This document shows, piece after piece, positions 1 through 44,830 of a stretch of DNA of 44,830 bases. Source of the DNA: Candidatus Thiodiazotropha sp. 'RUGA' (GTDB lineage: Bacteria; Pseudomonadota; Gammaproteobacteria; Chromatiales; Chromatiaceae); NCBI GenBank assembly GCA_016842065.1, contig JAEPDS010000032.1:1-44830 (forward strand), in the 5' to 3' direction. The stretch's first letter is position 1; each line of letters opens with the position of its first letter. The notes beneath the pieces were generated by a model, which saw only the letters and a program-made list of their open reading frames with translations, was not told where the DNA came from and searched no databases. A program made the translations under genes and the position numbers.

Positions 1-15
1 TACAGTTTATTCCAG

Positions 16-88
16 GTGTTACCCATGTCTCCGAACATGTGTTACCTATGTCTCCGGTCTATACAATGGGAGAGGGGTTGGGGAGAGG
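16..88. repeat. Left copy of a terminal inverted repeat (IS-end-like)
   Basis: The segment beginning GTGTTACCCATGTCTCCGAA is repeated in inverted orientation at 44715-44789. By eye about 60 of 72 positions match, including the following motif CTCCGGTCTATACA and the G-rich tail. Within each copy the motif TGTTACC-x-x-TG-x-CTCCG occurs twice in tandem, which resembles the repeated transposase-binding motifs at the ends of some insertion sequences. No transposase gene lies in the window, so the IS identity is inference. The repeat stands close to both window edges, as expected if an assembly stopped in a multicopy element. Confidence 0.7.
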
Positions 89-186
89 GTGAAGATCGAG
101 CGATGGATGCGAGTGAAGGGGCTAACTTCATCAACCCATCATTATCGAGTAGTGGAACGTGTAGGTTGATGAGGGTTCTGGTGGTT

Positions 187-228
187 TCCCCCCTCTCCCC
201 CGGCCCCTCTCCCACAAGGGGCGAGGGG
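187..228. repeat. C/G-rich dispersed repeat, hairpin-forming
   Basis: A run built from CCCCTCTCCC-type units followed by a GGGGCGAGGGG-like arm. It belongs to the same family as the units at 71-88, 26381-26414, 44581-44635 and 44714-44740. The whole of 1-407 holds no credible gene: the short reading frames across it are made of this repeat and have no homology-like composition. Confidence 0.6.
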
Positions 229-407
229 AGCTACTCTTTCCACATGTTTAGCAGAGTGGAAAGGCAGGAACTAAAAAAAACGTAAAGTCCATTCGCGGCC
301 AGGGATATCCTGATCTCTACTACACAGCAGGTTGACGCTCTGAGCTATTTTCATCGATTCCAAACAGTAGAGCGTGTTCGATCAATTGAAGGAGAGGTGA
401 TTGTTCC

Positions 408-998
408 CTAGCTATCTCTACCACCAAGAAATGCCCGCCTGGTGATCTGCACGGGTTCAGCAACCACCGCCTCACCACTCTGTTGGTTGCTCTTGGCTTC
501 AGCCAGGGCAAAGCCATCCAGCTCCACTTCCACACGCTCTTCACCCCGCAGGATACGGCCTAACAGCGCCTCATCGTGGGGGTCCGTCTCGGGCTCCTCG
601 ACTTCAACCATCAGCGTTTTCATGAAGCTCTCCGCAGCCGCTACCGCATGTTCCTGATTCATGAACTCATGCATCGGAGAGTAGATTGGATGGGTCTGGC
701 AGAGGCCGATATCATCAATCTCATTGACCATGAAACGGTATTCGTTAGCCGGCAGACGATGGTACTGTTTATCACCCAGCTTCAGTTCACTCCAATCTTC
801 TCCCTCAGCCGGAAACAGCATCAGGTTCATCATCCAGGGTGTAATCAGAATGCCAATCAGACGCCCTTGGTAAGCTTGGAATCCTACGCTGGCCACCTGC
901 AAAGCGGGATTGAGAATGGGAATATCCTGCATCTGCTCCCGTTCGATGCGTTTAAAAACAGTCTCAATCTGCTGGGTCATACTGGATAGGTTTTGCAT
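408..998 (-). CDS. hybE: [NiFe]-hydrogenase assembly chaperone HybE
   Basis: A 196-residue soluble protein recognised as the HybE/HupJ family, which assists maturation and pairing of the hydrogenase subunits before Tat export. It is the last gene of the hyb operon, 21 bases after hypC, with a clear ribosome site (GGAGAG) just before its ATG. It is somewhat longer than the E. coli protein (about 160 residues); the extra length is an acidic C-terminal tail (residues about 135-196, ending RRAFLGGRDS). No catalytic residues are known for this family. The assignment rests on overall sequence recognition plus its place in the operon. No terminator was recognised after the stop; the repeat region follows directly. 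Confidence 0.88.
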   Translation of the reverse strand: MQNLSSMTQQIETVFKRIEREQMQDIPILNPALQVASVGFQAYQGRLIGILITPWMMNLMLFPAEGEDWSELKLGDKQYHRLPANEYRFMVNEIDDIGLCQTHPIYSPMHEFMNQEHAVAAAESFMKTLMVEVEEPETDPHDEALLGRILRGEERVEVELDGFALAEAKSNQQSGEAVVAEPVQITRRAFLGGRDS

Positions 999-1019
999 AG
1001 TCTCTCCTGAAAAATGGGT

Positions 1020-1292
1020 TCAGGCTTTCCCCAGGTCTGGGAAGTAGTGGTCCACATCGATATCCTGCTCGTTACTCATGATCGCACTCAGACCATCCAA
1101 TGCCTGATCGATATGACGGGCATCCTGCTCACTGATCACATCCCTGGCAGAACCGAGAAAGGTCAACAGCCAGGTACCGGCCGGTTGGGGACCGATCAGC
1201 ATCATGTTGATCTGCTCTTCCCCGTTACGGGTGCGGCAACGGGCCACAAAGTCGCCATCCTCGATCACTTGAGCTGGGATACCTACGCACAT
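1020..1292 (-). CDS. hypC: HypC/HybG-family hydrogenase maturation chaperone
   Basis: A 90-residue protein starting MCVGIPAQV. The Cys2 exposed after methionine removal is the family's essential residue: it binds the Fe(CN)2CO precursor with HypD and then the apo-large subunit. It is the small chaperone of the hyb operon and corresponds by position to E. coli HybG. The ATG follows hybD by 33 bases with only a purine-rich, weak ribosome site (AGAAGAAAGAG). Other Hyp proteins (HypA, B, D, E, F) are not in this window and must be encoded elsewhere. The C-terminal tail from about residue 75 (DIDVDHYFPDLGKA) is somewhat longer than in the shortest HypC proteins. Confidence 0.92.
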   Translation of the reverse strand: MCVGIPAQVIEDGDFVARCRTRNGEEQINMMLIGPQPAGTWLLTFLGSARDVISEQDARHIDQALDGLSAIMSNEQDIDVDHYFPDLGKA

Positions 1293-1325
1293 ATTATTTA
1301 CTGCTCTCTTTCTTCTAACAGTGTT

Positions 1326-1889
1326 TCAACCGGCAAGCCCGGCAGCCTGCTCATACTCGGCCTCTCTGCGCCAATGGCCGCTGGCTATGCTGCTTTTGGG
1401 AGCTAACTGAACACCCAGGCTCGACAGCTCTTCAACCAGCATGCTGACCATACCGCTCAAGCCCTGCTCTGCCTCGGCTGTCAGGCCCAACTGATTTTCC
1501 AGGGAGTGAGGTACCATACCGATGATCGATACCCGCTCCGGGGTCTCACCTTTCAGGGCCAGCAACGCCAGCAGATCGGAGACCCCCAGCTGGTGGTTGG
1601 AAAGCTTGGTCTGAAAAAAGGCGGGAATCTCATCATCTGCGATACGTACCAGACTGCCAGGTGCAGCACCGGTATTGACCGCATCCGCAATGATCAGATA
1701 GCGGGCCTTGCGCATCGGTTCGAACAGCTCCATGCCGGTGGTACCACCATCCACCACGTCGACACCTTGCGGTATCTGGTAGTGCTGCACCAGCTCTTCA
1801 ACCGCCCGCACACCGATCCCTTCATCCTGCATCAATACATTACCCATGCCGATCACCAGGACCTGTTTTTTTTCCAGCTCATTCATCAT
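1326..1889 (-). CDS. hybD: HybD-type hydrogenase maturation endopeptidase
   Basis: A 187-residue protease of the HybD/HyaD (M52) family. It removes the C-terminal peptide of the large subunit HybC once nickel is inserted. The N-terminal strand VLVIGMGNVLMQDEGIGVR carries the conserved GxGNxLxxDEG-x-G motif, whose acidic residue (E of DEG) is one of the nickel ligands; further conserved stretches are DGGTTG and the D of IIADAVN. I chose the paired ATG-ATG at 1889/1886, which sits 13 bases after hybC's stop behind a GGGAG site. The longer frame reading back into hybC has no support. The C-terminal 20 residues are rich in charged residues and look family-variable. Confidence 0.93.
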   Translation of the reverse strand: MMNELEKKQVLVIGMGNVLMQDEGIGVRAVEELVQHYQIPQGVDVVDGGTTGMELFEPMRKARYLIIADAVNTGAAPGSLVRIADDEIPAFFQTKLSNHQLGVSDLLALLALKGETPERVSIIGMVPHSLENQLGLTAEAEQGLSGMVSMLVEELSSLGVQLAPKSSIASGHWRREAEYEQAAGLAG

Positions 1890-1902
1890 TGGGCTCCCGA
1901 CC

Positions 1903-3606
1903 TTATAGCGCCTTAACCCGCACGATCTCTTTCTGCTCCGTATCCACCATGTGGATTGCACAGGCAATACAGGGGTCGAAAGAGTGAACGGTACGCAATA
2001 CCTCAAGCGGTCTCTCCGGATCGGCGACCGGATTATCCATCAACGAGGATTCGTAAGGACCGATCTCATCATCGGCATCCCTCGGGCCCGCGTTCCAGGT
2101 ACTGGGTACCACTGCCTGATAGTTTTTAATCTTCGCATCCTCAATCACAACCCAGTGGGAGAGGGTACCGCGAGGCGCCTGGTGGAAGCCGACACCCTTG
2201 ATCTCACCTTTGGGAAAAACCGGCGCGTTGAAGGTATCCAGGTCACCGGTACCGATGTTATCCACCAGCTTCTGCCACTGATCGTTCAACACATCGATCA
2301 TCACGGCACAGCGCACCGCTCGTGCCGCATGACGGCCGATGGTGGAGTTGACCGCCGAGAGTGGAATATCCGGATTCTGGGAGACCGCCTTGAGGGTACC
2401 CATCGCTTGATCGAGATATTTTGTATAACCCGCATGACCACTCGCCACGCCCACCAGCACATCAGCCAGGGGGCCCACTTCTGCCCGCTTGCCATAGAAG
2501 GTAGGCGCCTTGACCCAGGAGTATTTGCCTTCATCCTGAAAGTCCGTGTACTCCGGCTCGGTCTCGCCCACCCAGGGGTGCAGGGCATCGCCGCCGCTAT
2601 ACCAGGCATGCTTGGAAGACTCGGCCACACCGTCACGGAAATAGGCGTCGCCGAAGGTGGTGATCGGCTTCAGGCTGTTGATGTCGCCGTTTTCGATATA
2701 ACCTCCAGGCAGATCGAAGATCGTACCTTTGGCATCCTGCGGACAGTCAGGCACCGTCAGGTAGTTGTTGACGCCACCGCCGACACCGGCCCAGTCCAGA
2801 TAGAAGGCACCCACTGCCGGCACATCCACCAGGTAGGTCGATTTGACGAAATGTTCCAACTTGTCGATGAAGCCTTTGATCAGCATCAGACGCTCGATAT
2901 TGAGCACCGATGGGGCATCATGGCTGATGGAGTTGCTTACACCACCCACCGCCACATTCTGTATATGCGGACTCTTGCCACCGAGAATGGCGACGATCTT
3001 GTTGGCGTTATTCTGTACATCCAGAGCCTGCAGATAGTGAGCCACCGCCAACAGATTCACTTCAGGCGGCAGCTTCATCGCAGGATGCCCCCAATACCCA
3101 CTGGCGAAAGGTCCGAGCTGCCCGCTGCCGACGAAGGTCTTCAGTCGCTCCTGTACCGCTTTCATCTCATGGGGGCCATTGAGAGGCCAGTCAGAGAGAC
3201 TCTCCGCCAACTTGGCGGTGGCCACCGGATCCGCATCCAGCGCCGAGACCACATCCACCCAGTCCACCGCTGAGAGGTGGTAGAAGTGGACAATGTGATC
3301 CTGAATCGCGTGAGCGGTCTGAATGATGTTGCGGATCAGCTGGGCATTCACCGGCACTTCCAGATCGAGGGCGTTCTCAACCGCCCGCACCGAGGTGATC
3401 GCATGCACCGTAGTACATACCCCACAGAACCTCTGAGTGTAAGTCCAGGCCTCGCGTGGATCACGACCTACCAGGATCTTCTCAATGCCGCGCCACATCT
3501 GACCGGAGGACCAGGCCTTACTGACCTTGCCGTCATCCACTTCCACATCGATACGCAGATGACCTTCGATACGGGTTATCGGGTCGACAGTAATACGTGT
3601 TGTCAC
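1903..3606 (-). CDS. hybC: [NiFe] hydrogenase large subunit HybC
   Basis: A 567-residue catalytic subunit binding the Ni-Fe(CN)2CO site in the periplasm. Both metal-binding motifs are intact: RFCGVC near residues 59-64 and DPCIACAIH near 544-552. The last histidine is followed by a 15-residue extension (MVD...VKAL), the peptide HybD is expected to cut. The N-terminus TTRITVDPITRIEGHLR is the usual family start. I place the start at GTG 3606 because AGGAG lies 8 bases upstream; a TTG two codons earlier would be only 3 bases from that site. It has no signal peptide and is co-exported with HybO by Tat. Gap to hybB is 21 bases. Confidence 0.97.
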   Translation of the reverse strand: MTTRITVDPITRIEGHLRIDVEVDDGKVSKAWSSGQMWRGIEKILVGRDPREAWTYTQRFCGVCTTVHAITSVRAVENALDLEVPVNAQLIRNIIQTAHAIQDHIVHFYHLSAVDWVDVVSALDADPVATAKLAESLSDWPLNGPHEMKAVQERLKTFVGSGQLGPFASGYWGHPAMKLPPEVNLLAVAHYLQALDVQNNANKIVAILGGKSPHIQNVAVGGVSNSISHDAPSVLNIERLMLIKGFIDKLEHFVKSTYLVDVPAVGAFYLDWAGVGGGVNNYLTVPDCPQDAKGTIFDLPGGYIENGDINSLKPITTFGDAYFRDGVAESSKHAWYSGGDALHPWVGETEPEYTDFQDEGKYSWVKAPTFYGKRAEVGPLADVLVGVASGHAGYTKYLDQAMGTLKAVSQNPDIPLSAVNSTIGRHAARAVRCAVMIDVLNDQWQKLVDNIGTGDLDTFNAPVFPKGEIKGVGFHQAPRGTLSHWVVIEDAKIKNYQAVVPSTWNAGPRDADDEIGPYESSLMDNPVADPERPLEVLRTVHSFDPCIACAIHMVDTEQKEIVRVKAL

Positions 3607-3627
3607 AATCAAATCTCCTAATCGGTA

Positions 3628-4767
3628 TTACGCAGTTTCTGCGTTATGAAGCACGGGGAATTTTTTCACGATGATCAGGTAGGCCATGATCTCTATGGCC
3701 ACCATACCGGCGGTTACCATGATCTCCGGAGTGGAGGGAAAGTAGCTGTAGCCCGGCCCCGGATCGTAGGTGATGAGAAACGCGTTGAAGCGATAGAGCG
3801 CCCCGGCAAACAGCATCGATACCGACGCCCAGAGCAGCAACGGACCATGTCCTCGTCGTTCTTCAGACATCAGCACCACCAGCGGAAAGACGAACAGTGC
3901 CGTCTCCAGGAGAAACATCAGACTGCCCAGGTCGCCGGCAAAAATCAGCCCCAGCTTACCGTTGACAATAACCTCACCAAAGCGCACCAGCAGATAGACA
4001 CTGATCAGTCCCATGATCGCCTTACCAAGCCCGGAAAGGATCGGAGTCTCATTGGGGCGACGGAAGCCGACACTACTGAAGGAGGCCTCAAACACCACCA
4101 CCGCAAAGCCCATGGTCAGAGCCGTGAGAATCGCCAGCAGGGGCTGCAGCTGTAACGACTGCCAGAGGGGATGCACCTTGTAACCCATGGCGATCAGCAT
4201 CGAACCCAGTGAGGACTGGTGCATGGTCGGCAGCAACACGCCCAGGGCGATGAAGAAAAACAGCACCTTGTTGAGCACCTTCAACACCCCTTGGGCGCCC
4301 ATCTTCTCCAGCAAGGCGGGAGCGAATTCAATACACAGCACCAGGATGTAGGTAGCGACGCAGAGTCCGACCTCCAGCATCACCGAATTGAAGTTCATGT
4401 GCCAGGGCGTGAAGATGTTGTAGAACTGCCACCAGCGTCCCATATCGATCATCGCACCGATTCCACCCAGGCCATAACCGAGCAGACTGGCCAGCAGCGC
4501 CGGCCGGATCAGCGGATGGTACTTACCCTTGTTCATCACATACACAGTGATCGCCAGGGCGTAGCCACCACAGGCCAGGGCGGTACCCACCACTACGTCG
4601 TAGACCACCCAGATACCCCAGGCATAACCGCCGTTGATATTGGTCACCGGCCCCATGCCATGGATGAAGCGCTGCACCAGATAGTAGGTGCCGATCAACG
4701 CCACCACACTCAATACCAAAAAAGGAAAGGTGATCACCGGCCGCTTCAGCGGTTGATAGGCACTCAT
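3628..4767 (-). CDS. hybB: HybB, integral membrane quinone-reducing subunit (NrfD/PsrC family)
   Basis: A 379-residue protein with about ten hydrophobic segments, the first at about residues 13-32 and the last at about 343-365. It is recognised as the HybB branch of the NrfD/PsrC family: it has no haem or cluster motifs and passes electrons from the HybA iron-sulfur chain to quinone, possibly moving protons. Its start overlaps the hybA stop by four bases (ATGA), with GGAGGT in front, so the two are translationally coupled. The presence of HybA plus HybB, instead of a cytochrome b subunit, marks a Hyb-type (hydrogenase-2 like) enzyme. Confidence 0.94.
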   Translation of the reverse strand: MSAYQPLKRPVITFPFLVLSVVALIGTYYLVQRFIHGMGPVTNINGGYAWGIWVVYDVVVGTALACGGYALAITVYVMNKGKYHPLIRPALLASLLGYGLGGIGAMIDMGRWWQFYNIFTPWHMNFNSVMLEVGLCVATYILVLCIEFAPALLEKMGAQGVLKVLNKVLFFFIALGVLLPTMHQSSLGSMLIAMGYKVHPLWQSLQLQPLLAILTALTMGFAVVVFEASFSSVGFRRPNETPILSGLGKAIMGLISVYLLVRFGEVIVNGKLGLIFAGDLGSLMFLLETALFVFPLVVLMSEERRGHGPLLLWASVSMLFAGALYRFNAFLITYDPGPGYSYFPSTPEIMVTAGMVAIEIMAYLIIVKKFPVLHNAETA

Positions 4768-5732
4768 GATTCACCTCCATCTTCATCTTCGGTGTTGCGA
4801 CGTACGATATAGGTGAGCCCGGCCAGCGCCGCCGCCGGCAGGGCCATATAGTTGTAGATCGTGTGCTGCACGGTCTCAGAGATCGAGGCGTAGGAGCGCT
4901 CCTCAAGTGGCGGCATACCCAGTTTTTCAAACGGGATGGATGAGACATGCAGGACATTGGTGCCACCCGCCTCCTTCTCACCCCAGATATGATTCTGATA
5001 AGCGGGCACGGCCTTCTCATGGTGACTTTCCGGTTTACGCACGTCCCCTCGGGGGTAGTTGTAGGTCTCACCGGGTTTCAGGGTCATGCGACGTTTCGCC
5101 TCCTCGAGCAGGGCCTCGCGGGATCCGAACAGGGTGGCGCCGGTTGGACAGACCTCGGCACAACCTGTCATCCCACCCTGGTCGATACGGGCAACCCCTT
5201 CCTGATTACACATCTGGCACTTGTGGATCTCGCCAAAGGGATTGTCGTAATCGAACTGGGGTACGTTATAGGGGCAGCCAACCATACAGGTGCGACAGCC
5301 GATACAGGCATCCGGATGATGAGTGACGATACCGGTCTTGGGATCACGGCGCATGGCGGTAACCGGACAGACCGAGACACAGCCCGGATCCACACAGTGC
5401 ATACAGCTGCGCTTCTCGAAGGCGAAACCGTTCTCTGCCGCATCCTTGATACTCGCGTCACCCTCCTGATAGACCTTGATCACATTCAGGGTCTCATGAG
5501 AGAGATCCCGGGCTGCATCCCAATAGGTCTCATCCTCTAACGGGGTGGCCGGCATACCATTGACCTCTTTGCATTTGCTCACACAAGCCTTGCAGCCGAT
5601 ACAGAGGGTCGAGTCGAACAGCATGCCGATCGCCTCTTCCGCCGGCTCCAGGTTGCCTCGACCCTGCGCAGCACCCGCACCCAACAGGGCGGCACCACCA
5701 AGGGAGGCCTTAAGAAAATCTCTGCGTTTCAT
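4764..5732 (-). CDS. hybA: HybA, four-cluster ferredoxin subunit with Tat signal
   Basis: A 322-residue periplasmic iron-sulfur protein that carries electrons from HybO to HybB. The N-terminus MKRRDFLKASLGGAALLG is a Tat signal with adjacent arginines at 3-4. Sixteen or so cysteines form the usual four [4Fe-4S] sets, for example CIGCKAC..C near residue 45, CMHCVDPGC..C near 110-121, CIGCRTC..C near 143-150 and CQMC..C..C near 172-196. A hydrophobic segment near 292-310 (YMALPAAALAGLTYIV) anchors the C-terminus in the membrane. It starts 11 bases after hybO behind a strong GGGGAGTAGGGGGA ribosome site that includes the hybO stop. Confidence 0.95.
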   Translation of the reverse strand: MKRRDFLKASLGGAALLGAGAAQGRGNLEPAEEAIGMLFDSTLCIGCKACVSKCKEVNGMPATPLEDETYWDAARDLSHETLNVIKVYQEGDASIKDAAENGFAFEKRSCMHCVDPGCVSVCPVTAMRRDPKTGIVTHHPDACIGCRTCMVGCPYNVPQFDYDNPFGEIHKCQMCNQEGVARIDQGGMTGCAEVCPTGATLFGSREALLEEAKRRMTLKPGETYNYPRGDVRKPESHHEKAVPAYQNHIWGEKEAGGTNVLHVSSIPFEKLGMPPLEERSYASISETVQHTIYNYMALPAAALAGLTYIVRRNTEDEDGGES

Positions 5733-5743
5733 GTCCGTTCCCC

Positions 5744-6868
5744 CTACTCCCCATCCGGCTCTTTTTTATCCAGCTTCTTTGACGCCATCGCGGTGGCACC
5801 CACCGCCAGACCGACGGCAGCTCCGGCAATCGCCGCTGCACTGGTAGAGACAGGTGTATTGCCTTCCCGGTCATCGATGGAGGGGAACATGTTGGGCGGG
5901 GTGTGGGTCTTCACATCCGCCAGACTGAACAGGGGTTTGCTGAAACCGACTCCCCCTTCGGAACAACCGAAACAGGGGTGACCCACACCGACCGGCCAGA
6001 CACCACCCCCCACATTGTTGAATTCCAGTGAGGGACAGTTGTTGTAGGTCTCGGGCCCCTTACAACCGAGTTTATAGAGACAGTAGCCTTTGCGATGTCC
6101 TTCATCGCCAAACTCCAGTGCAAAGCGCCCGGCATCGAAGTGGGGACGGCGATAACAGTTTTCATGGATCAACCGTCCATAGGCCCATTTAGGGCGCCCT
6201 TTTTCATCGATCGGCGGCAATTTGCCGTAGGTGACAAAGTAGAGCACGGTACCGATGAAGTTGGCCGGATTGGGCGGACAGCCGGGGATGGTCACTACGG
6301 TCTTCCCTTCCAGCAACTGGGGTGCGCCCACGGCCCCGGTGGGGTTGGGTGCTGCCGACTGAACCCCACCCCAACTGGCGCAGGAACCGAAGGCGACGAT
6401 CGCGGCAGCGTGTTCTGCCGCCTCATGGGTGATCTCCACCATGGTCTCACCGCCGATCTTGCAGAAGATCCCGTCGTTAGCCATGGGTATCGCACCCTCC
6501 ACCACCAGCAGGTATTTACCCTGGTTCTCTTTCATCACCTGCTTCTTGATATCTTCCACCTGATGGCCGGCGCCGGTATCGAGTGTCTGGTGGTAGTCGA
6601 GGGAGATCAGATCGAGAATCAGATGCTCCAGCGAGGGTTGCTCAGAGCGCAGCAGGGACTCACTGGGACCGGTACACTCCTGACCGTGCAACCAGATCAC
6701 TGGAGGGCGCCGCTTGGGATCCGCTACCGCTTCGGCCATCGCCATGGCAGCACCAGAGGGTAGCCCCAGAGAGGCCGCCACCCCACTGCAGAACTTGAGA
6801 AAAGTCCGGCGGGAAACACCGAGGCGTTTCTCCACTGCTGAAAAATCGAAATCGCTCTCTGCCATCAT
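5744..6868 (-). CDS. hybO: [NiFe] hydrogenase small subunit HybO (proximal Cys replaced by Pro)
   Basis: A 374-residue small subunit. It has a Tat signal with SRRTFLKF at 19-26, a cluster-binding region, and a C-terminal hydrophobic tail (about 345-365) that anchors it to the membrane. Distal and medial cluster ligands are all visible: HENC and RRPH, GYC..LGC, NNC, HPCFGC. Of the four proximal ligands, C65, the Cys of GSCASWGG and the Cys of PGCPPNP are present, but the motif reads ECTGPSES, with Pro68 where family members normally have Cys (ECTGCSES-type). The codon is CCC (6665-6667), at least two changes from a cysteine codon. It is the first gene of the operon; GGAG precedes the ATG-ATG start. 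Confidence 0.95.
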   Translation of the reverse strand: MMAESDFDFSAVEKRLGVSRRTFLKFCSGVAASLGLPSGAAMAMAEAVADPKRRPPVIWLHGQECTGPSESLLRSEQPSLEHLILDLISLDYHQTLDTGAGHQVEDIKKQVMKENQGKYLLVVEGAIPMANDGIFCKIGGETMVEITHEAAEHAAAIVAFGSCASWGGVQSAAPNPTGAVGAPQLLEGKTVVTIPGCPPNPANFIGTVLYFVTYGKLPPIDEKGRPKWAYGRLIHENCYRRPHFDAGRFALEFGDEGHRKGYCLYKLGCKGPETYNNCPSLEFNNVGGGVWPVGVGHPCFGCSEGGVGFSKPLFSLADVKTHTPPNMFPSIDDREGNTPVSTSAAAIAGAAVGLAVGATAMASKKLDKKEPDGE

Positions 6869-6934
6869 CGGTCTCCAGGGTATAGAAGGATCGCGCTGGC
6901 CCTCACCAGGCGCGGATAAAACCCCAGCAAAACC

Positions 6935-6949
6935 GCAATTTTTATGCCG
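6935..6949 (-). promoter_or_regulatory. Sigma-54-type promoter for the hyb operon
   Basis: Read on the minus strand, the sequence is CGGCAT-aaaaa-TTGCG, which fits the -24/-12 pattern TGGCAC-N5-TTGCA with the invariant GG and GC dinucleotides exactly ten bases apart. It predicts a start about 55 bases before the hybO ATG. Many uptake hydrogenase operons are known to be sigma-54 dependent with a HoxA/HupR-type activator; neither activator nor rpoN is in this window. Two mismatches to the -24 hexamer leave room for chance. Confidence 0.55.
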
Positions 6950-6962
6950 TTATTTTTTTAGC

Positions 6963-6987
6963 TTTAATAAACAATGATTTAATAAAC
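6963..6987. repeat. Tandem TTTAATAAAC direct repeats upstream of the hyb promoter
   Basis: Two exact ten-base copies (6963-6972 and 6978-6987), offset by 15 bases, lie 14-38 bases upstream of the sigma-54-like element on the hyb side. The stretch 6950-6990 is strongly AT-rich compared with its surroundings. It could be an IHF-type bending site or an activator site; only the repeat itself is seen. Confidence 0.45.
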
Positions 6988-7114
6988 GACGGCCCACACA
7001 TCAAACCCGGCAAACCGTAAGGTTAATTACCACTACGCTAGACAGAGTGATAACCATCATTACAGTCGGGTTGTATATCTACCCCCCTGATGAACCACCA
7101 TCTCTATTTCTCCG

Positions 7115-7358
7115 CTGATTGAATCCGCCTTGATCTTCCCCACCCCCCCTGCAGGCGCGCAGAGCGGAGACGAACACATAACCATAGGGATCTTCAGATC
7201 CAATCAGGGCAAATCAAAAAACGGAGTGAACGAAAGCCTTAAGCGACACCAGCCACGACAATAATTCCATCCATCAAATAGGGATTCGGTCTATTACAAA
7301 GCAGTTGATAAGCGCATATGATAAAACAACAGAGCCATCCTATTCTGATTGAATCCGC
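7115..7358 (+). repeat. Pair of CTGATTGAATCCGC direct repeats in the hyb/cyclase intergenic region
   Basis: The 14-base sequence occurs identically at 7115-7128 and 7345-7358, 230 bases apart, in the 523-base divergent region between hybO and the globin-coupled cyclase. The second copy is about 34 bases before the cyclase start, where a promoter would lie. It might be a regulator site shared by both directions or a leftover of a small duplication. The rest of 6990-7391 shows no gene and no other clear signal. Confidence 0.35.
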
Positions 7359-7391
7359 AGAATAAGTGGTGTTCATACCAATGGACTCCCT

Positions 7392-8468
7392 ATGAAGAAC
7401 ACAGAAAAATCCCTCATCCAACAGATGAGGATCACTGACTTCGAGATCACCAATCGCAAAAGGCTGTTTGCCATCTCCCAGACAGATGCAGAGCATCTCA
7501 AGCAGGCCAAGCCCTACATCGAGAATGAACTGAACACCATTGTAGAAACTTTCTACAAACTCCAGACAGAGGTGCCCGATATCGCACTACTGATTGGAGA
7601 TGCCGACACATTGAGCAGACTGCACAATGCACAGAAGGCCTATATCTCCGATCTTTTTTCCGGCTTTTATGACATCAAGTATGTGAATAACCGTCTGCGT
7701 ATCGGCATGGTCCACAAGCGTATCGGTGTGGAGCCAAAACTCTACCTGGCTGCCGTTCTGACTCTGAAGCAGTTACTCATCACACATATCAGAAAGTCAA
7801 TACCTGACGAAATCAATCCGGAGCGCATAATAGAAGCACTCGAAAAGTTGCTGATGCTGGACGTTTCACTGGTATTTGACACTTACATCCGCAGCCTGAT
7901 CTCTGAAATTGAGATCGCCAAAGATCGATCGGAACAGTATGCCAGTGCGCTAGAGGAGAAGGTCAGAGAGCGCACCAGGCAACTCGAGATGCTGTCAAGA
8001 ACCGATCCGCTGACCGGGCTATTGAACAGGCAGCATTTCGATGAAATATTGAGCCAGGCACTGCGTGCCGCACAACGACGCAATGAGCCACTTACCGTCG
8101 CCTATGTCGATATCAATGACTTCAAACTCATCAATGACACACAGGGCCACCGACAGGGAGACGAGATACTTCAAAGAGTCGCCAACAGCCTGAAGATCAG
8201 CAGCCGGACCGATGATTTCTGCTTTCGCTATGGTGGTGATGAGTTTTGCATCATCATGCCGAACTGCGTAAGACAGGAAGCCAGTAATGCCTGGGCGAAA
8301 CGACTGCATGAAACATTGGCAAAACAGACAGACAATCCCAAGTTGAGTATCGGCTATGCTCAGACCGGTCCAGACAAATATATAACCACTGAGCATCTGC
8401 TTCAAATGGCCGACGAAGAGATGTATCGGGTCAAGAAACTGGCCAAAAACCACTCGAAAAAGATCTAA
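7392..8468 (+). CDS. Globin-coupled sensor diguanylate cyclase
   Basis: A 358-residue cytoplasmic protein. Residues about 10-165 form a sensor globin of the HemAT/DosC type: His108 in MVHKRIGVEPKLYL is the expected proximal haem ligand, so O2 is the likely input. A helical linker (about 166-200) leads to a GGDEF domain (about 203-358) with an intact active site, RYGGDEF (G281-F285), and an inhibitory c-di-GMP site RxxD at 272-275. It should therefore make c-di-GMP in an oxygen-dependent way with product feedback. It is divergent from the hydrogenase operon. The start ATG lacks a strong ribosome site (GGACTC only). It is a single gene with about 580 bases before the next. Confidence 0.93.
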   Translation: MKNTEKSLIQQMRITDFEITNRKRLFAISQTDAEHLKQAKPYIENELNTIVETFYKLQTEVPDIALLIGDADTLSRLHNAQKAYISDLFSGFYDIKYVNNRLRIGMVHKRIGVEPKLYLAAVLTLKQLLITHIRKSIPDEINPERIIEALEKLLMLDVSLVFDTYIRSLISEIEIAKDRSEQYASALEEKVRERTRQLEMLSRTDPLTGLLNRQHFDEILSQALRAAQRRNEPLTVAYVDINDFKLINDTQGHRQGDEILQRVANSLKISSRTDDFCFRYGGDEFCIIMPNCVRQEASNAWAKRLHETLAKQTDNPKLSIGYAQTGPDKYITTEHLLQMADEEMYRVKKLAKNHSKKI

Positions 8469-8981
8469 CTTAAGCTCCCCGTCCCAACCCAATAATCTTC
8501 GTGCAATCACTGGGCGAAATCGATCATAAACACAACGTACAGATTTCCAGGCAGATCTCTTACTGGTTTCTCAGCCCATTCAGGCATCCCATAAGAGGAA
8601 ACTTTCAAAAACCCTCTCAGATATCCTGACCTATAACACCGGTTTATGCTTCCGGTGATCATATCAGTCAGGCATGAAGACCTCCTATTGTTGGTTAACA
8701 GCCATGGCTTTCTGGTCAGCAGTCAAAAGCATATCCAGAAAACCTGCTCGGTTGAGATCTTGAGTCAACAATCATCCATCTGATTAAAACGGCTATTGCC
8801 GGGTGTAAATCTGAAATATGTTTAACACTGCTCAATCTAACTGTGATTACCAGCAGAAAGCACTACGCTTACTCAAGCCCTTCTCAAGCAGTTTATACCT
8901 AACAAATGGAGCTAACACTGTTTAATAAACTACGTAAAACTTTAATCCCTCACACCTTATTGAATCGCCTCAGACATTAAC
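8469..8981. other. Gene-free spacer after the cyclase gene
   Basis: No reading frame with protein-like character was found on either strand. The only structure seen is a small hairpin, CACCGG at 8637-8642 with CCGGTG at 8652-8657, without a T-tract; it is too far from the cyclase stop to be a convincing terminator. Base composition turns AT-rich toward the chemoreceptor gene. Confidence 0.5.
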
Positions 8982-9008
8982 TAAAGTATTAACTGGGAAC
9001 AGCGCTAA
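8982..9008 (+). promoter_or_regulatory. Sigma-28 (FliA)-like promoter for the chemoreceptor gene
   Basis: TAAAGTAT (8982-8989), an 11-base spacer, then AGCGCTAA (9001-9008). The first box matches the FliA -35 consensus TAAAGTTT at 7 of 8 positions; the second matches GCCGATAA at 5 of 8, retaining CG-x-TAA. The spacing is exactly the usual 11. It lies 39 bases before the start codon of a chemoreceptor, a gene class commonly transcribed by sigma-28. Confidence 0.5.
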
Positions 9009-9047
9009 TAGAGATCATAAACATCACTATTTTAAAGGACCAGGGAA

Positions 9048-10742
9048 ATGCAGGACCTAATCAACAATCTATCCATCAAAGCCAAACTCTTCAGTATCGC
9101 TCTATTCTTAATGTCACTTATGATTTTGAGTTCCGGGTATGCGTTAAAAGTGATGGATCAAGTTGCCGACGAACTTGACTCCATCGTCAATATCGACATC
9201 CCCATGATCAGTATCATCACGAAAATCACCGAAAACCAGTTGGAACAGAGTCGCTATTTCGAACGTTTTCTACGCTATGCGAGTAACCAACAACAAACAA
9301 CTCAAGACACACAAAAAATCGATACGAGCAAAACGCAGTTCAATCAATATGACAGCAAGATCAACGAACAGATCTCAACAGCAATCGAGCTATTACAACA
9401 CGGCGCACAAACTGCAGCAAGTCAGATCGAACGCACTGAAATGCTCACTATCGAACAATCACTGAATCAAATTGCAATCGACTATAAGAGTTTTAAACAG
9501 CATGCAAATACTATCATCAAACTCCTTACTTCCGGAAAGACAGCAGAAGCAGAAAAACTGACTGTGGCAATAGAAAAGGAAGAAGACCAGCTGACCCATC
9601 AGACAGAATCACTACTCCACGAAGTTGAACTTTTCACTGAGGAGGCTGGCCACCGAGCCGCTGAACACGAACACACAGCCATAACGATACTCACCACCCT
9701 AGCCTCAATCTCTCTGCTTATCGGAATCGCCGTCAACTGGTTACTCTCAAACAATATCACCAAGCGGGTCTCTTACTCAGTTGAACAACTTGAAACAATC
9801 GCCTCAGGTAATCTCACCAACAACCTGGAGGTATATGGGAGTGATGAAATTGGCAAACTTCAACAAGCCATGTCGAGCATGCAACAGCGAATTCGTGACA
9901 TGATCAGACACATCACCGACACCACAATACAGCTCTCGACCGCAGCGGATGAAGTTGCCACGGTCACCACCCAGACCAACAACAACATACAACAACAGCA
10001 ATCAGAGACTGAACAGATCACCACAGCCATGACTCAGATGAGTGCGACGGTAAGGGAAGTGAGCTTAAACATCGAAACCACTTCCAACTCGGCAAGTGAC
10101 GCCAACCTTCAGGTCAAGAACGGACAGGAGATGGTTACCAGCGCACTCAACGGGGTAAACAAATTAGGCGCACAGATTGAGACCAATGCCACGGTCATCT
10201 CCGAGCTTGAAAGAAACAGTGAAAACATCAATTCTGTTCTGGAAGTCATCAAAAGCATTGCAGAACAGACCAACCTGTTAGCACTTAATGCGGCCATCGA
10301 GGCGGCCCGAGCGGGAGAGCAGGGTCGAGGATTTGCCGTGGTAGCGGATGAAGTTCGAACACTCGCCGGTCGCACTCAGGAGTCCACCAGTGAAATCAAT
10401 CAAATAATCGAGGTTTTACAGATCAACTCCGCAAACGCGGTCAAGGCCATGGAGGTCAGTCGACAACAGGCCTCTTGTGTCGTCGAACAGGCTCAAAACG
10501 CCGACACGGCACTGCAGGCCATCTCGGTATCGGTTTCACAAATCGACCAGATGAGCAGCCAAATCGCCACGGCAGCAGAAGAGCAGAGCTCGGTTACCGA
10601 TGAGATGAGTCGCAACATCGACCATATCAACAATATGGCAATCCAGAATGCCAGCGGTACGCAGCAGACCTCTGCTGCGGGGGATGAGCTCTCACGTATG
10701 GCGGCGTCCCTGCAACAGATGGTATCGGCGTTCCGCATCTAG
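9048..10742 (+). CDS. Methyl-accepting chemotaxis protein
   Basis: A 564-residue transmembrane chemoreceptor. Transmembrane helix 1 is at about 14-32. A periplasmic, mostly helical sensor region of about 175 residues follows, rich in Gln and Thr and of four-helix-bundle type; its ligand cannot be told. Helix 2 is at about 212-232 ([20 protein letters not shown]), followed by a HAMP domain (about 233-285) and the cytoplasmic signalling coiled coil. The conserved tip [19 protein letters not shown] is near 405-425, followed by [15 protein letters not shown], so CheA/CheW coupling should be intact. There is no C-terminal CheR/CheB tether pentapeptide. AAAGGACCAGGGAA provides the ribosome site. 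No che genes are nearby. Confidence 0.96.
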
Positions 10743-10800
10743 ATAACTTGGTCTACTGTGCTGTTCTTCTTTGATTATTTATGAATCTCACTGGTCAGCA

Positions 10801-10833
10801 TAAATAGGGGTGTCGTTACGCCCCCCCTATTTA
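10801..10833 (+). terminator. Hairpin after the chemoreceptor gene
   Basis: TAAATAGGGG (10801-10810) pairs perfectly with CCCCTATTTA (10824-10833) around a 13-base loop, 58 bases after the stop codon. There is no T-run, so it may be a weak or factor-assisted terminator. Confidence 0.5.
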
Positions 10834-10912
10834 CAAATGGCAAATCACCGATAGCTTCACCTGTTACAATTACACACTACGGATAAACCCAAAAACTTTT
10901 GCAAAATGGATC

Positions 10913-10943
10913 TTGACCTGTCTATAACTTCATAGTTGAGACT
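10913..10943 (+). promoter_or_regulatory. Candidate MerR-type promoter/operator
   Basis: TTGACC (10913-10918) and GAGACT (10938-10943) are separated by 19 bases, the over-long spacing typical of MerR-controlled promoters, and the spacer contains the dyad CTAT-AACTTC-ATAG (10922-10935). It lies 55 bases before a small gene whose downstream neighbour is a MerR regulator, which suggests autoregulation. The -10 match is poor, so this is a proposal. Confidence 0.35.
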
Positions 10944-10997
10944 CTCCATTGATGGCTAAACACCATCACCTTAAACTCACTCTTGGAGATACTCACC

Positions 10998-11180
10998 ATG
11001 AAATCAACTTTCGTTACCAAAAAACTCTGGATTGAACTCTTTCAGGCGATTGGCCTCACTGATTCCAACATGCAACAGTGGCATCAGGAATTCGAGAGCA
11101 GATACCCGGATGGTCATCAGGAATTTCTCGAATGGATTGATATTCCTGCGGATGAGATCAGTAAGATCCGCGCGCTTTAA
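10998..11180 (+). CDS. Small protein equal to the C-terminal domain of the adjacent MerR regulator
   Basis: A 60-residue protein with no recognised enzyme or secretion motif. About 55 of its residues align without gaps to the C-terminal part (about 117-172) of the MerR protein encoded next door. Shared positions include VTK-x-x-W, E-x-x-x-x-x-GL, WH-x-EFE, P-x-x-H-Q-x-FLE and E-x-x-x-IR. It looks like a free-standing copy of that effector or dimer-contact domain. The ATG at 10998 is chosen because GGAG sits 9 bases upstream; an earlier TTG at 10983 overlaps that site. It is 66 bases from merR, separated by a strong hairpin. It could act as a partner or decoy for the regulator; this is inference. 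Confidence 0.75.
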   Translation: MKSTFVTKKLWIELFQAIGLTDSNMQQWHQEFESRYPDGHQEFLEWIDIPADEISKIRAL

Positions 11181-11188
11181 TACACTCA

Positions 11189-11228
11189 GCACATGGTACA
11201 GGCCAAGATAATTTGGCGTACCATGTGC
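11189..11228. other. Long perfect stem-loop between the small gene and merR
   Basis: GCACATGGTAC (11189-11199) pairs with GTACCATGTGC (11218-11228), and inside it GCCAA (11202-11206) pairs with TTGGC (11213-11217), giving an 11 + 5 base-pair hairpin. It begins 8 bases after the small gene's stop and ends 18 bases before the merR start. There is no T-run. It could be a terminator or processing site that sets the ratio of the two products, or an operator. Confidence 0.6.
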
Positions 11229-11246
11229 GCTTGACTGGAAAAAAAT

Positions 11247-11780
11247 ATGCTAACGGTCGGACAGGTTGCAAAACGCTATCAACTATCCAGAAGCACACTG
11301 CTCTACTACGATAATAAAGGCGTTCTAAAACCGAGTGGTAGAAATCATGCCAACTATCGTGTCTATTCACCCGAGGATATCAATAAACTCGAACGCATCA
11401 TTCTGCTCAGAAATGCGGGCATGCCCCTGGCCGATATCTCTGTTTTAATCGATAAGAGTCTCGATGAGATTGAAACTGCTCTGGAGAGCCGCCTGTTCAG
11501 CATAAACAAAGAGATTCAGACCCTAAGAAATCAACAACAGGTCATCATCAACCTGATCAGCAAGCGGGACAACCTGGACAAAACCCGCATCGTTACAAAA
11601 GAGAGATGGGTTGAGATGTTAACAGCCGCCGGACTCGATGAATCCGGCATGTGGCTTTGGCATCGGGAGTTTGAAGCCTCCTCACCCGAAGCGCATCAGG
11701 ATTTCCTTGAATCCATCGGCATCAATCAAGCAGAGATCGAGATGATCCGAAAAAAATCCGGATCGGCACACAAACCCTGA
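11247..11780 (+). CDS. MerR-family transcriptional regulator
   Basis: A 177-residue regulator. Residues 1-70 are the MerR winged helix-turn-helix (LTVGQVAKRYQLSRSTLLYY, then NYRVYSPEDINKLERI). A dimerisation coiled coil follows at about 75-112. The C-terminal region (about 115-172) is the WHxEFE domain that also occurs alone in the small protein just upstream. There is no cysteine set for metals or an iron-sulfur cluster, so a metal or SoxR-type role is unlikely and the ligand is unknown. The ribosome site is weak (GGAAAAAAAT). The region after it, to the SnoaL-like gene, is under 100 bases and may be co-transcribed. Confidence 0.9.
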   Translation: MLTVGQVAKRYQLSRSTLLYYDNKGVLKPSGRNHANYRVYSPEDINKLERIILLRNAGMPLADISVLIDKSLDEIETALESRLFSINKEIQTLRNQQQVIINLISKRDNLDKTRIVTKERWVEMLTAAGLDESGMWLWHREFEASSPEAHQDFLESIGINQAEIEMIRKKSGSAHKP

Positions 11781-11873
11781 TCACTGCAAGGTTGTTCTTC
11801 AAGGCCTGGCAGCCCATCTGGCTGCATAATGTGGTTACCACTCATAATAATCTACAGCGGCCCACCTATTGCC

Positions 11874-12257
11874 ATGAACGACACACTGCAGAACAACAAA
11901 GAGAACGCCATCAGTTTTTACCGCATGGCCTACCTGGGCAATCCCGCCGAAGCGGTGGAGCGCTACGTCGGTGATCACTATATTCAACACAACCCGCTCG
12001 TCGGTAACGGCAAACAGGCCTTCATCGACTATTTCACCGAGATGGCCAAGAGCTATCCAGAGAAAAGCATCGAGTTTGTCAGAGCGGTAGCGGAAGGTGA
12101 TCTGGTTGCCTTGCATACCCACCAGAGCTGGCCTGGCGACCAGGAGTACGTCACGATGGATTTCTTCCGTTTCGATGACACAGGAAAGATCGTCGAGCAC
12201 TGGGACTCCATTCAATCGATACCGCAGCAGGGCAAGAATGGGAATTCGATGTATTGA
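11874..12257 (+). CDS. SnoaL-like (NTF2-fold) protein
   Basis: A 127-residue protein of the SnoaL-like/polyketide-cyclase fold, close to the predicted aldol-condensation-catalysing group. Visible family features are YIQHNPLVGNGKQAF near residues 37-51 and FFRFDDTGKIVEHWD near 100-114, whose His and Asp line the pocket in this fold. The substrate is unknown; many relatives are general small-molecule binding proteins. I prefer ATG 11874 over 11829 because the extra 15 residues are hydrophobic and not family-like; neither has a clear ribosome site. It follows merR by about 93 bases and may be a target of it. Confidence 0.82.
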   Translation: MNDTLQNNKENAISFYRMAYLGNPAEAVERYVGDHYIQHNPLVGNGKQAFIDYFTEMAKSYPEKSIEFVRAVAEGDLVALHTHQSWPGDQEYVTMDFFRFDDTGKIVEHWDSIQSIPQQGKNGNSMY

Positions 12258-12316
12258 AGTGTAAGCAAACGATGCCTGTCAGGGCTCAAGCGCATGCAAA
12301 TTCGAACCAAAGGCCA

Positions 12317-13708
12317 TCAATTACTGTAGAGACTCACTTCTATCCGCTGGTTTTGCGCCGCCACATCATTCCATTCACCAGCGCTTGAGGCTTCATAAGC
12401 AGCTGGATAGGGCATCAACGGCTCATCGAAACCGTTACTGAAGAGAATGATCTCAACCGCGCCGCCACTCCTGGCCAACTCCACGTTGATGTAGTTGGCA
12501 AAGGCAACTGACTGATCATTCAGCCACTCATTGTTACTCCGGTGGTCGACCGCATAAACACACTCACTCAGCGCCATTTCACGGGGCGCCATTGTAAGCT
12601 CACCTGCCGCATTTTTACGTAGACAGAAGTTACCGTGGTTTGCCCGCAGCTCCAGGGTACCCTGAAACCCCGACTCTTTCAGTTGCCCGACCAGTTCCGA
12701 TAGCCAGAGGGCCCTTTGATCATCAAACGGACGCTCACCATAGGCAAATTCAGCACCTTGATTGGCGGCCCATTCGATCAGTTTCAACGGCAGCACAATC
12801 TCCGTCGGCGCCTCTTCCATGCGTGCTTCCACCGGTGCATTGAATTGGCTTGTGAGCTGTTCGATCTTCGCATTCTGTTGCGCAATCATCTCCGTGAGCT
12901 GATTGTCACCGCCCGCAGTGGCCGGCAGCTCCTGTCCATACAGACTCAAATAGAGCAGCACGACGGCTGCCAGGGCAAACACGCCACCCAATATGCCGCC
13001 TATGAAGGCACGTGAGCCACGACCACTCTGCTCCTCCTGAAGGGCTTCCAGCTCATACATTTCGCTGTGCAGCTCAGCAAACTGTTTGTCGAGCCTCTGT
13101 TGCATCCGCTCTTCAGACATACTCTGCTCGCGGCGGAAAAATCGCTTCAGTGACTCCCCGGCAGAGAGACTCTCCTGGAAGCTCTCCAGAGGCAGACCCA
13201 CCATCTCCACCTTGGCAGGTTTATGACGCTCATGGTCACTGATCGGGTGGACATTATCGGTCCGCACATGACGACGTACGGAATCCATCCCCTCGTTTTT
13301 GAAGTCGTGGACCAGAGAATCCTGTTCCGGCATCAGATGCAGGCTGCTGAGAACATCCTCGAAATCCTGGGCTTCAAGCTGTTTCGGCAGCACTCCGACA
13401 GCACCCAGTGCGCGTGCCTGACTGAGCGCCAACCCCCCCTCCTTGGAGGTGTACATCATCACCGGTATCACTGCTGTATTAGGATTGGATTTGATGACTT
13501 TGAGGGCCTGGAAGCCATCCATGCCAGGCATTTCGTAATCCATGAAAATCGCATCCGGTGCATTCTCATAGAGATAGTCGATGGCAGCCGCCGCAGACTC
13601 TCTTGCATCCACCGTTATGCCGTACTTCTGCAGCTTGCTAGAGAGCACTTGCCGAGCGGTTTTCGAGTCATCGACAATGAGTGCTTTTTTTGTCTGAGAT
13701 CCCGTCAC
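12317..13708 (-). CDS. Membrane-anchored response-regulator receiver with OmpA-like outer domain
   Basis: A 463-residue protein of unusual design. Residues 7-125 are a complete receiver domain: IVDD near 11-14, phosphoacceptor Asp57 in FMDYEMPGMDG, Thr/Ser near 88 and Lys109 in LPKQ. A charged, partly coiled linker (126-232) leads to one transmembrane helix (about 234-258), so the C-terminal 200 residues should lie in the periplasm. That part ends with a degenerate OmpA/MotB-like region (repeated helix SVAFANYINVELARSGG, then GEWNDVAAQNQRIEVSL). A phosphorylation signal inside may thus alter a wall-facing domain outside. The start is GTG 13708 with AGGA upstream. No kinase gene is adjacent. 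Confidence 0.75.
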   Translation of the reverse strand: MTGSQTKKALIVDDSKTARQVLSSKLQKYGITVDARESAAAAIDYLYENAPDAIFMDYEMPGMDGFQALKVIKSNPNTAVIPVMMYTSKEGGLALSQARALGAVGVLPKQLEAQDFEDVLSSLHLMPEQDSLVHDFKNEGMDSVRRHVRTDNVHPISDHERHKPAKVEMVGLPLESFQESLSAGESLKRFFRREQSMSEERMQQRLDKQFAELHSEMYELEALQEEQSGRGSRAFIGGILGGVFALAAVVLLYLSLYGQELPATAGGDNQLTEMIAQQNAKIEQLTSQFNAPVEARMEEAPTEIVLPLKLIEWAANQGAEFAYGERPFDDQRALWLSELVGQLKESGFQGTLELRANHGNFCLRKNAAGELTMAPREMALSECVYAVDHRSNNEWLNDQSVAFANYINVELARSGGAVEIILFSNGFDEPLMPYPAAYEASSAGEWNDVAAQNQRIEVSLYSN

Positions 13709-13804
13709 GACGCCAATCCTTTCCCCTGTTGTTTCTAGGTATGCTATTTCAGCAAACTACATGATAATCCATACTACAAGCCGCCCAATTAGGGGGCCGG
13801 CCTG

Positions 13805-13970
13805 TTTAGGAAGCTCTGAATAAGTCCGGGCCGACCAGATTGGTGATCAAAATGCGCCGATTCAAGGCGCCGGTCGCATGTAACAGCCCGCTTTTGCTAA
13901 GCTCTGCAACGCAGAAGCGGTACATTTTGACGACAAGATGTCGCTTCAGACTTGTTCAGAGATTCCTTTA
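13805..13970. mobile_element. MITE-like element with terminal inverted repeats and TTTA target duplication
   Basis: The 18-base ends GGAAGCTCTGAATAAGTC (13809-13826) and, in inverse orientation, GGAATCTCTGAACAAGTC (13949-13966) match at 16 of 18 positions. The element is flanked on both sides by TTTA (13805-13808 and 13967-13970), a four-base target duplication. The 122-base interior has no reading frame. It is a non-autonomous transposon remnant inserted between the receiver-protein gene and phhB, 41 bases before the phhB start, so it likely supplies or displaces the phhB promoter. Confidence 0.8.
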
Positions 13971-14011
13971 CTCAACTATATCCGACAAAAACCATTAGAG
14001 GAAATACTCCT

Positions 14012-14353
14012 ATGGAAACCCTGACACAGGAAAAGTGTGAGGCCTGTCGCGCTGACGCACCACAAGTCAGCGATCAGGAGCTTGCTGAGCTGATTCGCGC
14101 CATTCCGGACTGGAATATCGAGGTTCGGGACGGAATCATGCAGTTGGAGAAGGTCTTCACCTTCAAAACCTTTGTCGCCGCATTGGATTTCACCAACAAG
14201 GTGGGAATTCTGGCCGAGGATGAGGGCCATCACCCCGCCCTGCTGACCGAATGGGGAAAGACCACGGTCACCTGGTGGTCACACAAGATCAAAGGGCTGC
14301 ACCGCAACGACTTCATCATGGCGGCGAAGACCGATCAGCTGTATAGCGAATGA
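14012..14353 (+). CDS. phhB: Pterin-4a-carbinolamine dehydratase
   Basis: A 113-residue protein of the PhhB/DCoH family, which dehydrates 4a-hydroxytetrahydrobiopterin in pterin recycling. The signature is present: [18 protein letters not shown], with the paired active-site histidines, then [17 protein letters not shown]. The Cys-containing N-terminus ([14 protein letters not shown]) is common in bacterial members. The start at 14012 has AGAGGAAAT upstream; the longer frame would begin inside the MITE. No phenylalanine hydroxylase gene is in the window, and in many bacteria the protein serves molybdopterin or another pterin instead. Confidence 0.93.
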
Positions 14354-14379
14354 GAGACGGGAAAGAGCAAGAGAAAGAG

Positions 14380-14569
14380 GTCCGCAAATGAACGCTAATG
14401 AACGCAAATAAGGGCAGCGAACCGGAATAGGGTTTGTGCCGGGAGAGTATCCTCCGCCAAGCTTAGCGACACTACTGAGGTGACTGGTCTCGATGCAAAG
14501 CATGGTGCTGAATTTCAGGTCATGCCGGTAAAAAAACCCATTTGCGTTTATTCGCGTTCATTTGCGGAC
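14380..14569. repeat. 190-base inverted-repeat element with 10-base internal units
   Basis: The left arm (14380-14410) and right arm (14539-14569, inverted) match at about 28 of 31 positions. Each arm contains stepped copies of the ten-base unit AAATGAACGC. The 128-base middle has no gene. It fills the space between phhB and the convergent cysteine-cluster gene. From memory, intergenic sequences with this TGAACGC-rich pattern recur in many bacterial genomes; whether it moves is not known from this sequence. Confidence 0.65.
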
Positions 14570-14585
14570 TATGAACATCAAAAAA

Positions 14586-14612
14586 GGCGCGGCAAAGCCG
14601 CACATCTTTTTT
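14586..14612. terminator. Bidirectional terminator between phhB and the YkgJ-family gene
   Basis: GCGGC (14589-14593) pairs with GCCGC (14597-14601) around AAA. On the plus strand it is followed by CATCTTTTTT, and on the minus strand by a T6 run, so it can stop transcription from both sides. It lies 8 bases after the stop of the minus-strand gene. Confidence 0.65.
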
Positions 14613-14620
14613 AAGAATCA

Positions 14621-15514
14621 TCAGGATAAGGCATCCTTCATCTGCTGCTCCTGCCTCTGTTTGTGGCGCTCGATCTCCGCCTTCTTCCGCAGCTCGAGGA
14701 GCTCTTTGCGCTGCTCGAGACGCCGCTCCAGCGCATTCGTTTTGAGTGGAATGGTGACCTCTCCGAACAGCACCTGATTCAGCAGCCTGACAGCAAACTG
14801 CATTAGCGCCAGATCCTCGTTCTCAACGCTCTCGTAGAAAGCGTCTGGCAAATCGTATGACGCTTTGAATGAGTCAGCCAGTACAAACCGACGAAACCGA
14901 TCCACATCGTAGGAACACATGAAGAAGAACTGCAGGCTGGTATCGGAGGGGCGGCCGATGGTGGGCCCAGCCGATCTCTTTTTCACCATCAGCTGCAGCC
15001 ACTCCCGGTTGAGCTGATCGTAGCGCTCGATCTCCTGCTCATTTCGATAGTCGTCGACGGCGATCTCACGATCCTCAGCGTGCCCCTTGCAGTGATCCTC
15101 CTGAATCAGGAAATATTGATTCTCTTCCTCTGGATCATTCGCTCTCTTCATCAGCATATGACCGATCGGATAGTAGCGGCAGGCGGTTGGACGATCCTTG
15201 TAGACACGGCAACCTTGATCGGTTACGAAACCACAGGCACCGCCATTGTCGGTGCGCAACTTCACACCTGGCACCCCATCCTTGTCCATCTCGAAGGGAA
15301 CCGTATGGTTTTTCAGGAACTCTGTGGCACTGATCCCAAGATGGTCCTTCAGACGCAAGATATCGTATGGCGTCAATTGAATATCGGCGTGCTGGCAACA
15401 GGCATTGAAGCAGGATATCCCCTTATGGCAACTGAACTTAATCTTGGCACTTGGCTGCAGAACCGCAGGCACGAAACTGCTCTTGACGGGAATATCGAAT
15501 TTGTCACTCACCAT
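14621..15514 (-). CDS. YkgJ-family cysteine-cluster protein
   Basis: A 297-residue cytoplasmic protein of the zinc/iron-chelating CxxCxxCC family. The cysteine set is CHKGISCFNACC (Cys29, 35, 39, 40), then CGF near 94, C near 102 and TACRYYP near 110, the pattern that binds a metal or iron-sulfur cluster. The C-terminal third is helical and ends in a long Arg/Glu/Lys/Gln coiled coil (about 262-294). The biochemical role of the family is not established. It follows aprA on the same strand after about 160 bases and may belong with the sulfur genes, though two palindromes in the gap allow its own promoter. Start ATG at 15514. Confidence 0.85.
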   Translation of the reverse strand: MVSDKFDIPVKSSFVPAVLQPSAKIKFSCHKGISCFNACCQHADIQLTPYDILRLKDHLGISATEFLKNHTVPFEMDKDGVPGVKLRTDNGGACGFVTDQGCRVYKDRPTACRYYPIGHMLMKRANDPEEENQYFLIQEDHCKGHAEDREIAVDDYRNEQEIERYDQLNREWLQLMVKKRSAGPTIGRPSDTSLQFFFMCSYDVDRFRRFVLADSFKASYDLPDAFYESVENEDLALMQFAVRLLNQVLFGEVTIPLKTNALERRLEQRKELLELRKKAEIERHKQRQEQQMKDALS

Positions 15515-15560
15515 GGGTCTCCGATATTTGCATAGCCATCCGTGAATGCAACGAAATTAC

Positions 15561-15597
15561 CTCTATAGCATAGAGTCGGTTTGTTCTGTATCAGAAC
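15561..15597. promoter_or_regulatory. Two adjacent palindromes between aprA and the YkgJ-family gene
   Basis: CTCTAT-AGC-ATAGAG (15561-15575) and GTTCTG-TAT-CAGAAC (15583-15597) are both perfect six-base-arm palindromes with three-base centres, eight bases apart. Neither has a T-run, so operators for the minus-strand gene (start at 15514) are as likely as a terminator for aprBA. Confidence 0.35.
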
Positions 15598-15677
15598 TCC
15601 GGATAACCGAGCCACGTGACATCAAACCGATCATTCCCTGTCGATCCATAGCCAGCCGATTCCAGGGTTCTCCACTG

Positions 15678-17663
15678 TTACTTAAACAGCTTGGACTTGT
15701 CGACGAGGTCGATATGCGCACGCTTGAAACACTTGTAGCTCTTACTCTCTTTGTCATAGATGGAGTTGACGAAGCACTTCCAGTTCTCTTCGTCGACAAA
15801 GTTCTTATCCATGCGGTAGTAGAAACCGGGATAGCGGGTCTCCTCACGGAACTGAATGTGTTTCATATGAGCTTCAGCAGTCAGGATTCGATGATAGTTC
15901 TCCCAGGCACGCAGCAGCTCGTGGAGGTCCTTCGCACGCATCTTGAGCGCATCTTCTTTCAGCATCTCCAGCTTCTGTTCAGCCAGGCCGAGCATCTGCT
16001 CGTTGGTGGCGTAGTAGGTGGAAATACCGGCAACATACTCATCCATAATCTTCTGCAGACGAAACTGCAACATGCGAGGGGTGATGTAGTTGGGATTGAC
16101 GTCGATCGCCGTGCTGTAGTCCTTGTACTCAAGGTAGTTACGTACCGGACGGTAGATCTCTTCGATCAGGCTATCGACGTCGCTATCCAGCTCAGGATTG
16201 AACGCCTTGTTGTCCATGACGTATTTGACCATCGCCTTGGCAGCCAGTCGGCCTTCAGCGTGTGATCCGGAAGAGAACTTGTGACCGGAAGCACCCACCC
16301 CGTCACCGGCGGTAAACAGACCGGAAACGGTGGTCATACCACGGTAGCCCCAATGCCAACCCTTGGGCAGGTGATCCGGTACGCCGCTTTCGGTCTCGTC
16401 TGTCGGCGCACCCACATCCTCAGGGCCGGAGGTCCAGATTCCGCAGCAGCCGGCGTGAGAACCGAGCAGGTAGGGTTCGGTGGGCATCAGCTCGGAGTTC
16501 TTCTTTTCAGGCTCGATATTCTCACCGGCCCAGATCCCGCATTGGCTGACGGACATGTCGAGAAAGTCTTCCCAGGCTTCAGCCTCCAGATACTTGACCT
16601 CGCGAGGAGAGAGGGTCTCGCTGAGATTTCCCAGTGCGGTTATGGTATCCATCCAAATCGGACCCCGACCTTCGCGCAGCTCTTTCAACAAAAGGTGGTT
16701 ACGTAGGCAGGAAGCGGGAACAGCGGCATTTCCATAAGGCGGATAGTCGTCCAGCATCTCCTTGTTGCGGTCCATGTAGTCCTCACCAAAAGCATTGGTG
16801 GCTTTCGCTTTGAACAACATGAACCAGGCACCGACAGGTCCGTAGCCGTCTTTGAAGCGGGTCGGTACGAAGCGATTTTCCATCATGGTCAGCTCAGCCC
16901 CGGCCTCCGCAGCCATGGCATAGGTGGAGCCGGCATTCCATACCGGGTACCAGGCACGACCCTGCCCCTCTGCTACGGAGCGCGGACGGAAGATACTTAC
17001 ACAACCGCCGGCGGCCAGAAGGATGGCTTTAGCCTTGAAAATATAGAGTTTGTTCTCACGAACGGAGAAACCGACCGCACCGGCGATGCGATTCTTATCG
17101 TTTTTGTCGTTAATCAGTTTAACGATGAAGATATGCTCTTGGATATTTTCCATACCCAAGGCTTTCTTCGCCGACTCGGCAACGATCCACTTGTAGGACT
17201 CGCCGTTGATCATGATCTGCCACTTGCCGGAGCGTACGGGTTTACCACCGTCTTTCAGAAGCGTCATCCCTTTCGAGCCGTCGTGGCGCTCCCCTCTCTC
17301 GTCCGTCTTCCAGATCGGCAGACCCCACTCTTCAAACAGATGTACGGATTCGTCAACATGGCGGCCCAGATCATAGGTCAGATCGTCGCGGGTGATGCCC
17401 ATCAGATCGTTGGAGACCATTCGGGCATAGTCAGCAGGATCCTGATCAGGGCCGATGTAGGTATTGATTGCGGCGAGACCCTGAGCAACCGCACCGGAGC
17501 GATCCAGAGCCGCCTTGTCGACCAGCTTGACTTTGATGTCGCCGCCGGCTGCTTGCACCCAGGGAACAATTTCATAGGCTGCGCCACAACAGGCCATACC
17601 GCCGCCGATCAGGAGGATGTCCACCTCTTCGGTGACAACTTGCGGATTTCCGAATTCAGCCAT
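15678..17663 (-). CDS. aprA: Adenylylsulfate reductase, alpha subunit
   Basis: A 661-residue flavoprotein of the fumarate-reductase/succinate-dehydrogenase flavoprotein fold. With AprB it interconverts sulfite plus AMP and APS; in this type of organism it is expected to run in the sulfite-oxidising direction. The FAD-binding N-terminus VDILLIGGGMACCGAAYE is near residues 13-30. Substrate-pocket stretches typical of AprA follow, such as ENRFVPTRFKDGYGPVGAW (near 263-281) and AGCCGIW, then the helical C-terminal domain. It lies 51 bases after aprB on the same strand. Length fits the family (about 620-665). The electron partner (Qmo or AprM) is not in this window. Confidence 0.97.
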   Translation of the reverse strand: MAEFGNPQVVTEEVDILLIGGGMACCGAAYEIVPWVQAAGGDIKVKLVDKAALDRSGAVAQGLAAINTYIGPDQDPADYARMVSNDLMGITRDDLTYDLGRHVDESVHLFEEWGLPIWKTDERGERHDGSKGMTLLKDGGKPVRSGKWQIMINGESYKWIVAESAKKALGMENIQEHIFIVKLINDKNDKNRIAGAVGFSVRENKLYIFKAKAILLAAGGCVSIFRPRSVAEGQGRAWYPVWNAGSTYAMAAEAGAELTMMENRFVPTRFKDGYGPVGAWFMLFKAKATNAFGEDYMDRNKEMLDDYPPYGNAAVPASCLRNHLLLKELREGRGPIWMDTITALGNLSETLSPREVKYLEAEAWEDFLDMSVSQCGIWAGENIEPEKKNSELMPTEPYLLGSHAGCCGIWTSGPEDVGAPTDETESGVPDHLPKGWHWGYRGMTTVSGLFTAGDGVGASGHKFSSGSHAEGRLAAKAMVKYVMDNKAFNPELDSDVDSLIEEIYRPVRNYLEYKDYSTAIDVNPNYITPRMLQFRLQKIMDEYVAGISTYYATNEQMLGLAEQKLEMLKEDALKMRAKDLHELLRAWENYHRILTAEAHMKHIQFREETRYPGFYYRMDKNFVDEENWKCFVNSIYDKESKSYKCFKRAHIDLVDKSKLFK

Positions 17664-17714
17664 ACCTATACCTCGAATTAACTCTTTATCCTGAATAATC
17701 AGAATGCATCCAGC

Positions 17715-18188
17715 CTATTTACGAATCAGCTCGTCAGCATCACCGGCACGAAAACCGTTCAGCTCGTTATGATTGAAGAAACCGGGCTCGTCGATCTTTG
17801 CCAGTTCCGCAGCAGGCTTGCCGCCATAAGGATCGATAGAATCCACGGGCGTGGTGCGGATCGGGAATTTGAAGCGCTTCATGGTGCCGTTGCGCAGCTT
17901 GATACTCCACATGATGGTGTCGGTGCCGCGCAGTGGTTGCACCATGGCGCCGAGAGGAACGATATCGGCGTATGGGCGTACCTCGATCGCCTGCTGAGGA
18001 CAGATCTTGACACAGGCATAACACTCCCAGCACTGATCCGGCTCCTGATTGAACGCCTTCATGGCATGGCCGGTTTCAGTGCCGTCACTATCCAGCTTCA
18101 TCAGGTCATGAGGACAGATATAGATACAGGCTGTCCCGTCCTGATCTTTACAGCCGTCGCACTTCTCAGTACGTACAAATGTAGGCAT
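17715..18188 (-). CDS. aprB: Adenylylsulfate reductase, beta subunit
   Basis: A 157-residue ferredoxin-type subunit that carries electrons between AprA's FAD and the membrane partner. Two [4Fe-4S] sets are visible: CDGCKDQDGTACIYICPHD (residues about 10-28, with the long AprB-type spacing) and CWECYACVKICPQQAIEV (about 53-70). The C-terminal half wraps AprA in known structures. Start ATG 18188 follows GGGAG by 9 bases. It is the first gene of an aprBA pair; the divergent neighbour is a thioredoxin-HEAT protein. Confidence 0.97.
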   Translation of the reverse strand: MPTFVRTEKCDGCKDQDGTACIYICPHDLMKLDSDGTETGHAMKAFNQEPDQCWECYACVKICPQQAIEVRPYADIVPLGAMVQPLRGTDTIMWSIKLRNGTMKRFKFPIRTTPVDSIDPYGGKPAAELAKIDEPGFFNHNELNGFRAGDADELIRK

Positions 18189-18371
18189 GGCGTTTTTCTC
18201 CCAAGGGTTTTACTGCCGTGATGCAGCTACTGCCCAAACAGCGACTTTAAAGCACAATCGGAAAAAAATCCCGGTGTTGAAGATTTTATGCTCACCAAGG
18301 CACAAGTCCGTGACACGAACCAGACTCGGCCAGACCACTAGAGGCAGATGATAGACGAATAAAGAGCCTAT

Positions 18372-18386
18372 AGGATTGTAAATCCT
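18372..18386. promoter_or_regulatory. Palindrome in the aprB / thioredoxin-HEAT divergent region
   Basis: AGGATT-GTA-AATCCT is a perfect six-base-arm palindrome near the middle of the 346-base region 18189-18534. It is followed on the plus strand by GATTTTTTA. It may be an operator for either promoter; no convincing -35/-10 pair was found by eye. The rest of the region shows no gene. Confidence 0.35.
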
Positions 18387-18534
18387 GATTTTTTACTAAG
18401 CTTAACAACTCATGATCAAATGCAAAAACCAGCCCCGAGGTGATCATGCCCCCTGACCGGCGATACCAATCATCGACTCCGGGCTGAACTTCTCCCCGGG
18501 ATTAAGTTAGAGTGGGACTTTTTGAAACCTAGCC

Positions 18535-19185
18535 ATGAGCCACCCACAACCCCCAGAGGTCCTGTTTCTGCTCGCCACCGGCTGTCACCACTGCCCGATG
18601 GTACTGGAGAGCCTGACTCAGCAGCTGAAACAGGGCGAGATCGCCCGACTCGATGCGGTCAACATCGTCAACAGCCCGGAAGTCGCCCAGCAACTCGGGG
18701 TCCGCAGTGTACCCTGGACCCGTATCGGCCGCTTTGAACTGGATGGGGCGTTGTCACCGAAAGAGGTGGCCCAATGGATTGAGCGGGCAGCGCTTGAAAC
18801 GGGTGTCGCGCACTATTTCAGTGAATCCCTGGCAGCGCAACGCAGTGACAAGGTGATCCATTGGCTGGAGGATAGCCCAGAGGATCTGCAAGCGTTACTG
18901 GAACTGCAGCAGAACGATGCCACCCCGATGGCGGCGCGTATCGGTATCGGGGTAGTAATGGAACAGCTGGAAGGTGACCCTCGACTGAGCCACGCACTGC
19001 CGACCCTGGTCACGCTCAGTCGCTCCAAGCAGGCCAATATCCGCGCCGATGTAGCGCACTACCTTGGCCTGACCCACCACCAGGATGCCAGGCCTGTGCT
19101 GTTGCAAATGACCAAGGACAGCCACCCTGACGTGAGGGAGATTGCCGAAGAGTCATTGGAGTTATTGAACAACGCAAACGGATAG
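18535..19185 (+). CDS. Thioredoxin-fold domain fused to HEAT-like repeats
   Basis: A 216-residue cytoplasmic protein without a signal peptide. Residues about 6-85 are thioredoxin-like: strand VLFLLATGCHHCP with the redox pair Cys17-x-x-Cys20, and SVPW near 58-61, placing the cis-proline. Residues about 115-214 are helical repeats of HEAT/PBS-lyase type (TLVTLSRSKQANIRADVAHY, then PDVREIAEESLELL). The combination suggests a thiol-redox unit attached to a protein-binding scaffold. It is transcribed divergently from aprBA, so a link to sulfur metabolism or to APS reductase assembly is possible but not shown. No ribosome site precedes ATG 18535. Confidence 0.8.
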   Translation: MSHPQPPEVLFLLATGCHHCPMVLESLTQQLKQGEIARLDAVNIVNSPEVAQQLGVRSVPWTRIGRFELDGALSPKEVAQWIERAALETGVAHYFSESLAAQRSDKVIHWLEDSPEDLQALLELQQNDATPMAARIGIGVVMEQLEGDPRLSHALPTLVTLSRSKQANIRADVAHYLGLTHHQDARPVLLQMTKDSHPDVREIAEESLELLNNANG

Positions 19186-19243
19186 AGCCACTATCCAACC
19201 TTGCAAGGCGTGGTAAGGTCCTGCCATTACTATGCAATGCGCC

Positions 19244-19274
19244 TTGACTCATCGCCTGAGAGGGCTTCTATAAT
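19244..19274 (+). promoter_or_regulatory. Candidate promoter for the 19398-21314 gene run
   Basis: TTGACT (19244-19249) and a perfect TATAAT (19269-19274) separated by 19 bases. The long spacer would weaken it without an activator. It is about 124 bases before the first start codon of the run. Confidence 0.4.
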
Positions 19275-19397
19275 CGTCAAAGCAACAGGCGACACCATAC
19301 GCTATTAAACTGGCGACTAAGTATGTCGTGTTAGGGCCTGTTAACACTAATCGTTGTCAGCTTGGCACAACCCATCAAAATTTGCGGAAGAGGTGTA

Positions 19398-19943
19398 ATG
19401 GATAGACGGGAGCAGATACTGACGATGCATGCTCAGTTCATCAATCAGGTCGTCACAATTGGCCAGCAGGCTGATCGCCAGGATGATTTTGAAGAGCTGT
19501 TGAGCCTGGCGGAGCAGAGCGGTTGGACCGACTTGACCGCCTGCATTCGCAAGATCTTTCAACAGGGTCGACGGGATATGGAGCTGCTCAATCCCCTGGA
19601 TGAAGAGGACCGGGTAATCGCCGAGTCGATCCTGCAGGGCCTGCAGGATCCCTCTACCCTGCCCGATCCCAATGCCAAGCCCGATCCCGCGCTGGCGGCA
19701 CCCGGGCTGGCCTCAATGATCCATGCAGCTGGCGCCGGCAACCCACAGGCACTGCAGATCATCGCAGAGATGGCCGATCAGATGAGCAAGGCGGGCGGCC
19801 CGATGGCACATCTGGCCGCGGTGATCAGACCCATGATCAACGGTGAGCGGGAAGCCGACAAGCTGTGCAAGGGGATGGACAGCCGTACCGAACAGATGGT
19901 GCTGGGCATCCTGGATGAGCTGAAACAGCTGGACGAGGGGTAG
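19398..19943 (+). CDS. Conserved-looking hypothetical protein
   Basis: A 181-residue acidic soluble protein that I do not recognise. It has an N-terminal helical part (about 1-85, rich in Gln, Asp, Glu), a proline-rich linker (LPDPNAKPDPALAAPG, about 94-109) and a helical C-terminal part (about 110-178) with MADQMSKAGGPMAHLAAVI. There is one cysteine in the N-terminal part (TACIRKIF) and one near 160 (LCKGMD). The start at 19398 is chosen for AGAGGTGT upstream; twelve earlier codons lack a site. Its stop is one base before the DUF423 gene, so the two are coupled. Confidence 0.75.
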   Translation: MDRREQILTMHAQFINQVVTIGQQADRQDDFEELLSLAEQSGWTDLTACIRKIFQQGRRDMELLNPLDEEDRVIAESILQGLQDPSTLPDPNAKPDPALAAPGLASMIHAAGAGNPQALQIIAEMADQMSKAGGPMAHLAAVIRPMINGEREADKLCKGMDSRTEQMVLGILDELKQLDEG

Positions 19944-19944
19944 T

Positions 19945-20331
19945 ATGGCAAGACGCTTCATCATCCTCGCCGGGATCAGCGGCTTGCTGCTGGTTACGCT
20001 AGGCGCCTTCGGCGCCCACGCACTGGAACGGGCAATCCCCGCTAGTCATATGGTCTGGTGGCAGAAAGCGGTCCACTATCAGGGGCTGCACACCCTCGCC
20101 CTGCTGGCTGTCGGTGTGCTGATCCTGCACCATCCGGTGCGCGCACTGCTGCTCTCAGGCTGGCTGTTTCTGGCCGGCATTCTGCTGTTTTCCGGCAGCC
20201 TCTATGTGATGGCATTGACCGATCTGCGCAGCCTGGCCCTGCTGACCCCGATCGGTGGCACGGCATTCATTGCCGGCTGGCTGACGCTGGTGATCGGTGC
20301 CTGGCGTCTACCCGACCTGCACCCCCGATAA
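19945..20331 (+). CDS. DUF423 (YgdD-type) small membrane protein
   Basis: A 128-residue inner-membrane protein with four hydrophobic segments (about 5-25, 45-63, 68-90, 97-118). The family's N-terminal signature is present: G-x-x-G-x-x-x-V-x-LGAFGAHALE (residues 10-28), followed by W-x-x-AVHYQ-x-x-H-x-LAL. No function has been established for DUF423. It starts one base after the previous stop and uses GAGGGG in that gene's end as ribosome site. The next gene begins 29 bases later. Confidence 0.92.
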   Translation: MARRFIILAGISGLLLVTLGAFGAHALERAIPASHMVWWQKAVHYQGLHTLALLAVGVLILHHPVRALLLSGWLFLAGILLFSGSLYVMALTDLRSLALLTPIGGTAFIAGWLTLVIGAWRLPDLHPR

Positions 20332-20360
20332 CCATGAGCCGTCGCTGAGCAACCCCACAG

Positions 20361-21314
20361 ATGGAAATCCAGGCCTTTTCAAACCGTCTGCAGAAGAACT
20401 ATCGCCACTGGAGCAAATGGGCAAGGCGACGTGAGATCAGCTGTTACCGCATCTATGACCGGGACATTCCCGAGTTCCCGCTGGCTATCGACTGGTATGA
20501 CGGCCAACTCCATCTGCAGATTTTCGCCCGCAAAGGGATGCAACCCCTGGACCAGACGCAACAGCAGCAGATCATCGACACGGTCGCTGAAACCCTGCAG
20601 ATGCCCCAGAGCCGGATCGCTGTGAAGACACGCCAGCGGCAGCGGGGATTGAATCAATATGAAAAGACCGGCGAGCGTGGCGAGCCAATGATCGTCACCG
20701 AAGATGGCTTGCGCTTCGAAGTGGAGTTGCGACGCTATCTGGATACCGGACTGTTCCTCGACCACCGCAATACCCGCAAGCTGGTGCGCAAGAAGGCCGC
20801 CGGCAAGCGGGTTCTGAACCTGTTTGCCTATACCGGAAGCTTCTCAGTCTACGCCGCAGCGGGCGGCGCATTGGCCACCGTCAGTGTGGACCTCTCCAAC
20901 ACCTACCAGGAGTGGACCCGGAAAAACCTCAAGCTGAACGGTTTTCAGGGCGATCAGCATGAACTGGTGCGGGAGGATGTTTTCCTCTATCTGGAGCGGG
21001 CCAGACGGGAGCGCCGCCTGTTTGGCCTGATCATTCTCGACCCGCCCAGTTTCTCCAACTCCAAACGCATGGATGAAACCCTGGATATACAGCGGGATCA
21101 GCAGCGCTTGATCGAGGCTTGTCTGGCGCTGCTCAATCCCAATGGACAGCTTATCTTCTCCACCAACCGTAAAGGCTTCAAACTGATGCCGGAACTGGCA
21201 CAGCGCGAGGGTTGCCGGGAGATCACTCAACAGGTGGTACCGGAGGATTTCAAACGTCGTCTCCCCTATCGATGCTGGATCTTTCCGGCACCTTCCGCCA
21301 AATCTTCTGTCTGA
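20361..21314 (+). CDS. rlmK: RlmK-like rRNA methyltransferase (stand-alone)
   Basis: A 317-residue class I SAM-dependent methyltransferase. It matches the C-terminal half of E. coli RlmKL, the part that makes m7G2069 in 23S rRNA; here it is a separate protein with no RlmL partner beside it. The N-terminus (FSNRLQKNYRHWSKWARR, with YRIYDRDIPEFPLAID) and the YEKTGERG stretch are typical. The SAM motif is VLNLFAYTGSFSVYAA near 152-167, and the catalytic-type motif is LDPPSFSNSKRM near 229-240. No ribosome site is evident. The related RlmI family is an alternative assignment, but it would carry an N-terminal PUA domain, which is absent. Confidence 0.85.
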   Translation: MEIQAFSNRLQKNYRHWSKWARRREISCYRIYDRDIPEFPLAIDWYDGQLHLQIFARKGMQPLDQTQQQQIIDTVAETLQMPQSRIAVKTRQRQRGLNQYEKTGERGEPMIVTEDGLRFEVELRRYLDTGLFLDHRNTRKLVRKKAAGKRVLNLFAYTGSFSVYAAAGGALATVSVDLSNTYQEWTRKNLKLNGFQGDQHELVREDVFLYLERARRERRLFGLIILDPPSFSNSKRMDETLDIQRDQQRLIEACLALLNPNGQLIFSTNRKGFKLMPELAQREGCREITQQVVPEDFKRRLPYRCWIFPAPSAKSSV

Positions 21315-21352
21315 TTAGACCGACACTTGACGCAGCGCAAAAATTACACTCT

Positions 21353-21366
21353 TATAGCGAGCTATA
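21353..21366. promoter_or_regulatory. Palindromic operator candidate before the efflux operon
   Basis: TATAGC-GA-GCTATA is a perfect 14-base palindrome. It stands 20 bases after TTGACG (21327-21332) and overlaps the expected -10 region of a promoter for the efflux genes, as a repressor site would. No regulator gene is adjacent. Confidence 0.4.
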
Positions 21367-21462
21367 GACCGGGTCGGTTCTGATTCAGTCCAGCAGTTGA
21401 ATCCACTGCGCATGTGACTCACTCGCCTTCTCGAACAGATACAATCAAACACCTTAGCAGGG

Positions 21463-22599
21463 ATGAAAAATCAGATGCTGAAAAGAGTTTTGCTGACGAT
21501 TATCGGACTGGCCGTACTGATCGGCATTCCAGCCGCTATCAAGATGCAGCAGTTCCAGGCGATGGCGGATATGCAGATGACCATGCCGCCGGAGATCGTC
21601 ACTGCCGATCAGGTGAAGCGGCAGCAGTGGCCCAACACCCTCTCAGCCACCGGATCCCTGGTTGCGGTTCAGGGTGTTACCGTGAGCGCGGAACTGGGCG
21701 GTAAGATCAATGAGATCGCCTTTGAATCCGGTGACCGGGTCAAGGCTGGCGACCTGCTGGTGCGACTCGACACCACCGCCGAAGAGGCACAGTTGAGATC
21801 AGCCGAGGCGGCAGCGAAGCTGGCCCGAATCAATCTCGACCGCAACCGCGGCCTGCGCGCCAACAAGACCGTCTCCCAATCCGATCTGGATACCTCTGAA
21901 GCCAACTACAAACAGGCCACCGCTCAGGTAGAGAATGTCAAAGCGACGATCGCCAAAAAGACCCTGCGTGCCCCCTTCTCCGGTCAGCTCGGACTGCGTC
22001 AGGTCAACCTGGGACAGATCATTGAACAGGGCACACCGGTAGTAACCCTGCAGACCATCGATCCGATCTACGCGGATTTCTCCCTGCCGCAACAGCGCTT
22101 CTCCAGCGTCGCTGTCGGTAACCAGGTGCGCATCACCACCGATGCAGCAGAGGATAAGCGTTTCAGCGGCAAGATCATCGCCATCAACCCGGAGATCGAT
22201 CAGGCGACCCGCACGGTGCGGATCCGTTCCACTCTGTCGAACAAGGAGGAGCTGCTGCGTCCCGGCATGTTTGCAAATGTGAAAGTAATCATGCCGCAGC
22301 AGGATGATGTGCTCGCCATTCCGGCCACTTCGGTGCTCTATGCCCCCTACGGCGATACGGTGTTTGTCATCGACACCACCAAGGACGAGGCCACCGGCGA
22401 GGAACAGAAAACCCTGCGTCAGCAGATCATCCGCCTGGGACAGACCCGGGGAGACTATGTCTCCGTCGTCACCGGCCTGAAGGAGGGAGAGACCGTGGTC
22501 ACCAGCGGGGTATTCAAGTTGCGGCCGAATATGGCAGTGGTGGTGGACAACAGCCTGGCACTGGATGCCAAACTGGATCCCCAGCCGGCCAACGAATAA
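21463..22599 (+). CDS. RND efflux periplasmic adaptor protein
   Basis: A 378-residue membrane-fusion protein of the HlyD/AcrA family linking an inner-membrane RND pump to an outer-membrane channel. An N-terminal hydrophobic anchor (about 8-24, VLLTIIGLAVLIGIPAAI) is not followed by a lipobox. Then come the lipoyl half-motifs (VTVSAELGGKINEIAFESGDR near 70-90, LRAPFSGQLGLRQ near 168-180), a helical hairpin between them (about 105-160), a beta-barrel domain and a membrane-proximal domain ending near residue 365. The hairpin length is that of the MexE/AcrA class. The permease follows after 53 bases. No outer-membrane channel gene is present, so a TolC-like protein elsewhere must serve. Confidence 0.94.
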   Translation: MKNQMLKRVLLTIIGLAVLIGIPAAIKMQQFQAMADMQMTMPPEIVTADQVKRQQWPNTLSATGSLVAVQGVTVSAELGGKINEIAFESGDRVKAGDLLVRLDTTAEEAQLRSAEAAAKLARINLDRNRGLRANKTVSQSDLDTSEANYKQATAQVENVKATIAKKTLRAPFSGQLGLRQVNLGQIIEQGTPVVTLQTIDPIYADFSLPQQRFSSVAVGNQVRITTDAAEDKRFSGKIIAINPEIDQATRTVRIRSTLSNKEELLRPGMFANVKVIMPQQDDVLAIPATSVLYAPYGDTVFVIDTTKDEATGEEQKTLRQQIIRLGQTRGDYVSVVTGLKEGETVVTSGVFKLRPNMAVVVDNSLALDAKLDPQPANE

Positions 22600-22652
22600 A
22601 CGACTTCCAGGTATCTATCAAGATCCTTTAATCACATAGGGACATCTATCCA

Positions 22653-25600
22653 GTGGCTAAAACCAAAGCCTTTACCGATCTCTTCATCCAGCGCCCGGTG
22701 CTCGCCATCGTGGTCAACATGCTGATCGTGATTGCCGGCATCCAGGCCTGGAACAGCCTCAACATCCGTCAGTATCCGCTGAGCGAAAACTCCACCGTGA
22801 ACATCTCCACGGTCTATGTTGGGGCCAATGCGGAGCTGGTTCGGGGCTTCATCACCACCCCACTGGAACAGGCGATCGCCTCCGCCGACGGGATCGAGTA
22901 TATCGAGTCGAAGAGTCTGCAGGGCTTCTCCATGATCAATGCCCGGCTGAAGCTCAACTACCCACCCACCAAGGCCCTCGCCGAGATCACCGCGAAGGTG
23001 AATCAGGTGCGTAACGACCTGCCCACCGAGGCCCAGGTGCCGGCGATTTCGATTCAGTCCGCCGACTCCCAGTTTGCCTCCGCCTATCTCAGTTTTGCCT
23101 CCGATATCCTCTCTCAAGCAGAGATCACCGACTATCTGATCCGGGTGGTGCAACCCAGACTCGCAGCGGTCGCCGGTGTGCAGCGGGCTGAAGTGCTTGG
23201 AGCCCGTACCTTCGCCATGCGCATCTGGTTGAAACCGGACAAGATGGCGGCACTGCACGTCAGCCCCTCCCAGGTGCGTCAGGCACTGGCTGCCAACAAT
23301 TTCCTGGCTGCCATCGGCACCACCAAGGGATCCCTGGTGCAGGTCAACATGACCGCCAATACCGATCTCCATTCGGTGGAGGAGTTCGAGCAGCTGATCA
23401 TCCGCCAGAGCGGTGACAGCATCGTGCGCCTGCAGGATATCGCCGATGTAACCCTGGGGGCGGAAGACTACGATACTTCGGTACGCTATACCGGCCAGAC
23501 CGCTGTCTTCATGGGCATATTCCCCTTGCCCAGCGCCAATACCATCGATGTTATCAAGCTGGTGCGGGTGGAGATCGACGCCATCGCCAAGGACCTGCCC
23601 TCCGGGCTGGAAGTGAATATCGGCTACGACGCCTCGGAGTACATCGCCAATGCGATCACCGAGGTGACCAAGACCCTGGGGGATACCCTGCTGATCGTGA
23701 TCGCGGTGATCTTCCTGTTTCTGGGTTCAATTCGATCGGCTCTGGTGCCGACCATCGCGATCCCGGTCTCGTTGATCGGCAGTATCTTTCTGATGCAGGT
23801 GTTCGGCTTTACCCTCAATCTGCTGACCCTGCTGGCGATCGTGCTCTCGGTCGGCCTTGTGGTGGACGATGCCATCGTGGTGGTGGAGAACATCGAACGC
23901 CATCTGCGTGAAGGCCGCAGCAAACGGGAGGCCGCCCTGCTCGGCGCCCGGGAACTGCTCGGCCCGGTCATCGCCATGACCGTTACACTGGCCGCTGTCT
24001 ACATGCCGATCGCCCTGCAGGGGGGATTGACCGGCGCCCTGTTCCGTGAGTTTGCCCTGACCCTGGCGGGGACGGTTACCATCTCCGGTATCGTCGCCCT
24101 GACCCTGTCGCCGATGATGTCGGCCCACATGCTGAAGAGCGCCGCCGATGAGGAGAAGGGGTTCACCGGATGGGTCAACCACCACTTCGACCGATTGCGC
24201 AGCGGTTATGGTCGACTGATCGGTCGCACCCTGCAGGTCAGACCCTATGTCTATGTGATCTGGCTGGTGGTGGCCGCAGCAGCTGTGCCGATGTACATGC
24301 AGTCCCCCAAGGAGCTGGCCCCCAGTGAGGATCAGAGCGTGGTGTTCGGCATCATCAACTCCGCCGCCAATGCCACCGCCGATCAGAAACGTTTCTATGG
24401 TGCGGCGGTGGAGAAGGCGTTCCTCGATGTGGAGGAGGCGGATCTCAGTTTCCAGATTCTGTTCGCCCCCTCGGTGGGCGCCCAGTTCGATACCGACGGC
24501 TTCTCAGGCGTAGTGGTCAAACCCTGGCACGCCCCGAGGGAGCGCACTGTGTTTGAGATCCAGCAGGAGATCCAGGGCAAGCTCGCCTCGGTACCCGGCT
24601 TCCAGATCTTTGCCACCACCCCACCGGCCCTGCCCGGCGGCAGCAACTTCCCCATCGAGTTCCTGATCACCTCGACCGCGGATGCCAAGCAGCTGCTGGA
24701 GTTTGCCCAGCAGATTCAGGGCAAGGCGATCGAAAGCGGCATGTTCATGTTCCCCCCGCAGATCGACCTGAAGTATGACCAACCCCAGGCACAGGTGGTG
24801 CTCGACCGGGATAAGATCGGCTCGCTCGGGCTCGACCTCAACCAGGTTGGTCTGGATATGGCGGCTGCCCTCGGTGGTGATTATGTCAATCGCTTCAATA
24901 TCGCCGGGCGAAGTTATAAGGTCATTCCGCAGATCGAACGCTCCCAGCGACTCAATCCGGATCAGCTGACCGAGATCTATGTCACCGGTCCGGAAGGTCA
25001 GCTGATCCCGCTGAGTGCGGTTGCGCATATCGAAAACACAACCGTACCCCGTTCGTTGAACCGTTTTCAGCAGCTGAATGCGGTGAAGCTCTCCGGCATG
25101 ACCAACCGCACCCTGGACCAGGGGCTGACGGTGCTCGAAGAGGCGGCGGCTGAGATCCTGCCACCGGGGTATGGCGTCGACTACACCGGGGAGTCGAGAC
25201 AGCTGCGCCAGGAGGGCAACAAGTTTCTGCCCGCCTTCGCCCTGGCGATCGTAATGATCTTTCTCGCCCTGGCGGTCCAGTTCAACTCTTTCCGCGATCC
25301 GGGCATCATCCTGCTCGGTTCGGTTCCCCTGGCGATGTTCGGCGCACTGCTGTTCACATTTCTGAAGATGCCCAATCCGAATCTGCCCTTCTGGACCAAC
25401 GGTTGGACCACCACCCTGAACATCTATGCCCAGGTCGGCCTGGTAACCCTGGTGGGGCTGATCGCCAAGAACGGCATCCTGATCGTCGAGTTCGCCAACA
25501 AGCTGCAGGAGCAGGGGCTGAGCAAGATCGACGCGGTACAGGAGGCGGCGATGACAAGACTGCGACCGATCCTGATGACCACCTTCGCCACGGTGGCAGG

Positions 25601-25811
25601 CCACTTCCCACTGATCCTGGTCACCGGCGCCGGAGCGGCGGCAAGAAACTCGATTGGCCTGGTACTCGTCGGCGGCATGGCGGTGGGCACCCTGTTCACC
25701 CTGTTTGTGCTGCCCTCCATCTACGTGCTGATGGCCAAGGATCACCAGCTGGAAAAGGCCGCCGAGAACGAGACAACAGACGCAGAACTGGCAACACAGA
25801 ATCCCGCTTAG
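22653..25811 (+). CDS. RND multidrug efflux permease (HAE1 type)
   Basis: A 1052-residue proton-driven inner-membrane pump, the usual length for the AcrB/MexB/MexF family. Twelve membrane helices are expected, the first at about 15-33 (PVLAIVVNMLIVIAG). The proton-relay aspartates lie in VGLVVDDAIVVVENIERH near 402-418, and the second half has GLIAKNGILIVEFAN near 935. Two large periplasmic domains separate the helix groups. The start is GTG 22653, preceded by a weak GGGA site. It is coupled to the adaptor gene in one operon. The substrate cannot be read from the sequence; drugs, bile-like compounds or metabolites are all possible in this class. Confidence 0.96.
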   Translation: MAKTKAFTDLFIQRPVLAIVVNMLIVIAGIQAWNSLNIRQYPLSENSTVNISTVYVGANAELVRGFITTPLEQAIASADGIEYIESKSLQGFSMINARLKLNYPPTKALAEITAKVNQVRNDLPTEAQVPAISIQSADSQFASAYLSFASDILSQAEITDYLIRVVQPRLAAVAGVQRAEVLGARTFAMRIWLKPDKMAALHVSPSQVRQALAANNFLAAIGTTKGSLVQVNMTANTDLHSVEEFEQLIIRQSGDSIVRLQDIADVTLGAEDYDTSVRYTGQTAVFMGIFPLPSANTIDVIKLVRVEIDAIAKDLPSGLEVNIGYDASEYIANAITEVTKTLGDTLLIVIAVIFLFLGSIRSALVPTIAIPVSLIGSIFLMQVFGFTLNLLTLLAIVLSVGLVVDDAIVVVENIERHLREGRSKREAALLGARELLGPVIAMTVTLAAVYMPIALQGGLTGALFREFALTLAGTVTISGIVALTLSPMMSAHMLKSAADEEKGFTGWVNHHFDRLRSGYGRLIGRTLQVRPYVYVIWLVVAAAAVPMYMQSPKELAPSEDQSVVFGIINSAANATADQKRFYGAAVEKAFLDVEEADLSFQILFAPSVGAQFDTDGFSGVVVKPWHAPRERTVFEIQQEIQGKLASVPGFQIFATTPPALPGGSNFPIEFLITSTADAKQLLEFAQQIQGKAIESGMFMFPPQIDLKYDQPQAQVVLDRDKIGSLGLDLNQVGLDMAAALGGDYVNRFNIAGRSYKVIPQIERSQRLNPDQLTEIYVTGPEGQLIPLSAVAHIENTTVPRSLNRFQQLNAVKLSGMTNRTLDQGLTVLEEAAAEILPPGYGVDYTGESRQLRQEGNKFLPAFALAIVMIFLALAVQFNSFRDPGIILLGSVPLAMFGALLFTFLKMPNPNLPFWTNGWTTTLNIYAQVGLVTLVGLIAKNGILIVEFANKLQEQGLSKIDAVQEAAMTRLRPILMTTFATVAGHFPLILVTGAGAAARNSIGLVLVGGMAVGTLFTLFVLPSIYVLMAKDHQLEKAAENETTDAELATQNPA

Positions 25812-25899
25812 GTGAGGCCGAAGGGAGCTCTGCGACTGAACGACTGAATCACCGGGCACCACTATCGACTACCCACTTCTGACTCTTTTCAGCGGCAGC

Positions 25900-26289
25900 T
25901 TGCTCGCTTCCACCCTCCTCCCGGGGGGCTCGGAAGCCTTGCTACTCTGGCATCTTCAGCAGTCAAACCACACACCTCAGTCTCTCTGGCTGACAGCCAC
26001 TCTGGGCAACACCCTGGGCGGCCTGAGCAGCTGGTTGATCGGCTGGTGGCTGGCGAAACGCTTTCCGCAGAAGGGTCTGAAGGATCAGCGCCAACGGCAA
26101 GCACTGGAACGAATTGGCCGCTACGGCAGTCCGGCGCTGCTCCTCTCCTGGCTACCCGTGGTGGGCGACCCGCTCTGTCTCGCCGCAGGCTGGGCCGGCG
26201 TCAGACTCAGCCTGGCCACGTTGTTTATCGGAATAGGCAAAGGCATACGCTACGCGGTAGTTATCTGGCTTTCAGGGGCGGCGCTGTAA
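25900..26289 (+). CDS. yqaA: YqaA-family membrane protein (DedA/VTT-like), start uncertain
   Basis: At least 129 residues with three or four membrane segments. It matches E. coli YqaA along its length: LASTLLPGGSEALLL, ATLGNTLGGLSSWLIG, ERIGRYGSPALLLSWLPVVGDPLCLAAGW and a final hydrophobic helix. No function is proven for YqaA. The start is odd: homologous sequence continues upstream of the TTG given here (the codons before it read IDYPLLTLFSGS), yet no ATG or GTG exists between it and the in-frame stop at 25837. CTG 25879 or ATC 25870 are the possible earlier starts, or the start codon was lost. It follows the efflux pump by about 90 bases. Confidence 0.8.
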   Translation: MLASTLLPGGSEALLLWHLQQSNHTPQSLWLTATLGNTLGGLSSWLIGWWLAKRFPQKGLKDQRQRQALERIGRYGSPALLLSWLPVVGDPLCLAAGWAGVRLSLATLFIGIGKGIRYAVVIWLSGAAL

Positions 26290-26359
26290 TCGCTGATTAA
26301 TCTAGATTCTATGCGCTAAGGATAGGGACGCAATAGATGCTTTTCTTTTAAGCGAATGT

Positions 26360-26416
26360 AACGCTTCGCGTCCACCCGCTCCCCAACCCCTCTCCCAAAA
26401 AGGGAGAGGGGCGTTG
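26360..26416. repeat. Dispersed hairpin repeat (same family as the window ends)
   Basis: CCCCTCTCCC (26387-26396) and GGGAGAGGGG (26402-26411) form a perfect ten-pair stem around AAAAA. With its flank (ACGCTTCGCGT on the left) it is an inverted copy of the element at 44581-44635. It sits in the 245-base gap between the YqaA gene and the end of trkH, where it can also act as a two-way transcription barrier. The rest of 26290-26534 shows nothing else. Confidence 0.75.
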
Positions 26417-26534
26417 AGGACCCTGCTTGGGAGTTTGAAGGTTGGCAGGAAAGCAGTATTGGGGGTTTTAAACGGATTACCGTTGCGAATATTCGCAGTG
26501 ATTGGCGTTCCTTCGCGGCAAATATCTCTCTTAT

Positions 26535-27986
26535 CTACTTGCGCCAAAAGGCCGGGGTCAGCAGCACCAGCAGGGTGAAGATTTCCAGACGCCCCAGCAG
26601 CATGGCAAAGCAGAGTATCCATTTTGCCGGGTTGTTGAGGCTATCGTAGTGAGCCCCTACATCGCCCAACCCTGGACCGAGGTTGTTGATACTCGCCGCC
26701 ACCGCCGAAAAGGAGGTCATCAGATCCAGCCCGGTTGAGGCCAGCGCCAGGTACATCACGCCGAAGCTGGCCACATAGAGAGCAAAGAAGCCCCACACCG
26801 CATCGACGATGCGCCAGGGGATGGTCTTGCTGCCGACCCGGATCGGGATCTCCGCGTTGGGATGGATCAGACGGTTGATCTCACGCAGTCCCTGTTTGAC
26901 CAGCAACAGAAAGCGAATCACTTTGATACCCCCACCAGTCGAGCCGGCGCAGCCGCCGATGAAACTGGAGAAGAGCAACAGGATCGAGATAAATCCTGGC
27001 CAGAGGGAGTAGTCGGCAGTGGTGAAGCCGGTCGTGGTGCCAATGGAGACCGCCTGGAATATGCCGCGGGTGATCGATTCGCTCCAGGTACCGTAAACCC
27101 CCATCAGAAAGAGGGAGACAGAGACCAGGATGATGACGATGGTCAGGGTGGTGATATAGCCGCGAAACTCCGAATCCTCGAAGTAGGTTTTCAGTGAGCG
27201 GCGGCGGAAGGCAAGAAAATGCAGCGCAAAGTTGACTCCGGAGAGGAGCATGAAGACCACCGCAATCATCTCGATCAATGTACTGTCGTAGTAGCCGATA
27301 CTCTCATCATGGGTGGAGAAACCGCCAATCGCCACCGTGGAGAAGGCGTGGCCCAGGGCATCGAACGGCTCCATACCGGCCAGCCAGTAGGCCAGCATGC
27401 AGCTCAGGGTCAACCCCAGATAGATAAACCAGAGCGCCTTGGCGGTCTCGGTGATCCTCGGAGTCAGTTTGTTGTCTTTTACCGGCCCCGGGGTCTCGGC
27501 ACGGTAGAGCTGCATACCACCGATACCCAGCATCGGCAGCACGGCGACAGCCAGAACGATGATACCCATGCCACCCAGCCATTGAAGTTGCTGACGGTAG
27601 TAGAGGATCGACATCGGCAGCTCATCGATACCGACGATCACCGTCGCCCCGGTGGTGGTCAGTCCGGACACTGACTCAAACACCGCATTGGTCAAGCTCA
27701 TGTTGAAGCTCTCGGCAAACATGAACGGCAGGGACCCGGTCAAGCCAAGCACCACCCAGAACATTACCACCACGAGAAAGCCATCCCGCACCCTGAGATC
27801 CTGGTGCTTATTGCGCACCGGCGCCCAGAAGGCCACGCCGAGACCCAGGGTTACAATGAAGGCGTCGGTAAAACCGATCAGCGCACCATCATCCACCCAC
27901 ACGGAGATCGCCAGGGGCGGCAACATGGTGAGGCTGAATACCATCAGCAACACACCCAATATTCGCTGTACCACAAACAGATGCAT
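26535..27986 (-). CDS. trkH: Trk potassium uptake channel TrkH
   Basis: A 483-residue integral membrane protein, the potassium-conducting subunit that works with the cytoplasmic gating protein TrkA. It has about ten to twelve hydrophobic segments arranged as four pore repeats. Recognisable pore-loop stretches are VSGLTTTGATVI (first repeat), FSTVAIGGFSTHD (second), SIGTTTGFTTADY (third) and SAVAASINNLGPGLGDVG (fourth), each with the filter glycine. Length agrees with E. coli TrkH (483). It begins 19 bases after trkA on the same strand, so they form an operon. Confidence 0.96.
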   Translation of the reverse strand: MHLFVVQRILGVLLMVFSLTMLPPLAISVWVDDGALIGFTDAFIVTLGLGVAFWAPVRNKHQDLRVRDGFLVVVMFWVVLGLTGSLPFMFAESFNMSLTNAVFESVSGLTTTGATVIVGIDELPMSILYYRQQLQWLGGMGIIVLAVAVLPMLGIGGMQLYRAETPGPVKDNKLTPRITETAKALWFIYLGLTLSCMLAYWLAGMEPFDALGHAFSTVAIGGFSTHDESIGYYDSTLIEMIAVVFMLLSGVNFALHFLAFRRRSLKTYFEDSEFRGYITTLTIVIILVSVSLFLMGVYGTWSESITRGIFQAVSIGTTTGFTTADYSLWPGFISILLLFSSFIGGCAGSTGGGIKVIRFLLLVKQGLREINRLIHPNAEIPIRVGSKTIPWRIVDAVWGFFALYVASFGVMYLALASTGLDLMTSFSAVAASINNLGPGLGDVGAHYDSLNNPAKWILCFAMLLGRLEIFTLLVLLTPAFWRK

Positions 27987-28005
27987 CTTTCAGACAGGCC
28001 CTAGG

Positions 28006-29379
28006 TTAAAGAAAGGTCACCCCGACCTGGAACAGTTTTTCCACTTCACGGATCTTGCGTTTGTCCACCAGGAACAGGATCACGTGATCACCACTCTCGA
28101 TCATCGTGTCATGATGGGCAATCAAGACGTCCTCACCTCTCACCACTGCACCAATGGTCGTACCCTTGGGCAACTTGATCTCCTCAATAACCCGACCAAC
28201 CACCTTGGATGAGCTGCGATCCCCGTGGGCAACCGCCTCGATCGCTTCGGCCGCACCACGTCTCAACGAGTGAACCTGGGCCACATCACCCCGCCGTACA
28301 TGGGTCAGCAAGGTTCCAATGGTGGCCTGCTGGGGAGAGATCGCAATATCGATGGTTCCACTCTGCACCAGGTCCACATAGGAGGGGCGGTTGATCAGCG
28401 CCATCACCCGTGCCGCACCAAGACGTTTGGCGAGCATCGCCGAGAGTATGTTGGCTTCATCATCATTGGTGACGGCACAGAACACATCCGTATTCTCGAT
28501 GTTCTCCTCCAGCAGCAGGTCTTCATCCGCCGCATCCCCATGCAGCACAATGGTCATGTCGAGACGTTCGGCGATCTCCCGTGCCCGATGCTGATTGCTT
28601 TCGATCAGTTTGATGCGGTATTTCTGCTCCAGGGAGGAGGCCAAGCGTCGGCCGATATTGCCACCACCGGCCAGGATCAGTCGCTTATAAGGCTTCTCCA
28701 GTTTCTGCAGCTCGCTCATCACCGAGCGGATATTTTCCGCTGCGGCAATGAAGAAGACCTCATCCTCCGCCTTGATCTCTGTATCCCCCTGGGGCTGGAT
28801 CACCTCACCCTCCCGATAGATGGCGGCCACTCTGGCGTCCACATTGGGCATATGGTGATAGAGGGTGGAGAGCTCATTGCCAACCAAAGGGCCTCCGTAG
28901 TAGGCCTTGATGCCCACCAGACGCACCCGCCCATCGGCGAAATCGAGTACCTGCAGTGCACCGGGGTACTCGATCAGCTTGAGGATGTAGTCGGTTACCA
29001 GCTGCTCAGGACTGATCAACACATCGACTGGAAATGCCGGCTTCTCGAACAGATTCGGGTAGTCGAGATAGCCTTGGGCGCGCACCCTGGCGATCTTGGT
29101 GGGGGTGTGAAACACCGTATAGGCTACTTGGCAGGCCACCATATTGGTCTCATCACTGTTGGTCACCGCCAGGATCATATCCGCATCTTCCGCACCGGCC
29201 CGGCGCAACACATCCGGGTGACCGGCATGTCCCCGGACAGTACCCAGATCGAGGCGGTTTTGCAGTTCAGTCAGCAGGTCCAGGTTCTGGTCAACCACCG
29301 TGATGTCATTGGCTTCGCTGACCAATGCATTGGCAACCGAGCGTCCAACCTGACCGGCACCGAGAATAATTATTTTCAT
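28006..29379 (-). CDS. trkA: Trk system gating protein TrkA
   Basis: A 457-residue cytoplasmic peripheral protein with two tandem RCK units, each an NAD(H)-binding Rossmann domain plus a TrkA-C domain. The first nucleotide motif is [16 protein letters not shown] at the N-terminus; the second is [15 protein letters not shown] near residue 233. I start the gene at ATG 29379, which gives the family's standard N-terminus and length (E. coli TrkA is 458); the frame extends 94 codons further but that part is not TrkA-like. The ribosome site is weak (GATGAAAC). It is first in the trkA-trkH operon and divergent from the PhoX-like gene. Confidence 0.96.
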
Positions 29380-29614
29380 TGTTTCATCGGGTGTTGTTGA
29401 TAAAAGCCCGCAAGTTATCGAGTACTTATTTGTCTGGCAACCTTGGTCGACTGGACGGATTGACCGCAAACCCCAATCGACTGGTGTCAGCCAGAGACAT
29501 TTGAATGAAATATAGCATTCATAAAAGGGACACCAATATGACACTGTTTCGCAATGCCTGCTACCTAGAATGCTGGCGGCTTTAAGTATTACGCCTAAAT
29601 GGGGAGCATATTCT

Positions 29615-31453
29615 ATGTTGCAAAAGAAATCATTTCGTCTGTTAACACTGCCGACATCCATCGCGGTAGCGTTATTGAGTACATCTCTGCTGCTTACCGG
29701 TTGTGACGGTGACGACGGGGATGACGGTGTCGATGGTCAAAACGGTGTTGATGGTACCAGCGGTACAGATGGTGCTGACGGCATCACCAATTATGTCCCC
29801 ATTGGCCTGAAGCGTCTGGCGACCGCACCTCTGGATGCGGAGTTCACCGGCCTCTATCTGAACAGTGACAATACCCTGTTCCTGAACGTTCAGCATCCCA
29901 GCAGCAGCAACACCACCACCGATACGGCGGGCAAGGTTTTCGACAAAGGCACCGTAGGTGTCATCGTCGGTCAGGATTTCTCTGCGCTGCCAGAGAACTT
30001 CGGCGCACTCGACCTGCCGGTCAGCACGGCCCAGAAAGAGGTGGTCATGAGCGCAGTCGGTTCTTATCAGGTACTCGCACAACAGGGCGACAGTCTGGAT
30101 GATGGCCTGGCAATGGGCGACATCATGACCGCCGATGGGACCACCCAGATCAAGAGTTCCAACGATCCTGACTTCAACGGCGTTGTCTCTGACGGTAACG
30201 GCGGCTTCTACGTCTACACCAACTGGGAAGATCGTCCCGGCAGCATGAGCCGAATCCAGGTGAGCGGCCTGACCGACAGCGGTTATGGCAACATCACCCA
30301 GGAAGGCATGATCGACTTCTCCGGGGTCGGCGGTACCTGGGTCAACTGTTTCGGTACCGTGAGCCCCTGGAACACCCCGATGTCTGCCGAAGAGCTCTAC
30401 TTTGATGACACCTCGGACTGGTTCAATCCTGACTACGAGTACTTCAGCAATCCACAATCTCTGGCCACCTATCTGGGTTATCCCACGGATGGTAGCGCTG
30501 ACTGGCCGAACCCATACCGTTACGGCTACATCGTCGAGATCGGCAACGCTGCCGATGCTGCGGTTGCCAATGTGACTGTGAACAAGCTGGAGACCATGGG
30601 CCGCTTCTCTCACGAGAACTCGGTTGTCATGCCCGATGATCGAACGGTCTTCCTCAGCGACGACGGTACCGGCGTCGTATTCTTCAAGTTCGTCGCCGAT
30701 GTGGCGGGCGACATGAGCGCAGGCACCCTGTATGCCGCACAGATCACTCAGGCGGCCGGTGTGGATGATCCTGCCGAAGCGGCACTGGGCATCGAGTGGG
30801 TCGAACTGGCCAGCATGGGTGAAGCGGACATCGAAGCGGCCATCGCCTCCTTCGACGGCACTTTCGCCGATGGCAACTACATCACCGACGAGCAGGTCTG
30901 TGACTGGGCCGAGTCCAAATCGGCTGCGGATCTGAGCTGTGACGAGGACGTCACCATCGACGCCAACCCCTTCAGCGACGACCGTGTTGCCTACCTGGAG
31001 AGCCGTAAAGCGGCCGTAGCCCTGGGTGCCACCGGTGAGTTCCGCAAGATGGAAGGCGTCAACATCAACTACAACCTGGCCTCGAACTGGTGGAACGGCG
31101 GCGCCGCCGACGGTGACCAGGCCTACATGTACATGGCCATGTCCAGCTTCGACAAAACCATGAGCGACGACGAAGGCGCGATCCAGCTGAATGGCGACAA
31201 CGGCAAGTGTGGTGTTGTCTACCGCATGAAGCTGATGCGCAACGCCGCTGGTGAGGTCGATGTGATGACCATGGTACCGGCGATTGTTGGTGGTCCTTAC
31301 TACGCGGACCGCTCGGTCAACGAGTGTAACGTCAACAACATCTCCAACCCGGACAACCTGCTGATCATGGACGATGGTCGGGTACTGATCGGTGAGGATA
31401 CCGGCAACCACGAGAACAACGTGGTCTGGGTATTCGATGATCCAGCAATCTGA
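29615..31453 (+). CDS. PhoX-family (DUF839) lipoprotein with collagen-like linker
   Basis: A 612-residue surface or periplasmic protein of the PhoX alkaline phosphatase family, a beta-propeller. The signal ends in a lipobox LLTGC (Cys30), so it is probably a lipoprotein; well-studied PhoX enzymes use Tat instead. Right after the cysteine come about eight Gly-x-y-type triplets rich in Asp (31-56), then the family domain. Conserved stretches include [11 protein letters not shown] near residue 328, and [20 protein letters not shown] near 583-602 followed by NHENNVVW. Phosphatase activity with Fe/Ca is known for PhoX, but is not certain for this branch. ATG 29615 has GGGGAG upstream; a strong terminator follows. 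Confidence 0.85.
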
Positions 31454-31487
31454 TCATCTGAGGTAGATTGCACAACCAAGGAAGTTG

Positions 31488-31514
31488 GGGGGTGGCTGAT
31501 GCCACCCCCTTTTT
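31488..31514 (+). terminator. Strong intrinsic terminator after the PhoX-like gene
   Basis: GGGGGTGGC (31488-31496) pairs perfectly with GCCACCCCC (31501-31509) around TGAT, followed by TTTTT (31510-31514). It lies between the PhoX-like gene and the dihaem lipoprotein gene, so the second gene gets only read-through or its own transcription; its start is 19 bases after the T-run. Confidence 0.88.
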
Positions 31515-31532
31515 GCGTTTAGGAGATTACCA

Positions 31533-33185
31533 ATGAAAGCGGTTTTTTCAATAATTCCTATCCTGGTGATGGTATCCCTCAGCGGATGCGGTGGCTCAAA
31601 CAGTAACTCTGACAATCAGAGTGGCAACCAGAACCCATCGCTGAGCTTTCCGTCCGACTATGCGAAATCCCCCGCCGGCACATTGCGCCCGGAGGAGACC
31701 GGCCTGGTCTACAATCAGGAGGCGATCGTCCCTCCCCAGTGCTACACCAGGCATGAAGCGATCCACAACCCCTGCATGACCTGTCACCAGTCCTATTCTT
31801 TTGGCAGCAGGCCCAACTCTATGGATGATGCCGCACTTCAGGCGGAGTACTCATTCTCTGAGATCGGCGTTGCCAACCACTGGCAGAATCTGTTCGAAGA
31901 CCGCTCGGAAGCGGTTGCTCAGATCAGCGACCAGGAGGTCATCGACTATATCTACACCGACAACTACACCACGTTGATCGAACAGCTGCAGAGCGAACCC
32001 TGGGACGGTCCGGTACCAGCCATTCAGAACCTCCACCTGGGTGCCGGCGCTTTCGATCAGCAGGGATTCGCCCTCGACGGCAGCCACTGGGTGGCCTTCA
32101 ACTACAAACCTCTGCCCAGCACATTCTGGCCAACCAACGGCTCCACCGATGATGTGATGATCCGGCTACCCGCCGAGTTCCGTGAACAGCGCTGTAACGG
32201 CAGCGGTTACTCCAGGGATACCTACATCGCCAATCTGGCCATTGTGGAAGCGGCGATACAGGATCTGCAGCAGATCTCCCTGCCGCCGGTAGATGAAAAC
32301 AGCTTTTGTGCCGACCTCAATGGTGACGGCCAGCTGGGGGTTATCGAAGCGATTCAGCGACCCGACTTCTATGTGGGCAATGCCTCGACAGTCAGCGTCA
32401 CCCCGATGCTCTACCCGGAGCAGACCGAGTTTCTGCATACGGTGCGCTATGTGGGCCTGGCTGAGGATATGTCGATCACCATCCCGGCGCGCATGAAAGA
32501 GGTGCGCTATATGCGCAAGCATAGCTTCTACCCGGCACCGGCCCTGCTCTCTCAGTACGGCAATGAGAAACAGGAGAAGCTCGACGGCAATCTGCCCAAC
32601 TTCGTCTCTCGTGGCGACAGCGGCCTGGACAACGGTTTCGGCTGGCAGGTGTTGGGCTTTATCGAAGCGGCCGACGGCCATCTGCGCAAACAGAGTGAGG
32701 AGGAGACCCTGTTCTGCATGGGATGTCACACCAGCATCGGCAGCACCATCGACCAGACCTTCGCCTTCCCTCGCAAGGTGACTGGCGCAGCAGGCTGGGG
32801 ATACATCGATCTTCAGGGTATGCAGGATGCGCCGAATGTGGGCGGTACCGAAGGGGAGATCCTCAACTATCTGAAGATCGCTGGTGGTGGCAATGAGTTT
32901 CGGGAGAACCAGGAGATCATTGAAAAGTGGTTCAATGAGGATGGCAGTGTCAATGAGGAGAAGGTCTCAGCGGCCGATGTCCATGAGCTGATCACGCCCA
33001 GTGCGGCACGTGCTCTGACCCTCAACAAGGCCTACATGGTGATTGTGAAGGATCAGGATTTCATTCACGGCCGTGACGCCAGTGTCACACCAGCGGTGAA
33101 TGTCTATCGTGAGGTGGATCCTGAAACCGCCCCGGTGCTGCCGGAAGATCGTCAGTACAGCTGGGATATGCGCCTGGCCTGGTAG
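31533..33185 (+). CDS. Dihaem c-type lipoprotein with EF-hand-like loop
   Basis: A 550-residue exported protein I cannot assign to a named family. It has a lipobox SLSGC (Cys19), so it should be lipid-anchored. Two haem c sites are present, CMTCH at 81-85 and CMGCH at 395-399, about 310 residues apart. Between them a 12-residue loop DLNGDGQLGVIE (261-272) has the Ca ligands of an EF-hand or dockerin repeat. Other residues give no known catalytic motif. It follows the PhoX-like lipoprotein in the same direction, separated by a terminator; AGGAGATTACC serves as ribosome site. An electron-transfer or redox-enzyme role outside the inner membrane is the reasonable inference. Confidence 0.85.
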   Translation: MKAVFSIIPILVMVSLSGCGGSNSNSDNQSGNQNPSLSFPSDYAKSPAGTLRPEETGLVYNQEAIVPPQCYTRHEAIHNPCMTCHQSYSFGSRPNSMDDAALQAEYSFSEIGVANHWQNLFEDRSEAVAQISDQEVIDYIYTDNYTTLIEQLQSEPWDGPVPAIQNLHLGAGAFDQQGFALDGSHWVAFNYKPLPSTFWPTNGSTDDVMIRLPAEFREQRCNGSGYSRDTYIANLAIVEAAIQDLQQISLPPVDENSFCADLNGDGQLGVIEAIQRPDFYVGNASTVSVTPMLYPEQTEFLHTVRYVGLAEDMSITIPARMKEVRYMRKHSFYPAPALLSQYGNEKQEKLDGNLPNFVSRGDSGLDNGFGWQVLGFIEAADGHLRKQSEEETLFCMGCHTSIGSTIDQTFAFPRKVTGAAGWGYIDLQGMQDAPNVGGTEGEILNYLKIAGGGNEFRENQEIIEKWFNEDGSVNEEKVSAADVHELITPSAARALTLNKAYMVIVKDQDFIHGRDASVTPAVNVYREVDPETAPVLPEDRQYSWDMRLAW

Positions 33186-33204
33186 CTGTCGCCACGTCAC
33201 CTTC

Positions 33205-33231
33205 GTGGGGTGCGGCTCAGCCGCATCCCGC
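33205..33231. terminator. Hairpin between convergent genes
   Basis: TGCGGC-TCA-GCCGCA (33211-33225), extended outward by six further pairs including two G-T pairs (33205-33210 with 33226-33231), forms a 12-pair stem. It lies between the stops of the dihaem lipoprotein gene and the convergent flavoprotein gene. There is no T-run, so it may be a factor-assisted terminator for both. Confidence 0.5.
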
Positions 33232-33293
33232 ACCGGCACAAACCGATGAGATTATGCAGAAGTTAAAAAAGCCTTCCCTGGCAAGATGACGCA

Positions 33294-34916
33294 TCAGATA
33301 TTCTCGGACTCCATTTTGATCGCCCCACAGGGACACTCGGTGGCGCACATGCCACAGCCTTTACAGTAGTCGTACTTGAACTCGAATCGATTACCCGGAC
33401 CCAGTTTGGTGATCGCGTTATCCGGGCAGACCCCATAGCAGTTGTCACACTCGAAGCAGTTTCCGCAGGACATACAACGACGCGCCTCATAGGCTGCGTT
33501 GATCTCATCCAGATCGCCCACCACCTCGGCGAAACCACTCTGCCGGCGGACGATATCGAGCATCGGCCGTACCGTGCGTGGGGCATCGGTGTAGTACCAG
33601 GTGTTCATCTTCTCGATATCCACCAGCTCGTGTTTCACCGGCTTGTGGTATTGCTCGCCACGCAACCAGGCATCGATACTTCGGGCAGCATGCTTACCGT
33701 GGCCGATGGCTGTGGTTACGGTACGAGCCGAGGGCACCATGTCGCCACCGGCGAAGATACCCTCGCATCCGCTCTTCATCTCAACATCCACCTGGAGCGC
33801 GTCGTCTTCGACCCGAGCCCCGACCAGACCCTGTAATAGATCAGTCTCCACCTGTTGGCCCAATGCCTGAATCACCAGATCGGCCGGGAAGCTTTCGAAC
33901 TGCCCTGATGCCTGGGGCCACTGACCCTCCCCATCCACCATCTGCTCCAGTTTGAGGCGGCCATCCCTGATCTCACGGATTGCCCGTAGCGGCAGGATCT
34001 CCACACCCTCCTCCAGGGCTTCTGCGATCTCCATTTCGTGAGCAGGCATCTTCTCTCGGGCCTCATAAACCAGCAGTGTCACCTGGGTGGCGCCCATACG
34101 AATGGCACTGCGGGCCACATCGATGGCGGTGTTACCGCCACCATAGATGACGACCCGGCCCCGCAGGGAGACATGCTCCTCCTCCTCGATGGTACGCAGC
34201 AGTCCCACTGCGTCGAGCTGCTGGACACTTCCGTCCGACGGGATCTCGATACGCTTTGGCTGCTGCGCACCGATTGCCAGGAACACCGCATCGAAGCCAT
34301 TCGCCTGTTGGAAGCTTTGAATATCGTCGATACGGGTATTCAGCACGATCTCCACCCCCATCTCTTCAATACGCCGGATCTCCGCCTTCAGCTTCTCCCT
34401 GGGCATGCGGTATTTGGGAATGCCGTAGCGCACCATCCCTCCGGCCTGGGCAGAGGCCTCGTAGACAGTGACCTGATGACCAAGAGAGCGCAGATGGTAG
34501 GCACAGGCCAGCCCGGCTGGGCCGGCACCAACCACCATCACCCGCTTACCGCTATCCTCACCGGGGGAGACCTGCCAGCCCTCTCGCAGCGCCTGGTCAC
34601 CCAGAAAACGCTCCACTGAGTTGATACCCACCGCATCGTCCAGATGGACCCGGTTGCAGGCCTTTTCGCAAGGGTGATAGCAGACCCGCCCCATCACGGC
34701 GGGAAACGGGTTGTTCTTCATGATCTCCCGCCAGGCCTGTTCGTAGCGTCCCTCTTCGGCGTGATAGAGCCAGGCCTGGATATTCTCTCCCGCGGGGCAG
34801 GCGTTGTTGCAGGGTGGCAGGCGATCGAGGTAGACCGGCCGCTCCGTACGCCAGGAGCCGGTCTTGTTGAGCAGGCTGCTGCCCACATCAAGGGTAATTG
34901 CAAAGGGTTTGTTCAT
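33294..34916 (-). CDS. GltD-like NAD(P)H:acceptor flavoprotein with C-terminal 2[4Fe-4S] ferredoxin module
   Basis: A 540-residue protein joining two parts. Residues about 35-105 are the N-terminal iron-sulfur domain of glutamate synthase small subunits (CNNACPAGENIQAW, then RVCYHPCEKACNR), followed by FAD (MVVGAGPAGLACAYHL near 128-143) and NAD(P)H (VVIYGGGNTAIDVA near 260) domains. The C-terminus carries a ferredoxin of two [4Fe-4S] clusters (CMSCGNCFECDNCYGVCPDN, then CKGCGMCATECPCGAI), matching the delta subunit missing from this por operon. It probably moves electrons between the Por enzyme and NAD(P)H. A 2-oxoacid reductase with such a third subunit is known from Azoarcus. ATG 34916, behind GGAGAG, is preferred over GTG 34922. 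Confidence 0.9.
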   Translation of the reverse strand: MNKPFAITLDVGSSLLNKTGSWRTERPVYLDRLPPCNNACPAGENIQAWLYHAEEGRYEQAWREIMKNNPFPAVMGRVCYHPCEKACNRVHLDDAVGINSVERFLGDQALREGWQVSPGEDSGKRVMVVGAGPAGLACAYHLRSLGHQVTVYEASAQAGGMVRYGIPKYRMPREKLKAEIRRIEEMGVEIVLNTRIDDIQSFQQANGFDAVFLAIGAQQPKRIEIPSDGSVQQLDAVGLLRTIEEEEHVSLRGRVVIYGGGNTAIDVARSAIRMGATQVTLLVYEAREKMPAHEMEIAEALEEGVEILPLRAIREIRDGRLKLEQMVDGEGQWPQASGQFESFPADLVIQALGQQVETDLLQGLVGARVEDDALQVDVEMKSGCEGIFAGGDMVPSARTVTTAIGHGKHAARSIDAWLRGEQYHKPVKHELVDIEKMNTWYYTDAPRTVRPMLDIVRRQSGFAEVVGDLDEINAAYEARRCMSCGNCFECDNCYGVCPDNAITKLGPGNRFEFKYDYCKGCGMCATECPCGAIKMESENI

Positions 34917-34918
34917 GC

Positions 34919-35911
34919 TCACTCTCCCTGCTCGTCAATCAGGCCGAAACGGCGAATGTTGTTGTCAGCCACAGCCTGCAGCCGGGCCAGTTGGGTCTCG
35001 CTTTTCAAGGTATGGGCGAATCGTCGCTGCAGCTTGAGATAGTCCGCCACATCCACTTTACGGCGTATCTTGGTGGCGGATGTCAGCTCGCCATACTCGG
35101 CTTCAAACAGAGGATAGAGTCCGCTCTCCACCGCCAGTCGGGCGACTTTCACCGTATCCGCCGGTTTGGAGCCCCAGCCCAGGGGGCAGGGTACGAAGAC
35201 CTGTATGTAGCGCGCCCCTCTGATCGACATCGCCTTTTCCACCTTGGCCTCAAGGTCGTGCAACCGGTCCACACTGGCGGTGGCCACATAGGGAATACCA
35301 TGGGCCATGGCGATCAACGGTACGTTCTTGCCCTTGTCGAAATCCGCACCCGGTTCAGCCCCCAGGGGCATGGTGGTGGCAGTACGTGCCGATCCGGGCG
35401 TGGCGGAGGAGCGTTGCACCCCGGTATTCATATAGGCCTGATTGTCATAACAGATGTAGAGAACGTCATCGTTGCGCTCAAACATTCCGGAGAGCGCACC
35501 GAAACCGATATCGGTGGTACCCCCGTCACCGCCCTGGGCGATCACCCTCACATCCTGCCGACCCTTGACCCGCAGTGCCGCGGCAATACCGGTGGCAACC
35601 GATGGAGCATTACCGAACAGGGAGTGCATCCAGGGAATTCGCCAGGCCGATTCCGGATAGGGAGTGGTGAAGACCTCCAGACAGCCGGTGGCATTGGCGG
35701 CGATCAGTTGGTTGTCGGTTGCGCGCATTGCGGCATCGATCGCATATCTCGCACCCAGAGCCTCACCACACCCCTGACAGGCACGATGCCCCGAATCGAG
35801 GGAGTTGGAGCGATCCATAGTCGCTTGCACGGTACGCTGGGCCTTATCGAGCAGTCGGTTACCCACAGTGAGAGTACCGGTCTGATAGAATTTCACTTGT
35901 TGATGTGGCAT
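34919..35911 (-). CDS. porB: Pyruvate:acceptor oxidoreductase, beta subunit
   Basis: A 330-residue thiamine-diphosphate subunit. The signature for TPP and Mg is AQGGDGGTTDIGFGALSG (about 138-155) followed by DNQAYMNTGVQRSSATP (about 169-185). Near the N-terminus HRACQGCGEALGARYA supplies cluster cysteines as in PorB, with further Cys near 77 (ATGCLEVF) and near 228 (VPCPLGW). It catalyses oxidative decarboxylation of pyruvate to acetyl-CoA or the reverse carboxylation. Its stop is two bases before the flavoprotein start, and its own start is 11 bases after porA. Pyruvate is preferred over 2-oxoglutarate from its overall PorB-like sequence; this is inference. Confidence 0.92.
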   Translation of the reverse strand: MPHQQVKFYQTGTLTVGNRLLDKAQRTVQATMDRSNSLDSGHRACQGCGEALGARYAIDAAMRATDNQLIAANATGCLEVFTTPYPESAWRIPWMHSLFGNAPSVATGIAAALRVKGRQDVRVIAQGGDGGTTDIGFGALSGMFERNDDVLYICYDNQAYMNTGVQRSSATPGSARTATTMPLGAEPGADFDKGKNVPLIAMAHGIPYVATASVDRLHDLEAKVEKAMSIRGARYIQVFVPCPLGWGSKPADTVKVARLAVESGLYPLFEAEYGELTSATKIRRKVDVADYLKLQRRFAHTLKSETQLARLQAVADNNIRRFGLIDEQGE

Positions 35912-35922
35912 CTCGCTTCTCC

Positions 35923-37179
35923 TCAGGCGGTCTTGGCGGCATCGACGACACCGACCTCACGCAGGATATTTTCCGCCGCTGCACCGGAACGCGTATGGGC
36001 CTGCTCCCGCGCAAGCTCCCGCTCCACGATGTCGCACTTGATGTCGAGGAAGGTGGTCTCATCGAGATCGTCCTTCACCGCTTTCTCAAACAACTCGGCC
36101 AGAGACTTTCTGGTAATCGGACGTCCACCGAGCCCACCAATCACGGTATAGACCGGCAGGTTAAGCCCTCGAATCGACATCCTTACATTGGCGGCGACTA
36201 TGCCCCCCATACCCACAGCCAGACACTTTTCGAACACCACCACCCTCTGGCACGCTTGCAGCGCTTCCCGTAGTACCTCCTTGGGGAAGGGGCGATAGCA
36301 GCGCAGAGAGATAGCGCCGATCTTCTGCCCCTGGTCACGCAACGTATCGATCACCTCTGAGATGGTGCCGATCACCGACCCGAGGGTGACAATGATGGTC
36401 TCCGCATCATCGGTCCGGTAGTTGGAGATCAGTCCACCGGAATCCCGACCGAAGATCGATTTGAACTCTTCGGCAATCTCGGGAATCAGCTCCAGCGCCT
36501 GCATCTGTTTGTGGTGAGCCAGATAGCGGACCTCGGTGAAGGCCTCGGGTCCGACCATCGCTCCCATGGAGATCGGATCCGCCGGATCGAGCACCTGTCG
36601 CGGCACGAACGGTGGCAGAAACCGGTCGACCTGCTCCTGCTGCGGGATATCCATCCGTTCATAGGCATGGGTGAGTATGAAACCATCGACACAGACCATG
36701 ACTGGAATACTCAATGTCTCGGCGATGCGAAAGGCCTGGATATGCAGATCCAGGGCCTCCTGATTGGTCTCGGCGAACAGCTGAATCCAGCCCGCATCCC
36801 GCATCGACATGGAGTCGGACTGATCGTTCCAGATATTGATCGGCGCACCGATCGCCCGATTGCCGACCGTCATCACGATCGGCAGCCCCAGCCCGGAGGC
36901 GTTGTAGACCGCTTCAGCCATATAGAGCAGCCCTTGACTGGCCGTGGCGGTATAGGAGCGAGCACCGGTGGCCGAGGAGCCGATCGCTACCGACAACGCG
37001 GCAAACTCAGACTCCACATTGATGAACTCGCAATCGCTCAGAGAGCCACGCTTCACCATCGCACCCAGGTCCTCCACGATGTGGGTCTGAGGGGTGATGG
37101 GATAGGCGCAGATCACCTCCGGACGACAGAGGGCCACCGCCTGAGCTATGCCCTGGGAGCCTTCGATCTGTTTAAGCAT
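35923..37179 (-). CDS. porA: Pyruvate:acceptor oxidoreductase, alpha subunit
   Basis: A 418-residue subunit with the PorA N-terminal domain (CAYPITPQTHIVEDLG near 25-40, then ESEFAALSVAIGSSATGAR) and the following domain that contacts the gamma subunit and CoA. ATASQGLLYMAEAVYNASG is another family stretch. The start at ATG 37179 is chosen because GGAGGT precedes it and the sequence then begins as PorA does; it overlaps the end of porG by eight bases, so translation is coupled. The 19 earlier codons of the open frame lie within porG. Confidence 0.94.
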   Translation of the reverse strand: MLKQIEGSQGIAQAVALCRPEVICAYPITPQTHIVEDLGAMVKRGSLSDCEFINVESEFAALSVAIGSSATGARSYTATASQGLLYMAEAVYNASGLGLPIVMTVGNRAIGAPINIWNDQSDSMSMRDAGWIQLFAETNQEALDLHIQAFRIAETLSIPVMVCVDGFILTHAYERMDIPQQEQVDRFLPPFVPRQVLDPADPISMGAMVGPEAFTEVRYLAHHKQMQALELIPEIAEEFKSIFGRDSGGLISNYRTDDAETIIVTLGSVIGTISEVIDTLRDQGQKIGAISLRCYRPFPKEVLREALQACQRVVVFEKCLAVGMGGIVAANVRMSIRGLNLPVYTVIGGLGGRPITRKSLAELFEKAVKDDLDETTFLDIKCDIVERELAREQAHTRSGAAAENILREVGVVDAAKTA

Positions 37180-37756
37180 TGGCCACCTCCTGCAATCCAG
37201 CTGTGCGGACCATTTCATAGGCGACTTTGGCCGCATTGATGTTGGCCTGCCCCACCTTGCCCGGGAATTTGTTATCGATCGCCTCCACCACCGAGTCGAT
37301 CTGGATCACCCCGGTTACCGCCGCCAGGGCGCCTAGCAGTACCGCGTTGGGTACCGGTCGCTTCACATGGGTCAACGCGATATCGGTGGCTGGCACGCTG
37401 CAGACATGCCCAGCCGGAAGATGGGCCACGGCGTTTTCTATACCCAACTCCTGTATCGACTTACCCGTGTTGATCAACAGGTATCCGCTATCGGTGAGGC
37501 CATTGAACAGATCGATGGCATTGAACAGTGTGGGATCCTGGACAATCAAAGTGTCCGGGTCGAGCACCGGCTCTCTCAGACGGATAGGTTTATCGTCGAT
37601 GCGACAAAACGCCACCACTGGCGCCCCCATTCGCTCGGAACCGAAACTCGGCACCGCCTGAGCGTATTTGCCTTCCAGGAAGGCGGCAACGGACAACATT
37701 TCGGCAGCCGAGACAACGCCCTGGCCACCGCGTCCGTGGATGCGGATCTGAAACAT
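37172..37756 (-). CDS. porG: Pyruvate:acceptor oxidoreductase, gamma subunit
   Basis: A 194-residue subunit with the family start MFQIRIHGRGGQGVVSAAEM and the typical stretch SFGSERMGAPVVAFCRI near 38-54, which helps bind CoA. It is first in the operon porG-porA-porB-flavoprotein. AAGGAG precedes the ATG. No separate delta (ferredoxin) gene exists; that role is fused to the last gene. In sulfur oxidisers such an enzyme can serve fermentation, anaerobic carbon use or reductive carboxylation. Confidence 0.94.
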   Translation of the reverse strand: MFQIRIHGRGGQGVVSAAEMLSVAAFLEGKYAQAVPSFGSERMGAPVVAFCRIDDKPIRLREPVLDPDTLIVQDPTLFNAIDLFNGLTDSGYLLINTGKSIQELGIENAVAHLPAGHVCSVPATDIALTHVKRPVPNAVLLGALAAVTGVIQIDSVVEAIDNKFPGKVGQANINAAKVAYEMVRTAGLQEVANA

Positions 37757-38001
37757 GGATTTTTCTCCTTTGCAGTAAATCCCTTGGCCTTGTGAGCCAA
37801 TGGAAGATCGTCACGGGCGGGTAGCCCATTCGAACAAAAGGTATTGCTGATTTGTTCTTATTGCCGGAATTGCCGGCAGCAGAATTTTTATTGCACCCCT
37901 TGGGCCTTCTTTAAACTGGGCTCTGCGGGGAGTGAAGACAGCTCGTCGCTGCTTTCACGTGTGCGAAGTATGTGCAGGTGCGAACATCATGTAAAATAAT
38001 A

Positions 38002-38024
38002 AATAATTACGTTATATAATTATT
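38002..38024. promoter_or_regulatory. AT-rich inverted repeat just before the LysR gene
   Basis: AATAATTA (38002-38009) and TAATTATT (38017-38024) are perfect inverted arms seven bases apart, ending six bases before the regulator's ATG. The whole stretch 37990-38030 is nearly pure A/T. In the 274-base divergent region between porG and the regulator it is a plausible site for autoregulation, or the core of the por promoter on the minus strand. Confidence 0.45.
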
Positions 38025-38030
38025 CATTAT

Positions 38031-38936
38031 ATGGAACTCAGACAACTCAACTCCCTGGTGGCCCTGGCTGAAAACGGTTTCAGCGTCACCCGGGCGGCCC
38101 GCCAGCTCAACCTGGTACAACCGGCAGTCTCACAACACCTGAGGCTTCTGGAGGAGGAGTTGGGCACCAGACTCTTCATGCGCAACGGCAAACGCCTCAA
38201 CGGCTTGACGGAAGCCGGAGAGCGGGTATTGCGCTATGCGCGTAACATGCTCTCGGACGCCGCCAATATCCAGGCCGTCGGAATGGACCATGTCTCCGAA
38301 GAGACCGGTGTTCTGAGAATCGGCACCACCCATACCCAGGCCCGCTATGTCCTGCCGCCGATCGTTCGACATTTCAGTGAAGCCTACCCGGCCATCGAAC
38401 TGCAGATGCTGGAGAGCACCCCGCAACGTCTGGTTGAGCTGAGCCAGCAGAACAAGGTCGATTTTGCCATCTGTACCGAGGCACTTGGCGAGCACGATGC
38501 ACTGATTTCGATACCCTGCAACCGCTGGAACCGGTGCCTGATCGCCCCCAAAGGTCATCCGCTGCTGGCCTCTGAAAAAGTCACCCTGAAAGGATTATGC
38601 CAACACCCGATCATCACCTATCTCGACGGTTTTACCGGACGTAACCATCTGAATCAGACCTTCGGCAAAGCGGGGCTTACTCCTCATGTGGTCTTGAGCG
38701 CCACCGACACCGATGTGATCAAGACCTACGTGCGGGAGGGCATGGGTATCGGCATCATTGCCGACCTGGCTTATGAACAGGACAAAGACAGTGACCTGGC
38801 GATGAAACCCCTGAATCACCTTTTCCCCTGGGAAGTGACCAAGATCGGCTATCGTCGGGATAAATATCTACGCACTTTCCAGCAGAGATTCATCCATATT
38901 TTCCAGACATTCGCAGCGAGGATGGAAACCACATAA
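38031..38936 (+). CDS. CysB-like LysR-family regulator
   Basis: A 301-residue LysR-type regulator. Residues 1-60 are the winged helix-turn-helix (MELRQLNSLVALAENGFSV, AARQLNLVQPAVSQHLRLLE). The ligand domain resembles CysB/Cbl: IGTTHTQARYVLPPIVRHFS near 96-115 and DFAICTEAL near 143-151, residues that in CysB contact sulfate or acetylserine. Divergent orientation next to porG suggests it controls the por operon, possibly tying pyruvate metabolism to sulfur status; this is inference. There is no clear ribosome site before ATG 38031, which follows the inverted repeat directly. Confidence 0.88.
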   Translation: MELRQLNSLVALAENGFSVTRAARQLNLVQPAVSQHLRLLEEELGTRLFMRNGKRLNGLTEAGERVLRYARNMLSDAANIQAVGMDHVSEETGVLRIGTTHTQARYVLPPIVRHFSEAYPAIELQMLESTPQRLVELSQQNKVDFAICTEALGEHDALISIPCNRWNRCLIAPKGHPLLASEKVTLKGLCQHPIITYLDGFTGRNHLNQTFGKAGLTPHVVLSATDTDVIKTYVREGMGIGIIADLAYEQDKDSDLAMKPLNHLFPWEVTKIGYRRDKYLRTFQQRFIHIFQTFAARMETT

Positions 38937-39050
38937 TCCTGACGCCGGTGGGCGCTTTCCACAAAGTGTCTGCGTTCCATGTCTGTCAGTAACCGTTTAC
39001 TGAAACCCAGCATGCCTATGATCAAGACTACTGCAAACCGCTGACTGACA

Positions 39051-39072
39051 GGATTTGATTCATATCAAATCC
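39051..39072. promoter_or_regulatory. FNR/ANR-type binding site
   Basis: The core TTGAT-TCAT-ATCAA (39055-39068) matches the FNR/ANR consensus TTGAT-N4-ATCAA at all ten defined positions, and symmetry continues to nine-base arms over 39051-39072. A -10-like TAGAAT lies at 39090-39095, which puts the site centre near -41 from the expected start around 39102, the position for direct FNR activation. It is about 290 bases before the sensor-kinase ATG. The rest of 38937-39358 shows no gene. Confidence 0.8.
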
Positions 39073-39122
39073 GAGTTGAATGCAACTGCTAGAATCAAAC
39101 AGATAGAACCTTAAAGGTTTAC

Positions 39123-39138
39123 TTGGTATTTATACCAA
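39123..39138. promoter_or_regulatory. Palindrome in the kinase-operon leader
   Basis: TTGGTAT-TT-ATACCAA is a perfect 16-base palindrome about 20 bases after the predicted FNR-dependent transcription start. It could be a repressor site or an RNA hairpin in the long leader. Confidence 0.4.
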
Positions 39139-39358
39139 ACCAAGTTCTGCTAAAAACATTTGCAGAATATAGCTTTCACCATAAAAAACTCTTATCGATC
39201 AAGACTCAAGAAGTTGTCTATATAGGCCGATAAACTGTTTACTGCTCAGGAGGTTTAGCAATTTTTTCACCATAGGAACAACTGACACAGGCTTGTATCG
39301 AGCCATCAGCTTATAGCCACACCGGATATTGTGGCGGCGCGCAGGAGTAACCATCTCT

Positions 39359-41491
39359 ATGCCCCATGATATCTCTCAGCCTAGCAATGACATTCGGGTC
39401 CTGTTGGTGGATGACGACCCGGACAGTGCCGAGGAGATGAAGGACCTGCTTCTACGAATGGATGCCCAACGGATGATCGAGCACAATACTGTCGAGCTGC
39501 TAGCTGATGCCCTCCATGAAATCAGTCAGACCCATTACGATCTGATCCTGCTCGACACCGGCCTGGCGGATATGCCCATGCCCTCAGCCATTCACTCCTT
39601 GCGCGATGCCTTCTCCTATGCACCGATCATCGCCACCATGAAATATGAAGACCCCGAACTGGCTGCGATGTGGGTTGGCGAGGGTGCTGACGAGTGTCTG
39701 TTTGTGGGAGAGATGGATGAAGCCTCACTGAAACGGGTGGTGGAATACGCTATTAAACGATACCACACCTACAGCAACCTGCATCAACAGAGTCGCACTC
39801 ACCATGTCCTCAACACCCTGTTGAGTCTATCCCTGAAAGATATTCCTTTCGAACAGCTGCTTGAAGAGTGTCTTGAGGTCATTCTATCCGCGCCACTCAC
39901 AGACATGCTGCACCAAGGCGCGATCCTGGTATCCAATAGTGATAACAATCAACTTTGGATGATGGCACACAGCAACCTCGATCCCAAAATCGTGGATCTG
40001 TGCAAACGAGTCGAATTCGGTCAATGCCTTTGCGGTTGCGCTGCCGAGACGGGCGAGATCCAGTTCGCAGACTGTGTTGACGAGCGTCATGAAAACCGAG
40101 TCGACGGTATGTCGCCCCATGGCCACTACATTGTGCCCATCCTCTCACGGGGCGATGTATTAGGCGTACTGACACTCTATTTGAGCGAGGGGCATGTACA
40201 GAAAGAGGATGAAATCGTTTTCCTGCAAGGCGTTGCCGATACCCTGGCCGGCATCATCGAACGTGCCCATACCAATGAACAGCTGGCACTGGCCCACCAG
40301 CAGAACAGCCGCCTGCTCTCATCCCTGACCTCAATTCTTATTGGCATTGACGAGCAGCAGTGCATCAGTCACTGGAATGACAAGGCGGCCGAGGTCTTTG
40401 ACCTGTCAGCGGAGCAGGTGCAAGGCAAACCGATCGCCGAGTGTCCGATCGACTGGAACTGGCAACAGATCTCAAACCAGATCGACACCACCCTGAGCAG
40501 TTCACCGAAATCCGAACGTTTTGAAACACGTTTTAAACAACCGAATGGCTCAAACCGGTTGCTCTCCATCAGCGTTACACCTTACAACGATAGCACTGGC
40601 CACAATGACGGCTATCTTTTGATTGCCGATGATGTCACTGAGCAGAAGCAGTTGGAATCGGAAATGCAGCAGGCGCAAAAACTGCAATCTATCGGTCAAT
40701 TAGCGGCAGGTATTGCACACGAAATCAATACGCCCATCCAATATGTCGGTGACAATGTTCGCTTTCTGCGCGATGCATTTGCTGACATCTCCGAAATCAT
40801 CACCAATCAACACGACCTGGTTGAACAGGCCCGCACCAACAACATCGCCGTTGAGCAGATCGATCAGTTGGACGAACAGATCGACGAGATGGATCTGGAA
40901 TACCTGCAGGAGGAGATCCCCACATCGATTCAACAGACCCTCGATGGCGTCGATCGGGTTGCTACCATCGTCCGGGCCATGAAGGAGTTTTCCCATCCCG
41001 GCTCAGAAGAGAAGACACCTACCGACATCAACAAAGCAATCGAAAGCACGGTCACCGTCGCGAGAAATGTCTGGAAATACCATGCGGAAGTATCGCTCGA
41101 TCTGCAACCCTCACTGCCCCCGGTCCGTTGCATTCCTGGACCTGTTAATGAGGTACTGCTGAACATCATTGTCAACGCCGCCCATGCCATCGCTGAAAAG
41201 GTTGGTGAGAGTGGTGAACTCGGCAACATCGATATTGCTACCGAATCTGTAGATGACTGGTGTGTCATCCGCATCAAGGATAGCGGTTCCGGCATCCCTG
41301 AAGATGCGCAAAATCACGTTTTTGATCCTTTCTTCACCACCAAAGATGTCGGCAAGGGGACAGGCCAGGGACTCTCACTGAGTCATAAGATCATAGTCGA
41401 TCAACACGATGGGGAATTGAGTTTCGAGACAGAACTCGGCGTAGGCACCACCTTCATCATCAAGCTTCCGATCATAGGAGAGATGAATTGA
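39359..41491 (+). CDS. Hybrid sensor histidine kinase (REC-GAF-PAS-HisKA-HATPase)
   Basis: A 710-residue cytoplasmic kinase with no membrane helix. An N-terminal receiver-like domain (about 12-135) keeps the acidic pocket and Asp66 (LILLDTGLAD) but lacks the usual lysine: the site reads ECLFVGE where VKG-type is expected. Then come a GAF domain (about 150-305) with FGQCLCGCAAETGE, a PAS domain (about 325-440), HisKA with His454 in AAGIAHEINTP, and an HATPase with DSGSGIPEDA and GTGQGLSLS. A long Asp/Glu/Gln-rich insert lies between His454 and the ATPase domain. The GAF cysteine trio might bind a cofactor. It is translationally coupled to the REC-HDOD gene. ATG 39359 has AGGAG 11 bases upstream. 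Confidence 0.9.
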   Translation: MPHDISQPSNDIRVLLVDDDPDSAEEMKDLLLRMDAQRMIEHNTVELLADALHEISQTHYDLILLDTGLADMPMPSAIHSLRDAFSYAPIIATMKYEDPELAAMWVGEGADECLFVGEMDEASLKRVVEYAIKRYHTYSNLHQQSRTHHVLNTLLSLSLKDIPFEQLLEECLEVILSAPLTDMLHQGAILVSNSDNNQLWMMAHSNLDPKIVDLCKRVEFGQCLCGCAAETGEIQFADCVDERHENRVDGMSPHGHYIVPILSRGDVLGVLTLYLSEGHVQKEDEIVFLQGVADTLAGIIERAHTNEQLALAHQQNSRLLSSLTSILIGIDEQQCISHWNDKAAEVFDLSAEQVQGKPIAECPIDWNWQQISNQIDTTLSSSPKSERFETRFKQPNGSNRLLSISVTPYNDSTGHNDGYLLIADDVTEQKQLESEMQQAQKLQSIGQLAAGIAHEINTPIQYVGDNVRFLRDAFADISEIITNQHDLVEQARTNNIAVEQIDQLDEQIDEMDLEYLQEEIPTSIQQTLDGVDRVATIVRAMKEFSHPGSEEKTPTDINKAIESTVTVARNVWKYHAEVSLDLQPSLPPVRCIPGPVNEVLLNIIVNAAHAIAEKVGESGELGNIDIATESVDDWCVIRIKDSGSGIPEDAQNHVFDPFFTTKDVGKGTGQGLSLSHKIIVDQHDGELSFETELGVGTTFIIKLPIIGEMN

Positions 41492-42702
41492 GCCAATCAG
41501 AAGATAAAAAACGAATTCTCTTTGTTGACGACGAAAGCAACATTCTCTCCGGACTCAGACGCAGTCTGCGGGCCTATCGAAAGCATTGGGATATGCTGTT
41601 CGTCGACAGCGGACAGGAGGCATTGAGTAAAGCCGATGAGACTCACATCGATGCGGTGATTACCGACATGCGGATGCCCGGCATGGATGGCGCACAGTTG
41701 TTGGATGCGATTGCGCAAAATCACCCCCATGTGGTGCGTATCGTACTCTCCGGTCAATCCGATCAGGAGACGGTCATGAAGACGGTGGGCCCTGCCCACC
41801 AGTATCTGAACAAACCCTGTGAGGTGGAAGTACTCAAGGCAACCCTGGTACGGGCCTTCTCATTACGCGATCTGTTGGGTCAGAGTGAACTCAAGTCACT
41901 GATCTCAGGGATGCGCGCACTACCCAGTCTGCCGACCATATACAACGAACTGGTCAGCCTGATCCAGGACCCCAACACAGCCGTTGCCGATATCGGCAGA
42001 CTGATCGCCAAAGACCCGGCGATGACGGTAAAAACCCTGCAACTGGTCAACTCAGCCTTTTTCGGACTTGGTCGGCACATCTCCAACCCGGTCGATGCAG
42101 CCTCTCTACTCGGTATGGAGATCCTCAAACCCCTGGTACTCTCCATCGGCATCTTCCAACAGTTTGAACAGGAAAAGCTTGCGACAAAAGATTTCTCTCT
42201 GGATTCACTCTGGAAACACAGTATGCAAGTTGGCTCCCTTGCCAAACAGATCGCCAACCAGGAAGGAATGGATAAAACCGCCATTGAAGATTGCCTGCTT
42301 GCCGGCATGCTGCACGATATTGGCAAACTGATTCTGGCGCTTAACTTACCTGAGAGATACAGCGAACTGGATACAGCACTGGCAGATAAACAACAACCCC
42401 GGTCCACTACAGAACTGGAGATCTTCGGCACCACACATGGCGCGGTCGGAGCTTATCTCCTGGGGCTTTGGGGATTGCCTGCATCCGTGGTTGAGGCTGT
42501 CGCGATGCATAATCAACCTGAATTACAAGCGGAGAAGATGTTCAGCCCCCTGACCATAGTCCATGTTGCCAATGCCCTGATTCATGAACTTGGTACTGAG
42601 GCTCCTGCAACCTCCATCCTGGACAGGGACTACCTGCAAAAGCTCGGCGTGCTTGATCAGCTTTCACAATGGCAATCACTTACCGATAGTATTGAATCAT
42701 AA
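41488..42702 (+). CDS. Response regulator with HDOD output domain
   Basis: A 404-residue two-domain protein. The receiver (about 8-125) is complete: VDDE near 13-16, Asp60 in VITDMRMPGMDG and Lys in YLNKPCE. The HDOD domain (about 140-335) shows the degenerate HD arrangement LLAGMLHDIGKLILAL. HDOD proteins lack proven catalysis and usually act through protein contacts in signalling; in gammaproteobacteria they often combine with such kinases. It starts at TTG 41488, inside the kinase's last codons (four-base overlap) with GGAGAG in front. It is the likely partner of the kinase. Confidence 0.93.
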   Translation: MSQSEDKKRILFVDDESNILSGLRRSLRAYRKHWDMLFVDSGQEALSKADETHIDAVITDMRMPGMDGAQLLDAIAQNHPHVVRIVLSGQSDQETVMKTVGPAHQYLNKPCEVEVLKATLVRAFSLRDLLGQSELKSLISGMRALPSLPTIYNELVSLIQDPNTAVADIGRLIAKDPAMTVKTLQLVNSAFFGLGRHISNPVDAASLLGMEILKPLVLSIGIFQQFEQEKLATKDFSLDSLWKHSMQVGSLAKQIANQEGMDKTAIEDCLLAGMLHDIGKLILALNLPERYSELDTALADKQQPRSTTELEIFGTTHGAVGAYLLGLWGLPASVVEAVAMHNQPELQAEKMFSPLTIVHVANALIHELGTEAPATSILDRDYLQKLGVLDQLSQWQSLTDSIES

Positions 42703-42847
42703 CCTTCTGCCACCCTACTCAAACAGGTGCCTAGCCAAGCAGCTGAGCAACCGCCTGAGTCTTTTTTAATAACGGTAACACTCTTCGGAATAACAACTCG
42801 TTATATTGGCAGAACAACTTCCAATAAATTGATAATAGTTTAATTAA

Positions 42848-42870
42848 TTGATGGCAATTGTAACCATCAA
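42848..42870. promoter_or_regulatory. Inverted repeat before the ybjQ-like operon
   Basis: TTGATGG (42848-42854) and CCATCAA (42864-42870) are perfect inverted arms around nine bases, the centre holding CAATTG. The flanks are AT-rich. It lies 58 bases before the first start codon and may be an operator overlapping the promoter. The spacing is too large for an FNR site. The rest of 42703-42927 shows no gene. Confidence 0.4.
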
Positions 42871-42927
42871 CAGGCAATCTATGATCAGGTTTTAACCCCT
42901 GTTTTCATATAAAACCAAAAAGGAACG

Positions 42928-43245
42928 ATGATGCTAGTGACGAATATCGAGATTCTCCCTGACAAGCAAATAGTCGAACATCTGGGACTGGTTCAGGGCA
43001 GCTCCGTACGTGCCAAGCATGTGGGGAGGGACATTATGGCCGGCCTGAAAAACATCTTCGGCGGCGAGCTGAAAGGCTATACGGAACTGCTCCAGGAGTC
43101 CCGCGCCGAGGCCATGGAACGGATGATCGAACAGGCGGAAGCCGTGGGTGCCAATGCGGTTCTCAATGTGCGTTTTTCCACATCCAGTGTTGCCGCCGGG
43201 GCAGCTGAACTGTTTGCTTACGGAACCGCTGTCGTCCTGGAGTGA
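42928..43245 (+). CDS. YbjQ/UPF0145-family protein
   Basis: A 105-residue soluble protein of the YbjQ (UPF0145) family, a small fold that assembles into pentamers in known structures and has been described as a possible heavy-metal binder; the function is unproven. Family stretches are GLVQGSSVRAKHVGRDIMAG near 20-39, GGELKGYTELL near 45-55, and EAVGANAVLNVRFSTSS near 71-87. There is no cysteine. It starts with ATG-ATG behind AAGGA. The next gene, also YbjQ-like, starts five bases after the stop. Confidence 0.93.
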   Translation: MMLVTNIEILPDKQIVEHLGLVQGSSVRAKHVGRDIMAGLKNIFGGELKGYTELLQESRAEAMERMIEQAEAVGANAVLNVRFSTSSVAAGAAELFAYGTAVVLE

Positions 43246-43249
43246 TACC

Positions 43250-43699
43250 ATGATCGATCTGATTATACTGGTCACCCTGCTGGCTTTGGGATATGGCTTC
43301 GGCAGCTACGCTGAAAGCAGGCACTATAAATCCATTATCGCCAGAGAGAATAGACTACGTCATATTCCGGCTGTCACCTCCAGATTCCCCCCGATGAACA
43401 ATAACAGCAGAGAGGCTGAACTGGTCAGTGGCAGTGTGGTTATCTCAGTGGACTATTTCAAACGCTTCATTGCCGCACTGAGAAACCTGGTAGGCGGCCG
43501 GGTCACCTCCTACGAGAGCCTGGTTGATCGTGCCAGACGGGAAGCCATACTGCGCATGAAGGCGCAGGCCGAACAGCTCAATGCAGATATTGTCTTCAAT
43601 GTAAAACTGGAGACCTCCAGCATTCATAAGGGGAGAGGCAACAGCATCGGTTCTGTTGAAGTCCTGGCCTACGGTACTGCTTTAAAGACACAACAGTAA
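43250..43699 (+). CDS. Membrane-anchored YbjQ-family protein
   Basis: A 149-residue protein: an N-terminal hydrophobic segment (about 3-19, DLIILVTLLALGYGFG), a linker, and a YbjQ-like domain from about residue 58 (LVSGSVVISVDYFKRFIAAL, LVGGRVTSYESLVDRAR, LNADIVFNVKLETSS). It aligns with the protein encoded just upstream, so the pair arose by tandem duplication with gain or loss of the membrane anchor. The start at ATG 43250 has GGAG 8 bases in front; the longer frame starts within the first gene. The M48 protease gene begins 8 bases after its stop. Confidence 0.88.
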   Translation: MIDLIILVTLLALGYGFGSYAESRHYKSIIARENRLRHIPAVTSRFPPMNNNSREAELVSGSVVISVDYFKRFIAALRNLVGGRVTSYESLVDRARREAILRMKAQAEQLNADIVFNVKLETSSIHKGRGNSIGSVEVLAYGTALKTQQ

Positions 43700-43707
43700 C
43701 CACCCCC

Positions 43708-44568
43708 ATGAAATACAGTAACCCGCAGATCCCCGAAGGGATCAACACCAGTAAGCAGCATCCACTGAAAGAGTTCTTGATGCTTACATCCGGGGTGCTT
43801 GTTCTGATTGTTGCCGCGGTTCTTTTACTGGGATTTTTCGCTGACAAACTGGCCCACCACATCCCCTTTGAGGTGGAGTTGAAGATTGTCTCGCAGGAGC
43901 TGCTGGATGCGCCGGAACCGGGCCCCATGCAGCGCTATCTTGAGGGGTTAACCGAGCGGATAGTCAGTGCTCAGGGGCTATCGGAAGAGATGCCGATCAC
44001 CGTCCACTATGTGGATGACGACACGGTCAATGCCTTCGCCACACTGGGTGGCCACATCTATATGTTTCGCGGTCTGCTGGAAAAACTGCCGCATGAAAAT
44101 GCCCTGACGATGGTGCTTGCCCATGAGATTGCCCATGTCAAACACCGTCACCCGATCCGCAGCCTTGGGCGCGGTATTACCATCGGACTGGCGCTCTCCA
44201 TGGTCAGCGGAACGCTGGGTGACATGATGGCCAATCAGATCGTCAGTAATACCGGCATGGTCACCTCGTTGACCTTCAGCCGGGATCAGGAGCGTGAGTC
44301 CGACAAGACCGCACTCGAGACGCTGATGGTGCTGTATGGCAATGTGGTGGGTGCAGATCAGCTGTTCGTGGTGCTGCAGAATGCAGAAGGGACGATGAAA
44401 GTACCGGAGTTTTTCAGCACCCACCCACTGTCGGCAAAGCGCATTCAACATATCCATGCATTTAGCAGAGAGCTTTCCGGTTCGACCACTGCGGCACAAG
44501 CCACACCGCTTCCGCTGGACTTTCCCAACTGGCTGAGCCTGGGGGCCACTGAAAAAGAGCACGAATAA
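43708..44568 (+). CDS. M48-family membrane-associated zinc metalloprotease
   Basis: A 286-residue protein with one N-terminal membrane helix (about 25-44, LMLTSGVLVLIVAAVLLLGF) and a peptidase M48 domain outside. The zinc motif HEIAH is at 139-143; the third ligand is Glu in RDQERESDKTALE near 194. It is related to the BepA/LoiP and HtpX group of quality-control proteases, but lacks a signal-peptidase site and TPR domain. THPLSAKRIQHI near 235 is also typical of the family. It is the last gene of the YbjQ-YbjQ-M48 operon. A hairpin repeat follows 12 bases after the stop and may end transcription. Confidence 0.92.
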   Translation: MKYSNPQIPEGINTSKQHPLKEFLMLTSGVLVLIVAAVLLLGFFADKLAHHIPFEVELKIVSQELLDAPEPGPMQRYLEGLTERIVSAQGLSEEMPITVHYVDDDTVNAFATLGGHIYMFRGLLEKLPHENALTMVLAHEIAHVKHRHPIRSLGRGITIGLALSMVSGTLGDMMANQIVSNTGMVTSLTFSRDQERESDKTALETLMVLYGNVVGADQLFVVLQNAEGTMKVPEFFSTHPLSAKRIQHIHAFSRELSGSTTAAQATPLPLDFPNWLSLGATEKEHE

Positions 44569-44580
44569 TTCACCTTAAAG

Positions 44581-44635
44581 CCCCTCTCCCTTTACGGGAG
44601 AGGGGTTGGGGAGAGGGTGTACGCGAAGCGTTTTT
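44581..44635. repeat. Dispersed hairpin repeat, right-end copy
   Basis: CCCCTCTCCC (44581-44590) pairs with GGGAGAGGGG (44596-44605). The flank TTGGGGAGAGGGTGTACGCG continues the match to the inverted copy at 26360-26411. It directly follows the protease gene and could terminate its transcript. Confidence 0.75.
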
Positions 44636-44714
44636 ACTTTCTCGGTGCAACTCACACCGATCCATCAAAAGGTGAGTGTAGGTTGTTTACTAGCAGGATT
44701 GCGCTGCTATCAAC

Positions 44715-44789
44715 CCCTCTCCCCCGGCCCCTCTCCCACTGTATAGACCGGAGTCAAGGGTAACAGGTGTTCGGAGACATGGGTAACAC
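44715..44789. repeat. Right copy of the terminal inverted repeat (IS-end-like)
   Basis: An inverted counterpart of 16-88, including CTGTATAGACCGGAGTCAAG and the end motif GAGACATGGGTAACAC. Only about 40 bases remain after it in the window. See the left copy. No transposase is present between or beside the copies. Confidence 0.7.
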
Positions 44790-44830
44790 ATTGAAAGTTC
44801 ATCGATAGGGTTTCCTCAAGTCGATTTCAG

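Follow-up and report, generated by a model that had tools for sequence, protein, structure and literature searches.

What becomes of the proximal iron-sulfur cluster of a [NiFe] hydrogenase when proline takes the place of one of its cysteine ligands is the question raised by the hyb operon of Candidatus Thiodiazotropha sp. 'RUGA', which lies in a stretch of 44,830 nucleotides of contig JAEPDS010000032.1 (hereafter the window). Two natural designs of this cluster are well studied. The proximal cluster is described as governing both the O2 tolerance and the overpotential of [NiFe] hydrogenases (PMC4747160), and a conserved third design with partner residues in both subunits would offer a natural experiment on how the cluster controls catalytic direction and O2 response.

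The hyb operon and the cluster ligands of HybO

The hybO gene (5744..6868, minus strand) encodes a [NiFe] hydrogenase small subunit of 374 amino acids (TIGR00391, 476.9 bits against a cut-off of 179.5), has no internal stops and, by eye, specifies a Tat-like SRRTFLK signal and a hydrophobic C-terminal stretch. It is the first gene of an operon with the order hybO-A-B-C-D-E, which is that of the Hyd-2 type. The other genes, all on the minus strand, encode the ferredoxin-like Fe-S subunit HybA (4764..5732; NF008134, 468.5 bits, cut-off 263), the membrane subunit HybB (3628..4767; NF008133, 521.9 bits, cut-off 450), the [NiFe] large subunit HybC (1903..3612; PF00374, 719.6 bits), the maturation protease HybD (1326..1889; TIGR00140, 152.0 bits, cut-off 151.8) and the assembly chaperone HybE (408..998; TIGR03993, 147.2 bits, cut-off 78.5). 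The active-site motifs RxCGxC and DPCxxC are present in HybC as RFCGVC and DPCIAC, and the curated Hyd-2 equivalog cut-offs are missed by both HybO (497.5 versus 659 bits) and HybC (855.2 versus 969 bits). The genome (4.77 Mb in 177 contigs) also contains hypF, above its cut-off, and three further small subunits, one with the motif CTCC (L002), one with CTGC (L003) and one distant (L004).

Two other genes of the window deserve mention. A Protoglobin-GGDEF protein (Pfam), of the gas-sensing diguanylate cyclase type, is encoded at 7392-8468 on the plus strand, divergently from the hyb operon; among the loci examined, many of which have short flanks, its strong homologues (above 550 bits) are found next to hybO solely in the nearest relatives (L001, L005-L007, L085, L086 and L122). 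A gene of sulfur metabolism, aprA, encoding the alpha subunit of adenylyl-sulfate reductase, is located at 15678-17663 on the minus strand (TIGR02061, 911.4 bits).

The proline is residue 68 of HybO, encoded by CCC at 6665..6667 on the minus strand (GGG on the plus strand), within the motif ECTGPSES; Pro68 sits in WLHGQECTGPSESLL. In phmmer comparisons with the PDB it is a gap-free match to the second cysteine of ECTGCTES in the Hyd-2 small subunits 5xvb (E = 6.7e-128) and 6ehq, and E. coli K-12 HybO (L114) likewise reads ECTGCTES, its second cysteine occupying the place of Pro68, which supports the assignment of this site, made in a sequence-only reading of the same DNA, as the second proximal-cluster ligand. 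The first, third and fourth proximal ligands are kept, according to the sequence and the relatives' alignment, as Cys65 (6674..6676), Cys163 (6380..6382) and Cys197 (6278..6280), all on the minus strand. The distal positions H235, C238, C263 and C269 and the medial positions C278, P292, C299 and C302 are all present as well. These 11 positions are invariant in all 104 distinct Hyb-type small subunits compared, so that a proline in place of one cysteine, with the remaining cluster ligands intact, is confirmed.

Within HybO, no replacement cysteine has been gained in the 60 proteins with Pro or Asn at this site, except in two single-row cases (columns 18 and 165). Cys136 and the signal-peptide Cys27 were considered as replacement ligands and rejected, given that both occur in Cys-type proteins too.

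Distribution and origin of the Pro form

Relatives were collected by scanning GTDB species genomes with peptide patterns from the window's HybO, none of which included site 68, and the best 80 of 145 relatives were kept. Among 104 distinct Hyb-type small subunits (identical sequences collapsed, hits below 400 bits or without motif coverage excluded), site 68 is Pro in 59, Cys in 44 and Asn in one, the Pro proteins forming one clade, so the conservation that had been proposed as a check on the proline is borne out. A close copy (at least 90% identity) is present in 17 of 21 genomes of the same genus, without exception with the motif ECTGPSE. Across the class, 6 of 369 genomes, counting that of the window, contain the pattern QECTGP[ST]E. 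In a sample of 398 genomes of the phylum, 44 have a match at E <= 1e-80, and among 12 places besides the window with at least 53% identity and E < 1e-130 three carry Pro and nine Cys. In the plasmid collection the best match reaches 60.1% identity, and two of the 126 matching records were examined (L155, Azospirillum; L156, Aeromonas), both of which read CTGC.

Members of the Pro clade belong to the alpha-, beta- and gammaproteobacteria, including Thiodiazotropha, Candidatus Sedimenticola endophacoides and Magnetovibrio blakemorei MV-1, besides Rhodocyclaceae, Comamonadaceae and Rhodospirillales MAGs; MAGs make up the majority of the named members. The nearest named record is from the symbiont of the lucinid Stewartia floridana, with a HybO 98% identical, and Candidatus Thiodiazotropha endoloripes has a HybO of 97% identity. 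The operon is also conserved: among labelled Pro loci in which at least four genes were found, the order is OABCDE in 35, OABCD in four and OABC in three, and two have extra mixed hits. In genome G431 a CxGP and a CxGC hydrogenase of the Hyb type occur together (L157 and L158), a natural pair for comparison. The sole clade member seen with Asn (AAC) instead of Pro, L054 (6001-7140), has the residue of N. punctiforme HupS at this position and keeps Gln94.

A tree of 97 small subunits, for which column 68 itself was among the 379 columns kept, unites all Pro proteins in a single clade of 57 rows (54 with Pro, one with Asn and two partial loci, L056 and L058, in which part or all of the motif is missing) with support of 100/98, and puts a Cys protein, L105, beside it with weak support (91/37). 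On this tree a single origin is shown by parsimony: one change from Cys to Pro, followed in L054 by one to Asn, would suffice. The second proximal-cluster cysteine would then have been replaced by proline once and kept thereafter.

Residues linked to Pro68 in HybO and HybC

The residue most tightly associated with Pro68 is Gln94 (codon CAG, 6587..6589, minus strand), at a position that tracks the type of proximal cluster, being Glu in most CxGC relatives and Asp in most CxCC enzymes. Of the 104 distinct small subunits, 59 combine Pro68 with Gln94, 44 have Cys with Glu and one has Asn with Gln; that is, Gln94 is found in 60/60 Pro/Asn proteins versus 0/44 Cys proteins. In a wider set of 130 small subunits (hits below 200 bits or without motif coverage left out), whose rows are related and do not represent independent events, residue 94 is Gln in 60/60 CxGP proteins and in the single CxGN protein, Glu in 50 of 53 CxGC proteins (His in three) and Asp in 15 of 16 CxCC proteins (Ala in one). 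Judged from this distribution, position 94 shows the behavior expected of a determinant of the type of proximal cluster. In a poor AlphaFold model (mean pLDDT 60.1), strands 56-61 and 89-93 immediately precede the CTGP loop and Gln94, respectively, but strand 89-93 has a pLDDT below 50 and no argument is based on it. A role of Gln94 in a proton path, as the counterpart of Glu46 of the D. gigas small subunit, was not adopted, since the passage on Glu46 leaves the subunit unnamed (PMC3325256).

Other positions of HybO differ by type. Residue 202, five after the ligand Cys197, is Ala in 58 of 60 CxGP, Glu in 16/16 CxCC and Tyr in 38 of 53 CxGC proteins, and at residue 22, within the Tat motif RRxF, Thr is present in 54 of the 60 proteins of the clade, the commonest residue in the Cys type being Asp (23/44). 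At H77Q, Y202A, F228W, E239Y and D285N, the deepest Pro lineages L104 and L106 have the old residue at all five sites, which is not so in the other 58 Pro/Asn rows, indicating that these five replacements came later.

The large subunit carries a corresponding set of changes, as seen in 77 HybC rows (52 of the Pro/Asn type and 25 of the Cys type, seven of the latter gapped at positions 54 and 62). Phe62, the x of the RxCGxC motif adjoining an active-site Cys, is present in 52/52 Pro/Asn-type versus 1/25 Cys-type rows (17 Ile, 7 gapped), and the same comparison gives 52/52 versus 1/25 for Leu92, 52/52 versus 0/25 for Gln98, 51/52 (His in L055) versus 0/25 for Gln104, 52/52 versus 1/25 for Arg376 and 49/52 versus 1/25 for Asp512. 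The HybC changes are present in both deepest Pro lineages (L116 and L117) and absent from the Cys sister (L115), so that, given that placement, they date from the part of the tree on which Pro68 also appeared. In the motif HxHxxHxxHxH the first His is replaced by Gln104; because the T. roseopersicina H102A enzyme retains 64.5% of its in vitro activity in evolution and 67.7% in uptake (PMC3325256), this change alone need not matter. The proline that the sequence-only reading had singled out is real, but far from being peculiar to this one enzyme it characterizes a whole clade, in which both subunits carry linked changes.

The proximal cluster predicted for the Pro clade

Proline has no side chain able to bind iron, asparagine can coordinate, and ordinary [NiFe] hydrogenases have a [3Fe-4S] medial cluster held by three cysteines. 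The medial site of those enzymes has Pro in the fourth place, an arrangement found here at the proximal site. E. coli Hyd-1 P242C turns the medial 3Fe4S cluster into 4Fe4S (PMC4747160), and P292, in the place of Hyd-1 P242, is invariant in the 104 distinct small subunits. Because Pro in the fourth ligand place goes with [3Fe-4S] at the medial site, a [3Fe-4S] cluster is to be expected at the proximal site, most likely held by C65, C163 and C197, and two [3Fe-4S] clusters, proximal and medial, would lie in a row. Pro68 is most economically read as altering the proximal cluster, and this suggestion of the sequence-only reading gains support from the finding that the change is real and conserved.

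A proximal [3Fe-4S] cluster could act as a high-potential first acceptor and thereby bias the enzyme toward H2 oxidation into the quinone pool, and Gln94, together with HybC Phe62, Leu92, Gln98, Gln104 and Arg376, may retune the surroundings of the cluster. Our main reading, to which we give a probability of roughly 0.55, is that these proteins constitute a clade of working, membrane-bound hydrogenases of the Hyd-2 type (HybOABCDE) with a putative three-Cys [3Fe-4S] proximal cluster, perhaps biased to H2 oxidation. The predicted direction is the weakest step of the explanation: engineering of the proximal cluster in an uptake hydrogenase of N. punctiforme is said to have let electrons flow in reverse, toward the [NiFe] site (PMC5297734), which speaks against an oxidation bias. 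The broader proposal, to which we would give even odds, is that CxGP represents a third natural class of proximal cluster beside CxGC [4Fe-4S] and CxCC [4Fe-3S], namely a three-Cys [3Fe-4S] cluster next to the [3Fe-4S] medial one, specified by Pro68, Gln94 and the set of HybC residues; such a class, spread over alpha-, beta- and gammaproteobacteria, would have a catalytic direction and an O2 response of its own.

That the proline stems from an error of sequencing, assembly or reading frame in a single codon is hardly credible, since independent genomes repeat it with different codons (CCC in 32, CCG in 10, CCA in eight and CCT in seven of 58 distinct genes, the remaining one having AAC for Asn). 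A neutral change or a decaying gene might be imagined because three more small subunits in the window's genome make redundancy conceivable, but it is very improbable in view of dN/dS values of 0.022-0.114 in ten pairs within the clade (rough in seven pairs with dS >1, near saturation), of the four codons that specify one residue, of the intact operon and of the linked residues in two subunits. The Pro68 variant is real and conserved and, by all signs, functional, being neither sequencing error nor decay. A proximal cluster that is absent or labile, in an enzyme that is slow or serves as a sensor and not as a respiratory uptake hydrogenase, would agree with the loss of one ligand; it is improbable given that the three other cysteines are invariant and that HybA and HybB are kept.

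A weightier alternative, possible though in our view doubtful, is that the cluster is still [4Fe-4S], its fourth iron bound by a non-cysteine or foreign ligand, such as HybC His216, Gln94, hydroxide or water, a backbone atom or a gained HybC Cys290. An expressed small subunit with unusual ligands, presumably N. punctiforme HupS, is pertinent here. Its clusters are reported as verified 4Fe4S (PMC4070099), so that losing the second cysteine alone is no proof of [3Fe-4S], and L054, the clade member with Asn, counts against the [3Fe-4S] reading. HybC His216, corresponding to Hyd-2 His214, could take the free iron site, as it is invariant in 77/77 rows and the NE2 of the equivalent His of Salmonella Hyd-5 lies 3.3-3.5 A from a proximal-cluster Fe (PMC3940037), but it is equally invariant in Cys-type enzymes. 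Gln94 accompanies Pro68, but a Gln ligand is speculation. Cys290 was gained in 42 of 46 clade rows, both deepest lineages included, versus 0 of 23 Cys-type rows (eight rows fewer than in the labelled set of 52 and 25); it was nevertheless rejected as a required replacement ligand, being Phe in four rows that keep Pro68 (L011, L012, L019 and L038). Against all variants of a [4Fe-4S] cluster stand the inability of proline to coordinate and its association with [3Fe-4S] at the medial site; we favor the three-Cys [3Fe-4S] cluster.

Comparison with known enzymes sets this clade apart. E. coli Hyd-2 (HybOABC) shares the OABC order, the subunit families and 11 of the 12 cluster positions, but has the four-Cys CxxC where CTGP, with Pro at proximal position 2, is found here, and differs at Gln94 and HybC Phe62, Gln98 and Gln104. 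The O2-tolerant Hyd-1/MBH enzymes (six-Cys [4Fe-3S]) likewise depart from the standard proximal cluster and have a residue of their own at position 94 (Asp in 15/16), whereas the present enzyme lacks CxCC, has Gly67 and Gly168 where L002 has Cys at both, and has Gln at HybC 60, by motif position the place of Hyd-1 Glu73. A six-Cys O2-tolerant cluster was accordingly rejected, the supernumerary-Cys motif being absent (CTGP) and HybC 60 being Gln.

Cyanobacterial HupS offers another comparison, and its engineered variant C12P reportedly gives a [3Fe-4S] cluster. This Cys-to-Pro exchange at an Fe-S cluster of the N. punctiforme uptake hydrogenase is on record (PMC9919214), in line with the sequence-only reading; it is engineered, however, and offers an analogy to Pro68 without being an identical substitution: HupS already has Asn at position 2, so Cys12 has to be a different ligand, judging by its number most likely that of position 1. 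The Asn that the same reading had placed near the site is, in Table 1 of PMC4070099, exactly at it in N. punctiforme, and the same ligand position is thus altered naturally in HupS and in the window, by Asn there and by Pro here, with Asn in only 1 of 104 relatives (L054). HupS further differs at the distal His, which is Gln there, and at the medial Pro, which is Lys (PMC4070099, same table), whereas the Pro clade has both ordinary residues.

The natural ligand changes at proximal position 2 that PMC4070099 draws from GenBank are Asp (Geobacter) and Asn (Nostoc punctiforme), Pro not being listed there. In a crude assay with whole cells, H2 was still produced by the C81D and C81N variants of an engineered hydrogenase of Alteromonas macleodii G1, which by their numbering concern the place of Pro68. 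Thiodiazotropha papers mention uptake hydrogenases, without the Pro feature in the parts available (PMC11171427, PMC6872982), and a search of the open-licence PMC literature, as far as its texts were available, found no report of a natural Pro at proximal position 2, nor any spectroscopy of a clade member, which is no proof of absence; the CxGP clade is undescribed within the open-licence literature searched. The linked residues provide a short list of point changes for the tractable E. coli Hyd-2, and the clade matters for the use of H2 in lucinid symbionts and in other proteobacteria, where a family search would label these enzymes merely Hyd-2-like.

The distant small subunit of the window's genome (L004, 1312-2337, minus strand; motif SGGCGGCTLS) lies directly after an ORF that by eye resembles a PAS/histidine kinase, and the two resemble an H2-sensor pair. 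Small subunits similar to it occur in loci L026, L034, L042 and L047, all with CxGP operons.
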